The position numbers and the translations under genes were made by a program. The notes under the pieces are model-generated. The model saw nothing but the letters and a program-made list of their open reading frames with translations. It did no database searches and was not told where the DNA came from. Shown piece after piece: positions 1 to 59,762 of a stretch of 59,762 bases of DNA (the first letter of the stretch is position 1; every line of letters starts with the position of its first letter). The stretch covers positions 1-59,762 of IMG/VR virus record IMGVR_UViG_3300037549_000080; one strand, written 5' to 3'. Source of the stretch: a virus.

Positions 1-127
1 CGTCTAAGTTGATGCTTAATAATTCGTAGCCGTCGCGCTTCTCCATCACCTTATGCGGCATCTGCGCCAACATCCGGTCAATGCCAACCTTGCGGATTAA
101 CTCGCGGCGACGGTCAGCATTGGTTTC
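1..127. repeat. Terminal direct repeat (copy 1), circular closure
   Basis: Bases 1-127 are identical to 59636-59762. A perfect overlap of exactly 127 bases is what a k-mer assembler leaves at the ends of a circular or circularly permuted contig, so it most likely marks genome closure rather than a biological terminal repeat. The reading frame of the DUF6745 gene is continuous through it, which supports true circular continuity. Confidence 0.95.
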
Positions 128-1294
128 TTTCATCACGCTTTCAGGGTTGATTTTCTCGGCGGGTGTCAGCACCTGATCCGGCTCCATTGCCACGCCGTTC
201 AGGAAATATAATCCCCATCCGTCCGTGTGTGATAATGACTGCGAACCATCTTTGTGAAGCTGGCCGGTGGCATTGCGGTGAATTAGGCTCGGGCGCGAGC
301 CGACAATCACAATGTTTTTGAGCGGATAATAAAGCCCAATCTCAGAAGTCGCAGACCAGTCTTTCCATTTTGGGAGGCCGGTAACGCCGATGATTTCAGC
401 CGATTCAATCCACGAAAAATAGGATGAAGAATACTGCCCATCAAAGCAAGGCCAAACATAATCCTGTTGCTCGACCTGTTGCCCGACCTGCTGCCCGACC
501 TGCTGCTCGACCTGCTGCCTGACCTGTTGCTCGACCTGCTGCCCGACCTGCTGCCCGACCTGCTGCTCGACCTGCTGCCTGACCTGCTGCCCGACCTGTT
601 GCTCGACCTGCTGCCTGACCTGCTGCCCGACCTGTTGCCAGACCTGCTGCCCGACCTGCTGCACGACCTGTTGCCTGACCTGCTGCCCGACCTGCTGCCC
701 GACCTGTTGCTCGACCTGCTGCCTGACCTGCTGCCCGACCTGTTGCTCGACCTGCTGCCTGACCTGCTGCTCGACCTGCTGCCTGACCTGTTGCTCGACC
801 TGTTGCTCGACCTGCTGCTCGACCTGCTGCCTGACCTGCTGCACGACCTGTTGCCTGACCTGTTGCCTGACCTGCTGCCCGACCTGCTGCCCGACCTGCT
901 GCCCGACCTGCTGCACGACCTGTTGCCTGACCTGTTGCCTGACCTGCTGCCCGACCTGCTGCCTGACCTGTTGCTCGACCTGCTGCCTGACCTGCTGCCC
1001 GACCTGTTGCTCGACCTGCTGCCTGACCTGCTGCCTGACCTGCTGCCTGACCTGTTGCTCGACCTGCTGCCTGCCGGGCGAAAAAAGCACAACACCAAGC
1101 CAACACGCCAATGGTGAATCAAGAACAAGTATCGGCCTCGTTTCCTCTACACCGAATATCAGCTTATGAAAATTTCGGCAAATATCGCGGGTCCGATCAA
1201 TTCCAATGCCGCCGGTTGCAAGTCCGATTTTAAGCCACTTTTCTTTGCAGGATTCTAGCTGCTGTTCCTGTTTTTTTGTCAATGAGTTAATCAT
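1..1294 (-). CDS. DUF6745-family protein with giant XQQV tetrapeptide array (N-terminal and central part; gene continues at 59635)
   Basis: The ATG is at 1294-1292, two bases after the stop of the 108-aa gene, and the frame stays open to base 1. It then continues across the circular junction to the stop at 59484, giving about 481 aa. The N-terminus (a KW-x-IGLATGG segment followed by IDRTRDI and VLDSPLACW) and the stretch GLYFLNGVAMEP with following TPAEKI match my recollection of the DUF6745 family, whose function is unknown. Between the N-terminal domain and this core lies an insertion of about 50 tandem tetrapeptides XQQV (X is G, E, R, V or W). The 108-aa gene upstream is a natural partner. 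The family call is from memory of its motifs; the array is directly visible. Confidence 0.8.
   Translation of the reverse strand, partial: MINSLTKKQEQQLESCKEKWLKIGLATGGIGIDRTRDICRNFHKLIFGVEETRPILVLDSPLACWLGVVLFSPGRQQVEQQVRQQVRQQVRQQVEQQVGQQVRQQVEQQVRQQVGQQVRQQVRQQVVQQVGQQVGQQVGQQVRQQVRQQVVQQVRQQVEQQVEQQVEQQVRQQVEQQVRQQVEQQVGQQVRQQVEQQVGQQVGQQVRQQVVQQVGQQVWQQVGQQVRQQVEQQVGQQVRQQVEQQVGQQVGQQVEQQVRQQVEQQVGQQVGQQVEQQDYVWPCFDGQYSSSYFSWIESAEIIGVTGLPKWKDWSATSEIGLYYPLKNIVIVGSRPSLIHRNATGQLHKDGSQSLSHTDGWGLYFLNGVAMEPDQVLTPAEKINPESVMKETNADRRRELIRKVGIDRMLAQMPHKVMEKRDGYELLSINLD
463..1072 (-). repeat. Coding 12-bp tandem repeat, about 50 copies
   Basis: An uninterrupted array of a 12-bp unit, (C)CTG[C/T]TGCxxGA on the plus strand. 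Read in the frame of the DUF6745 gene it gives X-Gln-Gln-Val. The Gln codon alternates CAG/CAA silently, while the X codon takes only single-base variants of GGG (GGG, GAG, GTG, AGG, TGG). No unit is lost or gained out of phase over 610 bp. All three minus-strand frames and one plus-strand frame are open through the array, so frame choice rests on the unique flanks. Confidence 0.95.
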
Positions 1295-1296
1295 AA

Positions 1297-1623
1297 TCAG
1301 TCAATTACCTGACGTTGCATTTTTTGGAAGTAATCGTATTCTTGAACGCGACCGACTTCCCATATTCCCGGCGAAAGCGTGATGGGTTTGTGTTCTTCAT
1401 GCTTGATGGTTGTCGTCTTTTCCAGCTTTAGCAGTAGGCGCTCGCCAATCTGGATGAGTTCTGCCTCGTCATCCTCAATGACATGACTGTGGCCGGATTC
1501 GCCGTGAGCTACCACCAGCCGTTTTGCGGCGATGATCTTTGCCTCGCCGTCTGGCATGGTTTTAAGTTTACGCAACAGGACATCGCCCTGCTGCGCGTTG
1601 ATTTTGGCTATTTTGTTTTTCAT
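1297..1623 (-). CDS. Conserved hypothetical protein, partner of DUF6745 gene
   Basis: A 108-aa soluble protein beginning MKNKIAKINAQQGDVLL, with the central motif HGESGHSHVI and the C-terminal stretch HKPITLSPGIWEVGRVQEYDY. I recall similar short proteins next to DUF6745 genes, but no function is known to me. It starts after a short gap from a 31-aa gene and ends two bases before the DUF6745 start, so the two are probably translated from one message. No membrane segment or signal peptide is visible. Confidence 0.75.
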   Translation of the reverse strand: MKNKIAKINAQQGDVLLRKLKTMPDGEAKIIAAKRLVVAHGESGHSHVIEDDEAELIQIGERLLLKLEKTTTIKHEEHKPITLSPGIWEVGRVQEYDYFQKMQRQVID

Positions 1624-1635
1624 GTGTTTTTTTAG

Positions 1636-1731
1636 TTACTCCGCTAAATGTTTATTTCCATGTTCTATCAAAGGAAGATTAGCTAATGCTTTAGCAATCC
1701 TCCGAATCATCTCCGGCGTGGGTTGGTTCAT
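1636..1731 (-). CDS. Small protein, 31 aa
   Basis: A short open frame, MNQPTPEMIRRIAKALANLP and on to LAE-stop, fills the gap between the KH-domain gene and the 108-aa gene. The ATG at 1731 lies five bases after the KH gene stop, and a purine-rich AAAGGAAA sits at ribosome-binding distance inside the end of the KH gene. This suggests translational coupling. The peptide is predicted to be helical. No relative is recognised; the call rests on position and the binding site. Confidence 0.5.
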   Translation of the reverse strand: MNQPTPEMIRRIAKALANLPLIEHGNKHLAE

Positions 1732-1735
1732 AGGG

Positions 1736-2347
1736 TTATTTCCTTTCATTTGCAAACCGTCCCCGCGCCGTGGCCGGCTGCGGGGCTTCTGGCTCAAGGC
1801 ACCGACTTACCTCCACCATCAGCTTCCGGCCGTTGGCGTTGCCTATCACCTTGAATATGTGCTTCAGGGTTTCACGCAGCACCGTTTCTGTTTTCATCGT
1901 TTCGGCTTTGCTTATGCCGACCTTGATGGCGGTGGTGTCGGCCCGCAGGTCGCCTGCTTCCAGTTCCACCTGACTGTGCCGGCACGCCTGCCGGGCCGTG
2001 CGTTCCAGCAGCTGCATGATGCGGTCACGTGGCCACAGAAGGTTTAATTTGAACGGCTGGTATCGTTCCATGACGCCCCGCAAAGGGTCTCCCACCCGCT
2101 CAAGGTCAACCTCGTACCCGTGCTGCTCGCCTATCAGGCGCATCAGGGCTGCCAGCGGCCGGTACGTGTCGCCCTTGGTGCCAATCATGCGGCTGATGTC
2201 CGCCCGGTTGCCGCGCCATGCGATGCTGATGATGGTGGAGAAACGCTTCGGGACAATCTCCAGGTCCTGCGGGTGGGCGATGAACTCGGTCACTAGGTCG
2301 CGCAGCAGCGCAGCTAGTTCGGTTTCAAATTTGGTGTCCTGATTCAT
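1736..2347 (-). CDS. KH-domain RNA-binding protein, KhpA-like
   Basis: A 203-aa protein. Residues about 12-75 resemble a bacterial KhpA-type KH domain: LLRDLVTEFIAHPQDLEI, then SIAWRGNRADISRMIG, with the GxxG loop G56-T-K-G59 followed by RPLAALMRLIGEQHG. KH domains bind single-stranded RNA or DNA through the GxxG loop. The C-terminal 130 residues have no recognised domain and end in a basic tail. The leader TTTAACAACGAA precedes the ATG. It sits downstream of the DUF5131-like remnant. A role in phage RNA metabolism is an inference. Confidence 0.65.
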   Translation of the reverse strand: MNQDTKFETELAALLRDLVTEFIAHPQDLEIVPKRFSTIISIAWRGNRADISRMIGTKGDTYRPLAALMRLIGEQHGYEVDLERVGDPLRGVMERYQPFKLNLLWPRDRIMQLLERTARQACRHSQVELEAGDLRADTTAIKVGISKAETMKTETVLRETLKHIFKVIGNANGRKLMVEVSRCLEPEAPQPATARGRFANERK

Positions 2348-2396
2348 TTCGTTGTTAAATATCGTGTTGCTAGTATGGTGCCGGGTCTGTGATTGG

Positions 2397-2594
2397 TCAA
2401 TAGCCTTTGGGCCAGTCCTGCACGCGCAAATCTGCCGGCCATTCGGCAGGGTCGCCGCCTTTTTTGTCGCGCAGATTTACAAGCGCATAATTTGGACAGC
2501 CAGTTGCAAATTCGGTTCCAACGGGCCACCCATCAGGTGTTAGTTCATCAGTGGTTGGAAACGCGCCAAGTTGTTTGCAGAATGTCGCGGTCAC
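2397..2594 (-). CDS. Short protein matching the C-terminus of DUF5131 (phage Gp37/Gp68)
   Basis: A 65-aa protein from a GTG at 2594 that overlaps the corrected stop of the upstream gene (GTGA). It carries FCKQLGAFP and ends LRDKKGGDPAEWPADLRV plus QDWPKGY. This closely follows what I remember of the end of DUF5131 proteins (a FxKQLG segment, then DRKGGDxxEWPxDLRVR). The catalytic N-terminal part of that family is absent, so this is a stand-alone tail domain or a remnant. Its function is unknown. Confidence 0.6.
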   Translation of the reverse strand: MTATFCKQLGAFPTTDELTPDGWPVGTEFATGCPNYALVNLRDKKGGDPAEWPADLRVQDWPKGY

Positions 2595-3111
2595 TTCGGC
2601 TTCACCACTTTGACCGTGTCCTTTGGACCGATATGCACCAGCTCAAACGCCATGCCGGCCACCGTGTACCGGAACCGTTCGCTTTCTGCATGGCCTTGAC
2701 CAAGTTCTCCACGGCCGCGCCTTTCTCGTCCGTGGCTGAGTCCAGTTCGTCCACCGCCTTTTTCAGACGCACAGCCGCCTTGCCGATTTTGTCTTTGGGC
2801 GGGCCGACCTTGATTTTGATTTCCAACTGCTCGGCCGGTTTCGTGGGCTTGGCTGCCTTGCCCTTGCGGCTGAACTTGACGCCATTGGCGTTTCCGTCCA
2901 GCTTCGGCTTCACCGGGCTGGTGTCACCCAGCTGCCGCTTTTCCAGCGCCTCTTTCAGTTCGGCCGCCTTGGTCTTGGTGACCTTGACCGGCTTTTCTTT
3001 CAGTGCCCCGGCAACCTTAAGCGCCGGGCGTTTCGTTTCAGCCGGCGGATCCGGTGCGCCAGAGTACGGCGGGCTGATTTTTTCAACTGGCTTCAGTGTG
3101 GTCGTTTGCAT
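2591..3111 (-). CDS. Lysine/proline-rich hypothetical protein with an apparent frameshift
   Basis: It starts at ATG 3111 (MQTTTLKPVEKIS) behind the CAAC-type leader AAACGAAACAACGAACACG. The N-terminal 100 residues are basic and low in complexity; a predicted helical segment follows (DKIGKAAVRLKKAVDELDSA). The starting frame runs to a stop at 2602. The -1 frame from about 2684 gives ERFRYTVAGMAFELVHIGPK and ends VKVVKPK-stop at 2591, exactly overlapping the GTG of the next gene as other gene pairs here do. One missing A in the run at 2683-2685 would join the frames. Function unknown. Confidence 0.6.
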
Positions 3112-3163
3112 TGTCTTTCGTGTTCGTTGTTTCGTTTTTAATCCCGGCGACATTGCCGGAAAT

Positions 3164-4576
3164 TTAATCTGCGTGCGGTGGCTTGGTTTCCCGTGGCTCC
3201 GGGTTATCACCAACCTGTGCGCTCTCCATCCTAAATTGGTTGGCAAAGAATGTAAAGTTCACATCCCCCAGCGGACCGTCTTTGTTCTTGGCGATGATTC
3301 CGGTCACCTGCCTCAAGTCTCCTTCCCGCTCCGGGCAGTGCAGCAGCACAATCTTGTCGGCGTCAGATTCAATCTGGCCGCTCTGCCGCAGGTCATGCAT
3401 GCTCGGCCGCCGCACCTTGCCGCTTTTATCCGTTTCCATCCGGCTCAGGGCGCTGGTTACTATCACCGGCACGTTCAATTCCTTAGCTATGTTCTTCACG
3501 CACTTGCTGGCCGCCGTGACAATGGCAAAGTCGCTATCACCCTTGGCTTGGATGTTTTGCAGCATGTCTATCACAAACAGCCGGGCGCCATTTTGATAAT
3601 CCTGCCGGCAGCTGGCCACCAGCTGCGTGTCGGTCATCGCCTCGTCGGAAATTATCAGGCGCTCTTTCTGGGCGCTCACCATACTAACCGCCCGAATCAT
3701 CTTGTGCATTTCACTCTCAGTGGCCTGCCCGCGTAGAAACCCGCTGCTGTCAACCTTGCCCGCGTAGCATTGCAGCCGATGCACCAGCTTGGATGCGGAT
3801 GTTTCCAGTGACTTCAGGCTGACTATCTCGCCCCGCACCGCAATGTTGTACGCGATGTTCATGGCCAGCGTGGTCTTGCCGGCGCTGGGCGTGCCGCCTA
3901 TCACAATCATTTCCTGTGGCATACACCCACCGAGGCGGTAATCCAGGTCCCGGAAGTCTGTGGTCAGCCCGGCCACCGTCCCCGTCATCGCCTGTTCATA
4001 CGCCGCTATCAGCTTTTGCTGGATGCTGGACAGGTCAACGGTGCCCCGGCCACGGCTGAAGGTCTGCCGCACCGCCAGCACCGCCCGCTCTGTCTCACCG
4101 ATGAAGTCTTCCACGGTGCCCAGATTGTCATACGCTTTGCCGACCGCCCCGGAGCAGGTGGTCAGCAGCAACCGCAGCAGGTATTTCTCACGGATGATTT
4201 CAAGGTAGTACGGCAGGTTGGCCGCGCTCGGTACGTCCTGCACCTGTGAAATGTAGGTTACGCCACCGACCTGTTCCAGCAGCTGCATGTCCTTCAGCTT
4301 GTCACACACCGCTATCAGGTCGCTGACCGGCTGCATGTCGCTGCGCATCTGCACCAGCACGTTGAAGATGGTCTGGTGCCGCAGGTCATAGAAGGCATTT
4401 ATGTTGTCGCCCAGTGACACAATGGTTTCGTCCAGTGCCTTTGGGTCCGTGAGGCAGCAGCCCAGCACGCCTTGCTCCGCCTCGGTGCTGTGCGGCGGCA
4501 GCCGGTCTAGCATGGTCGCAGCGGGCCGTTGCCGGCGGGTGCGTTTCAAATCTATCGGGTCACTTATACTTTGCAT
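3164..4576 (-). CDS. dnaB: Replicative DNA helicase, DnaB-like
   Basis: A 470-aa protein with an N-terminal DnaB domain (about 25-130, PHSTEAEQGVLGCCLTDPKA) and a RecA-like C-terminal domain with Walker A GGTPSAGKTT at 227-236. Later motifs include FVIDMLQNIQ (Walker B region) and SALSRMETD. Hexameric DnaB unwinds the fork and is loaded at the origin by an initiator or loader. The O-like initiator with iterons lies two genes upstream in the same operon, as in lambdoid phages. No primase or polymerase is visible, so host enzymes are probably recruited. The start is preceded by the leader CACTAACAACAAACAACG. Confidence 0.93.
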   Translation of the reverse strand: MQSISDPIDLKRTRRQRPAATMLDRLPPHSTEAEQGVLGCCLTDPKALDETIVSLGDNINAFYDLRHQTIFNVLVQMRSDMQPVSDLIAVCDKLKDMQLLEQVGGVTYISQVQDVPSAANLPYYLEIIREKYLLRLLLTTCSGAVGKAYDNLGTVEDFIGETERAVLAVRQTFSRGRGTVDLSSIQQKLIAAYEQAMTGTVAGLTTDFRDLDYRLGGCMPQEMIVIGGTPSAGKTTLAMNIAYNIAVRGEIVSLKSLETSASKLVHRLQCYAGKVDSSGFLRGQATESEMHKMIRAVSMVSAQKERLIISDEAMTDTQLVASCRQDYQNGARLFVIDMLQNIQAKGDSDFAIVTAASKCVKNIAKELNVPVIVTSALSRMETDKSGKVRRPSMHDLRQSGQIESDADKIVLLHCPEREGDLRQVTGIIAKNKDGPLGDVNFTFFANQFRMESAQVGDNPEPRETKPPHAD

Positions 4577-4635
4577 CGTTGTTTGTTGTTAGTGGCGCAA
4601 CCTTGGCAGGCTGCCCGGCCGCTGTCAAACCTTAC

Positions 4636-4866
4636 TCACTTAAAGTCGTTGTGGAACAGTACCCACACCGGCTTTATGGTCGGGTCTGCGTTGGTGGCAG
4701 TGACCTGTATCGGTGCGTTCAAAGGAAACCAGTTGGTTCCATCAAAGCTCACCTGCATTTGGATTTCAACGGTTTGATTTGTCACCGGACTCCTTCCATT
4801 GAGTAGTGGACTATCAATGTCAAAAGGGCGGCAATTATCGCTATTCCAACATTCCGTTTTTTTCAT
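4636..4866 (-). CDS. Hypothetical protein, 76 aa
   Basis: A small soluble protein (MKKTECWNSDNCRPFDIDSP), with a beta-rich second half reading VEIQMQVSFDGTNWFPLNAP. The start lies three bases after the stop of the initiator gene in the context AATAATTTATGAAA. That context recurs before several other genes in this genome that lack a Shine-Dalgarno site. The SFDGTNW-type strand resembles small beta-sandwich virion or sensor proteins, but no family is assigned. It lies between the initiator and the helicase. Confidence 0.65.
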   Translation of the reverse strand: MKKTECWNSDNCRPFDIDSPLLNGRSPVTNQTVEIQMQVSFDGTNWFPLNAPIQVTATNADPTIKPVWVLFHNDFK

Positions 4867-4869
4867 AAA

Positions 4870-5748
4870 TTATTTTCCTGCCTTTTCGCGCAGCCATTTC
4901 TGGTACGCCGATGTGTACGTTTCAAATTGCCCTTGGCCCTCCCGGTCATTGCGGAACTGGGTCCGCTGCGGTGGCTTGGTGCGGGTGAATATCAGCGGGC
5001 CAATCTTAAACTCCGTCGCCGTCTGGTACGTGTACGCATTCGGGTCGTGCGGCTTTTGGGCCGGGGCCGTGGTGGAGACATACCCCTTTGGTTCGAACAA
5101 ACCTTGCCACCCATTCTCAATGGTCTGCCGGATTGATGCCTCTGCCTGCACCACGCCCATCTTTGCCAGTTTTTTGAGCTGGGCATCTATGGTGTACTCA
5201 TTGAGAGGATGCTTTATTATTTTCCGGTACTTCACCCAGTCAGCCCACGCCGCCCTAAAGTTTTCCGTGTCCAATGCCGCAGGCAAAACCACCGCCTTTA
5301 TTTCTTCTTTCTTTAATACTTTCTTTCTTGGGTCGGTTTCCCCGACTAGTTTTGGCCCTAACTGGTCGTTTTCCCCGACTAGTACTGGTCGGTTTCCCCG
5401 ACTAGTTACGGCGGGCAACTGGTCGGTTTCCCCGACTAGTTCACCCGGCTCCGGCAGCTTCTCAAGGTCAAGCTCATAGCAAAAACTCTGGCCGTGCGGC
5501 TTTCGCACCAGCCACCCTTTGGCCGTCAACGTCTTCAGTGCGTTGGAAACTGTTTCGCGGCTCAGGCCACAGCCCTGCTCAAAAAACGTCAGGCTCAGGT
5601 GGTGGCTGTTCCGGTGAAACCCAAAGGTGAACCGGCACACTAACATGGCCACCTTGAATTCTGGGTGCGCGAATTCATACATGCGGTCCAGCAGCAGGTT
5701 GGGTATCTGGGTATAATTTGGGTTAGGTAGTTTACTCATGGTAGGCAC
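4870..5748 (-). CDS. Replication initiator, lambda O-like winged-helix protein
   Basis: A 292-aa protein. Residues about 8-100 (PNYTQIPNLLLDRMYEF, FTFGFHRNSHHLSLTFF, GLSRETVSNALKTLTAKGWL) match the phage replication protein O N-terminal winged helix. Residues about 108-135 contain the repeated motif LVGE(T/N)DQL, encoded by four iterons. The C-terminal half (FRAAWADWVKYRKI and after) is the likely helicase-recruiting part. An initiator that binds iterons inside its own gene is the lambda O arrangement. DnaB lies two genes downstream. The start is preceded by TTGACA elements at 5778-5795, but no convincing -10 is seen. Confidence 0.8.
   Translation of the reverse strand: MPTMSKLPNPNYTQIPNLLLDRMYEFAHPEFKVAMLVCRFTFGFHRNSHHLSLTFFEQGCGLSRETVSNALKTLTAKGWLVRKPHGQSFCYELDLEKLPEPGELVGETDQLPAVTSRGNRPVLVGENDQLGPKLVGETDPRKKVLKKEEIKAVVLPAALDTENFRAAWADWVKYRKIIKHPLNEYTIDAQLKKLAKMGVVQAEASIRQTIENGWQGLFEPKGYVSTTAPAQKPHDPNAYTYQTATEFKIGPLIFTRTKPPQRTQFRNDREGQGQFETYTSAYQKWLREKAGK
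5331..5440. other. Probable replication origin: four 20-bp iterons in the initiator gene
   Basis: Four copies of GGTCGGTTTCCCCGACTAGT occur at 5331-5350, 5364-5383 (one mismatch), 5387-5406 and 5421-5440. Starts are 33, 23 and 34 bp apart, close to 3, 2 and 3 helical turns. Each copy contains an imperfect dyad (GTCGG...CCGAC). A pyrimidine- and AT-rich tract (5286-5330) flanks them on one side, as a DNA-unwinding element would. This matches the lambda ori layout within gene O. Confidence 0.8.
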
Positions 5749-5802
5749 AGTGGCAGGTTTGCCGGCAACGTCAATTTTATTGTCAATGCGGTGTTATCCG
5801 TA

Positions 5803-7482
5803 TTAGACAGATACCTCGTTGTAAAACGGGCTGGGCTTCTGACTCACCGGTTCCTTCACCCATTGCATCGTCCGTTTTTCTGCCATGGTTATGCAGCAGA
5901 ACTTTCGGGCTCGGGTGATGCCCACAAACGCCAGCCGCCGTTCTTCCTCAATGTCGGTGGCTTGCTTCATCGGGAACATGCCCTGCTCCCAGCCCGGCAG
6001 GAAGACGTTATCCCATTCCCGGCCCTTGGCTGAATGTATGGTGGTCACCACCACTCCGCTGCCTTGCTCCGGGGTGACCTGTTCCTTTTGCGCCAAAGCA
6101 AACTGCAATTCCAGCACTGTTGCCTCCGCCGGCAACCCGGCCACCACCTCAGCCACCCGTGCGATGCTTTCGCGCCCTATCCCGACCTGGCTCATGGCCG
6201 TGGTGACGTCAGCCACCTGCATGTTCGCAATGTGCAGCCAACGCTCATTTACACTTTGAAAGCTGTCACTGGCCTTGCGGCACATTTCCTCCGCCAGCGT
6301 CGGCCCCTTGAGCAGCGTCAGGAACCGACCGGCAATGCCGTCATTCTCCGGGTTTGTGAACAGTGCCACACAAGCCCGCGCCAGCGCCCAGTCGGGCGGT
6401 AACGTGGTTTTCGCCTTCGCCTGCACCTTGACGCCCATATTGACCAGCGCCGTGCGAAACTCGGCCGCGTGCCAGTTGGTGCGGCACAGGATGGCCACCT
6501 GCTCCGGTGGCAGCACGTACGTGATGTCCACCACGCTCTTGCACACCATGGCTGTTTCAATGCCGGCGGCCGGGAAACATATCTTCTCCACTTGGTCATG
6601 CTGCGTGTCGCCGGCGGCCACCATCAATTTTGGAATTCGATTTTTGTTGTGAGAAATAAGTTCATTGGCAGCCCCTACAATCACCGGACCGCTGCGGTAA
6701 TTTGCGTCCAGTGTCAGTAGCGTGGTCGCCGGGTTGGTTGCCTCGGCCAATATTATGCCCACATTGCCGCCGCGGAAACCGTAGATGCTCTGGTCAGGGT
6801 CACCCACGAAGAACCGGGTCACCACCGTCAGAGCGTCATATATCTGCGCGTCCATCGGGCTGCTGTCTTGATATTCATCTACTAGCAAGTGGTCATACCC
6901 TTTGGGGCACTGCTTCCAGTCAGTGGATTTAACTAGTTCCAGCCCCAGCTCGAGGATGCTGTCAAAGGTCAGGCAGCCAGTGGTCATCAGCTGGAAATAA
7001 AACTCGTACGCCACCAGTTCCTCAACCTCGGTGCGCTTCCAGCCCTTGCCCCGGTAGTACCCGACACCTTTTTTCACCGCCTGTTCAACCGCCGCCACCG
7101 GGCCACGGTAGTTTATCCGCTTGATGCACCGCGCCAGCAGCGCAGCCGCCTCTTCCTCGTCCAACACCGTCAGCCGGCGGGCGAGCCCGATGCACACACC
7201 ATACTTTTGCAACTGGCGAAGAATGAAGCCATGCAGCGTGCCAATGTAACCCAGCTTGACCGGGTCGCCGCTGTTCAGGCGCTGGTTGATTTCGTTGGCC
7301 GCTGCGTTGGTGAACGTGATGGCCACGATGTTTTCCGGCCGGGCACCGTTGCGCAGCAGGTGCCGAATGCGTTGGATGTACGTTGAGGTCTTGCCGCTGC
7401 CGGCCCCGGCAATGACCAGCAGGCGGCTGGATGCATGCTCGGCGGCTGCCCGTTGTTTTGAATTAAGTATTACGTTTTTCAT
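5803..7482 (-). CDS. UvrD/PcrA-like superfamily 1 helicase
   Basis: A 559-aa ATP-dependent 3'-5' helicase. Residue 6 onward reads LNSKQRAAAEHA (Q motif), Walker A is AGAGSGKTS near residues 25-33, motif Ia is ITFTNAAANEI, motif II is LLVDEYQDSS, motif III is VGDPDQSIYGFRG, motif V is VTTIHSAKGREWDNVFLPG and motif VI is VGITRAR. It is shorter than bacterial UvrD (about 720 aa) because the 2B insertion and C-terminal tail are reduced. It belongs to the replication and recombination operon after the Rad50-like gene. The leader TTTAACAACGAACAACTAAT precedes the ATG. Confidence 0.92.
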   Translation of the reverse strand: MKNVILNSKQRAAAEHASSRLLVIAGAGSGKTSTYIQRIRHLLRNGARPENIVAITFTNAAANEINQRLNSGDPVKLGYIGTLHGFILRQLQKYGVCIGLARRLTVLDEEEAAALLARCIKRINYRGPVAAVEQAVKKGVGYYRGKGWKRTEVEELVAYEFYFQLMTTGCLTFDSILELGLELVKSTDWKQCPKGYDHLLVDEYQDSSPMDAQIYDALTVVTRFFVGDPDQSIYGFRGGNVGIILAEATNPATTLLTLDANYRSGPVIVGAANELISHNKNRIPKLMVAAGDTQHDQVEKICFPAAGIETAMVCKSVVDITYVLPPEQVAILCRTNWHAAEFRTALVNMGVKVQAKAKTTLPPDWALARACVALFTNPENDGIAGRFLTLLKGPTLAEEMCRKASDSFQSVNERWLHIANMQVADVTTAMSQVGIGRESIARVAEVVAGLPAEATVLELQFALAQKEQVTPEQGSGVVVTTIHSAKGREWDNVFLPGWEQGMFPMKQATDIEEERRLAFVGITRARKFCCITMAEKRTMQWVKEPVSQKPSPFYNEVSV

Positions 7483-7504
7483 ATTAGTTGTTCGTTGTTA
7501 AATT

Positions 7505-7540
7505 GGCCGCCCGGTGTCGCTGTCGGTTCGCCGGGCGGCC
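7505..7540 (-). promoter_or_regulatory. GC-rich intercistronic hairpin before the helicase leader
   Basis: A perfect 10-bp inverted repeat, GGCCGCCCGG (7505-7514) with CCGGGCGGCC (7531-7540), enclosing 16 bases. It lies between the Rad50-like stop and the UvrD-like start, just ahead of the CAAC-rich leader. The only T tract after it is AATTT, so it is a weak terminator at best. It could protect the downstream message or tune expression. Confidence 0.6.
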
Positions 7541-7563
7541 TTTAAGCAGTCGTAGCTTTTACA

Positions 7564-9651
7564 TTAGGCCAATTCCTTACAGCTGGCAACCGGAATAACT
7601 TGGAAGTCTGCGAGCTTGTGTCCAAGGTGCAGATAGTCGTCGCGCTGCACGTCGCATCCGATGAACTGGTCAATGACACCCTGCTGGTGCAGCTGCACCA
7701 TGCGGTCAGCCAGCTTGACCTTATTATTTTTATCCAGCTTCCCAAGCTCGTCCATCATCACAATCCTCACCACCGGCTTTTCGTTCTGGGTCAGCGCCAC
7801 CGCCAGCCCGGCGAAGGCAATCAGTTCCTCCGCCCCGCTGAAGTATTTATACCCGACCCAGTTGCCTTGGTACGTCATACCCAGTTCACCGTCCCGGTAT
7901 TCCAGTGGCGCCTTCAAGATTCCGTCCGTGAACTTGCGGGCGTGCCGCAGCAGCAGTTCAAACGCCTCCGTGGCCACCCGGTCTTTCTCGCCGGCCACCA
8001 CCTTGAGCGAAGCGTTGTAAATGTCCGCCTTGGCCTTGGCCGCCGCATAGGCTGCCCGTGACTGGTCAGCCCGGCGGGCGTCCTGCGTCCGGGCGATGAA
8101 TTGCCGCTGTTTACCTTCCATCATCCTAATCCGGTCAAGGATGGGTTGGATTGCTCTGGTGGCCGCGGTGGCTGTCTCGCCAGCTTCCTGCGCGGCTTTC
8201 TCCAAGGCCGGCAGCTTCGCCCAAGCCTCGGCGGCCGTGGCGTTGGCGGCGAGGCTGGCTTCCAGCTTCTGGATCGTCGCCGTGGCGGTGTTGATGGTGG
8301 ATTGGGCGGCGTTGAATTCTGCCGTGGATTTGTTCCATTTCGCCACTTTCTCTTGGTTTTCCTTGAGCAATTGCTGGCTGGCGGTGTCCCATGCGGCAAT
8401 GTCGGCGGTGACATGGATCGTGGCGTCCCCGGCGGCTTTCTCGGCATCCGCGGCTGCTTTGTGCTCGATTCCAGCCTTTTCGGCTGCTTTTAGCGCCTTG
8501 GTGTACTGTTTTTCGAGTTCGGCCACCACTTTAGCCTGTTTTTCGGTGATGTCATGCCCACAGGTGGGGCAGGAGGTGTGCGCCTTGGCGTCCTGGATGG
8601 ACTTCAGGAGGCGTTGCTGCTCCGCGGCGGTGTTGAACAGTTCCCGGGCTGTCGCTTGCGCCTTGGCCTGTGCAGCGTTGAAGGCGGCATGTTCTGGCGC
8701 GTCTGTGGGTCGCGGGGTGGTCATCAGGCGCTGGATTGGTGGCTCCCCAGCCACCGGCACCAGCTTGGCACGCTCAATAACCGCCTTTTGCGCCTCGATC
8801 TCCGCGTGGACCTTGCTTTCGTCCACCGCCTTGGCAGCAAGCTGCTTGGCGTCGTTCAGTGCGTTTCTGGCTGCGGTATAGGCGTTCTCGGCATTCGCCT
8901 CGGCTTGCACCGCCTTGGTATGCTCCTCGCGGGCATCGTTGATCTCCGGCTGCACGCTTTCAATCGCTGACATGTCGCCGTCATCAGCCTTGTTGCTGGT
9001 CAAGCCTTTGACCGTCTGCTCATGCGTGTTCGCTGCCGTGGCCGCCTCTTTGCCAGTGGTCGTTATCTTGTCCACCACGGCCGTGAGCCAGTCATAGATG
9101 CTGGCATCCTCGTTCTGGCGCTCGGCTTCCAGTTCCGCAATCAGCGCCTGCACTTCATGCAATGCTTCAACCGCCGGGCCGGTTTCCGGTTTGATGTCTT
9201 TCACCAAGTTGGCGCACACCGCCTCGCAGCTGATGCCCACCTTGCTCAAGTCCACCTGTGACAGCACGTAGTTAAGCCGCGCCGGGCCCGACAAGGCGAA
9301 GTACGTGGTCGGGTCAAGCAACATGCCCGGAATGTATTCGTGCTCCGGGCCGGTATAGCTAACCTTGCCCCGCTTGATTTCCCACACCCGGCTCAGCAGC
9401 GTGTCGTTGTCCAGCAGCGCCTGCACCGTCAGGCTGGTAGCACCGCCACCCTTCGAACCGCACGCGCCAAAGGTCGCACCCGAGGTCTTGCCCCAGCGCG
9501 GCTCATACCCCAGAAGCACCAGCTTCACCGCCGCCAGCACCGCCGTCTTGCCGCTAGTGTTGTCACCCACCACGATGTTCACCGGGGCGAGATCCTCGTC
9601 AAAGGAATAACCCTTTAGGTTGTTTGCCCGCAATGTTTTGATTCTGCTCAT
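7564..9651 (-). CDS. Rad50/SbcC-like ATPase with zinc hook
   Basis: A 695-aa SMC-like ATPase. Walker A GDNTSGKTA lies at residues 29-37, a long Ala/Glu-rich coiled coil runs about 190-520, a zinc-hook CPTCGHD lies near residue 360, and the C-terminal lobe has an FSGAEE segment (a signature-like motif) and IVMMDELG (Walker B). Rad50/SbcC normally pairs with the Mre11/SbcD nuclease for end processing, but no such nuclease gene lies beside it. It sits between SSB and the UvrD-like helicase, so a recombination or replication-repair role is likely. The leader AACTAACAACC...GCGAACAACT precedes the ATG. Confidence 0.88.
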   Translation of the reverse strand: MSRIKTLRANNLKGYSFDEDLAPVNIVVGDNTSGKTAVLAAVKLVLLGYEPRWGKTSGATFGACGSKGGGATSLTVQALLDNDTLLSRVWEIKRGKVSYTGPEHEYIPGMLLDPTTYFALSGPARLNYVLSQVDLSKVGISCEAVCANLVKDIKPETGPAVEALHEVQALIAELEAERQNEDASIYDWLTAVVDKITTTGKEAATAANTHEQTVKGLTSNKADDGDMSAIESVQPEINDAREEHTKAVQAEANAENAYTAARNALNDAKQLAAKAVDESKVHAEIEAQKAVIERAKLVPVAGEPPIQRLMTTPRPTDAPEHAAFNAAQAKAQATARELFNTAAEQQRLLKSIQDAKAHTSCPTCGHDITEKQAKVVAELEKQYTKALKAAEKAGIEHKAAADAEKAAGDATIHVTADIAAWDTASQQLLKENQEKVAKWNKSTAEFNAAQSTINTATATIQKLEASLAANATAAEAWAKLPALEKAAQEAGETATAATRAIQPILDRIRMMEGKQRQFIARTQDARRADQSRAAYAAAKAKADIYNASLKVVAGEKDRVATEAFELLLRHARKFTDGILKAPLEYRDGELGMTYQGNWVGYKYFSGAEELIAFAGLAVALTQNEKPVVRIVMMDELGKLDKNNKVKLADRMVQLHQQGVIDQFIGCDVQRDDYLHLGHKLADFQVIPVASCKELA

Positions 9652-9683
9652 AGTTGTTCGCTTTCGTTTTGGTTGTTAGTTGT

Positions 9684-9712
9684 GCCGCCGGCCAGCATAG
9701 CAGACCGGCGGC
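9684..9712 (-). promoter_or_regulatory. Intercistronic hairpin before the Rad50-like leader
   Basis: An inverted repeat GCCGCCGG (9684-9691) with CCGGCGGC (9705-9712), 13-base loop, lies between the SSB stop and the Rad50-like start. It is followed directly by CACAACTAACAACC, the CAAC-type leader. No U tract follows. This is the same layout as at 7505 and 40952. Confidence 0.55.
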
Positions 9713-9718
9713 TGGTTA

Positions 9719-10177
9719 TCAAAATGGAACATCGTCGCTGTCAGGTGGCCCGTCACCTGCCAGTGGTTCCCGTCCCGCTGCCGGCTGCGCGTACCGCCCG
9801 GCAGGCTGGCCGGCTGCCCGTGGCGCAGCTGCTTCACCTTCCGGCTTGGTGCCAAGGAACTGCACACTCTCAGCCACCACACCGAGGCGCTGCTTCTTCT
9901 GGCCCGAGGTTTTGTCTTCCCACTGGTCCAGCTTCAGGCGGCCTTCCACCAGCATCGGCCGGCCCTTGCGCATGTACTGGCCGACGTTTTCGGCGGTGCG
10001 ACCAAAAATGTCCACGTCCACGAAGGTGACTTCTTCCTTCTTCTCGCCCGCCTCGTTTGTCCATACCCGGTTCACGGCCAGCCCGACCTTCGCAATGGCC
10101 GTGCCCTTTGGCGTGTACCGCAGTTCCGGGTCGCGGGTCAGGTTGCCAATCAAAATGACTTTGTTAAATGATGCCAT
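9719..10177 (-). CDS. ssb: Single-stranded DNA-binding protein
   Basis: A 152-aa protein with a classic OB fold: MASFNKVILIGNLTRDPELR, then VDVDIFGRTAENVGQYMRKG, then LVEGRLKLDQW. A Pro/Gly/Ala-rich linker leads to the acidic tail DSDDVPF, the usual docking tip for partner proteins. It coats ssDNA during replication and recombination. The gene starts three bases after the upstream 234-aa gene and precedes the Rad50-like gene. Its length is close to that of host SSBs. Confidence 0.96.
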   Translation of the reverse strand: MASFNKVILIGNLTRDPELRYTPKGTAIAKVGLAVNRVWTNEAGEKKEEVTFVDVDIFGRTAENVGQYMRKGRPMLVEGRLKLDQWEDKTSGQKKQRLGVVAESVQFLGTKPEGEAAAPRAAGQPAGRYAQPAAGREPLAGDGPPDSDDVPF

Positions 10178-10180
10178 AGG

Positions 10181-10885
10181 TCAGTGGGTTTGATTCTTCG
10201 CCGCGTTCTCCTTAATCCACTGCACCACTTCCACCAGCCCCGAGGCCGGGAAGTCGTCAATCTGCCCCGCACGGTCAGCCGTGATGAACAGGGTAGTGAA
10301 ACTGGTTTGGGTCAACTTGGTCGCAATGTCTTCCACCATGGCCTGGCGGGTGGCGTCCGGGAACGGCAGCCCGTTCAGTTTCAGGAAGGTTTCCACCGTG
10401 CGCACGCTTTCCGTGGCTGCCAACGCCAAAGCATTGCCGCGCCGGGCGATGAACTTTTTATACTTCAGCACCCGCTCCGCCGGGCTATCCGTGCGGGCCG
10501 CTGGGGCGGCTTGAGGCGCTTTGGGCTGTTCCGGGGCTGTGTGGGCCTGTTTTTGGGGTTCCGGGGCCGCTCCGGGCGGCTGGGGCTGGTTTTCACCCCC
10601 TTGTGGCGCACCTGCACCCAGCACTTTGATGGCCGCGCTGCCGTCCCGGCCGCTGCCGGTGGCCTCAATCATGATTGACCGGCCTTTCATGTTGGCCAGC
10701 GCCGTCTGGCAATCATCGCTTTCAATGGAGTAGTTACGCTCCCCTTCACCGTCAAACGCCAGCACGATGTACGGCGGCTTGCCGGCGAATTTGGATTTCA
10801 TTACGTCCGTCTTGACCGTCACGCGCACCGGGCCTTTTTGAACCAGCTCGCTGTGGTACAGGTTCTTCTTTTTGGCATCTGCCAT
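10181..10885 (-). CDS. Hypothetical protein, first gene of the replication operon
   Basis: A 234-aa protein. The N-terminal 90 residues (VRVTVKTDVMKSKFAGKPPY through IKVLGAG) are beta-rich and could be an OB-like nucleic-acid-binding domain. A Pro/Gln/Ala linker at about 95-130 precedes a helical C-terminal domain (VLKYKKFIARRGNALALAAT). It is directly upstream of ssb and is the first gene after the promoter at 10954-10983, so an accessory replication role is plausible. Family not recognised. The message carries the CAAC leader plus a purine-rich GAAAGGCAG before the ATG. Confidence 0.75.
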   Translation of the reverse strand: MADAKKKNLYHSELVQKGPVRVTVKTDVMKSKFAGKPPYIVLAFDGEGERNYSIESDDCQTALANMKGRSIMIEATGSGRDGSAAIKVLGAGAPQGGENQPQPPGAAPEPQKQAHTAPEQPKAPQAAPAARTDSPAERVLKYKKFIARRGNALALAATESVRTVETFLKLNGLPFPDATRQAMVEDIATKLTQTSFTTLFITADRAGQIDDFPASGLVEVVQWIKENAAKNQTH

Positions 10886-10953
10886 ATACTGCCTTTCACT
10901 TTAGTTGTTTCGTTGTTAGTTCGCCGCGCCAGCTGGCGTGGGTCACAGGCGGC

Positions 10954-10983
10954 ATTGTGCCCGGTGCCAGAAACCGCTGTCAA
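10954..10983 (-). promoter_or_regulatory. Sigma70-like promoter for the replication operon
   Basis: On the minus strand the -35 is TTGACA (10983-10978) and the -10 is CACAAT (10959-10954), with an 18-bp spacer. It lies between the terminator that closes the patatin gene and the first gene of the replication operon. The -35 is a perfect consensus and the -10 matches four of six. Confidence 0.6.
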
Positions 10984-10984
10984 G

Positions 10985-11006
10985 AAAAATGCAGCGCAAG
11001 AGCTGC
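10985..11006 (-). terminator. Rho-independent terminator after the patatin-like gene
   Basis: On the minus strand GCAGC, loop TCTTGC, GCTGC is followed by ATTTTT, directly downstream of the stop codon of the patatin-like gene. The short stem makes it moderate in strength, but the U run is good. It separates the late structural/lysis transcript from the early promoter that follows at once. Confidence 0.65.
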
Positions 11007-11864
11007 TCAACTGAGGAACCATTCCAGCATCGGCCGCTGGTCATTAACAAACTGCCGGCCAGCTTCCACAAGGTAGGCAAGGCTAGATGGGTCGGCGCCA
11101 TCCAGCTTAACCGGGGCGGCGAAGGTCGGCTGTATCACCCGGTAGTAATCACCGAGAAATTGTTTCATCTGATATTGAACTTCTTCCTGACCGGTGGCGA
11201 ATTGCAGCCCGATGGTCAGCGCCAGGTCTTGCACCCACTGCGGCCAGCCCGGAGCCGGAACATCGTCCTGCCCGCACCCGATGGTCAACAGCTTCACCTG
11301 CTCGCCCGGCCACAGCTTGCACGCATCAGCGTACGCGCACACCGATGGGTCGTTGGCAATGTTGCCGCCGTCCCATAGGTACTTGTTCCCGAGCTTGAAC
11401 GCCGGGAAGTAACGCTGCGCCGCGGACGTCGCCCGGCCGACCTGCCATAGCGGCGTGGCTCCGTCTAACAGCAGGTTCCCGGTGTCGTACGACTTGAACA
11501 TGAACGGCACTTGGTCGGTGCGGTTGAGCGCCGGAACCAGCAGCTTGGTCTTGCAATCCTTGAGCGCCTTGCAATCAAACCGCCGCTGAAGCACAGCCTC
11601 AATCGGGCCCGCCGGGTACAGCGGCCAGTGACGGTACCATGCCGGGTTAAATATGGCCGGGCCGTCCTGCGTGAAAAAACTGGTGTACGGACCCGGAAGC
11701 GCAGCAGACACCAGCCCGGCGAGAATCCCGCCGATGCTGGTGCCTGCAATTAAATCCACATGGTCAGCCAGCTTGCCGGCCGCCATGATCTGCAGCTCGT
11801 CCAAAGCAGCGGCCGCCGGCAATCCTTTCATGCCGCCGCCCGCAATGCAGAGAACGCGCATCAT
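11007..11864 (-). CDS. Patatin-like phospholipase
   Basis: A 285-aa protein from ATG 11864, just after the outer-membrane gene stop (a second ATG follows at 11861). The patatin features are all present: oxyanion-hole GGGMKG (9-14), nucleophile elbow GTSIG with Ser43, and the dyad Asp in WDGGNIAND near residue 167. Patatin enzymes are lipid acyl hydrolases using a Ser-Asp dyad. No signal peptide is seen. It is the last gene of the late operon, after the holin-like and outer-membrane-type genes, so a membrane-attacking role in lysis is inferred. A defence or anti-defence role cannot be excluded. Confidence 0.85.
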   Translation of the reverse strand: MMRVLCIAGGGMKGLPAAAALDELQIMAAGKLADHVDLIAGTSIGGILAGLVSAALPGPYTSFFTQDGPAIFNPAWYRHWPLYPAGPIEAVLQRRFDCKALKDCKTKLLVPALNRTDQVPFMFKSYDTGNLLLDGATPLWQVGRATSAAQRYFPAFKLGNKYLWDGGNIANDPSVCAYADACKLWPGEQVKLLTIGCGQDDVPAPGWPQWVQDLALTIGLQFATGQEEVQYQMKQFLGDYYRVIQPTFAAPVKLDGADPSSLAYLVEAGRQFVNDQRPMLEWFLS

Positions 11865-11868
11865 AACC

Positions 11869-12432
11869 TTAGAAGCGGGCGCCGACGCCAACCAACACAA
11901 TGCCGCCGGAGTTGAAAGAGCCATGTTCTTCAAACGGCAGACCCCAGCCGACGTAACTGAACGTGTTCGGTGTCATAACCTTCACGGCTTTGAGGTCACC
12001 TTCCACAATCCAACTTGAATGTTGCACGTTGCCGACATAATTATTGAAGTCAGCGCCGGCAAGGATGTTGGCTTCAATCTTGAAGTCGCCTTTTTGAATA
12101 AGGTTGTAGCCGCCGCCCAACATAATCTTGCCGAACGCGGAACCGACACCTTCAAACTCACCAACGAACTGGGCATTCCAGTTGCCGAAGGTTTTTTCAA
12201 CGGTCAGCCGGTCAGCCGAGGATTTGCCGGTGATTTGCGCCAAGCCGGTTTCGACGGAAAGCGTCGAGTTGGTCCATGAGTAGGTTGGATCATAGTTGAT
12301 GGACGTGCTCCAAGAATACGCCTGCCCAAAGAAATTTACGAGCGGGTTGGCGTTGGTAGCTGTCAGGGTCTGCGCCTGCGCCGTCAGCGACAGCGTGGCG
12401 ATGGTTAGGATTGCTGCGATGTATTTTTTCAT
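11869..12432 (-). CDS. Putative outer-membrane beta-barrel protein with signal peptide
   Basis: A 187-aa protein. Residues 1-20 (MKKYIAAILTIATLSLTAQA) are a clear Sec signal with an AQA cleavage site. The rest has alternating strands rich in Gly/Asn/aromatics (FGKIMLGGGYNLIQKGDFKI) and ends VLVGVGARF, with the C-terminal Phe typical of Gram-negative outer-membrane barrels. Phage-encoded barrels such as the Lom type are known. Here it lies between the holin-like genes and the patatin-like gene, so roles in lysis or superinfection exclusion are both possible. Confidence 0.7.
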   Translation of the reverse strand: MKKYIAAILTIATLSLTAQAQTLTATNANPLVNFFGQAYSWSTSINYDPTYSWTNSTLSVETGLAQITGKSSADRLTVEKTFGNWNAQFVGEFEGVGSAFGKIMLGGGYNLIQKGDFKIEANILAGADFNNYVGNVQHSSWIVEGDLKAVKVMTPNTFSYVGWGLPFEEHGSFNSGGIVLVGVGARF

Positions 12433-12524
12433 TTTATTTTCTTTCGTTTTGTTGTTGGTGTTAGTTCCGCCAGTCTTTGTTTGAGTTTATCCCAAACTTT
12501 GTTGTAGTCGTGACGGGGTTTCAT
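12429..12524 (-). CDS. 31-aa basic peptide in the lysis module
   Basis: MKPRHDYNKVWDKLKQRLAE continues to LTPTTKRKKIK-stop. It overlaps the holin-like stop by ATGA at its start, and its stop overlaps the ATG of the outer-membrane gene by ATGA, the junction style used throughout this genome. The peptide is strongly basic and its first half is predicted amphipathic. The 3' end of the frame coincides with the CAAC-rich leader of the next gene, so it could partly be a leader. Function unknown. Confidence 0.55.
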   Translation of the reverse strand: MKPRHDYNKVWDKLKQRLAELTPTTKRKKIK

Positions 12525-12775
12525 TTACCGCTTTCCGGTGCTGCCGGTTCTGGCTTCGGGGAAATTGTTTCAGGTTGGGTTATGCTATCTGAAAACGTAG
12601 TCGAAAGGAATGATTTCAGGCCAGATAACCCTGCCACGGCTGCGCTGGCGAACACCATCATAAGCTGTTGCCACGTCATTGACGGAGCAACGCTGGCAGC
12701 GGTGAAGGTGGTCAGGAATGGTATCAGGACGGCGATTGCGCCCTCGGTTCGGACTACGGCATCTGATTTTTTCAC
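12521..12775 (-). CDS. Holin-like membrane protein
   Basis: An 84-aa protein with two hydrophobic segments, about 12-33 (GAIAVLIPFLTTFTAA) and 37-55 (LMMVFASAAVAGLSGL). A short polar, proline-rich tail (PETISPKPEPAAPESGK) follows. Small size, two transmembrane helices and a position between a coiled-coil/TM protein and the lipase-containing end of the operon fit a class II holin that permeabilises the inner membrane. The GTG start at 12775 overlaps the preceding stop. No sequence family is assigned. Confidence 0.6.
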   Translation of the reverse strand: MKKSDAVVRTEGAIAVLIPFLTTFTAASVAPSMTWQQLMMVFASAAVAGLSGLKSFLSTTFSDSITQPETISPKPEPAAPESGK

Positions 12776-13032
12776 GGTATCGAGTTGGTTGCGGTTTCTT
12801 CGTTCTCACGCGGGACGTAAATCCCATGCCGCGCCAGAATGTCTTGCGTCAAATGAAGTTGATGCCAGAGGATCGTCAGCTGCGCATCACGGTTGGCAAC
12901 TTGAACGTGATACTCCGCCTGCGTCACGAATAGAAACCAGCACGCGGCCACGCTCGCGGCGACTGCGCCGGTTGCCCGCGCTCCGCCTTCCTTGTCGCTA
13001 AAGGCACCGATTAAGAATTTGAGCAACTTCAC
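12772..13032 (-). CDS. Small membrane protein in the lysis module, possible spanin-like
   Basis: An 86-aa protein with one hydrophobic segment at about 21-41 (ATGAVAASVAACWFLFV). A polar helical part follows (HVQVANRDAQLTILWHQLHL). A single N-terminal anchor plus a helix is the shape of an inner-membrane spanin or holin accessory, but no family is recognised. The GTG start overlaps the upstream stop (GTGA), and its own stop overlaps the holin-like gene. Confidence 0.55.
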   Translation of the reverse strand: MKLLKFLIGAFSDKEGGARATGAVAASVAACWFLFVTQAEYHVQVANRDAQLTILWHQLHLTQDILARHGIYVPRENEETATNSIP

Positions 13033-13253
13033 TTAATTTCCTTTGCCAGTTCTTTGACGGTTTTAATCAAATCCGCATCCGAATACAACGCCAAAGTTTT
13101 GAGCGTCAACTCAACCGCCAGCTTGATTAGTTTTTCCTTGGCCAGTTTTTCAATCTCCATGTGCTGAACCCATGCCTCAAAGCCAACGCCTTCTTGAATG
13201 ACGTTTTCAAAGTCGGCTGGACTGTGCGGCAGGATGGTTTCGCGCCAAGGCAT
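13029..13253 (-). CDS. Hypothetical protein, 74 aa
   Basis: MPWRETILPHSPADFENVIQ is followed by a Lys/Leu-rich helical C-terminal half (LAKEKLIKLAVELTLKTLAL). No membrane segment or known motif is visible. It lies between the XhlA-like protein and a single-TM protein, separated by one base and by a GTGA overlap. Probably part of the lysis or tail-end module; function unknown. Confidence 0.55.
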   Translation of the reverse strand: MPWRETILPHSPADFENVIQEGVGFEAWVQHMEIEKLAKEKLIKLAVELTLKTLALYSDADLIKTVKELAKEIK

Positions 13254-13254
13254 A

Positions 13255-13572
13255 TTATTTTTTCAACGCTTCGTAAATCACGCCAGCCACCACCGCGCAG
13301 CCGACAATAAAACCACCAAGGCCATAGACCAACCCCCAAGCTCCATTCTTTTTCTCCTGCGCCTTTTCCAGTTCATCAACGCGAGGCTTTAGCAGGTCAT
13401 TCGCCTTTTCGGAGTTTTGGCGGTTGGCCTCGCTGACCGCCACGGCGGTTGTGAGCAAGTTCACGTTTTTGGTGAGCGTGATTAAATCGTTGGTGAGCCG
13501 GTCAAGCCACAATTCGTGTGACGCGAGTTTTGCTTCAGCGGCTGCCATATTGCTTCCTTCGTGGTTGTTCAT
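13255..13572 (-). CDS. XhlA-like coiled-coil/transmembrane protein (holin accessory)
   Basis: A 105-aa protein. A coiled coil at about 14-72 (WLDRLTNDLITLTKNVNLLT) is followed by a linker and a C-terminal transmembrane segment at about 78-100 (GLVYGLGGFIVGCAVVAGVI). This is the layout of hemolysin XhlA proteins, which act with holins and endolysins in PBSX-type lysis cassettes. The gene opens the lysis group after the tail proteins. The context AAGGAGATAAGG is one of the few Shine-Dalgarno-like sites here. An internal ATG after GGAAGC could also be used. Confidence 0.65.
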   Translation of the reverse strand: MNNHEGSNMAAAEAKLASHELWLDRLTNDLITLTKNVNLLTTAVAVSEANRQNSEKANDLLKPRVDELEKAQEKKNGAWGLVYGLGGFIVGCAVVAGVIYEALKK

Positions 13573-13593
13573 GTGAAAAATGCCTTATCTCCT

Positions 13594-14049
13594 TCATTTC
13601 AATGTTTCATAAGCCGCACCCGCTCTGAAATAGCACTGGCCAGTCTCCGGCCAATAGCCGTCCGTGTTGGTGCTGCAAAAGGTGTAGTTCGTGCCGGTGC
13701 CGGTGTAGCAGGCTCGCCACAGCGACATTGGCGCGGTTAAATCAGGACAACGCTCAATGACCGTTACCAACGTCTGTCCAGCCGCATTGGTAGCTGGCGA
13801 TGTTGACGGTGTCCACGCGAGGTGAATAAATAGAGGCTTGGTCAACGGCGTTACCAACGGCAGGTTGTCCATGTTCGTCCCCGTCGCCGTCTGAATCATC
13901 GGGTTAATCCCAACCGTTTCGGGATGCGCGACGGCATTCGTAACGTTGAACATCGCCTTTGCCATTCCAGCATTGAATGCCGCACTGTTCGTCTGCGCCC
14001 ACAACGGCAGCGCACAGATCAGGATTGCGATGGTGACGTATAGAGTCAT
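13594..14049 (-). CDS. Secreted or virion-associated protein with signal peptide
   Basis: A 151-aa protein that opens with a Sec-type signal (MTLYVTIAILICALPLWAQT) with AQ cleavage. The mature part has beta-strand stretches (LFIHLAWTPSTSP, LVTVIERCPDLTAPMSLWRA) like a fibronectin type III module, and paired cysteines. The ATG overlaps the stop of the giant fibre gene (ATGA), so the two are coupled. A signal peptide beside a tail fibre is unusual. It could be a fibre accessory or a secreted factor. Confidence 0.65.
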   Translation of the reverse strand: MTLYVTIAILICALPLWAQTNSAAFNAGMAKAMFNVTNAVAHPETVGINPMIQTATGTNMDNLPLVTPLTKPLFIHLAWTPSTSPATNAAGQTLVTVIERCPDLTAPMSLWRACYTGTGTNYTFCSTNTDGYWPETGQCYFRAGAAYETLK

Positions 14050-17045
14050 TGAATTGGCTGATAAGCCGCTGTTGGTTCTGTGACCGCCGTGATTTTAATA
14101 TATTCATGCGGTTGCAAAGTAACCGTCCCACCACTCAAACCAACCGGAATTGAACGTACTGATGTTCCGTTATCGGTTCCTTTGGTTACATCCGATATAG
14201 TTGTCCCTGCCCCGTAATAAAAGATGCACGGCGTAGTCCCATTTGTTGGAACACAGTTTGTCCAGTAGGCAGGGCTAGAGCCAAGCGTGACGGGATAAAT
14301 CGGAAACTGGTTTGTTATTGATGCGAACATTCCTGACGGTGGCGGAACGAATGGCAACCCATCAATGGTATTTGCTTCCTCTTGAACAATATACCAAGCC
14401 AGCCCTTCATCTGCGCCGTCAAAGTGCGTTCCAGCCGAACAAAGATTTGTGTTCAAGTCATCAACAATCCCTTTTGGACATACCCATTTCTGATTGCCCA
14501 CATATTGAGTGATGTACTGATTTGTTTTCATCGCGTCATCCACATATCCGCACCATCCAGCAGTTACGTCGCCCGGGATACTTTCACCAAGCCAAATTAG
14601 CTTATTCTGTGGATTGTTTCGTATTGGCCCAAACAGGTTTGCAAAATTTTGAAAGAAAGCATTTGTTCCTGTTTGCGACTCGGCTCTTGCGACGTCGGTC
14701 ACTTCCAATCCTGTTACCCATGACGGCAGACAGTTGAATCGGTTAAACGTAAAAATCCAACGCGCTTGGTCGGTAAGTGTGAACTGTGCTTTTGTGGCCG
14801 TGTAGCCCTGATTAGTCATTTGAGTGGTGTCCGACCCGGCTCTTGAAAAAACACCAATACAAGGAATTGACGGGTTTCTAAACGCCCATGCCTCCCAAAT
14901 TTCATTGGTCATATTGTTGTTCAGTACATAACCTAGCTGAAGCATTGATGCGCCGTCCCACGAGTATTCATAAGGGCAAGGCTCCATTGCCCGCATAAAA
15001 CGGGTTGCCACCGTCGCCAGTGGCGACACTGTGACCGCGCCACTTCCTGCAACTACATTCGGCGCACAATTGGTGTTGAAAACAACCAAGTTATCAATCG
15101 CCCCAGCAAAACCACCGGCACCAGCACCCCATCTGGCAAACTCTGGAGTCACACCAAGGGCAATTTGACTGAATGAAATACCAGCCAACGATGCCGGAGC
15201 TTGATAGGTCAGAGCTGACCAGTTTGCATTATTCGACACCGTAAATGAGCAAGGCTCGCCTTTGTACCAAAGCTGGAATTTGTTTGTGCCATCAAAACTT
15301 AAAACCAATTGCTTTTGAAAAACGCTGAACTGTTGCGCCTGGTATGGACCAGCATTAGATGGATACCTGATTGTATTGGAGGCAGTCGAAGAATCATTAT
15401 AGTTGAACACCTGACCATTTGTTGCGATGAGCAAAGAATCATAAGTAGGCGCACGTGTTAGAATCGAAACCCAATTTGTCCCATCGGGAGTCCTCAACTC
15501 AAAAAATGGAAGTGCGTATTGCTCCGTCAGACCATTTACAGTGCCACCGTTAAATTCCTGTGGAGTCCTAACTGTTACCCCAATCGTCCACGGCCCGCTT
15601 AATGGCTGACGCAGCGTTAAAATGTTCGTGTAGGTCGTGTAGGGGCCACCGCGCAGAGTGTTGTAAAATCCAGAGATAGCTTGATTAAATCCCGTCCACG
15701 GCTGTTGATAAACAGAATACTGGTTCGTTCCATAGATACCGCCCTGCGAACTGTAAAGCGGCCAAGCATCAACTAGATTATTACGAAACCCATTGGCAGT
15801 TAAATCAGCAAACGCACCGCGCAGATGGTCTTTTTCTCGCTGTTGAAGATTTCCAACGGCAGAAATGTAATTTTCAAGCGTGGCGTCCGTCGTCACCACG
15901 CCGCTGGCGGTGAGGACGGCGGGTGGGATTGTGTTCGTAAGGTTGGCTGCGTTCAGGTTTGAGCCGTTGGTGAGCGGATTAGCCGTGAATGCGCCGTTGG
16001 ACAGAGCGTTCGTCATCACCTTCACAATATTGGTCACGTTGTTAAGCGATGCGCTGATATTTCCATCAGGTGCATTGGAGGCGAGCAAGGCTATGGCAAC
16101 AGGTCCGACTATATTGGATCCCTGCACGTTGGTAATTCCGAGCGCATTTCCAGAAAAATACGCAGCGCCAAGTGGTGTTATCACCGGAGACTGCCAAAGA
16201 AACCCGCTTAAAGAATTTCCCAACTCAAAAGCTGGCGCAAGAAATTGCCAGAATCCGTATTGAGTAAATGTTCCGCTGCTATTGTTTGTCGGTGCCACGC
16301 TCAAGATGTAGCTTTGCGCCGCCGCCGCCGCGCCGTTGGTGTCGAAAGCCGCCGCATTCGTAAGAACAGCATTCCCATTCACCCGTGCCTGTCCGTTGGT
16401 GAGCTCAAACAGCGTCATGTTTGTATTGATACCGACGTTGAACGTGTTCGATTCCCATTGCCAGCGATTCCCGAATTGATCAACGCGCAAAACGTGCTGG
16501 TTCGCGCCCACCAGCGAATGCGCCGTGGTCGTCGCGTTGGTGGTCAGCAATCCGCCCGTTGAATCAATCGAGTAGGTGACGCCGTTGGAAGTGATCGGGA
16601 AGCCGGTGCCGCCGGTATTGATGCCGGCCAGCAGTGCGTAAATCTGAGGGATGTTGAAGTAGTTTGACCAGTTGTTGGGCGGGTTAAGAACAGCCCAATT
16701 GACCAGGCTGCCCAGATGATTGCTGCCGGAGGTGTCCGGCCACACCTGCACTGGCCACGCGCTAAAAGTCGAGTCTGAGAGCGAAAAGCGGTAAAGACCG
16801 AAGCACACATTCGTGAAGGCAAAATTCCCGTTTGTGTCCGTCATCGTCCTGATCGGGTCATTGCTGATAAACTGCGCGGTGACCACGTTGTAACGGTTCC
16901 TGGGCTGCACCAGCGTCAATGTAATCGTCAGGTTGGTGCGGCCCACCTGACCAAAGCTGGACACGTTGTCATACAGTATGTTGGTCTGGGCCGGGGCGGT
17001 CAGCGCCAGCAGGATGGTCGGAAGCAGCCACAGTAACTTTCTCAT
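14046..17045 (-). CDS. Large fibre-like protein with signal peptide and LamG-like domain
   Basis: A 999-aa protein. Residues 1-20 (MRKLLWLLPTILLALTAPAQ) form a Sec signal. About 25-100 is beta-sandwich-like, and about 260-400 has Asn/Leu repeats of the fibre style (NAANLTNTIPPAVLTASGVV). About 500-690 resembles a concanavalin/LamG fold (FDGTNKFQLWYKGE, FAGAIDNLVVFNTN). The C-terminal third includes LIWLGESIPGDVTAGWCGY and may be enzymatic, though no catalytic motif is certain. It is probably a receptor-binding fibre. The signal peptide is unexpected for a protein assembled in the cytoplasm. Confidence 0.7.
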   Translation of the reverse strand: MRKLLWLLPTILLALTAPAQTNILYDNVSSFGQVGRTNLTITLTLVQPRNRYNVVTAQFISNDPIRTMTDTNGNFAFTNVCFGLYRFSLSDSTFSAWPVQVWPDTSGSNHLGSLVNWAVLNPPNNWSNYFNIPQIYALLAGINTGGTGFPITSNGVTYSIDSTGGLLTTNATTTAHSLVGANQHVLRVDQFGNRWQWESNTFNVGINTNMTLFELTNGQARVNGNAVLTNAAAFDTNGAAAAAQSYILSVAPTNNSSGTFTQYGFWQFLAPAFELGNSLSGFLWQSPVITPLGAAYFSGNALGITNVQGSNIVGPVAIALLASNAPDGNISASLNNVTNIVKVMTNALSNGAFTANPLTNGSNLNAANLTNTIPPAVLTASGVVTTDATLENYISAVGNLQQREKDHLRGAFADLTANGFRNNLVDAWPLYSSQGGIYGTNQYSVYQQPWTGFNQAISGFYNTLRGGPYTTYTNILTLRQPLSGPWTIGVTVRTPQEFNGGTVNGLTEQYALPFFELRTPDGTNWVSILTRAPTYDSLLIATNGQVFNYNDSSTASNTIRYPSNAGPYQAQQFSVFQKQLVLSFDGTNKFQLWYKGEPCSFTVSNNANWSALTYQAPASLAGISFSQIALGVTPEFARWGAGAGGFAGAIDNLVVFNTNCAPNVVAGSGAVTVSPLATVATRFMRAMEPCPYEYSWDGASMLQLGYVLNNNMTNEIWEAWAFRNPSIPCIGVFSRAGSDTTQMTNQGYTATKAQFTLTDQARWIFTFNRFNCLPSWVTGLEVTDVARAESQTGTNAFFQNFANLFGPIRNNPQNKLIWLGESIPGDVTAGWCGYVDDAMKTNQYITQYVGNQKWVCPKGIVDDLNTNLCSAGTHFDGADEGLAWYIVQEEANTIDGLPFVPPPSGMFASITNQFPIYPVTLGSSPAYWTNCVPTNGTTPCIFYYGAGTTISDVTKGTDNGTSVRSIPVGLSGGTVTLQPHEYIKITAVTEPTAAYQPIQ

Positions 17046-17054
17046 GATGATTTT

Positions 17055-17345
17055 CTAGTTTGGATTTTGTGTTTTAACAAGTTGTTTTTCCCATTTCCCA
17101 ATCGGGCAATCTTCCTGCCTCAAACTGCTTTTGGCCGCAATCCAGCATTTGCACACTTCGCACAATCCCATGTCGTTTTTGTCGCAGCCTTTGCAAGCCT
17201 CGCGCCGAGCCGCAATGACGGCAGACGGCGCAAGCCCTGTCCGCGTGACATATTTCACGATGCCAACCGCCCCATGCGCGAGGGTTTTGGCTGCCTGAAC
17301 AATGGCGGAATCGCCGGCCTTTGGATTGCAACCGGAACAACTCAT
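17055..17345 (-). CDS. Cysteine-rich zinc-binding protein
   Basis: A 96-aa protein with CSGC near the N-terminus. A C-terminal cluster C-x2-C (CKGC), C-x2-C-x-C (CEVCKC) and CP follows, spaced like a rubredoxin or zinc-ribbon fold. Similar small proteins with R-x3-C-x2-C and CPxGKW occur in phage tail regions in my recollection, but no function is known to me. The ATG overlaps the preceding giant gene (ATGA). It lies between two very large virion genes. Confidence 0.65.
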   Translation of the reverse strand: MSCSGCNPKAGDSAIVQAAKTLAHGAVGIVKYVTRTGLAPSAVIAARREACKGCDKNDMGLCEVCKCWIAAKSSLRQEDCPIGKWEKQLVKTQNPN

Positions 17346-20300
17346 TTGCCGCCCCCAAGCGTCAGGGCGTAATAATACGGGTTGAATCGGCAGTTTTTCG
17401 GGATGCTTTCAAGTTCGTTCGTGTATAAAACCCAATACTCATAGGCTGGAAACGATGTTCCTGCGTATGACGGAAGGTGGTAGTCATTCGATGTAAGCCC
17501 CGGATTCGGTGGCTGCACCATAGTTGGCCATGTCAGCGCGGTGCCGAAGCAATCAGTCGGCAACGGTGGCGCTCCTCCAGGCGGCGCAGCAATAGCTTCC
17601 ATGCGCGGGCGAGGAGCGAAGTATAGCGTGAATGGCGATATGGCGTCTTGATCCACCTTGCAATTACCCATTCCGTCGAGCGTTCCATCATCCTCGGTAC
17701 AGTTAAAAACATTGCCGCCGGTGGCTGGTGGGCAGGCTGGTGTTTGGTAGAGCAAATCCGGCAGGTCAAATTCAACATTTGCCTGAACGCGGGAGCCGCT
17801 CACTCCGTCTGCTGTGAACGATTGCAATCCGCCGGCCCCAAACCAATGATTTTGTCCAGTCGCCACCGAGGCCGTTCCGCCCATGCCATCCGGCACGGTC
17901 ATGTTCGGCCAGCTTTCACCGTTCGGGGTGAATGCGATCACTTGCGGGTAGCAGGGTGACATTGGCAGGCAGCCCGCTTGCGCGCCATTGAAAAATAAGG
18001 ACGTGGTCCAGGTGATTCCATTGTCATTGACGGTTCCACCGGCAGTTGTCGGCCAAGATGGGGCAGACCCGCCAGACGTTCCCGCGCCGCCAGCGGTTTG
18101 ATAATTCCCATTACTGTCTTTCACGACTGACCCAGCAGCATAGGCTGTGCTGGCAGCCCAATTGGCATATCGGTTCTGATTATTCCATGAGCCGTAGCGC
18201 AGATCGAACTTCTGGGCGGCGTCATACCAGTACCATGCCGGCGCAGCCGAGCCGGATACTGGTGTGGCGGGATTCGTCGCCCAAACCGATGCGGTAAATG
18301 ACGACGATGCGGTAGTTGTGTGAAAATCTCTGTCCACGTTCGGCGCGAGTTTGATCAGCGTGAACACCGCCGTCCCGGCCGTGGTAGTGCCGAGTAACGA
18401 AGTTGACCACGCTGGCGTCAAAACGGTTGTGCCGCCAGTGGTGCAAAGCTGCCCGTTGGTTCCGTCGAAAACGCAGTCGCCGGCGGTATAGGTGTGGCTA
18501 TGCTGGAATAGGTCAAATCGTTTTATGGTCTGGTTGGACTGAACCACCGTCATTGAGGAATTATTAGTATCCAGAATGTCGCCGCTCCATAGTCCAGTCT
18601 GCGAGGATGCAAAGCTGATAATCGTGCCCGTGATACCATCGCTTGCAAAGGTGATTGCCTGCCGGCTACAAATCGGCCACGCGGCCGGGAAACGAAGTAT
18701 GCCACAAATGCCAGTGTAGTACGGCGTCACGGCTGGCGAGGTGACAAAAGGATGAGTGTAACCGGTTGGCAACTGAGCCACTTTAGTCGTGAGCGTTAGC
18801 GTGGTTATTCCCGCCACCGTTGCTTGCGTGCAGCCTGTCCAGATCCCATCCGAGCCGGTTGAGCCGTAAATTAGAATCCTCTGACCTGATAGCGTTGGCG
18901 ATGACGGCAGCGGGCTGGACATCGCTACGCTGACGCCAGCAACCTCGCCGGTCAGGTTTAAATACTTTGCGCTAGGCTCATCGATCAATGTTCGCCCATA
19001 CGCTCCACAAGACCCGAAGAAGTTATATGAAGGCACCGGCAGCCTAGCGAACGCCGCCTTGATGAAGAAAATCGGGGCGGTTGACGGGTTTGGCACTCCC
19101 GAAATTGACATCTGCACCTGCCCCAAATCAATCATCGCGCCACGCGGGATGTTGTGCGCCCAATGATTATTCGTCCAGTGCGTCGCATTTTGAGGAAGGA
19201 TGTTGTCGTAATAAAGGCTTAGATCGCACAGCACATTGTCAGAAAGTGAGATTCTGGCTTCGGCCAGATTCGCACCGTAAGCAAAATTATACCCCAAAAA
19301 CAATGGAGAACAGGGCGGCGTTCCGGTCTGGTCGGTGGCGCAATATCGGATGTCCGTGTAGTAAAAATCAAACCAGCCGTTCGCGCCAGCCCCGTTCGGA
19401 TGCGGAGCACCGATGATGTTTCCATCCATCACCAACCGCAATCCGGCCGCCGCGTGACTGCTTGAATCGCCAGTTGTCCAGTACCAGACATAACATTTCG
19501 GGTCGAACCATGCCCTTTGCGTGTAGGTCGGAGTCCACCCACCAGAAAAAGGGGTGTTTCCATTGCTATCATTTATCGGCAGCGTCAAATCATTCACTGT
19601 GTTGCTGAACGATGCCGAGGTTGACGGGGTTATTGTGAAACTATCAATCGGGGTGACGTTGGTCTGAACTTCCCTGCGACATACCAGCGGCATAATGCTG
19701 GTGAACTGGTCATGTCGCCAAGGCTCCGGGCCGTTCAGGGGCCACTTTATCAGCAAATTATTTTCACCATCATCTTCATTGCTGGGTGTTCCCGCCGCAA
19801 TCGTGGCATAGTACGGGTCGGAGAGTGTGATTGTGCCAGAGCAATTTATCAGGTTGTAACTGTTTTTCACAATGTTAACGCTGAATGTATAAACCGTATC
19901 GGTTCTGCTCCATGAAACAGTAATTGTTGCCGACGATGGCGCGGCTGTGACGCTTTGGCTGGTGCAAAGGTTCTTCGTATAAGTAATTTGAGGTGTTGGC
20001 GGGATGAATACGCCAGCAGATGGGTCAAAATTCCAAGGGTCGCCACTGTTCCATGTATCCACAAGATTTTCCAGCGACCCATTAAATATACCATGCAGAT
20101 TTAGCTCAACTCCGTTGCAGTGCGGGGGAGTGGTTATGAGGCTAGAAAATGCTGTGGCTAAATCAACTGATTGGCCTGGAATGTAAAATGGCGGCTCTGC
20201 CGGAGGGCTGTAATGTGGAGTAGGTATATCCGCATAAACCTGATTCCCATTTGTGAATGCCAGCGAATCCGTTATCTCACCGGTGGTGTGATTTATAGTC

Positions 20301-20977
20301 CGCGCACCCGCTATTGTCCCTAGATAATTATAGGACTCAGAAATTCCCGCTCCTATTTTCCATTCGATGCTTACGGAGTATGTTACCGTTAGATACTTCA
20401 CCTGTGACGGCGTTGAAGCATAGGGCGTGCATCCATCGGTCGGCCACGTCCAAGGATACCAGCCATGCCATTGCTTCGCCGCCGCGTATTTCTTGAACCC
20501 GTAGGCGTGACACGCGCCCAAATCTTCGGTTGAACCGGCCGCGAATGTCTGGACAGTCAGCAGGTCATGCGCCGTGCCGTTGAATTGTTCGGGCGGCTGA
20601 TTGTCGATTGTTAGCCATGCATTATCCGGAAGGCCGGTGTCATTTATAAAAGCCGAGTTCCAATTCACCGTTCCTCCTGTCACAGGCCCACCGCCTTGGT
20701 GCGCGCAGCTAGGGCAACCAGAGCCAACCGCATCACCCAGCTTGGGTAGCGGAACTGGCGATAGCGTGGCATGGTAGGTGGTCACTACCTGCGACGACTT
20801 TTTGTGCATGAACGGGTAAATCCCCGAATCCAGCCCGTATTCATGCTGGCAACGCAAACGGAATGGCGCGGCGGTGTGATCTTGGCCGGCTACGAAGGGC
20901 GGTGTGCCGGTGTCCTCACAGGTACATGGCAAACACGAGCACTTGCACAAGCCGCGTATAACTTTGGTCGCGCTCAT
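17342..20977 (-). CDS. Very large tail-tip or host-interaction protein
   Basis: At 1211 aa this is the largest protein in the genome. The N-terminus is Cys-rich (CKCSCLPCTCEDTG). The rest is Thr/Ser/Asn/Gly-rich and beta-structured, with a repeated module about 860-1010 (GTTTAGTAVFTLI and WAASTAYAAGSVVKDSNGNY). The latter looks like a carbohydrate-binding module of the kind in chitinases and phage fibres. Position after the tape measure and distal-tail genes supports a tail-tip or central-fibre role. No protease or hydrolase motif was identified. Confidence 0.65.
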   Translation of the reverse strand: MSATKVIRGLCKCSCLPCTCEDTGTPPFVAGQDHTAAPFRLRCQHEYGLDSGIYPFMHKKSSQVVTTYHATLSPVPLPKLGDAVGSGCPSCAHQGGGPVTGGTVNWNSAFINDTGLPDNAWLTIDNQPPEQFNGTAHDLLTVQTFAAGSTEDLGACHAYGFKKYAAAKQWHGWYPWTWPTDGCTPYASTPSQVKYLTVTYSVSIEWKIGAGISESYNYLGTIAGARTINHTTGEITDSLAFTNGNQVYADIPTPHYSPPAEPPFYIPGQSVDLATAFSSLITTPPHCNGVELNLHGIFNGSLENLVDTWNSGDPWNFDPSAGVFIPPTPQITYTKNLCTSQSVTAAPSSATITVSWSRTDTVYTFSVNIVKNSYNLINCSGTITLSDPYYATIAAGTPSNEDDGENNLLIKWPLNGPEPWRHDQFTSIMPLVCRREVQTNVTPIDSFTITPSTSASFSNTVNDLTLPINDSNGNTPFSGGWTPTYTQRAWFDPKCYVWYWTTGDSSSHAAAGLRLVMDGNIIGAPHPNGAGANGWFDFYYTDIRYCATDQTGTPPCSPLFLGYNFAYGANLAEARISLSDNVLCDLSLYYDNILPQNATHWTNNHWAHNIPRGAMIDLGQVQMSISGVPNPSTAPIFFIKAAFARLPVPSYNFFGSCGAYGRTLIDEPSAKYLNLTGEVAGVSVAMSSPLPSSPTLSGQRILIYGSTGSDGIWTGCTQATVAGITTLTLTTKVAQLPTGYTHPFVTSPAVTPYYTGICGILRFPAAWPICSRQAITFASDGITGTIISFASSQTGLWSGDILDTNNSSMTVVQSNQTIKRFDLFQHSHTYTAGDCVFDGTNGQLCTTGGTTVLTPAWSTSLLGTTTAGTAVFTLIKLAPNVDRDFHTTTASSSFTASVWATNPATPVSGSAAPAWYWYDAAQKFDLRYGSWNNQNRYANWAASTAYAAGSVVKDSNGNYQTAGGAGTSGGSAPSWPTTAGGTVNDNGITWTTSLFFNGAQAGCLPMSPCYPQVIAFTPNGESWPNMTVPDGMGGTASVATGQNHWFGAGGLQSFTADGVSGSRVQANVEFDLPDLLYQTPACPPATGGNVFNCTEDDGTLDGMGNCKVDQDAISPFTLYFAPRPRMEAIAAPPGGAPPLPTDCFGTALTWPTMVQPPNPGLTSNDYHLPSYAGTSFPAYEYWVLYTNELESIPKNCRFNPYYYALTLGGGK

Positions 20978-20981
20978 GAAA

Positions 20982-21524
20982 TCAGCAAGCCACTTGACCC
21001 CAGTAAATCCAGAAAATGCCCGCCGTGTCCAAGTCGCCCATTACGCTTCCCGGTGAGCCTGTGGGTGTCCCGGTGGCTCCGGTGTAGGGAAAGGTCGGCA
21101 CATTGTAATGCACGCCGTCTGTGGTCGCTGGCACGTCCACGGCCGCCTGCCACATGCCTTCGCAGGCTTTCTGATTCGCCATGCTGGTCAGGTCGGTCAT
21201 TCCTGCGGTCACCAGTGTGTTGCCGCTGGTTATGTAAACGAATGTGAATTGCGCGACCAATAGCGTGGGGTCAATCTCTTTGTACGGAGCCTGCCACTGC
21301 CACCCGGCCGCACCGCCCGCGCCACCAAGAATTCTCCTGCGAATGGTGTCAACCTTTTTGCTCAGCAGCTGGATTGATTCCATGGCCGCCATTAACTGTT
21401 CACGCTGCGCCCGCGATGCCTTCCACGCCTGCCGTACATCGTCGCTGTCGCCACTTGGCCGCAGCCGGCTGCTTTCATGCACCGTTGGCACCCGGATAAG
21501 CTTATTGACAGTCAAGGTCGGCAT
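20982..21524 (-). CDS. Tail-region structural protein with N-terminal coiled coil
   Basis: A 180-aa protein. A charged helical N-terminal half (AWKASRAQREQLMAAMESIQ with following LLSKKVDTIRRR) is followed by a Gly-rich hinge and a beta-rich C-terminal half (FTFVYITSGNTLVTAGMTD). This architecture suits an oligomeric tail connector or fibre-base protein. It lies between the 432-aa and 1211-aa virion genes with short gaps. Family not recognised. Confidence 0.6.
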   Translation of the reverse strand: MPTLTVNKLIRVPTVHESSRLRPSGDSDDVRQAWKASRAQREQLMAAMESIQLLSKKVDTIRRRILGGAGGAAGWQWQAPYKEIDPTLLVAQFTFVYITSGNTLVTAGMTDLTSMANQKACEGMWQAAVDVPATTDGVHYNVPTFPYTGATGTPTGSPGSVMGDLDTAGIFWIYWGQVAC

Positions 21525-21525
21525 A

Positions 21526-22824
21526 TTAGCCCAGAATCAGGTTTCGATAATTGCTCGGGCTGCTTGGGCGGTTGCCACGGCTGAAGATGTCAGCGTCCCA
21601 TGCACCCACCGGAGCGCCCAGCCAGCGCCGGGTCACTCGAAACCATGTGCGCTGGTATTCCAGCACATCCGCATCGCGCAGCCAGCTGATTCGGGTCCCG
21701 CCGCCGTAGTTACCTGTCGCGCTATACACCTGCGGATTGTAATAGCTCAAGCCGTCAAAGATTGTATCGCCAGTGGATGGCGGGTTGTCGGGACTGTAGA
21801 AGTAATCCGGTAAGCCGGGGCTGGCCTGATAAATAGGGTCTTCAATGTAGCCGCCGAGGTTCAGCAGCGGCGGCCGGAAATAGTATTCCGTCCAGGTCAA
21901 TTCCAGACCGCTCACCGGCGGCGTATCTTCCATGCGCCACAGTTTGCCAATCAACTCCTGAGCGGCCGCCAGCGCCATCGCCACGTGATTGTTCGGGTCA
22001 CTGCCGGGTGATGCATAGGACCAATAGTAAACCGGGTTCGCCGTGCAGCCCGGCGGTGCAGGACTGGCCGGCGGATAAGGCAGTGAACCGGCAAACAAGG
22101 TTCCAATCGCCGGGGCCGGGGTGGCCGGGCAGGCTGGATTATAGTTCGGATTGTTGATTGCGTACGGGAACTTGCCCGACACCAGATTCATCATGGTGTT
22201 GTCATGCAGCAGACCCACCATGCCGTTGATGTTCGCGCTGGTAGGGATGAACGGGTTTTCCCGGTACGCCTGAATCGCCCGGATAATGCACTGCTTCGCC
22301 GCAATCTGCGCGTTCGTGTCCGGGGCACCGGCCCAGCCCGGTATCTGATTGGTCGGCATCAGCGCGTAGAAGTACCGGGGATGCTTCAAAATATCCAGCC
22401 CCAGCTTCACCGGGTTGCATGAGAATTCATCCGGCGGAACATCAAATGAAATACTCTCGCTGGTGACCGTGAACAGAGCCCGGCCGCTTTTCTGCTTTTG
22501 AAGGCTGGCTGACAGCACCCGGTAATAGTTGCCGGCCGAATCTGACACCAGCGACCCACGGCCGTAAACACCCAGCATCGCCTTCCCGTTTTCGTAACTC
22601 ACCTTTTTCGTGTGATGGACGGTGCATTGCTCTGCCCGTTCAATGGTCGGGGAATCGTCGGCTTCCTCGGTGGTGATGTTACGTGTCGGCTGCTGGCCCG
22701 CCGGGCCGTTGTAAATGATTTGCTGCGGCAATGATGGCGTGCCCAGCCGGCCGCCCTGACCATCCTCCCAGTCAATGCCCATGGCCAGACCGGAAACCAG
22801 CGTGTTGTTCGGGACGTTGGGCAT
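21526..22824 (-). CDS. Putative minor tail protein
   Basis: A 432-aa protein with no signal or membrane segment. It is rich in Tyr, Pro and Asn (LLNLGGYIEDPIYQASPG) with several WTEYYF/YYWSY segments. It sits directly after the Ig-like distal-tail protein, its ATG overlapping that stop by one base, and before the coiled-coil tail protein. Order and composition suggest a baseplate hub or minor tail subunit. Recognition is by position only. Confidence 0.55.
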   Translation of the reverse strand: MPNVPNNTLVSGLAMGIDWEDGQGGRLGTPSLPQQIIYNGPAGQQPTRNITTEEADDSPTIERAEQCTVHHTKKVSYENGKAMLGVYGRGSLVSDSAGNYYRVLSASLQKQKSGRALFTVTSESISFDVPPDEFSCNPVKLGLDILKHPRYFYALMPTNQIPGWAGAPDTNAQIAAKQCIIRAIQAYRENPFIPTSANINGMVGLLHDNTMMNLVSGKFPYAINNPNYNPACPATPAPAIGTLFAGSLPYPPASPAPPGCTANPVYYWSYASPGSDPNNHVAMALAAAQELIGKLWRMEDTPPVSGLELTWTEYYFRPPLLNLGGYIEDPIYQASPGLPDYFYSPDNPPSTGDTIFDGLSYYNPQVYSATGNYGGGTRISWLRDADVLEYQRTWFRVTRRWLGAPVGAWDADIFSRGNRPSSPSNYRNLILG

Positions 22825-23366
22825 TAAATAATGATGGTCAAATGGACAACTTCCGTGATGGCTTCACCAACTGTTTCTGCGTCATCATAGACAAGGCATC
22901 GAATAAATTTCTGGCCGGCGGCCGAGCATTGCACCGTGAGCGTTTCAGTCTTGGCGCTTTCATCGCTGATTTCCTGCCACGTTTTTCCGTCCTGACTCTC
23001 CTGCCACTGGTACCCGATATTGTACTCACTGGACGCCTGCACCTTGAACGTCGCCCGGGTCGGCGCAATGGCCTCCACGGATTCCGGCTGCTTCATGATT
23101 TTAGGCGGCGACCAGGTCAGCCCCGGCTCCACCGCCATCGCCAGATTGATGACGTCCGCTATGCTCACCGCCACCGCAAGTTTCCCGCGTTTCACAAAAA
23201 CGAATTCGTCACTGATTTGAATTGACCGGTGCCAGTTTGGGTTTTCCACGGTGCCCGCGCCAATGCTCACCTGCCGCGCCGGCAGGCCGGGCGTGACTTC
23301 ACAAAGATAAAATTCCGGCAGCTTTACCGGCTGCGTTCCGTTTGGGGCTGTGGTCAGGCTTTTCAT
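22824..23366 (-). CDS. Distal-tail-like protein with Ig-like domain
   Basis: A 180-aa protein. Residues about 1-90 are beta-rich (FYLCEVTPGLPARQVSIGAG). Residues about 92-178 form an Ig-like fold with the characteristic YQWQESQDGKTWQEIS and FIRCLVYDD strands. Ig-like domains decorate many phage tail and capsid proteins and bind cell-surface sugars weakly. It is the first gene after the tape measure, the usual position for a distal tail protein. The start context is ATAATTTATGAAA, without a Shine-Dalgarno sequence. Confidence 0.65.
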   Translation of the reverse strand: MKSLTTAPNGTQPVKLPEFYLCEVTPGLPARQVSIGAGTVENPNWHRSIQISDEFVFVKRGKLAVAVSIADVINLAMAVEPGLTWSPPKIMKQPESVEAIAPTRATFKVQASSEYNIGYQWQESQDGKTWQEISDESAKTETLTVQCSAAGQKFIRCLVYDDAETVGEAITEVVHLTIII

Positions 23367-23369
23367 AAA

Positions 23370-24875
23370 TTATGCTCCGCCCGGTAATCCGGCCGGCTGG
23401 CTGATGTTGAATTTGTTTCCCGCTGCCGTCAATCGTTCAATGGCCAGCAAGGTCGCCTCCACCCGCTTCAGCGTCTGGCTGCTCTCCTTGGCGTAGTTCG
23501 TGCCGCCGGCCGCACCAATGACCAAGCCCATGCGTTCCCACGCCGAGGCTGGCATCTGCTTCATGTACGCCTGCGCGGCTGGTGCCTGCACCTTCTTGAA
23601 CGGATTATTGTTCTCAAACTGTTTGGTGATGCCGTCCACGATGGCTTTTGAACCGTGGTAGAAATTCGCATCTTTGTTGATGATAGGCGTGATTCCAAGT
23701 TTTCCAGCACCCGGTATGAGGGCAATTAAGTTGTTCACCTTTACCATTATCCACGTCAGCGTGTCGGCCAATCCTTGGAACAACAGCGTAATGCCGCTGA
23801 CGGCCACCATGACCACTTTCATTGTAACCGCCAGTACTGAAAATGCGTCCGCCAGTTCCTTTGCGATACCGGGCAGCATGTCACTGTTTGAAATCGTTTC
23901 CACGAATAGTCGGATAGCGTCCTCGAGGTACACCAGCACCGGAGCAAATTCATTTGCAATCTCTGCCTCCACCGCTTTGAAGCTTTGTTCCAGTGCCGCC
24001 CCGGCCCAGCTGACAGCTGCCAGTGTCGGCGCCGTCTGAGCTAGGATCCGATTGCTGTTCTCGAACCGGTCGCCAATCCACGCGATGGCCGCTCCGAACT
24101 GGTAGATTTCATTCTGACTCACGCCCAGCGCCGAGGCCAGTGAGTTGCGGCTCTGGGTCATGCCGATGCCCATGCCGCTTTGAACTGATTGCGCGTACAA
24201 CCGTTTGCCGTTCTCGTACGCCTCTTTGAGCATCCTGGCAAACATGCGGAACGGAGCCAGCATGGCGTTGATGGTGCGCCCTATCATGTAGAACGAGGCC
24301 AGCACCTGCCCGAGCGGCAACACCGCCGCCCGCAACCCTCCTAACCGCTGAGCCAGCGTCTGCGCCTGTGCCCCAGCCACCTTGAACTGAGGCGCGGGCA
24401 CGGTGGCCGCTGGGTAGGCCAAGCCGCCGCCGTTCAGGTTCGGTGGCACTGTGGCCAGCCCGCCGCCTCCAATCGTGCGGGCGGCCCGTTGTATGCGAAG
24501 CTGGGCCGCTGCGGCGGACCGCGCTGCCGCTTCCGCCGGGTCGGTAAACTTCTGGCCCTGCTCCGCACCCATCCAAGACTGCACCCGGCTGGCCACTGTG
24601 GCCGCCTCGCGGGCCGCCCGCAACCGGTTGACATCCGCCTGCGCTGAGGCCAGCGCAGCCGCCTTGGCGAGCGCGGCCTGCTGCTTCAGCTGGTCATTGG
24701 TGGTCTTTACCGATTTGGTGAGCTTTTCCTGTGACGAGGCCGCCTTGTCGGTTTCCGCGGCCATGGCAGTAGTGCCGGCCGATTTGAAGGTGATGCCCAG
24801 TTCCTTGGCCGCCGCCCGCGCCTGCTTCATCGCGGCGTCGAGCTGCAGCTTCAGTTCTACGGATATTTGGGACAT
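23370..24875 (-). CDS. Tail tape measure protein
   Basis: A 501-aa protein. A long Ala/Gln/Lys-rich helical N-terminal part (LDAAMKQARAAAKELGITFK) is followed by a hydrophobic centre about 340-400 (VLAVTMKVVMVAVSGITLLF) and a helical C-terminus. This composition, together with the frameshifting chaperone pair immediately upstream, identifies the tape measure. At about 1.5 angstrom per residue it predicts a tail near 75 nm, short for a siphovirus. The hydrophobic segment is thought to help DNA cross the inner membrane. Confidence 0.85.
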   Translation of the reverse strand: MSQISVELKLQLDAAMKQARAAAKELGITFKSAGTTAMAAETDKAASSQEKLTKSVKTTNDQLKQQAALAKAAALASAQADVNRLRAAREAATVASRVQSWMGAEQGQKFTDPAEAAARSAAAAQLRIQRAARTIGGGGLATVPPNLNGGGLAYPAATVPAPQFKVAGAQAQTLAQRLGGLRAAVLPLGQVLASFYMIGRTINAMLAPFRMFARMLKEAYENGKRLYAQSVQSGMGIGMTQSRNSLASALGVSQNEIYQFGAAIAWIGDRFENSNRILAQTAPTLAAVSWAGAALEQSFKAVEAEIANEFAPVLVYLEDAIRLFVETISNSDMLPGIAKELADAFSVLAVTMKVVMVAVSGITLLFQGLADTLTWIMVKVNNLIALIPGAGKLGITPIINKDANFYHGSKAIVDGITKQFENNNPFKKVQAPAAQAYMKQMPASAWERMGLVIGAAGGTNYAKESSQTLKRVEATLLAIERLTAAGNKFNISQPAGLPGGA

Positions 24876-24877
24876 GG

Positions 24878-25126
24878 TTATTTCAGGTTTTCAAGGCGCT
24901 TCTTTTCCTGCTGCACGTAGCCGCCTTTGTCGCCGGCAAACTCAAGCCCGGTGCCCCAGATGCGGGCCTCGCTCATGCGGGAAAAATTAAACCACACCCA
25001 GCCTTCTGCGCCATCCAGTTCGTCCAGACAGTAATCACGGCTCCATCCAAAAGTTTTCATCAGCAGCCCGGTCTTGTCCACCAGCCAGCCGAGGCCGTCA
25101 GCTACGGCTGGGACGAAGACGGGGGG
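24878..25126 (-). CDS. Tail assembly chaperone, -1 frame extension (G-T-like fusion product)
   Basis: The -1 frame is open from the slippery run at 25120-25126 through VFVPAVADGLGWLVDKTGLL to MKTFGWSRDYCLDELDGAEG and a stop at 24878. It has no independent good start until the ATG at 25081. As in lambda G/GT, ribosomes that slip would make a fusion of the 180-aa protein with these last 80 or so residues, which usually contact the tape measure and tube proteins. The conserved gene order (major tail protein, chaperone, extension, tape measure) supports it. Confidence 0.75.
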   Translation of the reverse strand, partial: PPVFVPAVADGLGWLVDKTGLLMKTFGWSRDYCLDELDGAEGWVWFNFSRMSEARIWGTGLEFAGDKGGYVQQEKKRLENLK

Positions 25127-25644
25127 CTTGCCTCATCGCCTCCCGGCGAGGGCGAAGGCTTTTCTTTGAGTTCCAAATGACCCTGCGCGTAAATCTCCAT
25201 CTGTTTCGCAATGGTGGTCAAGAAAGCTGCGATGGCAATCACCCCGTTGTCACCGAATTCGTCTTCCGCCAGTTCCTTCACGTGGTCAGCGCCTTTTTTG
25301 AATTCATCCTTGGCCGCCGCAATCGGCCGCGTGAGCAGCCAGCACAGCTGCCACGCCAGCGGGCCGCTCGGTTCAAAATTATAGCTGCCGTCAGCCATGG
25401 CCGTGAACCGGTTCAACGGGTGCCCCAGCTGCGATAGAAACATGAAATCACGGTCAACAAACCGGCGAACATTATATTTTCCAGCCTTGATGTCCGGAGC
25501 CGGGGCGAAGATGTCACGCAACGGGCCGGGCAACGCTGAGGTCAAGGCGGCCGAACCTTTCTGGTCATCAGCCGCCTGATTCGCCTGTGTCTCCGCAATC
25601 TTGGCCTGTACGGCCGGCGGAATGATAATGGGTGCATCAGCCAT
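25102..25644 (-). CDS. Tail assembly chaperone (G-like product)
   Basis: A 180-aa mainly helical protein (MADAPIIIPPAVQAKIAETQ), with a Pro/Ser-rich tail SPGGDEASPPSSSQP. It is directly upstream of the tape measure and its 3' end contains the slippery run C-CCC-CCG, so it is the unshifted chaperone that coats the tape measure during tail assembly. The family is too divergent to recognise by sequence; the call rests on gene order and the frameshift signal. Confidence 0.7.
   Translation of the reverse strand: MADAPIIIPPAVQAKIAETQANQAADDQKGSAALTSALPGPLRDIFAPAPDIKAGKYNVRRFVDRDFMFLSQLGHPLNRFTAMADGSYNFEPSGPLAWQLCWLLTRPIAAAKDEFKKGADHVKELAEDEFGDNGVIAIAAFLTTIAKQMEIYAQGHLELKEKPSPSPGGDEASPPSSSQP
25120..25126 (-). 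promoter_or_regulatory. Programmed -1 ribosomal frameshift site
   Basis: On the minus strand the heptamer C CCC CCG, in frame AGC-CCC-CCG, lies 24 bases before the end of the upstream chaperone frame. Slippage by -1 moves ribosomes into the open frame leading to the tape-measure-proximal extension. This is the standard location of the tail-chaperone slip site in siphoviruses. Confidence 0.75.
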
Positions 25645-25646
25645 GA

Positions 25647-26237
25647 TTACGCAATGAGTAGGAATTTCTCAACCGAGAGCGTGCGGCCAGCCGGCATCTT
25701 CGGAGCCGCTTCCCAACTGTGGTCCGCAATGATGCAGGAATACTGCGACCCGCGTGCGCCGCCGGGCACCAGCCCGGCGCCGTCCTGAATTACAAGGCGC
25801 TGGCCAACCGTCAGCGCGTTCGTGACCTGGTTGACGTCATCGCGCACATCCAACTCCCAGCGTGACCCGTCAATGCCCTGCACCTTGCCGGCGGTCAACC
25901 CGTCACCGTTCGGCAGGTTCTCATCATAGGCCATGATGGTTTTCTGGTTCACCTTGGTGATTGTCAACCAGCCGGTGATGTTGGCGAAATTGTTCGTGCC
26001 CCAGAGCAGGGTCGTGCCGGTGCCGTTAGCAATGTGCTGCCCGGTTGCCGCGTTCCCGCCGCCAGTCGGCCCGGTGGTCGGCCACCCCATTTGGTTCTGT
26101 TGTTCCAGCTGGTCAACGTAGCCCAGAAAGTTACGGCGCACGTAGGTTCGGGCGCAGTTAATCAGGAAGCTGACCCACAGGAAGCTGACCCACAGGAAGC
26201 TGACCCACAGGATGGTGGCTAATAAAGTTTGTTTCAT
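25647..26237 (-). CDS. Probable major tail protein with an odd hydrophobic N-terminus
   Basis: A 196-aa protein from ATG 26237. The first 25 residues contain three identical copies of WVSFL (MKQTLLATIL then the repeats), which would form a membrane segment. The rest (RTYVRRNFLGYVDQLEQQNQ, TTLLWGTNNFANITGWLTIT, SWEAAPKMPAGRTLSVEKFL) is beta-rich and sits where the tail-tube gene is expected, between the tail-terminator candidate and the chaperones. A later start after the repeats would remove the hydrophobic part; no clear alternative start context is seen. Confidence 0.55.
   Translation of the reverse strand: MKQTLLATILWVSFLWVSFLWVSFLINCARTYVRRNFLGYVDQLEQQNQMGWPTTGPTGGGNAATGQHIANGTGTTLLWGTNNFANITGWLTITKVNQKTIMAYDENLPNGDGLTAGKVQGIDGSRWELDVRDDVNQVTNALTVGQRLVIQDGAGLVPGGARGSQYSCIIADHSWEAAPKMPAGRTLSVEKFLLIA
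26164..26208 (-). repeat. Triplicated 15-bp coding repeat
   Basis: Three perfect tandem copies of AGGAAGCTGACCCAC (plus strand), encoding WVSFL three times on the minus strand. The period is five codons, so the frame is kept. This looks like recent slippage expansion within an N-terminal hydrophobic segment. Confidence 0.9.
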
Positions 26238-26265
26238 GGCTTTGATGGTGGCGAGGTTGATGATG

Positions 26266-26490
26266 TTACGCAGCTTTGGGCTGCTCCAGAGGCTGGGCTG
26301 ACAGCGTGACCAGCGTGTTCCGCTCCGCCACCAGCTGCCGGTTATACTCATCGTACAAATCCGGATTGACATTCAACGCCTCAAATGAGGCTGCCTTGAA
26401 CTTGGAAAGCTCAAGGGAATTTTCTTTGAGTTGGATGGAGTTGGCGGCAGCCGCATGGGCAGCCATACGAAGGTCAGCTTTGTTTTTCAT
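26266..26490 (-). CDS. Hypothetical protein, 74 aa, helical
   Basis: From ATG 26490, MKNKADLRMAAHAAAANSIQ then LKENSLELSKFKAASFEALN, ending QPLEQPKAA. It is predicted to be almost wholly helical and may be a small head-tail or tail-tube accessory. The start lies one base after the stop of the upstream signal-peptide gene, in a run of structural genes. No family recognised. Confidence 0.6.
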   Translation of the reverse strand: MKNKADLRMAAHAAAANSIQLKENSLELSKFKAASFEALNVNPDLYDEYNRQLVAERNTLVTLSAQPLEQPKAA

Positions 26491-26491
26491 G

Positions 26492-26932
26492 TTAGGGTGA
26501 GTTGATGGTGTTGGTGACGTTGCCGGCGGCATTCGTGAACTGTGCCTGTACCCACGGCAGTGAATAGCAAAGCACCGACTGGGCGGGTATGTTGGTAGTG
26601 AAGGTTGACCCGTTGGTGTAGCCGGCGCTGGCCGGAAACGTAAGCGTCAACGTGTTCACAAAAATCGGGTTCGTGCTGCCGAACACCGCCACCCCGTATG
26701 ATAGGTTAGCTGTCTCATTGGTGACGATGCCGCTGAGCGTGAGCGGTTTCAAAGGCACATAGAAAGTCACGCTGTTTGATGGCACGCTGCCGCTGATGGG
26801 CAGCATGGCGTTGGTCGTGCCGGTCACAGTTATGCCGGTGCTGAATTGGGCATCAGCCGATAGCACAAAGGCAGTAACAATGCCGAAGGTGAGTAACGAA
26901 ACTTTGAGGAATTTCTTCAGGTTCTTTTTCAT
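26492..26932 (-). CDS. Secreted or virion protein with signal peptide
   Basis: A 146-aa protein from ATG 26932. Residues 1-29 are a strong Sec signal (KKFLKVSLLTFGIVTAFVLS, cleavage at ADA/QF). The mature part is beta-sandwich-like and Thr/Asn-rich (TGITVTGTTNAMLPISGSVP). It lies between the tail-terminator candidate and tail-tube genes, where cytoplasmic assembly proteins are expected, so a signal peptide is surprising. Other genes of this phage share the trait. Function unknown. Confidence 0.65.
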   Translation of the reverse strand: MKKNLKKFLKVSLLTFGIVTAFVLSADAQFSTGITVTGTTNAMLPISGSVPSNSVTFYVPLKPLTLSGIVTNETANLSYGVAVFGSTNPIFVNTLTLTFPASAGYTNGSTFTTNIPAQSVLCYSLPWVQAQFTNAAGNVTNTINSP

Positions 26933-26999
26933 AATGATGTCGTTTAACGGTTTCAATCTGTGTGGTCAATGGTTGGTTTGCAAATCTTTTTTTCCGTTT

Positions 27000-27557
27000 C
27001 TACCCGGTGGTGCCGTCCGCCAGAATCGCCGGGATGTCCGCCGCGCATTCAAATTCGATCAGCTTGCAATCCATGAACACGTTCGCAGTGGGTGACGGGC
27101 CTATCTGTGCCAGCGGCCGGATGCCCTTGTAATCCACGATGTCTTCCGTGGTGATGGCAGCCAGCACCCGGATGCCGTCCCGGATGGTTTCACAGCTGTC
27201 ACAAAAGTTTTCGTAGTAGCCGGGAGTGTTGAACTGCCCGGTGCTGTCCGCCGTGTTGTTCTTGAACCCGTGGCCGCGCATGACCACCACCGCGAACATG
27301 CGGTCAACCCGGTGCAGGTTGGTCTTTTCACCGCCGGCGTACTCACCCCGCGCCTTCTCACCCACGTACATCACGAAAATGCGCGGCTGCTCCGATACCA
27401 GCCCGCCATTGTAAATCTCTTCCCAAAGGTGCGATTCATTCTCCACGATTTTCACCTTGCCGTTGCGAGGCTTGGCGTACACCCAAAGCTGCGCCTCAAT
27501 TATCTTGAGAACCTCGCTGACCGTCATGCTGGGGTTGCCGCCGCCGGATATGCTCAT
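27000..27557 (-). CDS. Putative tail terminator/completion protein
   Basis: A 185-aa protein with a helix-strand N-terminal region (MTVSEVLKIIEAQLWVYAKP), then PRIFVMYVGEKARGEYAGGE and VDRMFAVVVMRGHGF. Such proteins follow the Mu gpG-like tail-completion gene in many siphoviruses. The ATG overlaps that gene's stop (ATGA). The ring-forming tail terminator caps the tube before head joining. The assignment is by order and overall fold pattern, not a family hit. Confidence 0.55.
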   Translation of the reverse strand: MSISGGGNPSMTVSEVLKIIEAQLWVYAKPRNGKVKIVENESHLWEEIYNGGLVSEQPRIFVMYVGEKARGEYAGGEKTNLHRVDRMFAVVVMRGHGFKNNTADSTGQFNTPGYYENFCDSCETIRDGIRVLAAITTEDIVDYKGIRPLAQIGPSPTANVFMDCKLIEFECAADIPAILADGTTG

Positions 27558-27994
27558 GTCATTAAATGGTTGATTTCTTTCTGGGCCACTTCAGTGACTT
27601 CGCCCAGCGTCCACGGCATGCACTTGCCCCGCTTGTCAATCGGGAAGAACGGCCGGGGCGGCAGGTGCGCCTTCGCGCTGCCGTACTGATGCGCCAGAAC
27701 ATACGGGCATTCCGCGTCCATGGCAAAGACTTCGTTGCCTTCCTGATGGACGGAGCCGCGCAGCCGGCCAGTCACAACTAGCGTGGCAATCTCCCGGCCA
27801 ACCTTGCGTATGTACCGGCCGCCGTCCTTGTCCGATAGCCGGGGCCACACCGTAGGCCGGTCTGGTCCCATGATGCCAAAGTTTGCCAGCGTGATTTCAT
27901 GGAACCGTTTGGCCATGGCTTCCTCAATCGTCGGCTGGGCGTCCTTCAGCTTCGCCAGCAGGTCGGCTTCAAAGTGCGATGTGTCCAGCGTCAT
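27554..27994 (-). CDS. Phage virion morphogenesis protein (Mu gpG/P2 gpS-like tail completion)
   Basis: A 146-aa protein from ATG 27994. The C-terminal half contains PYVLAHQYGSAKAHLPPRPF followed by FPIDKRG, the signature of tail-completion gpS/Mu gpG-type proteins (HxxG...LPxRPFL). GRLRGSVHQEGNEVFAMDAE precedes it. This protein helps form the head-tail joining interface. It follows the MuF-containing fusion gene, as in Mu-like gene orders. The upstream stop region contains GGAGGT, a rare Shine-Dalgarno-like site. Confidence 0.75.
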   Translation of the reverse strand: MTLDTSHFEADLLAKLKDAQPTIEEAMAKRFHEITLANFGIMGPDRPTVWPRLSDKDGGRYIRKVGREIATLVVTGRLRGSVHQEGNEVFAMDAECPYVLAHQYGSAKAHLPPRPFFPIDKRGKCMPWTLGEVTEVAQKEINHLMT

Positions 27995-27996
27995 AT

Positions 27997-30108
27997 TCAC
28001 CGGCGACCTCCTACCAGATAGCAGCGGCAGTTGCAAACTTCCTCCGCCGGCCCGGCCGGGTCGCCGGGGTACTTGAGCCCGTTGCTGAACGCTTCACCGA
28101 TTTTTACTTCGCCCTGCGCTTCGCACGCCAGATGTGTCGGCCGCACCTTCTCGTCTTCCATCGTGTGCCAGCGCACGGTCTTGTAGCCGGCCCGCTGAAG
28201 CCGGTCCAGCTGCACCGTCCCGTACGTGACCTGGGCCTCGGTGGCCGCCATCGTCTTGCCCGCCTCCTTGGCGGTTTCGCGCAGCTTGCGCAAAGTGACC
28301 GCCGCATCCAACCCAGACGTATCGGCCGCCTCGCGGGCAGCGGATAGCTTGGCGGAAAATTCGGCGGCAAAATTCTTCAGCACGGGCTGCCGGGCGGCGG
28401 CGAATCGCTCAGCTTCCAGCCGGGTTTCTTTGCCCCATTGCTTGTCCAAAATCTTGGTGGTTTCGACAAACGCATCTTCCCCGGCCAGCAAGAGCAGGAG
28501 CAGCACGGCGTCGATCGTGGCTTTCTTGCTGCGCTCTTTCTTCAGGTGGACAGCATGCAGCGCAGCCTGCTCGTAGATGGATTGCGCGGCGTCACGGGCG
28601 GCATCGTGGGAACTGGTATCAAATGATACCGTAGAGGCTTGGAGAATTAAACCCGGTTCGGGTTTTTGGATGACGCCCAGAACTTGCTCGTCACTTCCTG
28701 CGCCACGGCCCGGCGCTTCGTCACTCGCTCGGCGGTGCCCGGCGGCAATGTCAATGAGGCGCTGAGCATCGGCGGGCTGCCGGGTGATGGCAGCTTCGGC
28801 TTTGTTGAACAGCTGTTTGAATGTTCCACTAAACAAACTTTGCACCGAGGCCGTCGCCTTGTCAAGCGGAAGGCCCGTTGCCTTGGCCACCTTGCCGGCC
28901 AGCCGTTCCATGTCTCGCGGGCTGGTCATGCGCGTTTCCGTGCTGGTCAACGCCGCCACACCGGCCACCGTGATACCATGCGCCTCGAGCGTGCGCTTGA
29001 AAGCCAGCCAGCTTTCGCCGGTGTTGTGGACATCCTCGGTGATGATGACCGGCCGGTTCAACTCTTTCAGCCGGCGCATGGCCGCTGGTTCCGCCTGATA
29101 ACCCACCGGGTCAGCCAGCTTCGCAAAGTACCCACTCTTGTGCTTCGCCTCTTTCACCGCCGTCGCTGTGGCCGGATGCTCAGTGAACACCGGGGCTCCA
29201 TGGTCGGCGCTGATGCGGTCAGCCAATGCGTGCGGCAAAATGTTCCGGCCGCTGGTGGATGGCATCGGGACCAGCACATGCCCCTTGGTGACCAGCTTCG
29301 CGTACGCCCCAGCCTTGTAATACTTCGAAACGATTGCGTGCCCTTTATCATGGTCGCCGCCGCCCGCCAGCCACGCGGTCTTGTCCACGCGCAAATCACT
29401 CACGCGCCGGGATGAAAAATGCGGGATTGGCACAGCCCGGCCGGGCGCACTGCCACCAACCTGACCAGGTCGGCCGGCGTGCGGATGTTCCGCGGCTTTC
29501 AGAAGATTCAAGGTGCGCTCAAATAATGTCGCCTTCGCCGGGTGCCACACGTAGCCCGGATGCTGGCCGCCTTCCTTTTTGGTGAACCCGTGCTTTTCAT
29601 AGAACCGGTTCAAGCGCTCCTGCAGCTCCGGGCTGTCCGCCCCGGCCGTCAGTTCCACGCGCCGGCCTGTCTCCGCCGCAAAGTTCTGGATCCGTTTCAG
29701 GGCCGCGCTCCCGTGCCCCTTGCCCTGCTCCACCGCGTCCAGCCGGGTCACGAAAACCGCATCCTTGTCCACCTGTGCGCTCACCCGCACCGCCGGGTCA
29801 CTGCTGTGGTGATAACCCAGCTTGCCCAGAATGCCCTTGGCCGGCACCAGTCCGTGCTTCTCCGCCACACTGCCGCCGACCTTGCCCGGCCGCCCGGCAT
29901 GCGGGTGCGCAGCGGCCGTTTTTAGCAGGTTGACCGCTCGGGCAGCAAGGTTGGCCACCGGGACGATTTCAGTGCGGGAAACAGGCGCTGGCGCACGCTG
30001 CTGGCCGAAATTGGCGCGGGTGCCCAGCAACCGGGCTGTGCGGCTGCTTAAACTGTCAATGTTTGATACACCGGTCACGGCATGCCTAGGTTGCCCGGCC
30101 ACCACCAC
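27997..30108 (-). CDS. Fusion protein: GNAT acetyltransferase, phosphoribosyltransferase and Mu F-like head domain
   Basis: A 703-aa GTG-started protein. Residues 112-190 resemble a GNAT acetyltransferase (TRLDAVEQGKGHGSAALKRI, acetyl-CoA loop QGKGHG). Residues 255-400 are a phosphoribosyltransferase-like domain with the PRPP loop VIITEDVHNTGES at 354-366 and LVPMPSTSGRN before it. About 480-703 is a MuF-like minor head domain ending CNCRCYLVGG. Two copies of the linker HPHAGRPG(K/Q)VGGS (68-80, 208-220) precede the enzyme domains. MuF proteins enter the virion, so the attached enzymes may be delivered on infection. This is a polyvalent-protein architecture. Confidence 0.8.
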   Translation of the reverse strand: MVVAGQPRHAVTGVSNIDSLSSRTARLLGTRANFGQQRAPAPVSRTEIVPVANLAARAVNLLKTAAAHPHAGRPGKVGGSVAEKHGLVPAKGILGKLGYHHSSDPAVRVSAQVDKDAVFVTRLDAVEQGKGHGSAALKRIQNFAAETGRRVELTAGADSPELQERLNRFYEKHGFTKKEGGQHPGYVWHPAKATLFERTLNLLKAAEHPHAGRPGQVGGSAPGRAVPIPHFSSRRVSDLRVDKTAWLAGGGDHDKGHAIVSKYYKAGAYAKLVTKGHVLVPMPSTSGRNILPHALADRISADHGAPVFTEHPATATAVKEAKHKSGYFAKLADPVGYQAEPAAMRRLKELNRPVIITEDVHNTGESWLAFKRTLEAHGITVAGVAALTSTETRMTSPRDMERLAGKVAKATGLPLDKATASVQSLFSGTFKQLFNKAEAAITRQPADAQRLIDIAAGHRRASDEAPGRGAGSDEQVLGVIQKPEPGLILQASTVSFDTSSHDAARDAAQSIYEQAALHAVHLKKERSKKATIDAVLLLLLLAGEDAFVETTKILDKQWGKETRLEAERFAAARQPVLKNFAAEFSAKLSAAREAADTSGLDAAVTLRKLRETAKEAGKTMAATEAQVTYGTVQLDRLQRAGYKTVRWHTMEDEKVRPTHLACEAQGEVKIGEAFSNGLKYPGDPAGPAEEVCNCRCYLVGGRR

Positions 30109-30734
30109 GGGGCCGGCGCTTGAAAGATGCTGTTGTACGTGGTCAGGTCAACCGGCGGGCTGCTCGCGCCGAACCGCACACTGGCCACCGGCGGATTCAT
30201 CGGCTTGGTGGAATCATACAGCGGGAATGGGTTGCACGCCGGGTCACCGAACCACGGCACGTTCACGGCCGTCAGGTAATCACGGCCAGTCGGGTCAGTC
30301 GGCGGCACCACCGGCTTCCCTTTGGTGATGTCTTCAAAATACTTGTTCGCAATCTTGAAATTGTCCGTCAGCGGTGAGTACGCGCCCTTGTCGCTGAGAA
30401 TCACCATCTGAAGGTTCGGCGTGCTGTTCACCAGCCCGTACGCCGCGAGGTACAGCACATGCCGCAGCGCTTCCGGGGGCACCGCATTCGGCGTGATGCT
30501 CAGCGGTATCTTGGCGTTCAGCTGGATGGCCGCCCGCAGCTGGTTCACCGCGAAGACAATCTGCGCCGTGCAGCGGTCATCCAGGGTCGGGTCGTACGTG
30601 CGGCGGGTTTCCGGGCTGGCCAGCGCGGCGGTGATGCTGTCGCCGTCAATGTTCTCGTTGCTTTTGGCGAGCACTTCCAAGCTGATGACTTTCGCCACAT
30701 CATCTGCGGTTGGGATTATCCAGTTCGTCGCCAT
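30075..30734 (-). CDS. Putative head-tail connector protein
   Basis: A 219-aa protein. The N-terminal part (MATNWIIPTADDVAKVISLE, then a helical repeat region CTAQIVFAVNQLRAAIQLNA) resembles Mu gp36/DUF1320-type connector proteins. The C-terminal half is Pro/Trp-rich (NSIFQAPAPWWWPGNLGMP). It lies between capsid and MuF-fusion genes and overlaps the latter by 34 bases. The assignment is by position and helical pattern, so it stays tentative. Confidence 0.55.
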   Translation of the reverse strand: MATNWIIPTADDVAKVISLEVLAKSNENIDGDSITAALASPETRRTYDPTLDDRCTAQIVFAVNQLRAAIQLNAKIPLSITPNAVPPEALRHVLYLAAYGLVNSTPNLQMVILSDKGAYSPLTDNFKIANKYFEDITKGKPVVPPTDPTGRDYLTAVNVPWFGDPACNPFPLYDSTKPMNPPVASVRFGASSPPVDLTTYNSIFQAPAPWWWPGNLGMP

Positions 30735-30744
30735 AAAATTGAAA

Positions 30745-30781
30745 GCCGCCGGCCAAGTGAGAGGTTCAAATGACCGGCGGC
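30745..30781 (-). terminator. Terminator-like hairpin between capsid-associated and connector genes
   Basis: On the minus strand GCCGCCGG (30781-30774) and CCGGCGGC (30752-30745) form an 8-bp GC stem with a 21-base loop, followed by TTTCAATTTT just before the connector ATG. It could lower transcription of downstream genes relative to the capsid gene. The long loop and interrupted T run make it a partial terminator. Confidence 0.5.
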
Positions 30782-30806
30782 ATGTTGTTATTGAGGTTGG
30801 GGCAGC

Positions 30807-31520
30807 TTATTGCACCGACAACACGGAGTAGTTGGTCAAGCTCGCCGTGCCCGCCCCGTTCTGGATGCTTTCCAGATACAGGTTCAAGCCATTCGCCAGC
30901 GGCGGCGTGCTGAACTTGCTGAATACCACGTTGGTCGTGACCAGCGCAGTACCGTTCAACGCCATCGTCACCGTGGCATAAGTCTGCCGCGGACTAGCCG
31001 AACCGTTCGCGCCTGTGGTCGGGTTGTTGGTGATGTACAACGGCTGCACCGAACTGGACAGCACAAACACCACGTTGGTGGTCGAGGCGGCGGTGGCGGA
31101 CGCGATGAACTGAACGATTACGTCACCGTCCTGCGTGCCGCCGGCATTGAGGAACAACACATTCGTCTCAATCGTGTTGCCCGCGATGCCGGCCGTGTAC
31201 AGCCCGTTGGTTGGCTGGCTGGTCGAGTTGGTCGTGCCGCTGGTGCTGATGACAGCATAAGACGGGTTGCCAACGATGCCGTTCACGCCAATGACCGTGG
31301 CCGCCGAGGCAGCCATACCCATCAGCATCACAAAAGCCAGCAGCAGCGCGGCGAATTTCGCCACAGCTTTAGCCGTCTTTTCGTAAACGTGTTTCCGGGT
31401 GTCATCGTTCTGCACGCGCAGCACGTTTTCATCCTTGGCCGCAGCTTCAGCGGCATCCTTGTCGTTTTCATGCTCCACGGTGCTGACCTTGGAGCCATAG
31501 AGGAAGTGGTATTTGCTCAT
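30807..31520 (-). CDS. Membrane-anchored or secreted protein next to the capsid gene
   Basis: A 237-aa protein. The N-terminal 52 residues are soluble and charged. Residues about 53-75 are strongly hydrophobic (FAALLLAFVMLMGMAASAA), like an internal signal or anchor with an ASA/A cleavage site. The C-terminal 160 residues are Thr/Asn/Ser-rich beta structure (TTNVVFVLSSSVQPLYITNN). A decoration protein would fit its place behind the capsid gene, but the hydrophobic segment would not. It is preceded by a CAAAACCAAAACAAA-type leader and a hairpin. Confidence 0.6.
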   Translation of the reverse strand: MSKYHFLYGSKVSTVEHENDKDAAEAAAKDENVLRVQNDDTRKHVYEKTAKAVAKFAALLLAFVMLMGMAASAATVIGVNGIVGNPSYAVISTSGTTNSTSQPTNGLYTAGIAGNTIETNVLFLNAGGTQDGDVIVQFIASATAASTTNVVFVLSSSVQPLYITNNPTTGANGSASPRQTYATVTMALNGTALVTTNVVFSKFSTPPLANGLNLYLESIQNGAGTASLTNYSVLSVQ

Positions 31521-31552
31521 GATATTTATTCAGTTTATTTTGTTTTGGTTTT

Positions 31553-31586
31553 GTGAGGGCCGCAGCCACCCGGCCGCAGCCCTCAC
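31553..31586 (-). promoter_or_regulatory. Hairpin after the capsid gene
   Basis: GTGAGGGC (31553-31560) pairs with GCCCTCAC (31579-31586) around an 18-base GC-rich loop that holds a smaller stem. It lies 12 bases after the major capsid stop and before the A/C-rich leader of the next gene. No U run follows on the minus strand. It may stabilise the 3' end of the capsid message. Confidence 0.5.
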
Positions 31587-31598
31587 GTTATCGGAATC

Positions 31599-33299
31599 TT
31601 ATTGCTGGCGCAAGAGCATCAACTGGCGCTCGTCACCAATGCCGTTACCCCACATGAGCTGAGCGCGCATGTTGGCGACTTCCTGAGCATGGTCCAGATA
31701 CTTCACAATCATGAAGGTGATGCCGAGCTTCGGCGTGCTGAACAGTTCAATGGCCGCCGTGCTGGGGATTTCCGGCAGCACCTTGGTGTAATCCAGCGGG
31801 ACGCGGGACACAAACAAGAGGCCGCTGCGGGTGCCGCTGATGCCGACCACCTTCGCCGCACTGTAGGAGCCAGGCACCACGAACAACGCATTCGCGCCGC
31901 CGTCCGCACCGGTACCGCTTGTGGTGTTGTTGTCAACGACCAGCTGCGATTTGCGGAACTTGTTATTGCCGATTTCATGGAACCGGCCCGTGCGAATCAG
32001 GTTCTCACCGGGCACCTGCCGGATGCCTTGGATGGACTGGTTCAGCTGGAAGTTGCTGTCCTGCGCGATGCTCGAGTACAGGCTGGTGTGAGCCCAGACG
32101 TAGCGGAGCAAGTCCGACACACCGGGTTCCTCGTCGCCGCCGGGGAACTTGGAGAGGTCCATGGCCGCCGGGAGGCTCGCCACAAAGGTCGCCAGCGTGG
32201 CTCCGGCCACGTTGAAATAGCCCTTACCAAAGGTCGGGTCAATGAAGCCAGAGGCCGCCGTGATGTTGCTGGTGGCGGTGCCGGTGTTATCAAACCGGGT
32301 GCTGCCGTTGATGGCAGTGCTAATCAGCGTGTACAGGATGTATTCCGCCAGACCGTACAGCTGCGGAGCCTTCTGCTCGTTCATCAGCTGGCGGGCGGTG
32401 GAACCGAGCAGCACGTTGTTGATGCTAATCGGGACGCCGGCATAGTTGTTCATCAACACGTTGACGTCAACATCGTTGCCGGTCGAACCCGACCAGGACG
32501 AGGAAGCCGTCTTGAGCTGCACGCCGGGCACCTTGATGTACCGGGTGCGGGCCTGCTCGTTGAACTTCACCGGGGTACCGCTGAGGTCCGTGGTGATGTC
32601 ATCAATCATGATGAGCTGGTTTTCCAAGTGGCCCAAGTTCCACTGAAGGGTCAGCGCGGTGTTCAACACACCGAGGGCGCCGGCCGGGTCAGCGTAGCCG
32701 TCATAAGCGGCCTTCACGAAGTCTTCCGTCAAGCGGAAATCGCCGCCGGCCTGAATCATGCCGGCGATCTTCGCGGCAATCATGGACCGGGCCTGTGACG
32801 CGGAAACTGCATCCGCAATCCCCTTGGCGTCGTTCTTGGTGGCCTTGATGATGCCGCCGTGTTCCAGCAGCTTGAAATCCTGCTCGCTGGCCTGAAGGAA
32901 ACCACGGACGGTTTCGCGCAGACCGGTTTCACCAAGGTCAATGCGGCTGCCCGTGACGAACCCGGCTTCATGCGCGGTCACGCGCTGGCTGAGATTCGTT
33001 TCGGCACGCGCCGGCAGGTTGTTGATGTACTGGACGCCCAGCCCATCCTTCGTGGCTTCCAGCGTCAGCGCCGTGGCCCGGATTTCCGAGGTGTCCTCTT
33101 TGGGAGCGAACGCCTTGGACGCCTTGATGGCGTTGTCCACCTGCACCTCGCGGGCGCGGATAAGACGGTCTTCGGATTCCGTGATGAATTCGTGGCCGGA
33201 TGCGCGGAGCGTATCCATTTCAGCGCCACCAACCGTCACCCAATCTCCCGCCTTCAGCTTCGATTCGGCAGGAACTTTTGTCAGTTTGATTTTGTTCAT
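31599..33299 (-). CDS. Major capsid protein (probable)
   Basis: A 566-aa protein located directly after the protease gene. A charged N-terminal region of about 100 residues (DRLIRAREVQVDNAIKASKA) could be a scaffold-like delta domain. The core carries helix and beta segments (AGVPISINNVLLGSTARQLM, VVPGSYSAAKVVGISGTRSG, IELFSTPKLGITFMIVKYLD) of the HK97/Mu-type capsid style. Gene order portal, protease, capsid supports the call. The A/C-rich leader AACAAGCGGAACAACAAAAT precedes the start. Confidence 0.75.
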   Translation of the reverse strand: MNKIKLTKVPAESKLKAGDWVTVGGAEMDTLRASGHEFITESEDRLIRAREVQVDNAIKASKAFAPKEDTSEIRATALTLEATKDGLGVQYINNLPARAETNLSQRVTAHEAGFVTGSRIDLGETGLRETVRGFLQASEQDFKLLEHGGIIKATKNDAKGIADAVSASQARSMIAAKIAGMIQAGGDFRLTEDFVKAAYDGYADPAGALGVLNTALTLQWNLGHLENQLIMIDDITTDLSGTPVKFNEQARTRYIKVPGVQLKTASSSWSGSTGNDVDVNVLMNNYAGVPISINNVLLGSTARQLMNEQKAPQLYGLAEYILYTLISTAINGSTRFDNTGTATSNITAASGFIDPTFGKGYFNVAGATLATFVASLPAAMDLSKFPGGDEEPGVSDLLRYVWAHTSLYSSIAQDSNFQLNQSIQGIRQVPGENLIRTGRFHEIGNNKFRKSQLVVDNNTTSGTGADGGANALFVVPGSYSAAKVVGISGTRSGLLFVSRVPLDYTKVLPEIPSTAAIELFSTPKLGITFMIVKYLDHAQEVANMRAQLMWGNGIGDERQLMLLRQQ

Positions 33300-33343
33300 G
33301 ATGTTTATTTTGTTGTTCCGCTTGTTCGGCTGTTGCGGGTTGA

Positions 33344-35185
33344 TTAGCCGTTCACTCCCAATCGGGAATAAATTTTATCCAGGTCGCCCCGGGTCTTGGT
33401 GGCCGGCACCCGGCTCGCAATCTGGTCAATGACCTGACGCTCACCAAATGCACGGGCGTAAATCTTGTCCAACTCCACGGCCAATGCTTCCGGGGCCGGC
33501 GCATTCTCAGCCTTCACCACCGGCGGTTCTGCGGCCGGGGCGGCGGTTGCCGACTGGGTGACGTGCTTAAGCTCGTCACGCTTGCACTTGCCCAGTGAAC
33601 CTCCAGAGAGCTTTTCAATGTGGCAAATGCCGTCAGTGATTTCATGCTTGGCCACGAAAACTTCGCCATGCTTCGGGTGAACCATCAGGCGGCCGGCAAG
33701 ATTGCGGCCTTCTTGATTTTCATGGTCAGCTGCCTGCTGAGCGTGGAACGCAGCATTGTGGCGATGCAAGCCGGCGGCAAATTTGTTGCCTTCCTTTTCA
33801 TACGCTTCGGCCGCCACGTTGTGCGCTGTGTGCGCTTCAGCGTGGCCAATCTTGGCCCGGCCGTGGTTTTCGATTGATGGGTGGTCGTGCGCAATCATGC
33901 TGCCCAGCGTAGCCTTGCTGCCCATAGTGAAGGCATGGTCACCGTGCTTTCCCGCCGCGTTCTTATTCCCCTTTGGTGACCCAGCCTGCACCAGCGGCAG
34001 CCCCAGCCCTTCGCGCAGCCAGCCGCACGCGCCGGCCGGGTCAAACGCCTTCACAAATTCTTCCCGCTCGCTGACGCTCTTCGCGTTTAGCAAGTCCAGC
34101 CCGGCAATGAACGCATCTTTGTCCACCGCCGGCACAATCGGGTTGCCGTCCGCGTCCAGTTCCACCTTGCTCGCCTTCACCGGCGGCATGTTCTTGAACG
34201 CGGGCTTGTTCGTCAGCGCACCCGTCACAAAGCTAACCGCCACCATCCGGGCCGGGTTGCTGGCACTGCCGCGCACGCCGTCCGGAAAAGTCCAGTGGCC
34301 TTTCTTGCACTTGGCCTTCGCGTAATCCGCGTCCAGCGCAAACTCAGGCGACCAGCTGGCGTACACCTTGCCGTTCACCGCCTCCGCGCCGTAGCTCGTC
34401 GGCTCCGCGCCTTGCACGATGATGCCTTCCTCGCCGCGCAGCGTGCCGTACGTGAACTTCACCTTGTCGGCCGGGAACCGCAGCGTGGCCTTCTTGGCCT
34501 CATGATCCTCATCGGCGTACGGCTCCTGTTTCTCCGTGGCCGCCACAAAGTCAAAGCTGTCCTGCAAATCGGCCGCCGTGTTTTCATCCACCAACACGCA
34601 CGCAGTGATGGATTCGTTTTTGCGGAAGCCGGCGCTGATGGTCGTGACGCCGCCCGGCGCATATATGTAACTCACCGATTTGCCAGCCACCCACGGCTCG
34701 CTCGCAGCCAGCTTCACGCCGCTGGTGCCCCGGCAGGTTAAAATGTTTTCCGTCGCCTTCACCATGGCCTCATGCCGCTCAAGCTCCCGCGCATAGACGC
34801 TGGTGCGCTCAGTCGGGCAGCTGTCGCCTTCCACCAGTTTGCAGGTGCCTTCATCCTTGTCGAAGTCGAAGCCGTGCCGAACCAGTTCGCCTTTGGCGGT
34901 CTGGATAATCGCGTGGTGCTGGCCGTCACCGTCCGGCGTGGTGATGTCGAGACAGTACGGGCGGGAATTGTAGCTGGGGCCGGCACCATTGGCGGGCGGC
35001 GGCGTGGTGAAACGCTCATCCGTCTGAATGGCCTTGTTCACCGCCTTGTGCATTTTGTCCACATGCTCACGCATCGTCACGTGGCCCGTGGCCTCATGCG
35101 CCTTGACCATGTTCTGCATGCTGGCCGGGCTGACCGCACCGACTGCAATCAGTCCCAAGGTCCATTTATTGAATCGCGTTTTCAT
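33344..35185 (-). CDS. Mu gpI-like prohead protease/scaffold protein
   Basis: A 613-aa protein. Residues about 250-340 carry the Mu-I protease pattern (YASWSPEFALDAD, later VSFVTGALTNKPAFKNMPPV and KASK). The N-terminus is hydrophobic and Cys-containing. The C-terminal 200 residues are His-rich and helical (AHNVAAEAYEKEGNKFAAGL) and could be the scaffold, with a GSPKGNKNAAGKHG segment at about 402-415 akin to the linkers of the MuF fusion protein. It cleaves scaffold and capsid during head maturation. The ATG overlaps the portal stop. Confidence 0.7.
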   Translation of the reverse strand: MKTRFNKWTLGLIAVGAVSPASMQNMVKAHEATGHVTMREHVDKMHKAVNKAIQTDERFTTPPPANGAGPSYNSRPYCLDITTPDGDGQHHAIIQTAKGELVRHGFDFDKDEGTCKLVEGDSCPTERTSVYARELERHEAMVKATENILTCRGTSGVKLAASEPWVAGKSVSYIYAPGGVTTISAGFRKNESITACVLVDENTAADLQDSFDFVAATEKQEPYADEDHEAKKATLRFPADKVKFTYGTLRGEEGIIVQGAEPTSYGAEAVNGKVYASWSPEFALDADYAKAKCKKGHWTFPDGVRGSASNPARMVAVSFVTGALTNKPAFKNMPPVKASKVELDADGNPIVPAVDKDAFIAGLDLLNAKSVSEREEFVKAFDPAGACGWLREGLGLPLVQAGSPKGNKNAAGKHGDHAFTMGSKATLGSMIAHDHPSIENHGRAKIGHAEAHTAHNVAAEAYEKEGNKFAAGLHRHNAAFHAQQAADHENQEGRNLAGRLMVHPKHGEVFVAKHEITDGICHIEKLSGGSLGKCKRDELKHVTQSATAAPAAEPPVVKAENAPAPEALAVELDKIYARAFGERQVIDQIASRVPATKTRGDLDKIYSRLGVNG

Positions 35186-36936
35186 TTTCTTGATTTCGTA
35201 ACCAACTGCTTCAGCTTAGCCTGCACCAAAGTAATTTCGCCGTTCGCATGCGGTGCCCGCTCCGCCGCCGTCACCAACTGCTCAAACTCCATCCGGTCTT
35301 CCGGGCTGGCTGCGGCCAGTGCCGCCTGCACTCCCTGCTCGTCCAAATGGTCAGGGTTCCCGAATTCGTTGTTGACAGCTTTCTGCTGTTGCAGCTGGGT
35401 GTCAAAATCTTTTTGCCCTTTTTCTGTCGCCGTCATCGGCTCTTCCAAAATCACCAGCTGCCCGCCCTGTAGCACCAAGTCGCCGGGCTGCGGCATTTCT
35501 TCGCCAATCTTTTTGTAGAAGGTTTCCGCCTTGATGGGTATTTGAGTCTGTGAAACGTCCTTGAGAATCGTTCCCTTTTCCTGAATGGTCAGCTGCTGCG
35601 TGGTGTCCAGTTCCACGGTGGGCCGCTCCGGGTTGACCTCGTAGCTCTTACCGAAATTCACCCGGCAGATGCTGTCCGCCAACTGCTCGGTCAGGATCCT
35701 GGCAATCCAGCGGCAATGTTCCTGAATGCGCTCGTTGCGCACATCCGCGTGGATGTCACCCTGCGCCCGCGTGCCGCCGTTCACCGGGGCGGAGCTGGTC
35801 AGGGTCTGCCCCAGCATCAGCGTGGTGCATTGCTCGTCGGCTAGCCGCATCATCGCCAGCTGCGCGTTATCCGCGCCGGCCGTGTGCGCAGCCCCAATCT
35901 TTACCTCGGTGCTGTTCGGGTGTACCAAGAAACCTTGGTTCGCCGCCATCTTCGCCAGTTCCTCGAACTTGTTGATTTCGGTCTGGTCGGTGACGGTGGC
36001 ATCGTACGCAATGTCAAAGAACGGGTTGCCGTACTTCTGCGCGAAGTTCATGTAGAAGTCGCGCCCGTAAACAATCATCACCCAGTACGCCGTCAACTTG
36101 CGCATCCAGCCGGCCCCGAGGTAGCTGCCGCTCTTGCTCTTGAACTTGGCCACCAGAAATTTATCTGGGTCATCCATCAGGTCGTGCCGCACCTGATTGC
36201 TGAAGCTCATGTAACCGCTCTCCGCCGCGTACGCCACGCCGATGCGGCCGTCCGGTGTGAAAGCAAGGTTGCGCGGGTGGACCCATGCGGATGCCCGCAC
36301 CATGGTTTCGTCCTCGTTCCAGATTAGTTCCGTGACGCTGACGCCGTTCACGATTGCATCCGTGAGGTCAAACACCATGCCGTTGATGCCGTCCTCGTCA
36401 GCAAAGCGGTCCGGCTGGAAACCGCTGTTCAGCGCCTCGGTGACCAGGTCGGCCTTGGCCTCCGCGCTGGCGCTGGGCTTCTCGTCTTTGCGCGTGAACG
36501 GATGCACCACGTACTTCGCTGACGAAATCGCCGTGCGCAGTTCGAAGCAGCACTTGGCAAACACCGGCCAGCTGTCAGCCATCAACCGGGAGAGCTGCGT
36601 CTGCTGCCAGATGTTGCCCGCGAGCGCCATCCGGAGAATTGAGGAGATTTGTTTCGGCGGAACTTTGTCCGGGAGATTCAGGTACCAGTCGCCCAGCGGG
36701 TCCGATTGCACCGCTCGGTTGCGCAGCCCTTGGTCGCCGTACCGGGGCGGCTGCTGCGCCGGCAGCGCCTGCTGGGCACGCAACGCCGGCAACTCGGCCC
36801 GCACACTGGCCCGCACGGCGGGCACTGAGGCGGCGGCCACGGTGGAACGAACAGAGCGGGCGGTGAAGTTGTCGCTGCCTTCAACTGTCAATGACAGCTT
36901 TGGCCGGGTGAAAATGTTTCCGAAAATACTTGCCAC
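35182..36936 (-). CDS. Portal protein, DUF935/Mu gp29-like
   Basis: A 584-aa protein. After a variable N-terminus it contains LGDWYLNLPDKVPPKQISSI, LRMALAGNIWQQTQLSRLMA and DSWPVFAKCCFELRTAISSA. These follow the DUF935 portal pattern, and WVHPRNLAFTPDGRIGV and GGTRAQGDIHADVRNERIQE follow. The portal ring occupies one capsid vertex, passes DNA and nucleates head assembly. It is upstream of the protease and capsid genes and downstream of the terminase and a tRNA-like element. Confidence 0.85.
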   Translation of the reverse strand: MASIFGNIFTRPKLSLTVEGSDNFTARSVRSTVAAASVPAVRASVRAELPALRAQQALPAQQPPRYGDQGLRNRAVQSDPLGDWYLNLPDKVPPKQISSILRMALAGNIWQQTQLSRLMADSWPVFAKCCFELRTAISSAKYVVHPFTRKDEKPSASAEAKADLVTEALNSGFQPDRFADEDGINGMVFDLTDAIVNGVSVTELIWNEDETMVRASAWVHPRNLAFTPDGRIGVAYAAESGYMSFSNQVRHDLMDDPDKFLVAKFKSKSGSYLGAGWMRKLTAYWVMIVYGRDFYMNFAQKYGNPFFDIAYDATVTDQTEINKFEELAKMAANQGFLVHPNSTEVKIGAAHTAGADNAQLAMMRLADEQCTTLMLGQTLTSSAPVNGGTRAQGDIHADVRNERIQEHCRWIARILTEQLADSICRVNFGKSYEVNPERPTVELDTTQQLTIQEKGTILKDVSQTQIPIKAETFYKKIGEEMPQPGDLVLQGGQLVILEEPMTATEKGQKDFDTQLQQQKAVNNEFGNPDHLDEQGVQAALAAASPEDRMEFEQLVTAAERAPHANGEITLVQAKLKQLVTKSRK

Positions 36937-37251
36937 GAAGCATTCTGTACATCAGGGCGGCGGCGGCATGCAACTTTTATTTGCCGATTATAGATTTGAG
37001 TATGGGATTCGAACCCATGGATGCCTTCATCAAACGAGTCAGCGGACTCTTTTACAAGCATTCTACCGCAATCATCATTAGACCACTCTGACAATCTCAA
37101 TCTGGCGGGTCGGCTAGATTAGGCTGTAATTCTCCGGGCGTACGCGCACGCACACGAACACGAACACGTACTCACGTTCTACAGTCAGCCTGTGCATCAC
37201 CCTTGTATTTCTTCAGGACGCCCAGCCTCGCCCTGTATATGTCACCGTAGA
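36937..37251 (-). other. Gene-poor gap between terminase-side genes and the portal gene
   Basis: This 315-base gap holds the tRNA-like element and a 27-codon frame at 37114-37197 (MHRLTVEREYVFVFVCVRVR and on). The frame is rich in GTGTTCGTG-type repeats and is probably not a gene. No clear promoter or terminator was found. A packaging signal could lie here, but nothing diagnostic is visible. Confidence 0.4.
36993..37102 (-). tRNA. tRNA-like element, degenerate or with enlarged anticodon loop
   Basis: On the minus strand a perfect T arm ATGGG-TTCGAAT-CCCAT lies near the 3' end and a plausible D arm GTCA...TGAT (D loop GAGTGGTCTAA) near the 5' end. An acceptor-like pairing GATT-GAG with CTC-AAATC has one bulged A, and a GATG-AAGG-CATC variable arm is present. 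At 110 nt it is too long for a class II tRNA, and no normal 7-base anticodon loop can be drawn. GCGG...CCGC would enclose 20 bases. No CCA is encoded. It may be a decayed tRNA or one with an insertion. Confidence 0.5.
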
Positions 37252-37578
37252 TTATTTCTTGCGCGGAACCTTGCCGGCATCACGCAGCGGTGGCACCCAG
37301 CTAGGCATCTCCACCTCGTCCGCAGCTTTCTGCGCGTGCGCCAGCTTGGCCGCATCGCCCGGTGTCTCCGGGCTGGTCTTGACCTTGGCGTTTGGTGGCT
37401 GCCCATCCGGCAGCCCCTGATACAAGCTGCACATCGGCCGGTTCAGCTTCACCATCGGCGGGTTGACCTGCTGCGCCCCGCTGGGATAGACAGCCGGCGG
37501 CAGCCCGTAACAAAATCCTTTCGACTCTCCGTGCGGCAACTGGAAGAACTGGCAGCTGGAACAGGTTGGTAGGCTCAT
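37252..37578 (-). CDS. Cysteine-cluster hypothetical protein
   Basis: A 108-aa protein from ATG 37578, overlapping the preceding stop by ATGA. The N-terminal half has CSSCQFFQLPHGESKGFCYG and a later MCSLYQ, a C-x2-C...C...C set that could bind zinc or an iron-sulfur centre. A proline-rich, charged C-terminus follows, ending GKVPRKK. Located between terminase and portal genes. I recall similar Cys-box proteins in phages, without known function. Confidence 0.6.
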   Translation of the reverse strand: MSLPTCSSCQFFQLPHGESKGFCYGLPPAVYPSGAQQVNPPMVKLNRPMCSLYQGLPDGQPPNAKVKTSPETPGDAAKLAHAQKAADEVEMPSWVPPLRDAGKVPRKK

Positions 37579-37769
37579 GTTAGGAACGCTTTCAACGCCC
37601 ACCCGATAAAGGTGCGCGGGTCTTTGGGTTTGGGTTGCTCGAAGGATTCTAACTGATGCGGTGGCGGAAGGCTGCCGGCTGGATCACCGATGGCGATGCC
37701 GTATTGACATTCAACCGTCATTGATGGCGGCGGTAATGGTAATGGCCTTGCCATGGGCGCGTAGCTCAT
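37575..37769 (-). CDS. Hypothetical protein, 64 aa, proline-rich
   Basis: MSYAPMARPLPLPPPSMTVE and ending FIGWALKAFLT. It is linked at both ends to neighbouring genes by ATGA overlaps, which is the main evidence that it is translated. The C-terminal segment is amphipathic. No family or motif is recognised; possibly a small head or packaging accessory. Confidence 0.55.
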   Translation of the reverse strand: MSYAPMARPLPLPPPSMTVECQYGIAIGDPAGSLPPPHQLESFEQPKPKDPRTFIGWALKAFLT

Positions 37770-38137
37770 TTGCTTTTGGCTTTGGCATTCGCATTCAGCG
37801 CCCGGTGACGTTCAATTATCTTCCGCGCCATCACCACCGCAATCTCGAGCGCGGCCGCCTCGCCCACCATGGTGTCCAGCGCGGCCCGGTTGATGGTCAG
37901 CTTTACTTCGAACACCGTGCTGGTGGCCTTGGTCTTTTCTTTCGCCAGCGCACAGATGCTTTCTGTGAGCAGCTGCCGTTGCTGCGCCAGTCCGCGGTTC
38001 ACCGCGTCCAGCTGCTCCTGCGCCACCGCCCGCGATTGTGCCGGGGTCAGGAAAACTTGCTGCTGCCATTTGGTCAGGCGGGCCATGATGCGTTTTATAG
38101 TTCCGGGCGGTTTCGGTGTCGAATCTTTTTTGCTCAT
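37766..38137 (-). CDS. Hypothetical protein between terminase and portal genes
   Basis: A 123-aa protein from ATG 38137, chosen because the CAAC-type leader GTAACAACGAACCAACGAAT lies right before it. It is mainly helical (LTPAQSRAVAQEQLDAVNRG, IERHRALNANAKAKSK). A coiled coil about 38-65 is possible. It follows the large terminase gene and may be an accessory head protein. No family recognised. Confidence 0.6.
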   Translation of the reverse strand: MSKKDSTPKPPGTIKRIMARLTKWQQQVFLTPAQSRAVAQEQLDAVNRGLAQQRQLLTESICALAKEKTKATSTVFEVKLTINRAALDTMVGEAAALEIAVVMARKIIERHRALNANAKAKSK

Positions 38138-38163
38138 TGTTATTCGTTGGTTCGTTGTTACGG

Positions 38164-39636
38164 TCACAATCCTAAGTCAGACGGGCTCAGCCTGTCAACA
38201 GATGAAAATGGCGAGGCGGTCACCTGCCCGGCCCGCAGCTGGCTCGCACTGGTGAAGCCGGTGCTGGCCACCGTCAGCACGTTGATGCTACCGCTCAGCG
38301 TGTCCACGATGTCATCATGCGCGTACTCGTCATCATCGTCGCTGAAGTTCTCAAGCTCGGTGAAAAACTCGTCATTCCATTTTCCTTCCACGACGAATAT
38401 CTTGCCGCCTTCCGCCTGTGACATAGCCGGCTTGGCTCGCTCAAATTTGTTTTTCGTCGGCTTGTTCGTGCGCACCGGGTACCCGGCGAGCGCTGTGATA
38501 TACGCATCCACTTCAAACTCGCCGGCTGAGCCAGGGTCACCTTCCAGCACCTGCTCCACCCGCGTGCCGTCCTGTGACGCGGTGTTGAGGATAAGCTTCT
38601 TGACGCCCAGCGGCCGCTCGCGCACCGATTGCATGTCCATCACATAAAAGTTTCCGTCCGGGCAGCGGCGCACCTTGAGGCCGCGTGTCCAGTCGGGGTC
38701 GGGGTTCTCCGGGCTGGGCACCGTGGCCGCCCGGTCCCAGTAGCGCAGCGTCCGGCCTTTCATCGGCACCATGCTGAATGGCACCACCGTGAACCAGCCC
38801 CGCTTGAAGCACATGCCGGCCGCAGCGCGAATCTTCCAGTTGCCGCCCAGCAGCCGTTCCCGGTCAACCTGCGGCAGCGCCATCATGCTGGCGAGGTATG
38901 CCGGGTCGCGTTCCATCCCGATTTTGTTGTCCGTGATTTTGGCCGGGATGAACGTAACGCTCTTGGGTCGCTGGTCGCTGCCGTACTGCGCCCGCAACTC
39001 ATTCGGGGTATCTGCCCACACCAGCTTATTGTTCACCCGGATAAACCACCGCAGCACGCCGCTCCGCTCCGGGATTGCGTACCCGCTGTCCGGGTCAATC
39101 CACCAGTCAATGAACCGGCGCACCCAGCTGTCCGGGTCCGGGTTGCACGTGGCTCGGATGTAACCGCTGATGCCGGTGGCGGAACGGTTGCGGGACATCA
39201 TGTAGAAAAACATGCGCTCAGAAAAATGCGTCAATTCATCCCAGCAAATCAGCGGCACCTGACTGCCTTGCCAGTTCAGAACATCCTTGTCGTACATCAT
39301 GTGCGCGAAGCGAATCGTCGCACCGCTCGGGAAGCGCCAGCTGGAATTGTGTTCGCTGCCCCGGCCGCCGGCCAGCGGGTACAGTTCGAGTGAGCTGTCC
39401 CACAAGCCGCCCTCATTGTGGATGTCAACGTACGTCTTGCGGAATATCACCGCGCTGAAGTTCGGTATCTGGATGTGCCGCAGCGGCTCCATCAGCAGCG
39501 CAAAGGTCTTGCCGCCGAACGCAGCGCCACCATAAATCAGGATGTCGGCCGGGCAGCTGAGCGCACCCGTCTGCGGCCCCGGCTGGGCGGCTATCTTCAC
39601 CTGCTGCTCTAGGGCTGGTTGTGTGGCTGTGTCCAT
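38164..39636 (-). CDS. terL: Terminase large subunit
   Basis: A 490-aa packaging motor. Walker A YGGAAFGGKT lies at 35-44, the Walker B-like LICWDELTHF near residue 130, and the C-terminal nuclease domain has RYWDRAATVP, RTNKPTKNKFERAKPA and a DDDDEYAHDDIVDTL acidic end characteristic of the RNase H-like Mg-binding site. It cuts and translocates DNA into the prohead through the portal. The small-subunit candidate lies upstream, and portal, protease and capsid genes downstream. Confidence 0.93.
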   Translation of the reverse strand: MDTATQPALEQQVKIAAQPGPQTGALSCPADILIYGGAAFGGKTFALLMEPLRHIQIPNFSAVIFRKTYVDIHNEGGLWDSSLELYPLAGGRGSEHNSSWRFPSGATIRFAHMMYDKDVLNWQGSQVPLICWDELTHFSERMFFYMMSRNRSATGISGYIRATCNPDPDSWVRRFIDWWIDPDSGYAIPERSGVLRWFIRVNNKLVWADTPNELRAQYGSDQRPKSVTFIPAKITDNKIGMERDPAYLASMMALPQVDRERLLGGNWKIRAAAGMCFKRGWFTVVPFSMVPMKGRTLRYWDRAATVPSPENPDPDWTRGLKVRRCPDGNFYVMDMQSVRERPLGVKKLILNTASQDGTRVEQVLEGDPGSAGEFEVDAYITALAGYPVRTNKPTKNKFERAKPAMSQAEGGKIFVVEGKWNDEFFTELENFSDDDDEYAHDDIVDTLSGSINVLTVASTGFTSASQLRAGQVTASPFSSVDRLSPSDLGL

Positions 39637-39674
39637 TTGCGATACAAATTGCGTATAAGCCTATTTCCAGCGTT

Positions 39675-40421
39675 TTATGCCTCTTTTGGCGTGCTGGGCG
39701 CTTCCGGGGCCGGCAAAGCGGCCTCCGGGGCTGCCTCGGGGCTTGCCGGGGCGGTTTTGGGGCTGCCGGCCACCCGGATGGCACCCGGTTGCATGGGGCG
39801 GCCGTTGTCGGGCAGCATTATCACCACCTGTGCCGGCTGGCTGCCGTTGGTGTCCACCGTGGTCTGCACCCGGTCAGTCTCGACGCCCGTGGCCAGCCGC
39901 CGCAGCTTGCTCACCTGTGCTATCAAACCTCCTGCAGTTCCAAAATCAAACTTGACCGGCTCCACGATGGTCACGTTTCGAATCACCGTCTTGCCGTCCT
40001 CACTGAATTGTTCCTGGGTCTGCGTCTGCCGGATGATGGGCATTTGCAGCATCTGGTTCACCTTGGCCATGAGAGCCTCTGCCATCTGCCATTCACCCTC
40101 CCGCAGCGACTGTTCCCGCTTCGCCCACTCCTTGGCGCTGCTCTGCATCTGGGTGCGGAGCGCGGCCTCAGCCTCGCGGGTCTGCTTCAGGTTCCACGCC
40201 TTAACCCGGTTGACCCAGTGCCAGCGGCCGCACCAGCGATTAACCAGTGACCCGCTCTTAGCCAACCTTTCAGCTACTTTTGGGATTGACCGGACGTCGT
40301 CACCCAGTTCCAGATACACCCTGAAGGCCGCATAGGCCACGCTAGTCTCCTTCTCCTGCTGCTCGTACAGCGGCAGGGTCAGGTCGGTCATGTCACCGTG
40401 CGCATAGCGTTTGACCTTCAC
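39675..40421 (-). CDS. Putative terminase small subunit
   Basis: A 248-aa protein. Residues about 20-75 hold a helix-turn-helix (VRSIPKVAERLAKSGSLVNR then WCGRWHWVNRVKAW), the usual DNA-recognition part of small terminases. A helical middle (AKEWAKREQSLREGEWQMAE) and a Pro/Ala-rich tail follow. It is directly upstream of the large subunit. A GTG at 40421 is taken as start; ATG at 40391 is a possible alternative. Confidence 0.7.
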   Translation of the reverse strand: MKVKRYAHGDMTDLTLPLYEQQEKETSVAYAAFRVYLELGDDVRSIPKVAERLAKSGSLVNRWCGRWHWVNRVKAWNLKQTREAEAALRTQMQSSAKEWAKREQSLREGEWQMAEALMAKVNQMLQMPIIRQTQTQEQFSEDGKTVIRNVTIVEPVKFDFGTAGGLIAQVSKLRRLATGVETDRVQTTVDTNGSQPAQVVIMLPDNGRPMQPGAIRVAGSPKTAPASPEAAPEAALPAPEAPSTPKEA

Positions 40422-40424
40422 GGC

Positions 40425-40934
40425 TCAGTCTTTCGGAGAGAAGAAATCAGCGTCAATTATTTTGAAGGTGACAAGGCTGCCCATGCCCAGCTTTTCGAGC
40501 TTACCGTTCGCGGCCCAGTACGCCACGTTGGCCGCCACGTTGCTGGCATCCTTTTCACCTATCACGCCCGGCCAGCGCGTCTGCACCGCCTGAAAGATTT
40601 CGGTGACGCTCAGGGGCTTGGCCGATTCATGCATCACCTTCTTCACGGCGGCCGCAAAGGTTTCGGGGTCGGTGAGCAGTTTGTCCACGCTCACCTTGGC
40701 CTCGTCCGGGGTCTGGGGTGCTTTGCGCGTGTCCTTCCGTTTGGCCGCCGGCTCAGGCGACTTTGTTTTGGAAAGTTTTTTGCCTAGCTCTGGCACGGTT
40801 ACGGATGCCTGTTTGAACGCAGCGCCCAGCTTGCCCATGGCTGCCGCCGCATCCTCGAGCAGCTGGATGGCACGGTCAATGTCTTGGCGCTGGCACTTCA
40901 GTTCGTAAATCGTTTGCTCAATCTGTTTATTCAT
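40425..40934 (-). CDS. Coiled-coil protein with C-terminal winged-helix-like domain
   Basis: A 169-aa protein. The N-terminal 45 residues form a coiled coil (IEQTIYELKCQRQDIDRAIQ), a basic linker follows (KKLSKTKSPEPAAKRKDTRK), and residues about 95-165 (SVTEIFQAVQTRWPGVIGEK) look like a winged helix. This two-part design resembles nucleoid-associated or regulatory DNA-binding proteins. It precedes the terminase genes and might control packaging or late genes. Leader TTAACGAACAACGAT and a strong hairpin lie upstream. Confidence 0.6.
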   Translation of the reverse strand: MNKQIEQTIYELKCQRQDIDRAIQLLEDAAAAMGKLGAAFKQASVTVPELGKKLSKTKSPEPAAKRKDTRKAPQTPDEAKVSVDKLLTDPETFAAAVKKVMHESAKPLSVTEIFQAVQTRWPGVIGEKDASNVAANVAYWAANGKLEKLGMGSLVTFKIIDADFFSPKD

Positions 40935-40951
40935 ATCGTTGTTCGTTAAGT

Positions 40952-40986
40952 CTGCGCCCGTTGGCCTCTGGTGTCAACGGGCGCAG
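40952..40986 (-). promoter_or_regulatory. 12-bp-stem hairpin before the coiled-coil gene leader
   Basis: A perfect inverted repeat CTGCGCCCGTTG (40952-40963) and CAACGGGCGCAG (40975-40986), loop 11, lies 17 bases before the ATG at 40934. It is followed at once by ACTTAACGAACAACG, the CAAC leader. This is the clearest example of the hairpin-plus-leader arrangement; no U run follows. Confidence 0.7.
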
Positions 40987-41000
40987 CATCGGTTTGTTGC

Positions 41001-41288
41001 CTAGCTCATTTCCTGCTTCACCGGCGGCACCTCTGCGGCATTGGCGGCGGCGGGCGCGTTGGCTTTCGCCGTGGCCGTGGTGGCTTCCACCGCGTCCAGT
41101 GCATCCTGCGCGTGGTAGCCGTCACCGAGGTTGACGAAGTGCTGGGTCACGCCGCCCGGCACCACTGTGGCCACCTGACCATTGCAGCTGGTGCAGTTCG
41201 GGTTGATGTCGTGCAGGGTGCCGACTATGCCGTTGGGATAAACCACCGGGTCATTGTTCTTGGCCTCGCGGCCGTTCTTGTAGTGCAT
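41001..41288 (-). CDS. Small conserved hypothetical protein with CxxC
   Basis: A 95-aa protein: MHYKNGREAKNNDPVVYPNG, then GTLHDINPNCTSCNGQVATV and DGYHAQDALDAVEA. It begins one base after the ParB-like gene stop. The Tyr-Lys-Asn-Gly-Arg opening and SH3-like beta pattern with a CxxC recall small phage proteins of unknown role. The last third is Ala-rich. Its tight link to the cassette suggests co-expression with the modification-like genes. Confidence 0.6.
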   Translation of the reverse strand: MHYKNGREAKNNDPVVYPNGIVGTLHDINPNCTSCNGQVATVVPGGVTQHFVNLGDGYHAQDALDAVEATTATAKANAPAAANAAEVPPVKQEMS

Positions 41289-41289
41289 G

Positions 41290-41955
41290 CTATTTGCCTT
41301 TCTTTTTTGCTGGTTTCTTTTGCTTCACCGGGACGGGCTCGGCTACCTCTGGTTCCGGCGGCTTGGCCACCGGCACGTAGAAGCTTCTCCGGGCCACTTC
41401 GTCACGGTCAACTTGGAACACGTTACCGCAGCCCGGACAGCTCATGTCCACGAGGTTGCGGGTGGCGCTGCCTATCTGGGCGACGCCGGCCTGCATCTGC
41501 TGTCCCAGTGCGGCAATCTTTTCGTTGGTCGGCACCGGGGCCGGCGTGCTGACCTTGTTCAGAAATTCGGCAATGTTGAAGTCAGGCATCATGGCCTGCA
41601 CTTCGGCGGGCGTCTGCCACTCACGGATCTCCGCCATGAGCTTGTCCGTGTCCCATGTGGCCGCCTCGCTGCTCTTGTTGTCAATGACTCGGTACTCCTT
41701 GGCCTTGGCTTCGTCCATCAGGCTGATGACGCAGGGCAATGTGGCCAGCCCCAGCTGCTTCGCGGCCATGTATCGCGTGTGCCCGGCGATGATGGTCTTC
41801 TCCGTGTCGAGGATGATGGGCTGCGTGAAGCCAAACCTTTCGATCGACGCCTTCACCACCTGCACGGCAGCCTCGTTGTTCCGCGGATTGCGCCAGTACG
41901 GTATTATCTCCGTGATAGGCACGTTTATGATTTCAAGCTGCGGCTTTTCGCTCAT
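41290..41955 (-). CDS. ParB-like protein with C-terminal zinc-ribbon segment
   Basis: A 221-aa protein. Residues about 8-95 are a ParB/sulfiredoxin-fold N domain: IPYWRNPRNNEAAVQVVKAS, FGFTQPIILD, IIAGHTRYMAAKQLG (56-70), LATLPCVI and KAKEYRVIDNKSSEAATWD. This type lacks a partition partner here. Residues about 172-190 contain CPGCGNVFQVDRDE, half a zinc ribbon, and the tail is basic. It overlaps the IbrB-like gene by 23 bases. Phage ParB-like proteins of this sort often accompany methyltransferases or PP-loop enzymes; enzymatic roles (nuclease or nucleotide hydrolysis) are proposed for the fold. Confidence 0.8.
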   Translation of the reverse strand: MSEKPQLEIINVPITEIIPYWRNPRNNEAAVQVVKASIERFGFTQPIILDTEKTIIAGHTRYMAAKQLGLATLPCVISLMDEAKAKEYRVIDNKSSEAATWDTDKLMAEIREWQTPAEVQAMMPDFNIAEFLNKVSTPAPVPTNEKIAALGQQMQAGVAQIGSATRNLVDMSCPGCGNVFQVDRDEVARRSFYVPVAKPPEPEVAEPVPVKQKKPAKKKGK

Positions 41956-42604
41956 GTGATTTTTGTATTTTGATTTGGTTTTCGGTGACCCAGGACGGGC
42001 TAAACTTTGCATCCTTGAACAGCTTGGCGAAGCCGGTGATGTGCTTCAGCCGCAGCAACTCGTCCGGTTCCAGCCCCAGCTCATTGCATATCTGGTTGTC
42101 GCCCCAGCCCAGCTTGAGCAGTTCGAACACCATGCTGCCCATGCCGGCCACGCTGTGCTTACCTCGGGCCCGGTTGTGCCGGATGGTGCTGGCCATGCGG
42201 TCGCCAATCGGCTTGTCAATGACCACGATGGGCAGCAGCCCGTTGCGGGCGGCTTTGATGTCCGGGAAATTGCGCATCGTCGTGTACCGATGGAAACCAT
42301 CAACGATGATGTACTTGCCCAGCTTCTCGTCCCAGATGGTCACCACCGGCTGCGTGTAGCCGTCATGGCTGATGCTGGTGTGCAGCAGGCGCATTTCATT
42401 TGAGGCCACGCTGTTCGGATTGTAATTGTTGCTTTGCACCATTTCGATGGGCACCCAGCGCACGTGGTCAATGGGGTCTTTCAGATCGGATATGTCATGC
42501 AGGTACTCCCTCAGCATGCCTATAAACATCTGCCGGCGGGCCGGGGTGTCCAAGCCGGCCATCAGCTTGGTGATTATATTTTTTACTTCGGCGGGCAGTT
42601 TCAT
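41933..42604 (-). CDS. ibrB: IbrB-like ParB/sulfiredoxin-fold protein
   Basis: A 223-aa protein from ATG 42604, overlapping the IbrA-like stop (ATGA). It has the ParB pattern VQSNNYNPNSVASNEMRLLH, then SISHDGYTQPVV and YIIVDGFHRYTTM (99-110), HNRARGKHSV and a helix-turn-helix-like C-terminal part (GWGDNQICNELGLEPDELLR). IbrB is the known genetic partner of the IbrA PP-loop protein in E. coli accessory elements, where the pair affects eib gene expression. The same two-gene order is seen here. Confidence 0.8.
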   Translation of the reverse strand: MKLPAEVKNIITKLMAGLDTPARRQMFIGMLREYLHDISDLKDPIDHVRWVPIEMVQSNNYNPNSVASNEMRLLHTSISHDGYTQPVVTIWDEKLGKYIIVDGFHRYTTMRNFPDIKAARNGLLPIVVIDKPIGDRMASTIRHNRARGKHSVAGMGSMVFELLKLGWGDNQICNELGLEPDELLRLKHITGFAKLFKDAKFSPSWVTENQIKIQKSHERKAAA

Positions 42605-43725
42605 TTTCGTAACTCTACCTTTCCTTGCTTGAGCTGTAAATGCAAAGCGTTCTCGATTGAGCAGCACCAGTTGGCCAGCTTCACATGCTCATAGTCGTTG
42701 GTCAGGATGCTGTTGATGTGCAGCCGGAACAGTTTGTCACCCGCCTTGTCCAGCCAGATTTCCTCCATCCATTTGAATTTCTTGGCGAAGCCGTCGCGCC
42801 ATTCCGGGTTGGCGATTAAGTTTTCCAGCAGGTAATCCCGGTACTCCCGCCAGTCTTTGAACATGTGGGGCAGGTCATGGATGAAATAATCGTCTTTGTT
42901 CATCTTGCCGGCCATGTCTATGCCTTGGATGCGCTGCGTCAGGCGCTGATACGTTTCCGGCTCTATCTCCTGCAAATGGAACAGGCTCTTGACGGCGGTT
43001 TCATGATGCACGTTGCTGACCCGCATCTTGCTCGGCGGCACGCCGTACCGATAATAATGGTCATAGAGTTCGTTGTACGGCCAGCCGTTGTCATTGATGG
43101 CCTTCCACACGTCGCCCAGCGCCCAGTCATAAATCGGGTACATGGTGAAATGCAGCTGCGCCTTTTTGTTGAAGCATTTCCCCCAGGTCGCGCCCTTGTA
43201 CGTTTCATGCATCGTCAGCCCTTGGAACCGGCTCGGGCTTTCCTCGCACCGCACGCCGGCCAGATAACAGGTCTTCAGCCCGGCAAAGTCTTTGGTCAGG
43301 ATGGCTTCGAACAGTTCAAAGAACCGGTTCGTGCCGTAGGTGTTCTCCTTGATGGCGTTCGGCTCTTTGGGCCGCAGCCAGACATCTTCCTTGCCCGGCT
43401 CCCAGCAGTACAGCTGCGTGTCAATCTGGCTGGTCGCGTTGACCATCTGAATCGGTATCTGGTACCACAGCGGTTCAACCTCCGGGTTTTCCATGACGAG
43501 GCGCACGTAGTTCACCGTGGCCTGCCACTCGGCCTCTTGGTCCACGAACATCACCTTCAGCGGCAGCCGCCCTTTCTCACGGGCCACCAGCAGCGCAAGG
43601 TTCAAGATGATGGTGCTGTCTTTGCCGCCGCTGAAGCCGACCAGCACATTCGGGAATTCATCGAAGAGCCAGCGCATCCGTTTGAGCGCGGCCTCCCAGA
43701 CGTTATCTTTGATGTAGAACTTCAC
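42601..43725 (-). CDS. ibrA: IbrA-like phosphoadenosine phosphosulfate reductase-family PP-loop protein
   Basis: A 374-aa protein whose GTG at 43725 overlaps the preceding stop (GTGA). The PP-loop SGGKDS is at residues 32-37 and KVMFVDQEAEWQATVNYVRL follows. GVRCEESPSRFQGL and MYPIYDWALGDVWKAINDNG carry the reductase-like second half. The C-terminal 100 residues fit a DUF3440-like extension. PAPS-reductase-family enzymes adenylate or reduce sulfate-type substrates. IbrA and DndC-type relatives act in regulation or DNA phosphorothioation, but the key partners of the Dnd system are absent here. Confidence 0.85.
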   Translation of the reverse strand: MKFYIKDNVWEAALKRMRWLFDEFPNVLVGFSGGKDSTIILNLALLVAREKGRLPLKVMFVDQEAEWQATVNYVRLVMENPEVEPLWYQIPIQMVNATSQIDTQLYCWEPGKEDVWLRPKEPNAIKENTYGTNRFFELFEAILTKDFAGLKTCYLAGVRCEESPSRFQGLTMHETYKGATWGKCFNKKAQLHFTMYPIYDWALGDVWKAINDNGWPYNELYDHYYRYGVPPSKMRVSNVHHETAVKSLFHLQEIEPETYQRLTQRIQGIDMAGKMNKDDYFIHDLPHMFKDWREYRDYLLENLIANPEWRDGFAKKFKWMEEIWLDKAGDKLFRLHINSILTNDYEHVKLANWCCSIENALHLQLKQGKVELRK

Positions 43726-44888
43726 AGCGCTGGTTTTATATCGCCTTTGAACGTGAAGCCCAGCGCATTCAGCCGGTTGAAGAATTCCATTTCTGGGATG
43801 ATGCCTTCCGGGCAATACACACCCCGGTCAGTGATGAAATTTTCCAGCAGCATTTCTGTGATGATGCAGGCGGGAAAGGCGGTGTCCACGTTGCACCCGT
43901 ATTCTTCCCAGCCGGGCAGCGGCGGCACGATGCATTCCATGTGGCCCACCACCGGCAGCTTGTTGACCTCGCCCCGCACCGTCACCCACAGGTTTTCAGA
44001 TTCCTTGTACCCGGCCGGCGTTGGTATGCGCTTGCTCATGGCCGTCAGGAAGTCGCACGGCTGCACCTTGGTTGGCCCGGCATCCGTCACCACGATCACG
44101 GGCTGGTCGTGCTGGAAACCCATTTTAATCAGAGAGTCAATCACGGCCTTGCTGTGCGCCGGGAACCCGGCGAAGAATTTCACGTTCTTCAAACCCTTGT
44201 CTTTGAAATAGTGGTGGAATGAATAAACCTCCGAGTGCGGCACCAGATACACGACCTGCTCACCCAGCAGTTCAAATTCCCGGCATTTAGATTCGCTCAG
44301 CGGCGGCACCGTCACCAGCTCATTGTTCTCCATCACCAGCGCCGGCAGGCTCAGCTCCAACGTGACCACGTACAGGAAGAACGGCGGCACAAAGTCTTTC
44401 ATGTTGCTGTCCCATGCGAAACCAGCCTCAGCGCTCTCCACGGAATGCATCTGCCCGGCCATGTGCTTCATCATCACGCTGCCGATGCCCGGCACGCTGC
44501 CGCAACCCATGATAGCTGTCAGCCCGGCCGCCTTCACTTCCTGATGCCGGATTAGCCGGCGGGCGGTGCCCGGTATGTCCGAACCCAGGTCCACGTAGTG
44601 AGTGTTGAAATCAATGCACGCCTGAAGCACTCCGTCATTGTAAAAGTCGCTGGCACAGTTCAGCACGATGCGCGGCTGGAACCGTTCAAGGATGTCCCGC
44701 AGCATGTACGTGTGGCGGTGGTCGCAGAACTGGAACGGTATCTTGCCGCCGGCATGGTCTATTTCCTTCTGCACGTTGTCCCGGTAGATGTCGGCCACCA
44801 CGATGCTGTGGCCGCGCTGTGACAGGAACCGGGTGGCGATGATGCCTTGCTGCCCGTCTGCACCGAGGATGAGGATGTCAGTTTTCAT
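43722..44888 (-). CDS. Saccharopine dehydrogenase/opine-type NAD(P)-dependent oxidoreductase
   Basis: A 388-aa protein with Rossmann motif ILGADGQQG (7-15). DIYRDNVQKEIDHA marks the second strand, IVLNCASDFYNDGVLQACID and YVDLGSDIPGTARRLI follow, and then GCGSVPGIGSVMMKHMAG. This is the saccharopine reductase/homospermidine-synthase-like pattern. Such enzymes join an amine and a carbonyl compound by reductive condensation. The gene shares ATGA overlaps with a DNA methyltransferase before it and IbrA after it, so a nucleic-acid-modification role is inferred rather than lysine metabolism. It is very unusual for a phage. Confidence 0.85.
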   Translation of the reverse strand: MKTDILILGADGQQGIIATRFLSQRGHSIVVADIYRDNVQKEIDHAGGKIPFQFCDHRHTYMLRDILERFQPRIVLNCASDFYNDGVLQACIDFNTHYVDLGSDIPGTARRLIRHQEVKAAGLTAIMGCGSVPGIGSVMMKHMAGQMHSVESAEAGFAWDSNMKDFVPPFFLYVVTLELSLPALVMENNELVTVPPLSESKCREFELLGEQVVYLVPHSEVYSFHHYFKDKGLKNVKFFAGFPAHSKAVIDSLIKMGFQHDQPVIVVTDAGPTKVQPCDFLTAMSKRIPTPAGYKESENLWVTVRGEVNKLPVVGHMECIVPPLPGWEEYGCNVDTAFPACIITEMLLENFITDRGVYCPEGIIPEMEFFNRLNALGFTFKGDIKPAL

Positions 44889-45433
44889 TGGTTGGATTTA
44901 TCAATCACTTTTTTTAGTTCCGCGTACCGGGCACCGTTCATTTCTCCGCCTATGAACCTTGCCCCGCACTTGATGATTATTTCTGCTGTCACGCCCAGCC
45001 CGGCAAACGGGTCAAACACCAGCCCCGGCTTCAGGGCCGCAATGGCCGCCCGGATGCAGCCTTCTTCATCCAGCCCCAGCGTGGGCGTCAGATAATCGGT
45101 GTTGAAGGACAGCACCACCATCGGCTTGCCGTTGCATTGCAACGCCAGCGCGTGACCGGTGTACCGGTGGCCGCAATACTTTCCTATCTCCACCACCTTG
45201 TCCCAGCCACGGGCCGAGAACTCCACCAGCATCGGCTTGTCGCGGTGCGCTGAAGCAAATAGCTGGTTGAGCGCGTCCTTCATTGTTTCTTTTGACGCCC
45301 GGCCGGTTTTTACCATGGCCGACTTTTGGAAAAGCTTCATGATGCCTTCGTTCCAAGGCGGGTCGGTGTACATCAGGTCATAGGCCGGGAACGATGGCCA
45401 GTCTCCCACGGAACGGTTATAGGCTTGGTTCAT
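44885..45433 (-). CDS. DNA adenine/cytosine-N4 methyltransferase (DPPW type)
   Basis: A 182-aa methyltransferase. The catalytic DPPW is at residues 24-27 (LMYTDPPWNEG), and the SAM-binding FDPFAGLGVT with ...GEMNGARYAEL lies near 140-175. Catalytic motif first and FxGxG last is the beta-class permuted order of N6-adenine and N4-cytosine enzymes. It is short, with little room for a target-recognition domain. No restriction enzyme accompanies it. Overlaps on both sides tie it to the cassette. Confidence 0.8.
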   Translation of the reverse strand: MNQAYNRSVGDWPSFPAYDLMYTDPPWNEGIMKLFQKSAMVKTGRASKETMKDALNQLFASAHRDKPMLVEFSARGWDKVVEIGKYCGHRYTGHALALQCNGKPMVVLSFNTDYLTPTLGLDEEGCIRAAIAALKPGLVFDPFAGLGVTAEIIIKCGARFIGGEMNGARYAELKKVIDKSNQ

Positions 45434-45618
45434 GGCAGGATAAATTCACCGTCAAGTTTCTTGGAGTCTTCGGGGAACGGGTTGGAGAATTCCTTGTGCC
45501 AGTCAATGCCCATTACCTCAGCGGCCGGGTCGTACGTGGCGCTGTTGCTAAGGTTCCGGCCGCACTTGGCCGCCATGGTCGTGCAGTCACGGGTCTTGTG
45601 GTTCAGGACGTAAATCAT
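45430..45618 (-). CDS. Hypothetical protein, 62 aa
   Basis: MIYVLNHKTRDCTTMAAKCG then RNLSNSATYDPAAEVMGIDW and ending LDGEFILP. Both ends have ATGA overlaps with neighbours, the strongest evidence for translation. Two cysteines are present, but there is no clear metal site. It lies between the 113-aa protein and the methyltransferase. Function unknown. Confidence 0.6.
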   Translation of the reverse strand: MIYVLNHKTRDCTTMAAKCGRNLSNSATYDPAAEVMGIDWHKEFSNPFPEDSKKLDGEFILP

Positions 45619-45956
45619 AGTCTAGCCCGGTTGAACACCGTGGTTTCATCCGGCGGCCATCCCATCGTCCAATACTGATAGCCGCCATGCTCCAGATAAA
45701 TGTACGCCGTCCGGAAGAACGGTTTAATCACCCCGGCGCTGCGCACGTGGTTGACCATGCGCTCCCATGCGCGTTCATCCGGTGTCTCACTGCGGCGAAG
45801 GTACTGGTGCGGCAGCTGGGCTTTGCCGGCGTGCATCGGCCGGGCCGTGTGCCAGCCGCCGGCGATAACGAAGGCAGCGAACTCTTCCCAAGTAACTGTG
45901 TCGGCGGTGACTTTCTGCTTCTGCTCCGTGACGCTGGGTGTTTTCTCGTAGGCCAT
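45615..45956 (-). CDS. Hypothetical protein, first gene of the cassette
   Basis: A 113-aa protein from ATG 45956 behind the CAAC-type leader AAACAACGACCAACTAAAAC. It reads ADTVTWEEFAAFVIAGGWHT, then YIYLEHGGYQYWTMGWPPDE and TTVFNRARL. I recall similar YWTMG...NR proteins in phages, always without function. It is the first gene after the promoter at 45987-46015 and overlaps the next gene by ATGA. Confidence 0.65.
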   Translation of the reverse strand: MAYEKTPSVTEQKQKVTADTVTWEEFAAFVIAGGWHTARPMHAGKAQLPHQYLRRSETPDERAWERMVNHVRSAGVIKPFFRTAYIYLEHGGYQYWTMGWPPDETTVFNRARL

Positions 45957-45986
45957 TAGTTTTAGTTGGTCGTTGTTTCTTGACCA

Positions 45987-46015
45987 AGTAAACACTCCGT
46001 GGCCGGCGCCGTCAA
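45987..46015 (-). promoter_or_regulatory. Sigma70-like promoter for the modification-like cassette
   Basis: On the minus strand the -35 is TTGACG (46015-46010) and the -10 is TTTACT (45992-45987), separated by 17 bp. Transcription would start just before the CAAC-rich leader of the 113-aa gene. It lacks the dyad found in the four other promoters of this region. Confidence 0.6.
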
Positions 46016-46075
46016 CAGAAATTGACATCCTCCCCGGCCTGAAGGCGCTGGGCAACCCATAAGGAATGGATAAAT

Positions 46076-46135
46076 GGCCGCACCGGGAACAACTCCGGTG
46101 CGGCCGCGTGACGGTAACAAGACCAACACCGTCAC
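46076..46135 (-). terminator. Tandem hairpins after the ligase gene
   Basis: Two strong inverted repeats follow the WGR-ligase stop. One is GTGACGGT with ACCGTCAC (46108-46115 and 46128-46135), and the other is GGCCGCACCGG with CCGGTGCGGCC (46076-46086 and 46095-46105). The second is followed on the minus strand by ATTTATCC only, so termination may need Rho. They precede the cassette promoter and so separate two transcription units. Confidence 0.6.
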
Positions 46136-47217
46136 GAAACTTCTGCCTTGTACTTCAGCTGCCGGGTGATGCATTCCATGGCGTCAACGTCATCGCGTTT
46201 GAACGTCTCGCCCGTCATGCACGGGCTGGGTTGATACAGCACGCCTGTCGCCTTCAGGGCGTACAGGTACTTGATTTCCACGACGTCGCCAACCTTCAGC
46301 GTTTCAATCAGGCCACGCTTTAGCACCGTCACGTTGCCGCAGGACACCCACGCATTGCCGTTGAATAGCTCGCACTCAATGCTCAACGCACCGCCGGGCC
46401 GCAGCGTGCGCACCCGCGCTGAGAGGCTTTTCCAGAACTTGCACTTGAACTGCGTATCGGTGTAGCCCACTTGGAACGCGGCATCACGGCGCTTGAACAC
46501 GATACCCTCTTTGCCGCCGTGCTTCAGGTCGTTAAACATCTTGCGCTTTTCTTCCTTGGTGAACGCCGTGGGCACCACCCGCACCGGCGTGTCGGTCCAC
46601 GGGAACAGGTTGATTGCTTTGGCCAGCCGGTGACTGTACGGTTCAGAGGTTATGTCCTGCCCGTCCAGCCCGGCCCAGCTCGTCAGGTTGTGGACATGGT
46701 AAACGTCACCAATGTGTTCCGCGCTGGCAATGAAGTCCCGTTTGGCCATGATGGCTTGGTCATGCACCGGGCCGGGCGTGGGAACTATCTGCCCCTTTTT
46801 GTTCGCGCTGGTCACCACCATATTTTTCAGCCGCAGCGTCTTGTTCCGGCCGTCCAGCTTTTCCTGTGCGCAATAGGCGTCATCGTTGATGTACTGCTCC
46901 GCATCTTCCTCGCTGATGTCCGTCAGCAGCTGGGGCAACATTTCGGCGTCCACTTCCTTGGCTGTTTCACCCACCGGGGCGGCGGCCGGTTGCTCGTCCA
47001 TCTTGTAACCCTTAGCCACCTTTTCTTTCACTAGGCGGTTGAAGATGTCCTGTGCCTGTGCCCGCGTGACTTCCAGCGGCGTCTTGGTGCCGCAGGTCAG
47101 GGCGCTGCCCCGGCGGCCGTATTGGAAGTTCACCACGTAGCCGTGACCTTTCGGCTCAAGCTGCACGTGGTACTCTTTGTCACTGGTGCCCGACTGGTAT
47201 CTCAATGTCATTTTCAT
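46132..47217 (-). CDS. WGR-domain ATP-dependent DNA ligase-like protein
   Basis: A 361-aa protein. Residues 1-70 form a WGR-like domain (KEYHVQLEPKGHGYVVNFQY then GRRGS, Tyr replacing the usual Trp). Residues 115-260 are a nucleotidyltransferase with the ligase motif I K120-LDGR and motif IV/V-like GKEGIVFKRRDA. The last 80 residues resemble an OB fold (LIETLKVGDVVEIKYLYALK). ATP-dependent ligases seal nicks via a lysyl-AMP. WGR fused to a ligase core is a rare architecture; WGR domains bind nucleic-acid ends in PARPs. Confidence 0.8.
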   Translation of the reverse strand: MKMTLRYQSGTSDKEYHVQLEPKGHGYVVNFQYGRRGSALTCGTKTPLEVTRAQAQDIFNRLVKEKVAKGYKMDEQPAAAPVGETAKEVDAEMLPQLLTDISEEDAEQYINDDAYCAQEKLDGRNKTLRLKNMVVTSANKKGQIVPTPGPVHDQAIMAKRDFIASAEHIGDVYHVHNLTSWAGLDGQDITSEPYSHRLAKAINLFPWTDTPVRVVPTAFTKEEKRKMFNDLKHGGKEGIVFKRRDAAFQVGYTDTQFKCKFWKSLSARVRTLRPGGALSIECELFNGNAWVSCGNVTVLKRGLIETLKVGDVVEIKYLYALKATGVLYQPSPCMTGETFKRDDVDAMECITRQLKYKAEVS

Positions 47218-47220
47218 AAT

Positions 47221-47442
47221 TTAAATCGTTGTGAATTTCTTGGCATCCGGCATCCGGTTGCACGCTTCAATGAACAGCAGCCCGTACGTCAACCATCCGC
47301 TGGGCGCACCGCGCAGCGTGTACTGCGGGGTCGGCGTCACTTGCAGCAGGTTCTTTACCGCCATCGCCGTGGTGCCACCTTTTTTTAACTGTTTGATTTT
47401 GGCCTTGATGTTGTCTTCCAAGGCGGCCTCGAAAGGTGTCAT
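47221..47442 (-). CDS. Hypothetical protein, 73 aa
   Basis: MTPFEAALEDNIKAKIKQLK then AVKNLLQVTPTPQYTLRGAP and GLLFIEACNRMPDAKKFTTI. Its ATG overlaps the corrected stop of the preceding gene (ATGA). It is followed by the ligase gene. The predicted fold is helical; no motif recognised. Confidence 0.65.
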   Translation of the reverse strand: MTPFEAALEDNIKAKIKQLKKGGTTAMAVKNLLQVTPTPQYTLRGAPSGWLTYGLLFIEACNRMPDAKKFTTI

Positions 47443-47844
47443 ACGAATTTTCTCTGGTTGATTTGCTCCGCTAAATCCAGCACCACGCGGGCCAGCCCCT
47501 GCGGCGTCTTGGTGATGTATCCGCCACCCATGTAGTAACGGCCACCAATCCGGCTGCCTTCCGCCGTGGCACGCAGCAGGAACACTTCCCGCCAGCTTGG
47601 CACCGCAGGCGCTCAGATAGTTATCGTCAGGTTCCGGCAGCTGGTGCGGCACCAGCTCGCTCACCACGTCCGCCACCTGCTCCGCGATGTGTTCCCGCAC
47701 CAGCTTGCGCAGGTTGGTACTCAGTTGAAAGTCCTGCCCATCCAGCAGATCTTCGATGGCCTTAACGGCGTCATCCACCCGGCAGTTCTCGTAATCGTTT
47801 AACTGCACCAAGTTCGGGCAGTTGGCTTGCATTTCACGTTTCAT
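47439..47844 (-). CDS. Hypothetical protein with apparent +1 frameshift
   Basis: It starts at ATG 47844 (MKREMQANCPNLVQLNDYEN) behind the leader GAACGAACAACAAACAACG. The first frame is convincing to DDNYLSACGA. From about 47597 the sense moves one base, giving SWREVFLLRATAEGSRIGGR, then YYMGGGYITKTPQGLARVVL and a stop at 47439 that overlaps the next ATG. One extra A in CCAAG would explain it. The original frame happens to stay open into the next gene. Function unknown. Expression is from a dyad promoter at 47922-47951. Confidence 0.6.
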
Positions 47845-47921
47845 GGTCTTGTCTTTCGTTGTTTGTTGTTCGTTCCGGCTTGCCCGGCGGCTTTGCTGCC
47901 CGCCCCGGCTTACCTACAGAT

Positions 47922-47951
47922 ACAATAGCAGCTTATCCGCTGCATTGTCCA
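47922..47951 (-). promoter_or_regulatory. Dyad-spacer promoter A
   Basis: Minus strand: -35 TGGACA (47951-47946), spacer 18 bp containing GCAGC-GGATAA-GCTGC, -10 TATTGT (47927-47922). AAAATA lies upstream as an UP-like tract. One of four copies of the same promoter-operator. It drives the 203-nt-downstream hypothetical gene and the WGR ligase. Confidence 0.65.
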
Positions 47952-47970
47952 GAAGTATTTTCAACTATTT

Positions 47971-48111
47971 TTAAGCCAGCACCATCGCCATGGCTTCCGG
48001 CGTCCAGTTGTGAGCGTCCGCAGCTTGGTTGGCAGCCCACCGTTCACGCAACTCGGCTTCCAGCGCGGCGGCCGGGCTGGTGAAGTCTAAATCAATTTGG
48101 TCATTTTGCAT
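47971..48111 (-). CDS. Small protein, 46 aa
   Basis: MQNDQIDLDFTSPAAALEAE then LRERWAANQAADAHNWTPEA and MAMVLA-stop. The ATG at 48111 overlaps the end of the SNF2-like helicase gene by 11 bases; ATG 48117 is an alternative, and GGAG lies upstream of both. The dyad promoter A begins just after its stop. The peptide is acidic and helical. No family recognised. Confidence 0.55.
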   Translation of the reverse strand: MQNDQIDLDFTSPAAALEAELRERWAANQAADAHNWTPEAMAMVLA

Positions 48112-50200
48112 TGCCATAAATCTCCGGGAACAGGTCACCCACCTGCCGGCGGTACTTCCTCGCCAGCCGCACCGCCTCCGCCCCTTGCCTCGGCGTCAGC
48201 TGGTTTTGATAGGCTAGGTGGTGGCCATACTTTACATCAAACTTGCCGAACCCTTCAGCGTTAATCGTGCTGGCTCGGTCCGCGTCCATGCCGGCCAGCT
48301 GCTGCATCGCCCGGTGCGCCCGGTCAATCTGGTCACGGGTCAGGCGCAGCGCCAGCTTGTCCGTTTCCTCACGCCGGGCCGCTTTCTTTGCCTCGGCCGG
48401 GCTGGGCGTAAACGTCACGCTCGTCGCCCCGTTGCTTTCCCGGCGCGTCACCGTGGCCGCCGGCGTCACGTTGGTCAGCGCCAGCCGGGCCTCGGCCTCA
48501 AGTTTGAAATCAACCTCGCCGCGCAGCCGCAGCACTTCGTCGGGCAGCCCGTCATTGAGAATATCAATCCGGCCAATCTTTTCGTTCACGCCCTTGCACA
48601 CCGCCTCTTCAATCGTGCCGGCCGCGAAAAATATCCGCTGGATGCTCTTGGCACCCTTGGCTCGCCACACCCGGCCCAGCGCCTGCTTCATGTCCTGCCC
48701 GCTCCACGTTGGAAAGATGATGCTCGCCCGCATGCGGCTCGTCGGGCTGCCGTGCAAACTGACACCCACGCCGCCCGCCTGTATGATGGCCAGTATCACA
48801 TGCTGCTGGTCGGCTTGGAAGGCGTCAATGTTGCCCTGCCGCTCCGCCTCAGTCTGCCCGCCTTTGATTAGGCACTTGGTGCCCAGCTTTTCGGACAGGG
48901 CGGCCAGTGTCTCGGTGAAGTTCACAAACACTGCCACGCTCATGCCTTCTTCTATCAAATCTTCAACCATCGCCACCACCGCCGGCACCTTGATTATCTC
49001 CGTCCGCTGCCGGGCGCGTAGCATCTCTGTCAGTATGCAGGCTTGCTTCTTGGCATCTTCCATTTCGCTGGCTGCAATCCGGGCAATCTCTTCGGCCATT
49101 TCTTCGTTCACCCGGTTGATGGCGGCTGCATCGCATTCGTAGCACTCTGCGGTTATTTGAGTTTCCGGGAACTGGTCACCTAGGTCGGCTATCCGTATGC
49201 GGGTACCGTGCAGCGGGAAAATGCTCTTATGAATCTTGGCCAGCGCCTCGCGGCCGCCGGTGAATTCCATCCCCCAGTTGCCCCGGCTGACCCCGTTCCG
49301 CAGCATCCACGGGTAAAACTCATGCTCGCTTTTAATCAGCCCGGCCACCCGCGCCGAAAACTTCATCTGCATCGGGTTGTCAGCCGCCGTCGCGCTCAGG
49401 CCCAGCACCTTGTATCCTTGACGCAGCGCAGCCAGCCCCAGCTGGGCGTTCAACGTCTTGGCGTTTTTCATGCGATGGCACTCGTCAAAAATAATCACTG
49501 TGTCGGCCGGCAGGTGCCACAGGAACTCCTGATACTTTTCCACCGACTTATCCCGCTTATTCCGGGTCTTGTTTTCCAGTGAGCAAACCGGCAGCGTGCC
49601 CCGGCGAAGCATTTCATAGTTCTCGCATCCGGCCAGCTGCACCCCGTAGTGGGCCGCCGCCCGCTTCCAGCTGGTCCGCACCGCCAGCGGGCACACAATG
49701 AACGCCTTCAGCCCCAGCACGGCACAGGCTGCGAGATTCACGTACGTCTTGCCGGTGCCCGTGTCGCTGGCGTCCAGCGCCGAACCGTAGTCCAGCAGCG
49801 CCCGCGCCTGCCGGCGAACACTGGGCACCTGATACGGTATGCACAGCGGTTCAACGGCCGCCAGATTGGCGTGGTACTCCACCGGCAAATCCGCCAGCGC
49901 CCCGGATAGCGCCCGTTCCATTTCAGCGCGCTCCGCATCTTGCTTGGCCTTGCGCTCGGCATCTTTGGCCGCCTGTGCGGCCGGGTCGGTGGATTGCCAC
50001 CAGCACACTTCCCAGACGCCTTGGTACTGGCCGCAGGATATTCCGGCCGCCCGCAGCTGTTCCTTGGCCTCACGCCACACGCCCCAGAAGGCTTGGCTCG
50101 GCGGTGCCTTGCGCAGCATCTTGTCACCCGCCCGGGTCGGCACCAGCTTGGCCTCGCCCCAAGGCAGCAAGGTCTTGATGTCAATGGTGGTCGCTTGCAT
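48101..50200 (-). CDS. SNF2-like superfamily 2 helicase/ATPase
   Basis: A 699-aa protein. A helical N-terminal extension of about 120 residues (HARP-like WREAKEQLRAAGISCGQYQG) precedes the ATPase core. The core has Walker A DTGTGKT (146-152), motif Ia-like FIVCPLAVRTSWKRAA, the DECH box near residue 236 (IIFDECHRMKNAKT), LSATAADNPM and the second lobe VAVFVNFTETLAALSEKLGT. Motif V/VI is IIFPTWSGQDMKQALGRVWR. Such proteins remodel DNA or protein-DNA complexes. Located between dyad promoters B and A; a recombination or fork-repair role is possible. Confidence 0.85.
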   Translation of the reverse strand: MQATTIDIKTLLPWGEAKLVPTRAGDKMLRKAPPSQAFWGVWREAKEQLRAAGISCGQYQGVWEVCWWQSTDPAAQAAKDAERKAKQDAERAEMERALSGALADLPVEYHANLAAVEPLCIPYQVPSVRRQARALLDYGSALDASDTGTGKTYVNLAACAVLGLKAFIVCPLAVRTSWKRAAAHYGVQLAGCENYEMLRRGTLPVCSLENKTRNKRDKSVEKYQEFLWHLPADTVIIFDECHRMKNAKTLNAQLGLAALRQGYKVLGLSATAADNPMQMKFSARVAGLIKSEHEFYPWMLRNGVSRGNWGMEFTGGREALAKIHKSIFPLHGTRIRIADLGDQFPETQITAECYECDAAAINRVNEEMAEEIARIAASEMEDAKKQACILTEMLRARQRTEIIKVPAVVAMVEDLIEEGMSVAVFVNFTETLAALSEKLGTKCLIKGGQTEAERQGNIDAFQADQQHVILAIIQAGGVGVSLHGSPTSRMRASIIFPTWSGQDMKQALGRVWRAKGAKSIQRIFFAAGTIEEAVCKGVNEKIGRIDILNDGLPDEVLRLRGEVDFKLEAEARLALTNVTPAATVTRRESNGATSVTFTPSPAEAKKAARREETDKLALRLTRDQIDRAHRAMQQLAGMDADRASTINAEGFGKFDVKYGHHLAYQNQLTPRQGAEAVRLARKYRRQVGDLFPEIYGNAK

Positions 50201-50203
50201 AGG

Positions 50204-50407
50204 TCAGCGCGTAAAGGGTTGCGATAACTCCCACTGCTTCAGGGTTTCCCTAATCTCTTGGGCGTGCGCCTTGGCGAGCTTCAGGCAGGTTGGTTTGTGG
50301 CCGCTGCCATCACGTATCATGCCGCACAGGAACTTAATCATGTTCCTGTGGTGCGCAATTACGTTCCGGTAAATCTGCGCCGCTTCCTGCTCTCTTTGGT
50401 CTTTCAT
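50204..50407 (-). CDS. Hypothetical protein, 67 aa, first gene after promoter B
   Basis: MKDQREQEAAQIYRNVIAHH then RNMIKFLCGMIRDGSGHKPT and KAHAQEIRETLKQWELSQ. It is helical and basic, without recognised motifs. Its start is preceded by GGCCGAACGAACAACTAACAACGACAAGACC, a typical hairpin-leader arrangement. The SNF2-like gene begins three bases after its stop. Function unknown. Confidence 0.65.
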   Translation of the reverse strand: MKDQREQEAAQIYRNVIAHHRNMIKFLCGMIRDGSGHKPTCLKLAKAHAQEIRETLKQWELSQPFTR

Positions 50408-50470
50408 GGTCTTGTCGTTGTTAGTTGTTCGTTCGGCCCGCTGGGCACCGTGCCCACCGCAACCGTGCAG

Positions 50471-50501
50471 ATAGTATGCAGTATATCCGCTGCATTGTCA
50501 A
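50471..50501 (-). promoter_or_regulatory. Dyad-spacer promoter B
   Basis: Minus strand: -35 TTGACA (50501-50496), 19-bp spacer with TGCAG-CGGATATA-CTGCA, -10 TACTAT (50476-50471). The -35 contains the stop codon of the upstream zinc-ribbon gene. It is the best match to sigma70 consensus among the four copies and drives the 67-aa gene and the SNF2-like helicase. Confidence 0.75.
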
Positions 50502-50656
50502 CACCTATTTTTGACGCCTTTCGGCCTGCCCGGCAGGGCTGGCAACCGGCCGCAGTGCGGGCACCGGCCCGGCCGTGGCTTCATCGTCCCGCAATGCCGG
50601 CACAGGAACCGGGCGGTGCGGCGGCTGTGGTAGATGCTTTTCTGGTGACCGGTCAT
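50498..50656 (-). CDS. Small zinc-ribbon protein
   Basis: A 52-aa protein from ATG 50656, overlapping the preceding stop (ATGA). It contains FLCRHCGTMKPRPGRCPHCG, two CxxC knuckles, in a very basic context ending PKGVKNRC. Small zinc ribbons bind nucleic acid or partner proteins. Its stop codon TGA lies inside the -35 of promoter B. Family not assigned. Confidence 0.7.
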   Translation of the reverse strand: MTGHQKSIYHSRRTARFLCRHCGTMKPRPGRCPHCGRLPALPGRPKGVKNRC

Positions 50657-50979
50657 GGCCATTGGTTGCTGCCCTGCGTCCGCATCCAGCGCAACGTCGA
50701 GGCCAGCGCGGAGTACCCGCTGCCGTTGGTGAGCGCGGCCATTTGGTCGCACAGGTCGCGGGGCTGCACTTCCTCGGTTTCCGGTATGTCGCCGCCGTGG
50801 CGGTACAGGCACGGGATGCAGATCGCGTAATACTCCCGCTTGCACTTCGGGCATTTCTGCATGACCGCTATCGGCAGGAGCGTGTTCATCGCCAGCCGCT
50901 CCTCGCTGAACACCTTGGTCAGCACCAAGCCCCAGCCGATTATCCATTCCCATTCACGCCGTGTCATTTCATTTTCCAT
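50653..50979 (-). CDS. Zinc-finger-containing hypothetical protein
   Basis: A 108-aa protein: EWEWIIGWGLVLTKVFSEER, then CPKCKREYYAICIPCLYRHG (C-x2-C-x8-C-x2-C), then ETEEVQPRDLCDQMAALTNG. It overlaps both neighbours and lies among small zinc proteins after the transglycosylase-like gene. Function unknown. Confidence 0.65.
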   Translation of the reverse strand: MENEMTRREWEWIIGWGLVLTKVFSEERLAMNTLLPIAVMQKCPKCKREYYAICIPCLYRHGGDIPETEEVQPRDLCDQMAALTNGSGYSALASTLRWMRTQGSNQWP

Positions 50980-51412
50980 ACTTGACCATTAAGTTTAGGC
51001 ACCTGATTGCATAGTCATGCTCATCCGGCCGCTGGTGCCGCAGGTGCGCCGGGCAGTGCCAGAGCAGGAACCATTCGTAATCCGTTGGCGTCCGGCCAAA
51101 GACCTGGATGCGTCTAGCCATCACCAGCTCGTCCACCGCCCGCTCAGTCACCGGGTTCCATGCGGCCGACAGCGGCAGCTTGGTCGCCTTGCGCCATTCG
51201 CCCGGCAGTATCTGGTTCCGGCCGACCTCGCCGTGGGTGCCGACCTTGGTGCCATCTTCAACGTCGCCCAGCGCCAGCCACCGAGCCTGCTCCGCCGGGA
51301 ATGTAACCTGTAGCCGGGGAGCAGGCTTTGGTTGGTTTGTCGCGGCCGGTTGCCCGCCCACCAGCGGCACAGCGCCGAGCGCAGTCATAAATATCAGGGC
51401 GAATATTTTCAC
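50969..51412 (-). CDS. Secreted lytic transglycosylase-like protein
   Basis: A 147-aa protein from a GTG at 51412, two bases after the RadC-like stop. Residues 1-22 (VKIFALIFMTALGAVPLVGG) form a Sec signal. The mature part contains HGEVGRNQILPGEWRKAT, like the catalytic E and GxxQI segment of soluble lytic transglycosylases, and RTPTDYEWFLLWHCPAHLRH in place of the end of that fold. If active it would cut peptidoglycan from the periplasm, making it a candidate endolysin of the signal-exported kind. The full transglycosylase motif set cannot be confirmed by eye. Confidence 0.5.
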   Translation of the reverse strand: MKIFALIFMTALGAVPLVGGQPAATNQPKPAPRLQVTFPAEQARWLALGDVEDGTKVGTHGEVGRNQILPGEWRKATKLPLSAAWNPVTERAVDELVMARRIQVFGRTPTDYEWFLLWHCPAHLRHQRPDEHDYAIRCLNLMVKYGK

Positions 51413-51414
51413 TT

Positions 51415-51879
51415 TCAGTAGGCAAAATATCCCAGTTCCCGCAGGCTGCAATATCCTTTTCCCTTTTGCGCATCGCCCACAATCACGTGGTCGCACAATT
51501 CGATTTTCAGCAGCTGCCCGCACCGGATTAAGTCGCGGGTAACTTTGATGTCAGCCTCGCTCGGTGAGCTTTCGCCGCTGGGGTGGTTATGCATCAGGAT
51601 GATGCTCGCAGCGCTCATGCCAATGGCCGGCTTGAACACTTCCCGCGGATGCACCAGTATCGTGTCCAGCGTGCCGGTGCTGATGACCGTGTGGCCGGTC
51701 AGGCGCTTGCGGCTGTTCAGGCATATCAACACCAAGGTTTCGACGTCTTGGTTGAAGCGCGGGTCAGTGGCCACGTACTGCCGCCAGTAGTTCACCACCA
51801 TATCCGGCGTGTCACAGATTGGGTCCGCCACCGGGCACTCCCGCAGCGTCATCACTTTGAATTCGATTGGTTGTTTCAT
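51415..51879 (-). CDS. radC: RadC-like JAB/MPN-domain protein
   Basis: A 154-aa protein covering the RadC catalytic-type domain. VLICLNSRKRLTGHTVISTG, LDTILVHPREVFKPAI and the metal motif H97-N-H-PSGESSPSEAD110 are intact, followed by LCDHVIVGDAQKGKGYCSLR. The N-terminal HhH region of bacterial RadC is missing, as usual for phage and plasmid copies. The biochemical role of RadC is uncertain; the fold is a JAMM metalloprotease. It overlaps the preceding zinc-ribbon gene. Confidence 0.9.
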   Translation of the reverse strand: MKQPIEFKVMTLRECPVADPICDTPDMVVNYWRQYVATDPRFNQDVETLVLICLNSRKRLTGHTVISTGTLDTILVHPREVFKPAIGMSAASIILMHNHPSGESSPSEADIKVTRDLIRCGQLLKIELCDHVIVGDAQKGKGYCSLRELGYFAY

Positions 51880-52103
51880 GATAGCTCTTTCAGCTGTTCA
51901 GCGGCGTGGTGTTCACAGATGCCGTGCGATGTCTTGTAACCGGCGGCAATCAATTTTTTCGTTTCCCTCTTATCCGGGTCACACCACGCGCACACCGTCA
52001 GGGTCGTTCCGGCCGGCAACGCTGTGAAGTTTTCCGTTCTTACATACCCGATGTCCGGGTTAAAAATGCAGGGCTGTCCGTTGTGCTCAAGTGATTTTAT
52101 CAT
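51876..52103 (-). CDS. Small zinc-binding protein (CxxC...HxxC...H)
   Basis: A 75-aa protein with TLTVCAWCDPDKRETKKLIA and YKTSHGICEHHAAEQLKELS. The arrangement C-x2-C...SHGIC-x2-H recurs in small phage and plasmid proteins, in my recollection, and resembles a zinc knuckle. The start context GATTTATGATAAAA has no Shine-Dalgarno site. It overlaps the RadC-like gene by ATGA. Function unknown. Confidence 0.65.
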   Translation of the reverse strand: MIKSLEHNGQPCIFNPDIGYVRTENFTALPAGTTLTVCAWCDPDKRETKKLIAAGYKTSHGICEHHAAEQLKELS

Positions 52104-52106
52104 AAA

Positions 52107-52364
52107 TCATCCCATCTGGGTTATGCACCGGCAGCAGCTGCACATCCAGCCGTGCGTTCCGGTGACCGGGTTGCGAAAGTAAACCTGCTCGCCCTCAGGC
52201 TTGCACTGGCACCAGCTGTCACGCAGGAACTTGAAATTCACGGCCGCTGCGGCCAGTGCGACTTGGTCGTGGTCACCTGCCATGCTCAGCGGCCCTGTGG
52301 CCATTGCCAGTTCGGTTAGGCGGCTGTCGGTGCCGGGTTCCATTGTCCAAAGATTGGCGTTCAT
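52107..52364 (-). CDS. Hypothetical protein with C-terminal cysteine cluster
   Basis: An 85-aa protein: MNANLWTMEPGTDSRLTELA, then SWCQCKPEGEQVYFRNPVTG and WMCSCCRCITQMG. Five or six cysteines in CxC and CxCCxC form suggest a zinc site. It follows the 75-aa gene closely; the end of that gene supplies ACAACGACTAAT as its leader. Function unknown. Confidence 0.6.
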   Translation of the reverse strand: MNANLWTMEPGTDSRLTELAMATGPLSMAGDHDQVALAAAAVNFKFLRDSWCQCKPEGEQVYFRNPVTGTHGWMCSCCRCITQMG

Positions 52365-52365
52365 A

Positions 52366-52593
52366 TTAGTCGTTGTAAATGGTGGCGATTACCAACGTCA
52401 GCGGCACTTGGTAGCGCTCGCACAGCCCGGCATCCTGCGGCCGGGTGGGCAGGTGCTTGAAGGTGCCGTAAATCGGCAGCGTAAACTCAGCCGGCCACTG
52501 GCCCGGTGCCCATTGCAGGTCTGATGCATCGCAGCTTAGTTCCAGCGCACCCAGCCGGGTGGTCTGCGTAAATGTGTCAAGGTTACATGTCAT
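52366..52593 (-). CDS. Hypothetical protein, 75 aa, first gene after promoter C
   Basis: MTCNLDTFTQTTRLGALELS, then WAPGQWPAEFTLPIYGTFKH and VPLTLVIATIYND. Mostly beta structure. It is the first cistron after dyad promoter C and has the leader CGAACAACTAACAACGACAAG. No family recognised. Confidence 0.65.
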   Translation of the reverse strand: MTCNLDTFTQTTRLGALELSCDASDLQWAPGQWPAEFTLPIYGTFKHLPTRPQDAGLCERYQVPLTLVIATIYND

Positions 52594-52659
52594 AGTCTTG
52601 TCGTTGTTAGTTGTTCGTTCCGGCCGGGCCTGCCACCGTGGCCTGCCCTAACCGTACTG

Positions 52660-52690
52660 ACAATATGCAGTATATCCGCTGCATTGTCCA
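52660..52690 (-). promoter_or_regulatory. Dyad-spacer promoter C
   Basis: Minus strand: -35 TGGACA (52690-52685), 19-bp spacer TGCAG-CGGATATA-CTGCA, -10 TATTGT (52665-52660), with an upstream TGAAAATAG. The K-to-L gene gap also contains a GCGGCC/GGCCGC hairpin at the methyltransferase stop. Confidence 0.7.
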
Positions 52691-52719
52691 GAACTATTTT
52701 CAGTTATTTTGCGGCCGGT

Positions 52720-54459
52720 TTACTGGCCGCTGCCCAGCAGCAGCCGGGCGTCACCGGTGCCCAGCTGCACGTTGGTCTTGAAGTATTCGGCGGCTTTCGG
52801 GTCATCCAGTTCCTCCGCCGCTTCCTTGCCCGTGCGCAGCCAGCCCCGGAGCCGGCCGTGTTCCACGTTCAACGCCAGCATGAAATCCTTGTTCAACCGC
52901 AGATGCACGTTGCCATTCAGGAAGGCCCGGCAGTCGAACAGCAGCTTGCCGGCACCCAGCGGCGTCATATAGAAGTTCTCCGTCTTGCCCGGTGTCCAGC
53001 CGGTGCGGCCGGAATAGATCAGTCGCGGTTCGCTGGTGTTGTTCTGGAAACCAAGGTTGCGAGCCAGTGTCCCTAGGTCTTGCAGGAAGCTGGCCGATGA
53101 CTCATTCAGCTCTGAATCCCGCCACGTTGACCGCATGCCGCCGCCCAGCCGGTGCGACACAATCCGGTAATCCAGCGCGTAGTGACTGTTCGGGTCGGCT
53201 TCGTCCCGGCCGCGCCACCGGTTTTCCACCCAGACCCGGTGATTGCTCTTGTACAGCGTCACGTTGGCTTTCTCCACCATCTGCTCGTAGGTTTCCAGCA
53301 GCTGCGAATCAATGTACCGGTTCGCGTTCTTGATTACCCACAGCACCACTTCAAGGATGTTGTCCACGGTGAAGTCCACCTGCACATGCTTTTGAAGCGT
53401 TTCCAGCAGCTGCTTCCGGCTCTTGTTGGTCAGGCGCTCGGTGATGGCGTTCAGGTGGTCGAACAGCTCTTTCCAGTAATCGTTGCGCAGCCCGGCCAGA
53501 CGCAGCTTGAGGCATTGCATGATTTTGTCCGGGAAGATTTCAAACTCACGCAGGAGATCCACATCCAGGTCGGACACCAGCCGGTAGTTCTTATTCACGT
53601 GTTCCATTTCGGCGTTGTACAGCTGCACCAGCGCCTCGGGATAGTTCGGGCCCACCACCAGCGAATGGAACGGCCGCACCCGGCCGCCCTTGGTCTTTTC
53701 CTCACTGAAACCGTGGTCGGGTTTCTCTGGCTCGGCGGCCTTGAACCGGTTGATTAGGTCGGCAAACTGCTCCTTGAAGAATCGGCCAAACGCATCGTCT
53801 TTGTCTCGGTCGTACCGGTCAACCCGGTACCGGATGCTGAGCAAGTCCACCTTGGCGCGGGCCTTGCGGTCTTCCGCATCTTCAAAGTCAAAGCTGCCCA
53901 CCTTGACTGCTTCAACCTCGCGGAATTGCAGCGCGTCAAGGATTTCTATGCTGCCTTCCCAGCGCCGGGGCAGCAGCAGATACACCACCCGGCAGGATGC
54001 CTCCCGGATAATCTTTTCGGCCCATGGGACAAACTGGCTGTAAGGCGGGTTGCAATAGATGATGTCCACCGGCTTCGAGAGCAGGCTTTGTTCTTCAAAC
54101 TTGGTGCCCACCACCAAGACTTCATTCGGCAGTTCGGCGCAAAGGATATGCGACTTTTCAATGGCATGCAAATTGTTCACTCCGCATTTCTCTTTGACGG
54201 CCATTAACACCTTGCCGTTGCCGGCCCCGATGTCCAAGATGCTGCTCTTGCCTTCGCGGTCATCGTCCCGGTGGCCATGCTCGTTCACGTACACCAGCCC
54301 GATGTCCCGGCACAGCGCCATGATGATTTCATTGGTGGTCGGGTACCACTCATGGTCTTCACCCGCCTGCTTCAGTTCCTCGACCAGCTTGCGCGGCGTG
54401 GTGAAGCTGCCGGATGCGGCCGCCGGTTCAAAGGTCAGGCCGGGCTGGGTGGCGGTCAT
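52720..54459 (-). CDS. DUF4942-containing DNA methyltransferase
   Basis: A 579-aa protein. The SAM site is ILDIGAGNGKVLMAVKEKCG (about 73-92) and the catalytic motif is DIIYCNPPYSQF (about 130-141), so it is a gamma- or beta-type amino-methyltransferase with NPPY. The C-terminal 300 residues (TVDNILEVVLWVIKNANRYI, NVTLYKSNHRVWVENRWRGR) correspond to DUF4942, which is common in phage and mobile-element methyltransferases. Likely substrate is adenine N6 in phage DNA, for protection from restriction. It overlaps a small regulator-like gene by ATGA. Confidence 0.85.
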   Translation of the reverse strand: MTATQPGLTFEPAAASGSFTTPRKLVEELKQAGEDHEWYPTTNEIIMALCRDIGLVYVNEHGHRDDDREGKSSILDIGAGNGKVLMAVKEKCGVNNLHAIEKSHILCAELPNEVLVVGTKFEEQSLLSKPVDIIYCNPPYSQFVPWAEKIIREASCRVVYLLLPRRWEGSIEILDALQFREVEAVKVGSFDFEDAEDRKARAKVDLLSIRYRVDRYDRDKDDAFGRFFKEQFADLINRFKAAEPEKPDHGFSEEKTKGGRVRPFHSLVVGPNYPEALVQLYNAEMEHVNKNYRLVSDLDVDLLREFEIFPDKIMQCLKLRLAGLRNDYWKELFDHLNAITERLTNKSRKQLLETLQKHVQVDFTVDNILEVVLWVIKNANRYIDSQLLETYEQMVEKANVTLYKSNHRVWVENRWRGRDEADPNSHYALDYRIVSHRLGGGMRSTWRDSELNESSASFLQDLGTLARNLGFQNNTSEPRLIYSGRTGWTPGKTENFYMTPLGAGKLLFDCRAFLNGNVHLRLNKDFMLALNVEHGRLRGWLRTGKEAAEELDDPKAAEYFKTNVQLGTGDARLLLGSGQ

Positions 54460-54746
54460 TTGGCACCGCCTTTCGGAATCTTGCTGACCGCATTGGCCAG
54501 CAGCACGTAGTTCGCCGCTTGCATCAGCGCCAGCCCGGCCCCGAGGCGCGGTTCCTGCCTCATCGCTGGGTCAATGTTGAGGTAGCTCTCTACCTGCTGC
54601 CGGTTCCACGGGCTGCCGCCGGACGGCGGCGTGGCTGTGTTCATGCGCTTCAGGATGGCCGTCTTGGCACCCCGGGTCTTGGCGCAGTATTCTGCTATGG
54701 GCGTGATGGTGTCCTGCCACAGCTGTACCGATGTTCTCTTTTTCAT
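54456..54746 (-). CDS. Putative helix-turn-helix regulator
   Basis: A 96-aa protein from ATG 54746: MKKRTSVQLWQDTITPIAEY, then RGAKTAILKRMNTATPPSGG and SPWNRQQVESYLNIDPAMRQ with EPRLGAGLALMQ. The A-K-T-A-I-L-K-R then N-R-Q-Q-V-E-S-Y-L spacing resembles an XRE-type helix-turn-helix. It is the only obvious small DNA-binding candidate in this region, so it could act on the dyad promoters, though that is speculation. It overlaps the methyltransferase start. Confidence 0.5.
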   Translation of the reverse strand: MKKRTSVQLWQDTITPIAEYCAKTRGAKTAILKRMNTATPPSGGSPWNRQQVESYLNIDPAMRQEPRLGAGLALMQAANYVLLANAVSKIPKGGAK

Positions 54747-54778
54747 TGATGGTGTCTTTCGTGTTTGGTTGCGGTTGG

Positions 54779-55273
54779 TTAGTCTTTGCAGAATTGGTCC
54801 ACGTGTTCGGCCAGCGCCATCAGTTCCTCGGCCACACCGTTCAGCCGCCGCATACGGTCCCAGTGCTGGTCCTGCGCCGCCTTGAGCGCGGCCACCCCGC
54901 AGCCGCCGTCCTGAGGGTAATAGTCCCGGCCGTTCGGGTGGCACTTTTTCAGCGCTTCCTTGGCCAGCTCCACCGCCCGGCGGGCCTCAAGGTAATCGGT
55001 GCGAAGGTCGGCCGGGCTGGTGCCGTTGCTGTGGCACGTGGGTCGCGCCATGATGCCGCTCAGGGCCACCAATTGCTTTCCGCCGGCCAAGTATTTTTCG
55101 AACTCAAGGTCGTAGAACACCGCGTGGTTCAGTTCCACTTCCTCAAACTTGTGGATTTTGTACCCAGCCGGCAGGTGGAGCAACTCCTGTGCGTCCGCCT
55201 TTGACCCGGCCCACAGCACCCCGTGAATCAATCCGCCGCCCGGCCGCTCAATTTGAACTTTGAATTTTTTCAT
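54779..55273 (-). CDS. Hypothetical protein with HPNGRDYY motif
   Basis: A 164-aa protein: a beta-rich N-terminal domain (KFKVQIERPGGGLIHGVLWA) and a helical second half with KCHPNGRDYYPQDGGCGVAA and AAQDQHWDRMRRLNGVAEEL. I recall the CHPNGRDYY segment from caudoviral proteins without known role. The start context is GATAATTTATGAAAAAA. Function unknown. Confidence 0.65.
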   Translation of the reverse strand: MKKFKVQIERPGGGLIHGVLWAGSKADAQELLHLPAGYKIHKFEEVELNHAVFYDLEFEKYLAGGKQLVALSGIMARPTCHSNGTSPADLRTDYLEARRAVELAKEALKKCHPNGRDYYPQDGGCGVAALKAAQDQHWDRMRRLNGVAEELMALAEHVDQFCKD

Positions 55274-55340
55274 AAATTATCAGGTTATCAGTTTGCCCGC
55301 CCGCCCCGGCGCGTCACCGGAGCGGGCTGCGGGCGGTTGG

Positions 55341-56060
55341 TTACTTGAGCAGCCCGGCCGCCTTGACCTCGGCCACGTACGCCGCATGGTACTTCAGGAC
55401 GTTCTTCGGGTTGGTCCGGTATTTCTTGGTGGCTTCATCTTTCTCGTCGGCAAACCGGGCCACCACACGGGCCGCCACGGCGTCAGCTGTGCCGCCCTTG
55501 ATAACCTCTTCCCAGCAGGCGCGGTCAAAGGCGTTGCTGGGGAAACCGTCACCGGCCGGCTTCGTGGCCTTGGCCGCTTTCGGCGCCTTCGGTTCCACCG
55601 GGGCCACCGTGACTTGCTTGCTCTCGGCCTGCGTCACCGTGCCGTCAACCGCCACCGTGTACAGCCCTTCCACATCGGTGCGGCGGCCGCTCGCCGGCAA
55701 CTCGGCCTCAAGGTGGAACTGAATCGTAAACGGGCGGGTTTCGTTAATCAGGATTGGCTTCAGGCTGCGCACCGGCAAGGTGCTGGTCTTGCCGTCAGTG
55801 AGGCGGGCTATGGTAAAACAGGCGGCACTGCGCGGGGCGGTGATGCTGGGCGTGAAGTGCTTCACCGGGGCGGCCGGGGCTTTGGTTGAAAGGTCCTGCA
55901 CCGGCTGCGCCGTGGGCGTCACGTTCTTCAGGCTGCGGCTCGGGGCCGGGCGGCTGTCGTACGCTCCGGGCACCGGGGCCGTGACCGGCGTGGCGGGGCG
56001 TGCCTTGCGGGTGTTCAAAGTTTCGTTTTTGGTGGTCTTGCTGGCTTTGGTCGTTTTCAT
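55341..56060 (-). CDS. Basic low-complexity protein, first gene after promoter D
   Basis: A 239-aa protein rich in Lys, Ala, Pro and Thr (MKTTKASKTTKNETLNTRKA). A beta-rich middle, about 75-150, is included (RPFTIQFHLEAELPASGRRT), and a helical C-terminal domain (PKNVLKYHAAYVAEVKAAGL) follows. The basic tails suggest nucleic-acid binding. It is the first cistron after promoter D with the leader CAACAACTAACAACGAACAA. Family not recognised. Confidence 0.65.
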   Translation of the reverse strand: MKTTKASKTTKNETLNTRKARPATPVTAPVPGAYDSRPAPSRSLKNVTPTAQPVQDLSTKAPAAPVKHFTPSITAPRSAACFTIARLTDGKTSTLPVRSLKPILINETRPFTIQFHLEAELPASGRRTDVEGLYTVAVDGTVTQAESKQVTVAPVEPKAPKAAKATKPAGDGFPSNAFDRACWEEVIKGGTADAVAARVVARFADEKDEATKKYRTNPKNVLKYHAAYVAEVKAAGLLK

Positions 56061-56123
56061 TTTAGTTGTTCGTTGTTAGTTGTTGCTGGCCGGGCCGCAA
56101 CATGCTGCCCGCTACCAACACTG

Positions 56124-56154
56124 ATACTATGCAGCCTATCCGCTGCATTTGCAA
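56124..56154 (-). promoter_or_regulatory. Dyad-spacer promoter D
   Basis: Minus strand: -35 TTGCAA (56154-56149), 19-bp spacer with the perfect inverted repeat TGCAGC-GGATAG-GCTGCA, -10 TAGTAT (56129-56124). Upstream CAAAATAAATC gives an AT-rich element. It is the most symmetric of the four copies. Confidence 0.7.
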
Positions 56155-56197
56155 GATTTATTTTGAACTTTTTCAGGCCGCCTTGGCCGACTGTGTT

Positions 56198-56489
56198 TAT
56201 GCGGCTGCGGTAACTGTGCCGCAGCGGGGCGGGCTGGGCGTGAAACTGCGACCCATGCCCGAGGTTGCACCGGATGGCGCCGGGGCACCAGCTTGGTAAT
56301 GTATGCCGCCGCATTTCTTGCACTCCACATCGGGCCAATCGGATAGTTTGACGGGTGGTTCATTTCAATGAACTTGCTGGCCGCCTTCTTATCAGGGAAC
56401 GATGGCAGGTTTTCAAACAGGCATATCTTCGGCGCACCGGGCCAGCGCGGCTTGGTTTCAAATTTCAACTTGGAATTGAAGTCTATCAT
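56198..56489 (-). CDS. Small zinc-ribbon-containing protein with apparent frameshift
   Basis: It starts at ATG 56489 (MIDFNSKLKFETKPRWPGAP, then ICLFENLPSFPDKKAASKFI). The starting frame runs on without stop into promoter D, which is unlikely for a real end. The -1 frame from about 56364 gives EPPVKLSDWPDVECKKCGGI and a Pro/Ser tail, ending in TAA at 56198. One missing A in the AAA at 56363-56365 would join them. The ATG overlaps the RecU-like stop. Function unknown. Confidence 0.55.
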
Positions 56490-56989
56490 AAAATGTCCAG
56501 ATGGTACGGCAGCACGGCGAGGAAGTCCCAAAATAGGAATCCGTTGCCGGCCGGTACCTTGAGGCCGTCATCAAACACCAGCGACTTCCGTTCTTCCATG
56601 CCGGCCGCAATCATGCACTCAAAAAAAATGCGCACCTGAAAATTGTATTCCCACAGCAGGAACGCCGCTGCGTGATGCCGCCGCCACTCGCTCAGCGCCT
56701 CGCGTTGCCGGCGGTGGAACCCGTTTTTCTCGCCGCAGTGCAGGGTCGGCTCGCTGGTTGACTTCAGTTCGAAGTGGCAGGCCCGGCCGCCGTGCTGACA
56801 CAGCACGCCGCAGAAGTCGAGAAACGGGTTTTCCAAAAATATCACTTTGCGGTTTGGTCCCCAGCCTATCACCCGCACCGGCGGCTCAACCTTTTGAAAA
56901 TATCCATGGCCTTGCTCGGCGTATATCTGGCAGTGACGCACGATGTCTTTTTCAAAGCTGCGGCCGTCATTGGCTTGGTTGCTGGTCAC
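56486..56989 (-). CDS. recU: RecU-like Holliday junction resolvase
   Basis: A 167-aa protein from a GTG overlapping the preceding stop. The PD-(D/E)XK core is FLDFCGV (D58), ACHFELKST (E74, K76), and then NGFHRRQREALSEWRRHHAA matching the RecU helix that places catalytic residues. AFLLWEYN supplies the last strand. RecU cleaves four-way junctions formed in recombination and replication. It lies with other recombination genes after the zinc and winged-helix genes. Divergent but consistent in length with the family core. Confidence 0.75.
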   Translation of the reverse strand: MTSNQANDGRSFEKDIVRHCQIYAEQGHGYFQKVEPPVRVIGWGPNRKVIFLENPFLDFCGVLCQHGGRACHFELKSTSEPTLHCGEKNGFHRRQREALSEWRRHHAAAFLLWEYNFQVRIFFECMIAAGMEERKSLVFDDGLKVPAGNGFLFWDFLAVLPYHLDIL

Positions 56990-57369
56990 AGCAACCCTCC
57001 TTGCTTCAGCTGGCCGGGTGGCTGGTACTTGACACCGTTGCGCTCAAGGAACGTCTGCGCCCGGGTCAGGCTGGTCAACCGGTACGCGAACACCGTGCGA
57101 CCACGGGCACCATCGGCCTCGCTGCGGCGGAAGCTGGTGGTGTGTTCAATGACCTTGGCTTTTGCCAGCAGCCGCCACGCGCTGCCCACACAGTTCTTGT
57201 CGCTGTCAGCCACGCCGGCGAGGTTAACCTTATCCGGCCACACGTGCAGCGGGTGCAGCGCCACGGCCGCTGTCACGATGTCACAGGCGACGTTCCGGAT
57301 TACGCTCGGCTTCCAGGTCAACTGCGCCAGCGCCACTTCGTTCAGATGTTCATCTGTTTGGTCACTCAT
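56986..57369 (-). CDS. Winged-helix-like hypothetical protein
   Basis: A 127-aa protein: ACDIVTAAVALHPLHVWPDK, VNLAGVADSDKNCVGSAWRL, AKAKVIEHTTSFRRSEADGA and RGRTVFAYRL. This is the pattern of a DNA-binding winged helix with a charged wing, and I recall similar HPLHVWPD proteins in phages. It precedes recU and ends overlapping its GTG. The leader GAACAACTAACAACGAT is present. A regulatory or replication role is possible. Confidence 0.6.
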   Translation of the reverse strand: MSDQTDEHLNEVALAQLTWKPSVIRNVACDIVTAAVALHPLHVWPDKVNLAGVADSDKNCVGSAWRLLAKAKVIEHTTSFRRSEADGARGRTVFAYRLTSLTRAQTFLERNGVKYQPPGQLKQGGLL

Positions 57370-57419
57370 ATCGTTGTTAGTTGTTCACCCGGCCACTGTG
57401 CAGCCGGCCGCCCAGATAA

Positions 57420-57941
57420 TCAAGATTGTTTTGGTGGCTGCACGTTCCACTGACCGGGGTCGCACAGCCACCCGAACCGTCGCGCCACCTTCGGGAACAT
57501 GTGGACAACCCGGTGCCCGAACCGGCTCATGAATATCCACCACGGTTTGTAATTCAGCAGCCGGCCGCGCCTCCCGTGGCTGTGATGGACTTCTTCCAGC
57601 CGGTTGCTGCGGCGGTTGCCGGTCCACGGCACAATCAGCGCAGCCTGCATTTCCGGCGGCAGCTGGTCAAAGGCAGCCAGCACCGGGCAGGTTTCGCCAC
57701 GCTTGCGGGCGGCATCAACGTCAGCTTTTGATTCTTTACGGTACAGCGTTCGGTCCGCGGCGGTTTCCTGCTCCACCCGCTTGTCAACTTTCTCTGGAAA
57801 TGCGGTATGCCATAGGGCACGGCGCGGGGCTGATTTGGGCCGCCTTGCCACTTTTCCCGCACTTTTAGCCTCCGCAGGTGCCTTGGCCGCCTGTATCTGC
57901 TTCCACAGGGCCGGTGGCCGGGGTGTTTTGCGGGCAATCAT
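57420..57941 (-). CDS. Putative HNH-like or recombination nuclease
   Basis: A 173-aa protein from ATG 57941, overlapping the SWIM gene stop (ATGA). The C-terminal half has RSNRLEEVHHSHGRRGRLLN, YKPWWIFMSRFGHRVVHMFP and RRFGWLCDPGQ. VHHxxGR, then H and P, A, Gly-Trp, is the usual pattern in phage HNH-type proteins I remember (VHHxRGR...H..iH..P..A...GWL). The N-terminal half is basic and linker-like. Function tentative. Confidence 0.55.
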   Translation of the reverse strand: MIARKTPRPPALWKQIQAAKAPAEAKSAGKVARRPKSAPRRALWHTAFPEKVDKRVEQETAADRTLYRKESKADVDAARKRGETCPVLAAFDQLPPEMQAALIVPWTGNRRSNRLEEVHHSHGRRGRLLNYKPWWIFMSRFGHRVVHMFPKVARRFGWLCDPGQWNVQPPKQS

Positions 57942-58270
57942 TCTTTCGCCGCCTCCCAGCGCACTTCCTCCCGGCGCTTGTACTCCGCAAACCAGTGGAA
58001 CGCCACAATCAAATGCCAGCACCGGCGCTCCGGGCTGTAGCCTTCGCTGGCCTTGCTGCCGTTGAGGTATGGCTGATGCCGGGTTTCAAAGTCGCGGCAG
58101 CCGCACTGGCCCGTGCCGTCATACTCGTCCAAGTCAACCAGATACAGGTTGTCTGTGCTGCGGCTGGGCACGTGCAGCCGGCGGTGACTGTCATACTCTT
58201 TCACCCGGCCGATTGCCTGCACCAGCGTGATGCCGGGGCGCCGGGGCAGCTTGGCGGTTTTTGGATTCAC
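57938..58270 (-). CDS. SWIM-type zinc-finger protein
   Basis: A 110-aa protein from a GTG at 58270. Zinc ligands C56-x-C58 (GTGQCGCRDFE) and C84-x-H86 (RRCWHLIVAF) fit the SWIM motif CxC...CxH. The N-terminus reads PRRPGITLVQAIGRVKEYDS then the strand NLYLVDLDEYD. SWIM fingers bind DNA or mediate protein contact in transposases and RecQ-like partners. It overlaps the HNH-like gene. Function not known. Confidence 0.7.
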   Translation of the reverse strand: MNPKTAKLPRRPGITLVQAIGRVKEYDSHRRLHVPSRSTDNLYLVDLDEYDGTGQCGCRDFETRHQPYLNGSKASEGYSPERRCWHLIVAFHWFAEYKRREEVRWEAAKE

Positions 58271-58298
58271 AATTTATACTTTGGGCGGTTGTTTCTGC

Positions 58299-59093
58299 TT
58301 AGTGCAGATTCAGCCATACAAAGGTGGTGTCGCTTTTTGTCAGGCACCGCACAGCGCGGCCTTTGATTGCGTTATTTAAGGCATGTAAACAATGTGGTGG
58401 CTCTTTCGGGTGAATATAATCGTGCAGGCCGATTGCGATGAGGCCGATGCGGTCAATCCATTGGTGGGAATTTTCAAGGACTTGCCGCTCTGCACCTTCA
58501 ATGTCCATTTTCAAAATATCAATGGTTTCAAGTCTGTATTCTTTAAGCAGGCTGCCGATTGAAACTGTTTTAGTATCTCCGGTTTTTTGTGGCTCAAAGG
58601 CGAATCCAGCATGACAGCCATCCTCTTTTATTCCCATCCTACCCCCTGAATACCACCACAGCGCAGCCTTGACCGGTTTTATGTTTTGGTAGGGTGCGCT
58701 ATTCCTCAAAAGCATTTCATAATTTGACTGCTCCGGTTCAATGGCGATTATCAGCGCATCTGGATACCGGTTCGCGTAATAAACCGATGTGCAGCCGATG
58801 TTAGCTCCGGCGTCAACGATGACCTTCGGCTCGCTGGCCAGATCGCACTTGTATTCCTCGTCAAGCAGGATTTCCTGAACCACCCACATATCGGTCGTTC
58901 CGGCGCGAACACGGACTGGATGTTTAATTCCGCGAACCTTGATGAGGCTGATTTGGCTCTGGGTGATGTTTAGCGCGTGCTTTACTTTCTTAGCCACTAT
59001 GCCTATCGGGATGTGGAGTAAGAATCTAGCAATGCCGCTTAGGCCGATTTGGCGGTAGTAGTGCGGTAATCTGCGTAGTGTTTTGGTAGTCAT
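58299..59093 (-). CDS. FkbM-family methyltransferase
   Basis: A 264-aa protein. The SAM-binding site is VIVDAGANIGCTSVYYANRY (91-110), followed by IIAIEPEQSNYEMLLRN and DILKMDIEGAERQVLENSHQ (about 190-210) and IAIGLHDYIHP. FkbM enzymes O-methylate sugars or small molecules. The N-terminal 55 residues are basic and helical. The gene looks less GC-rich than its neighbours and is a probable recent acquisition, possibly to alter host surface sugars. The start is preceded by AAAATAAATAAATAAT. Confidence 0.88.
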   Translation of the reverse strand: MTTKTLRRLPHYYRQIGLSGIARFLLHIPIGIVAKKVKHALNITQSQISLIKVRGIKHPVRVRAGTTDMWVVQEILLDEEYKCDLASEPKVIVDAGANIGCTSVYYANRYPDALIIAIEPEQSNYEMLLRNSAPYQNIKPVKAALWWYSGGRMGIKEDGCHAGFAFEPQKTGDTKTVSIGSLLKEYRLETIDILKMDIEGAERQVLENSHQWIDRIGLIAIGLHDYIHPKEPPHCLHALNNAIKGRAVRCLTKSDTTFVWLNLH

Positions 59094-59124
59094 ATTATTT
59101 ATTTATTTTCCGTTCCGCAGTTGT

Positions 59125-59152
59125 TCGGCGGTGGCTCAGCTTTTTTCGTTAG
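59125..59152. repeat. 28-bp direct repeat (copy 1)
   Basis: TCGGCGGTGGCTCAGCTTTT with TTCGTTAG (28 bp) is identical to 59427-59454. This copy lies in the short gap between the 109-aa gene and the FkbM gene; the second lies inside the 109-aa gene. On the minus strand both read LTKKAEPPP. The pair may mark an acquisition event. Confidence 0.85.
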
Positions 59153-59157
59153 GCCAC

Positions 59158-59487
59158 TTACAGACGTTCATTTGATGGTTTGATTTTGCCGTTATGTTTA
59201 TCGCGCTCAAAACGACGGATTGCTTTTCGGATTTGTTCCGGCGAGTCATGGCGTCCGGTCAGGATGTCACGAGTCATGGCCGTGGTTCGGTCGTGAATCA
59301 TTGCCTCGGTTTTAGATGAGAGTTTTTTCATTTTATGTTTGTAAATTGTCGCCAGTGGCCTAACCAGTCGCCGGAGCCAACCGCCGTTGGCGCGGTCAGT
59401 TCCGCTGTCGCGGTTCACGTCACGAGTCGGCGGTGGCTCAGCTTTTTTCGTTAGCAGGCTCTGCGTTGGTGTCGGTGTGGTGTTCAT
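59158..59487 (-). CDS. Hypothetical protein, 109 aa, basic
   Basis: MNTTPTPTQSLLTKKAEPPP, then LRRLVRPLATIYKHKMKKLS and MIHDRTTAMTRDILTGRHDS with a basic tail. The ATG overlaps the DUF6745 stop (ATGA). The N-terminal LTKKAEPPPTR region contains one copy of the 28-bp repeat. It is helical and basic, without recognised family. Possibly a nucleic-acid-binding accessory. Confidence 0.65.
   Translation of the reverse strand: MNTTPTPTQSLLTKKAEPPPTRDVNRDSGTDRANGGWLRRLVRPLATIYKHKMKKLSSKTEAMIHDRTTAMTRDILTGRHDSPEQIRKAIRRFERDKHNGKIKPSNERL
59427..59454. repeat. 28-bp direct repeat (copy 2)
   Basis: Identical to 59125-59152, here within the coding sequence of the 109-aa protein. Distance between copies is 302 bp, spanning the rest of that gene and its stop. 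See copy 1. Confidence 0.85.
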
Positions 59488-59762
59488 GTCAGTATCTCCG
59501 CATTCTCATGCCAGTTTGAGTTGCGCCAATTCAACGCCTCGGTAATGGTCTTGATCTCTGGTGCGACTCCCTCAAGGTGAAAGCAGCCGACTGATGGGTT
59601 GACCATTTTCAGGTAGCGGGCGTCCTTCACCTGCTCGTCTAAGTTGATGCTTAATAATTCGTAGCCGTCGCGCTTCTCCATCACCTTATGCGGCATCTGC
59701 GCCAACATCCGGTCAATGCCAACCTTGCGGATTAACTCGCGGCGACGGTCAGCATTGGTTTC
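59484..59762 (-). CDS. DUF6745-family protein, C-terminal part across the junction
   Basis: This completes the gene that begins at 1294. The frame comes in from base 1 (equal to 59636), reads ETNADRRRELIRKVGIDRML, AQMPHKVMEKRDGYELLSIN and ARYLKMVNPSVGCFHLEGVA, then TITEALNWRN, and stops at 59484. The last segment matches the DUF6745 ending (FLKV...S...HLEGV...EALxWxx) as I remember it. ATGA overlap with the 109-aa gene follows. Confidence 0.8.
   Translation of the reverse strand, partial: ETNADRRRELIRKVGIDRMLAQMPHKVMEKRDGYELLSINLDEQVKDARYLKMVNPSVGCFHLEGVAPEIKTITEALNWRNSNWHENAEILT
59636..59762. repeat. Terminal direct repeat (copy 2)
   Basis: Identical to 1-127. Counts as one copy in the circular genome, giving 59,635 unique bases. 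Confidence 0.95.

Follow-up and report, generated by a model that had tools for sequence, protein, structure and literature searches.

IbrA and IbrB are common in phages and prophages, where they are annotated solely as gene co-activators, and the literature that we examined treats them only as co-activators of prophage genes or as possible virulence factors. In E. coli and in phages, the pair consists of a PAPS_reductase-like IbrA with a DUF3440 domain adjoining a ParB-fold IbrB. Other PP-loop enzymes act on nucleic acids: tRNA lysidine synthetase, TilS, adds an amine to a base whose carbonyl it adenylates, and DndC/SspD enzymes act with DNA in phosphorothioation, as does a ParB-superfamily protein. 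A survey by Iyer et al. in 2013 is said to have predicted lysidine-like pyrimidines in phages. Stepwise hypermodification of phage DNA has been demonstrated for carboxymethylcytosine, made by CmoA-CmoX-CmoY with a methyltransferase-family enzyme and an ATP-using ligase, often with a ParBc protein encoded nearby (PMC12783734). The locus described here has an analogous logic and ParB neighbours, but its ATP user is the PP-loop protein IbrA and its finisher a dehydrogenase, and searches with Pfam and PHROG found neither CmoA nor the C5-cytosine methyltransferase-like CmoX among its proteins. Whereas the published role of IbrA/IbrB is that of a prophage gene co-activator, the pair is here embedded with the small protein o146, the ParB-like protein ParB-CxxC and exchangeable modification enzymes. 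From sequence and predicted structure, we lean towards reading this cassette as a post-replicative DNA hypermodification system of a tailed phage, with a PP-loop core and exchangeable tailoring enzymes, among them a saccharopine-dehydrogenase-superfamily oxidoreductase (SDH) that would reductively alkylate an amine.

The window analysed is the entire IMG/VR record IMGVR_UViG_3300037549_000080 (59,762 bases) and carries tailed-phage hallmarks (TerL, portal-like and head genes, a DnaB-like helicase, SSB and UvrD). A preliminary description of the sequence had reported five genes, from the methyltransferase to ParB-CxxC, overlapping head to tail by ATGA or GTGA. We found them so arranged on the minus strand, except that IbrB and ParB-CxxC overlap by 23 nt (ParB-CxxC ATG at 41955), and the chain begins two genes further upstream, giving seven genes in the 5′ to 3′ order o146, o62, methyltransferase, SDH, IbrA, IbrB and ParB-CxxC. 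Of the six junctions, all but IbrB/ParB-CxxC are 4-nt overlaps, with ATGA at 45618 (o146/o62), 45433 (o62/methyltransferase), 44888 (methyltransferase/SDH) and 42604 (IbrA/IbrB), and GTGA at 43725 (SDH/IbrA). An alternative ATG start for ParB-CxxC lies at 42012. Downstream of ParB-CxxC, a 1-nt gap is followed by 41001–41288, and the run leads on to TerL (38164–39636). Since GC3 is 0.72–0.79 across all cassette genes and similar in their neighbours, SDH does not appear by composition to be a fresh foreign insert. The upstream SF2 helicase is a possible DNA-access partner whose membership of the cassette is uncertain, and we saw no precursor-modifying enzymes among the window proteins scanned.

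Table. Cassette genes and upstream helicase in the window.
Feature	Position	Strand	Description	Basis or remark
o146	45615..45956	-	small conserved protein without a named family	cassette head
o62	45430..45618	-	62-aa ORF	ATGA overlap at either end
Methyltransferase	44885..45433	-	beta-class amino-methyltransferase	182 aa; Pfam N6_N4_Mtase 2.8e-6
SDH	43722..44888	-	saccharopine-dehydrogenase-superfamily NAD(P)-dependent oxidoreductase	388 aa; two Pfam domains
IbrA	42601..43725	-	PP-loop (SGGKDS) adenylating-type protein with DUF3440	Pfam, alignment, model
IbrB	41933..42604	-	ParB-fold IbrA partner	DGFHR and RHNRARG motifs, ParB/Noc matches
ParB-CxxC	41290..41955	-	ParB-like protein with a single C-terminal CxxC	phrog_498, PADLOC MTase_II
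SF2 helicase	48101..50200	-	helicase upstream, same strand as cassette	Helicase_C/ResIII

For comparison, IbrA relatives were gathered from four IMG/VR scans, GTDB genomes and cultured phages, and dropping duplicates by IbrA sequence left 164 distinct loci including the window; those loci that come from metagenomes are often cut short, ORFs were called mechanically, and the profiles were trained on the surveyed loci themselves. A module with the order o146, variable enzymes, IbrA, IbrB and ParB proved widespread in phages and frequently adjoins terminase. IbrB adjoins IbrA in 161 of the 164 loci, ParB-CxxC is present in 143, o146 in 107 (profile search) and DPPW-type relatives of the methyltransferase in 68; since o146, methyltransferase-type enzymes, IbrA, IbrB and ParB recur jointly in many loci, chance grouping is excluded. 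Within 3.5 kb of IbrA, 136 loci (95 of the 110 having at least 3 kb upstream) carry one or more enzymes of the methyl-, glycosyl- or acyltransferase, oxygenase-like or radical-SAM kinds, and no tailoring enzyme was seen within that distance in 28 IbrAB loci, some of which end at a contig edge. These enzymes occupy a slot between o146 and IbrA or adjoin the IbrA/IbrB pair, in more than 30 distinct arrangements. They comprise the DPPW-type methyltransferases just counted, GT-A glycosyltransferases of the ‘glucosyltransferase’ phrog_854 kind (63/164 loci), GNATs (32/164), a cupin/2OG-like family (18/164), GT2 enzymes (14/164), a radical SAM enzyme and class I methyltransferases, which in many cases form a fusion with o146. 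One family, x238, has an HxD...H pattern suggestive of a 2OG oxygenase, an assignment kept at ‘possible’ because no convincing Pfam match was obtained.

Slot families gave 198 matches within 2.5 kb of IbrA (727 kb) and two beyond 3.5 kb (554 kb) in the same loci, a count that is partly circular because the families were picked for their frequency near IbrA. In 28 loci with a related TerL but without IbrA, many of them short, no matches to o146, GT-A or DPPW proteins were found. We also counted how often slot-enzyme presence changes across a tree built from 113 IbrA sequences, as observed and after shuffling, and obtained 32 changes for GT-A (37.9 shuffled), 28 for DPPW (37.8 shuffled) and 18 for GNAT (21.7 shuffled). 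Slot content is thus almost decoupled from the IbrA tree and, because presence changes nearly as often as when shuffled, the enzymes are swapped freely around a stable core. The multi-step nucleic-acid modification proposed in the preliminary description gains from the survey as regards modification-type enzymes, which accompany IbrA together with o146 and ParB, but not as regards SDH, which a profile search of all fetched loci placed in the slot of the window alone (1/164). The four families therefore do not generally co-occur, as had been proposed, and SDH homologues near IbrA or ParB genes elsewhere, whose lack that description had named as one of two observations against its reading, were not encountered in the collections searched: tblastn against 50,697 phage records yielded none in cultured phages, scanning IMG/VR and the GTDB genomes with peptides gave no match, and SDH was also absent from 10 related virus records that were searched directly.

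The assignment of SDH to the saccharopine dehydrogenase type was itself sound, with Sacchrp_dh_NADP (5e-11, 43.4 bits, gathering score 25.1) and Sacchrp_dh_C (1.5e-13, 51.9 bits, gathering score 31) both clearly recognized. Its best PDB matches are carboxyspermidine dehydrogenases, whose active-site lining includes His228, Glu229, Glu230 and Glu188 (PMC10413350). SDH shares with the carboxy(nor)spermidine dehydrogenase/saccharopine reductase superfamily both Pfam domains, the nucleotide-binding fold and a His-x-Glu motif, keeping the His (H218) and third residue (E220) of the triad as well as E178, equivalent to Glu188. It differs from cellular relatives, to which it is 22–25% identical, in having HSE at 218–220 instead of HEE, with S219 in place of the middle Glu, and Asp instead of Ser-Arg after strand β2. 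Plasmid relatives are ordinary cellular enzymes with 20–25% identity, and those encoded beside aldehyde or alcohol dehydrogenases also have Ser in the middle triad position. The name CASDH is not warranted, given the HSE triad and a score of 46.5 bits against the NCBIfam carboxynorspermidine synthase model, whose cut-off is 800. The Asp in place of Ser-Arg suggests NADH rather than NADPH as cofactor. With the active-site His and all but one of the three Glu conserved, reductive amine chemistry is plausible, and SDH probably functions as an NAD(P)H-dependent amine dehydrogenase or imine reductase.

Whether that chemistry serves DNA depends on SDH belonging to the cassette. It could instead be a metabolic passenger (moron) acting, for example, in host lysine or polyamine metabolism, with only the methyltransferase, IbrA, IbrB and ParB acting on DNA; its occurrence in a single IbrA locus would fit this, as would its nearest well-annotated relatives, which are polyamine enzymes encoded beside nspC or dehydrogenases encoded beside aldehyde dehydrogenases. 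Against this stand its location in precisely the slot that tailoring enzymes take elsewhere, the 4-nt overlap at each end and a GC3 matching that of its neighbours, and we judge this origin unlikely. By the logic of the slot, SDH is a credible tailoring enzyme despite being a single case.

The IbrA/IbrB pair had also been named correctly beforehand. IbrA matches PAPS_reduct (3e-15) and DUF3440 (2e-10), and its predicted model (pLDDT 91) resembles FAD synthase, CysH and CysD in fold and TilS more weakly (Foldseek E 4e-4, a distant fold match; NCBIfam TilS, E 0.009). Alignment of 57 diverse IbrA sequences, including that of the window, showed an invariant SGGKDS PP-loop. The set of cysteines found in relatives that transfer sulfur is missing from IbrA, C105 (in 91%) being the sole widely conserved cysteine and C151 present in 62%. 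Because the PP-loop is invariant and only one cysteine is widely conserved, adenylation, which the predicted fold and motifs fit, is favoured over sulfur transfer. The annotation ‘co-activator of prophage gene expression’, carried over into many records and papers from work on E. coli IbrAB, would have IbrA and IbrB act on transcription and the surrounding enzymes be unrelated cargo, but such a role sits poorly with an invariant ATP site and with how strongly the pair is associated with modification enzymes, helicases and ParB, and we consider it quite improbable.

IbrB and ParB-CxxC both contain a ParB_N domain, slightly under the Pfam cut-off in IbrB, whose DGFHR and RHNRARG motifs are invariant in the alignment. 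ParB-CxxC had been described as a second ParB-like protein with a zinc ribbon; the ParB assignment holds, but a zinc ribbon is rejected, as only one CxxC pair is invariant across 20 homologues. Its domain is of a type that occurs fused to DNA methyltransferases, and its matches to the ParB part of such phage enzymes (phrog_498, DNA methyltransferase, 4.7e-34; PADLOC MTase_II, 8e-22) link it functionally to methyltransferases. At the head of the chain, o146 has the motifs PHxY ... YWTMG ... NRA and matched no Pfam, PHROG or NCBIfam family. The AlphaFold model of an o146 homologue is confident (pLDDT 92), with no PDB match at E ≤ 0.001 and one viral match (1e-7) to a protein without a name. For o62, no homologue was found in the first 105 loci.

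The methyltransferase is of the beta class, as first described, since motif IV (DPPW) precedes motif I (DPFAGLG); its Pfam N6_N4_Mtase score is just over the cut-off, and it has weak matches to MboIIA/CcrM. At its length it is too short for the usual target-recognition domain, and none is visible. This feature could point to a target other than DNA, either RNA (host or phage tRNA) or a virion or cell-surface glycan, and PP-loop, GNAT, glycosyltransferase and radical-SAM enzymes do also act in RNA and glycan modification. Against such targets stand the beta class with DPPW, which points to DNA, ParB domains that are otherwise fused to DNA methyltransferases, SNF2-type proteins immediately beside the IbrA/IbrB pair in Flavobacterium and Lactobacillus phages, and the position next to terminase, which together leave this reading with little probability. 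A phosphorothioate-like sulfur modification of the DNA backbone of the DndC/SspD kind, to which the matches of the IbrA PP-loop domain to DndC profiles (NCBIfam 8e-8, PADLOC 1.3e-9) might point, is rejected as scarcely credible, since the cysteine set is missing and no DndD/DndE or SspB/SspC partners were recognized among the cassette proteins with Pfam and PADLOC.

Taking as established the gene order, families and conservation, the slot swapping and the conserved nucleotide-binding and catalytic residues, we can outline how DNA hypermodification by this cassette might proceed. IbrA would spend ATP on adenylating either a small acid or a carbonyl of the base, an activation through which an amine becomes joined to a DNA base, with IbrB, ParB-CxxC and o146 assembling DNA and enzymes, the ParB folds probably as NTP-dependent DNA clamps. 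Enzymes of the slot, here the amino-methyltransferase and SDH, would then complete the adduct. SDH would reductively couple the free amine on the adduct to a keto acid or an aldehyde, giving a secondary amine resembling saccharopine or a carboxypolyamine; alternatively, it may make the amine that IbrA attaches, but its slot position favours action on the adduct over synthesis of a free precursor. We infer DNA as the substrate from the methyltransferase class, the ParB–methyltransferase fusions, the helicase neighbours and the proximity of terminase, and the step order and nature of the amine are proposed in the same spirit. The phage would gain protection against host nucleases.

A bolder generalization places IbrA-IbrB at the centre of a family of DNA base hypermodification systems, widespread in phages and so far undescribed, whose PP-loop enzyme would join a lysine- or polyamine-like amine to an adenylated base for interchangeable finishers, SDH yielding in this case a saccharopine- or carboxypolyamine-type DNA adduct; we put it forward tentatively and think it rather doubtful. 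We know of no base adduct of either type on DNA in nature and, if true, the SDH variant would represent an unusual redox/amine step on DNA. No description of the cassette or of a core with swappable tailors was found in the literature, of which our coverage is partial, so that part of it may have been predicted earlier. The survey connects IbrA/IbrB with a core that has swappable tailors, an arrangement typical of DNA hypermodification, and a cultured phage could therefore yield the function of the pair, several new base chemistries and groups that serve nuclease evasion.

Several cultured phages carry the pair. Flavobacterium phages FPSV-F7 and FCL-2 are among those with the cassette, as are Phlyer and Leaf, described below. 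In E. coli phage PhiR5_2 it occurs without tailoring enzymes, and Mycobacterium phage Phlyer has ParB, IbrA, IbrB and TerL. IbrA lies at the end of the Microbacterium phage Leaf record, along with an acetyltransferase, two genes annotated as glycosyltransferases, a GT-A-like protein and a methyltransferase that includes an o146-like stretch; at the start of the record are terminase, a DNA-binding protein and three ParB-like genes. A Leaf glycosyltransferase gave weak matches to GT-A enzymes in the PDB, mostly over a short stretch.

In the IbrA survey, the slot (the variable enzyme position between o146 and IbrA) is occupied at L049 and L051 by an uncharacterised family with an HxD...H pattern, which gave no convincing Pfam match and, judging from its sequence, is possibly an Fe(II)/2OG oxygenase. 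Some phages carry an SPL-like radical SAM protein gene flanked by IbrA/IbrB on one side and ParB on the other. IbrA-IbrB also occur in Asgard-archaeal bins, on Candidatus Prometheoarchaeum MAG contigs (L101–L103), adjoined by a methyltransferase-type gene on the opposite strand.

The window encodes an FkbM-type methyltransferase, which the slot of locus L177 also houses, and a 579-aa DUF4942 product. A gene specifying a WGR domain followed by a ligase-like region lies between the SF2 helicase gene and o146, and the phage genome additionally encodes a phospholipase.

Coordinates of additional genes in the window and in other IbrA loci
Locus	Position (strand)	Assignment
Window	11010-11933 (-)	Patatin-like phospholipase (Pfam 3.5e-19)
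Window	46132-47217 (-)	WGR; ATP-dependent DNA ligase region (weak match)
Window	52723-54459 (-)	DUF4942; weak Dam/MTS-like methyltransferase region
Window	58302-59093 (-)	FkbM-type methyltransferase (Pfam 2.6e-11)
L177	4312-4998	FkbM methyltransferase
L049	2935-3444	HxD...H family
L051	4312-4821	HxD...H family
L215	7382-8221	SPL-like radical SAM
L223	7130-7978	SPL-like radical SAM
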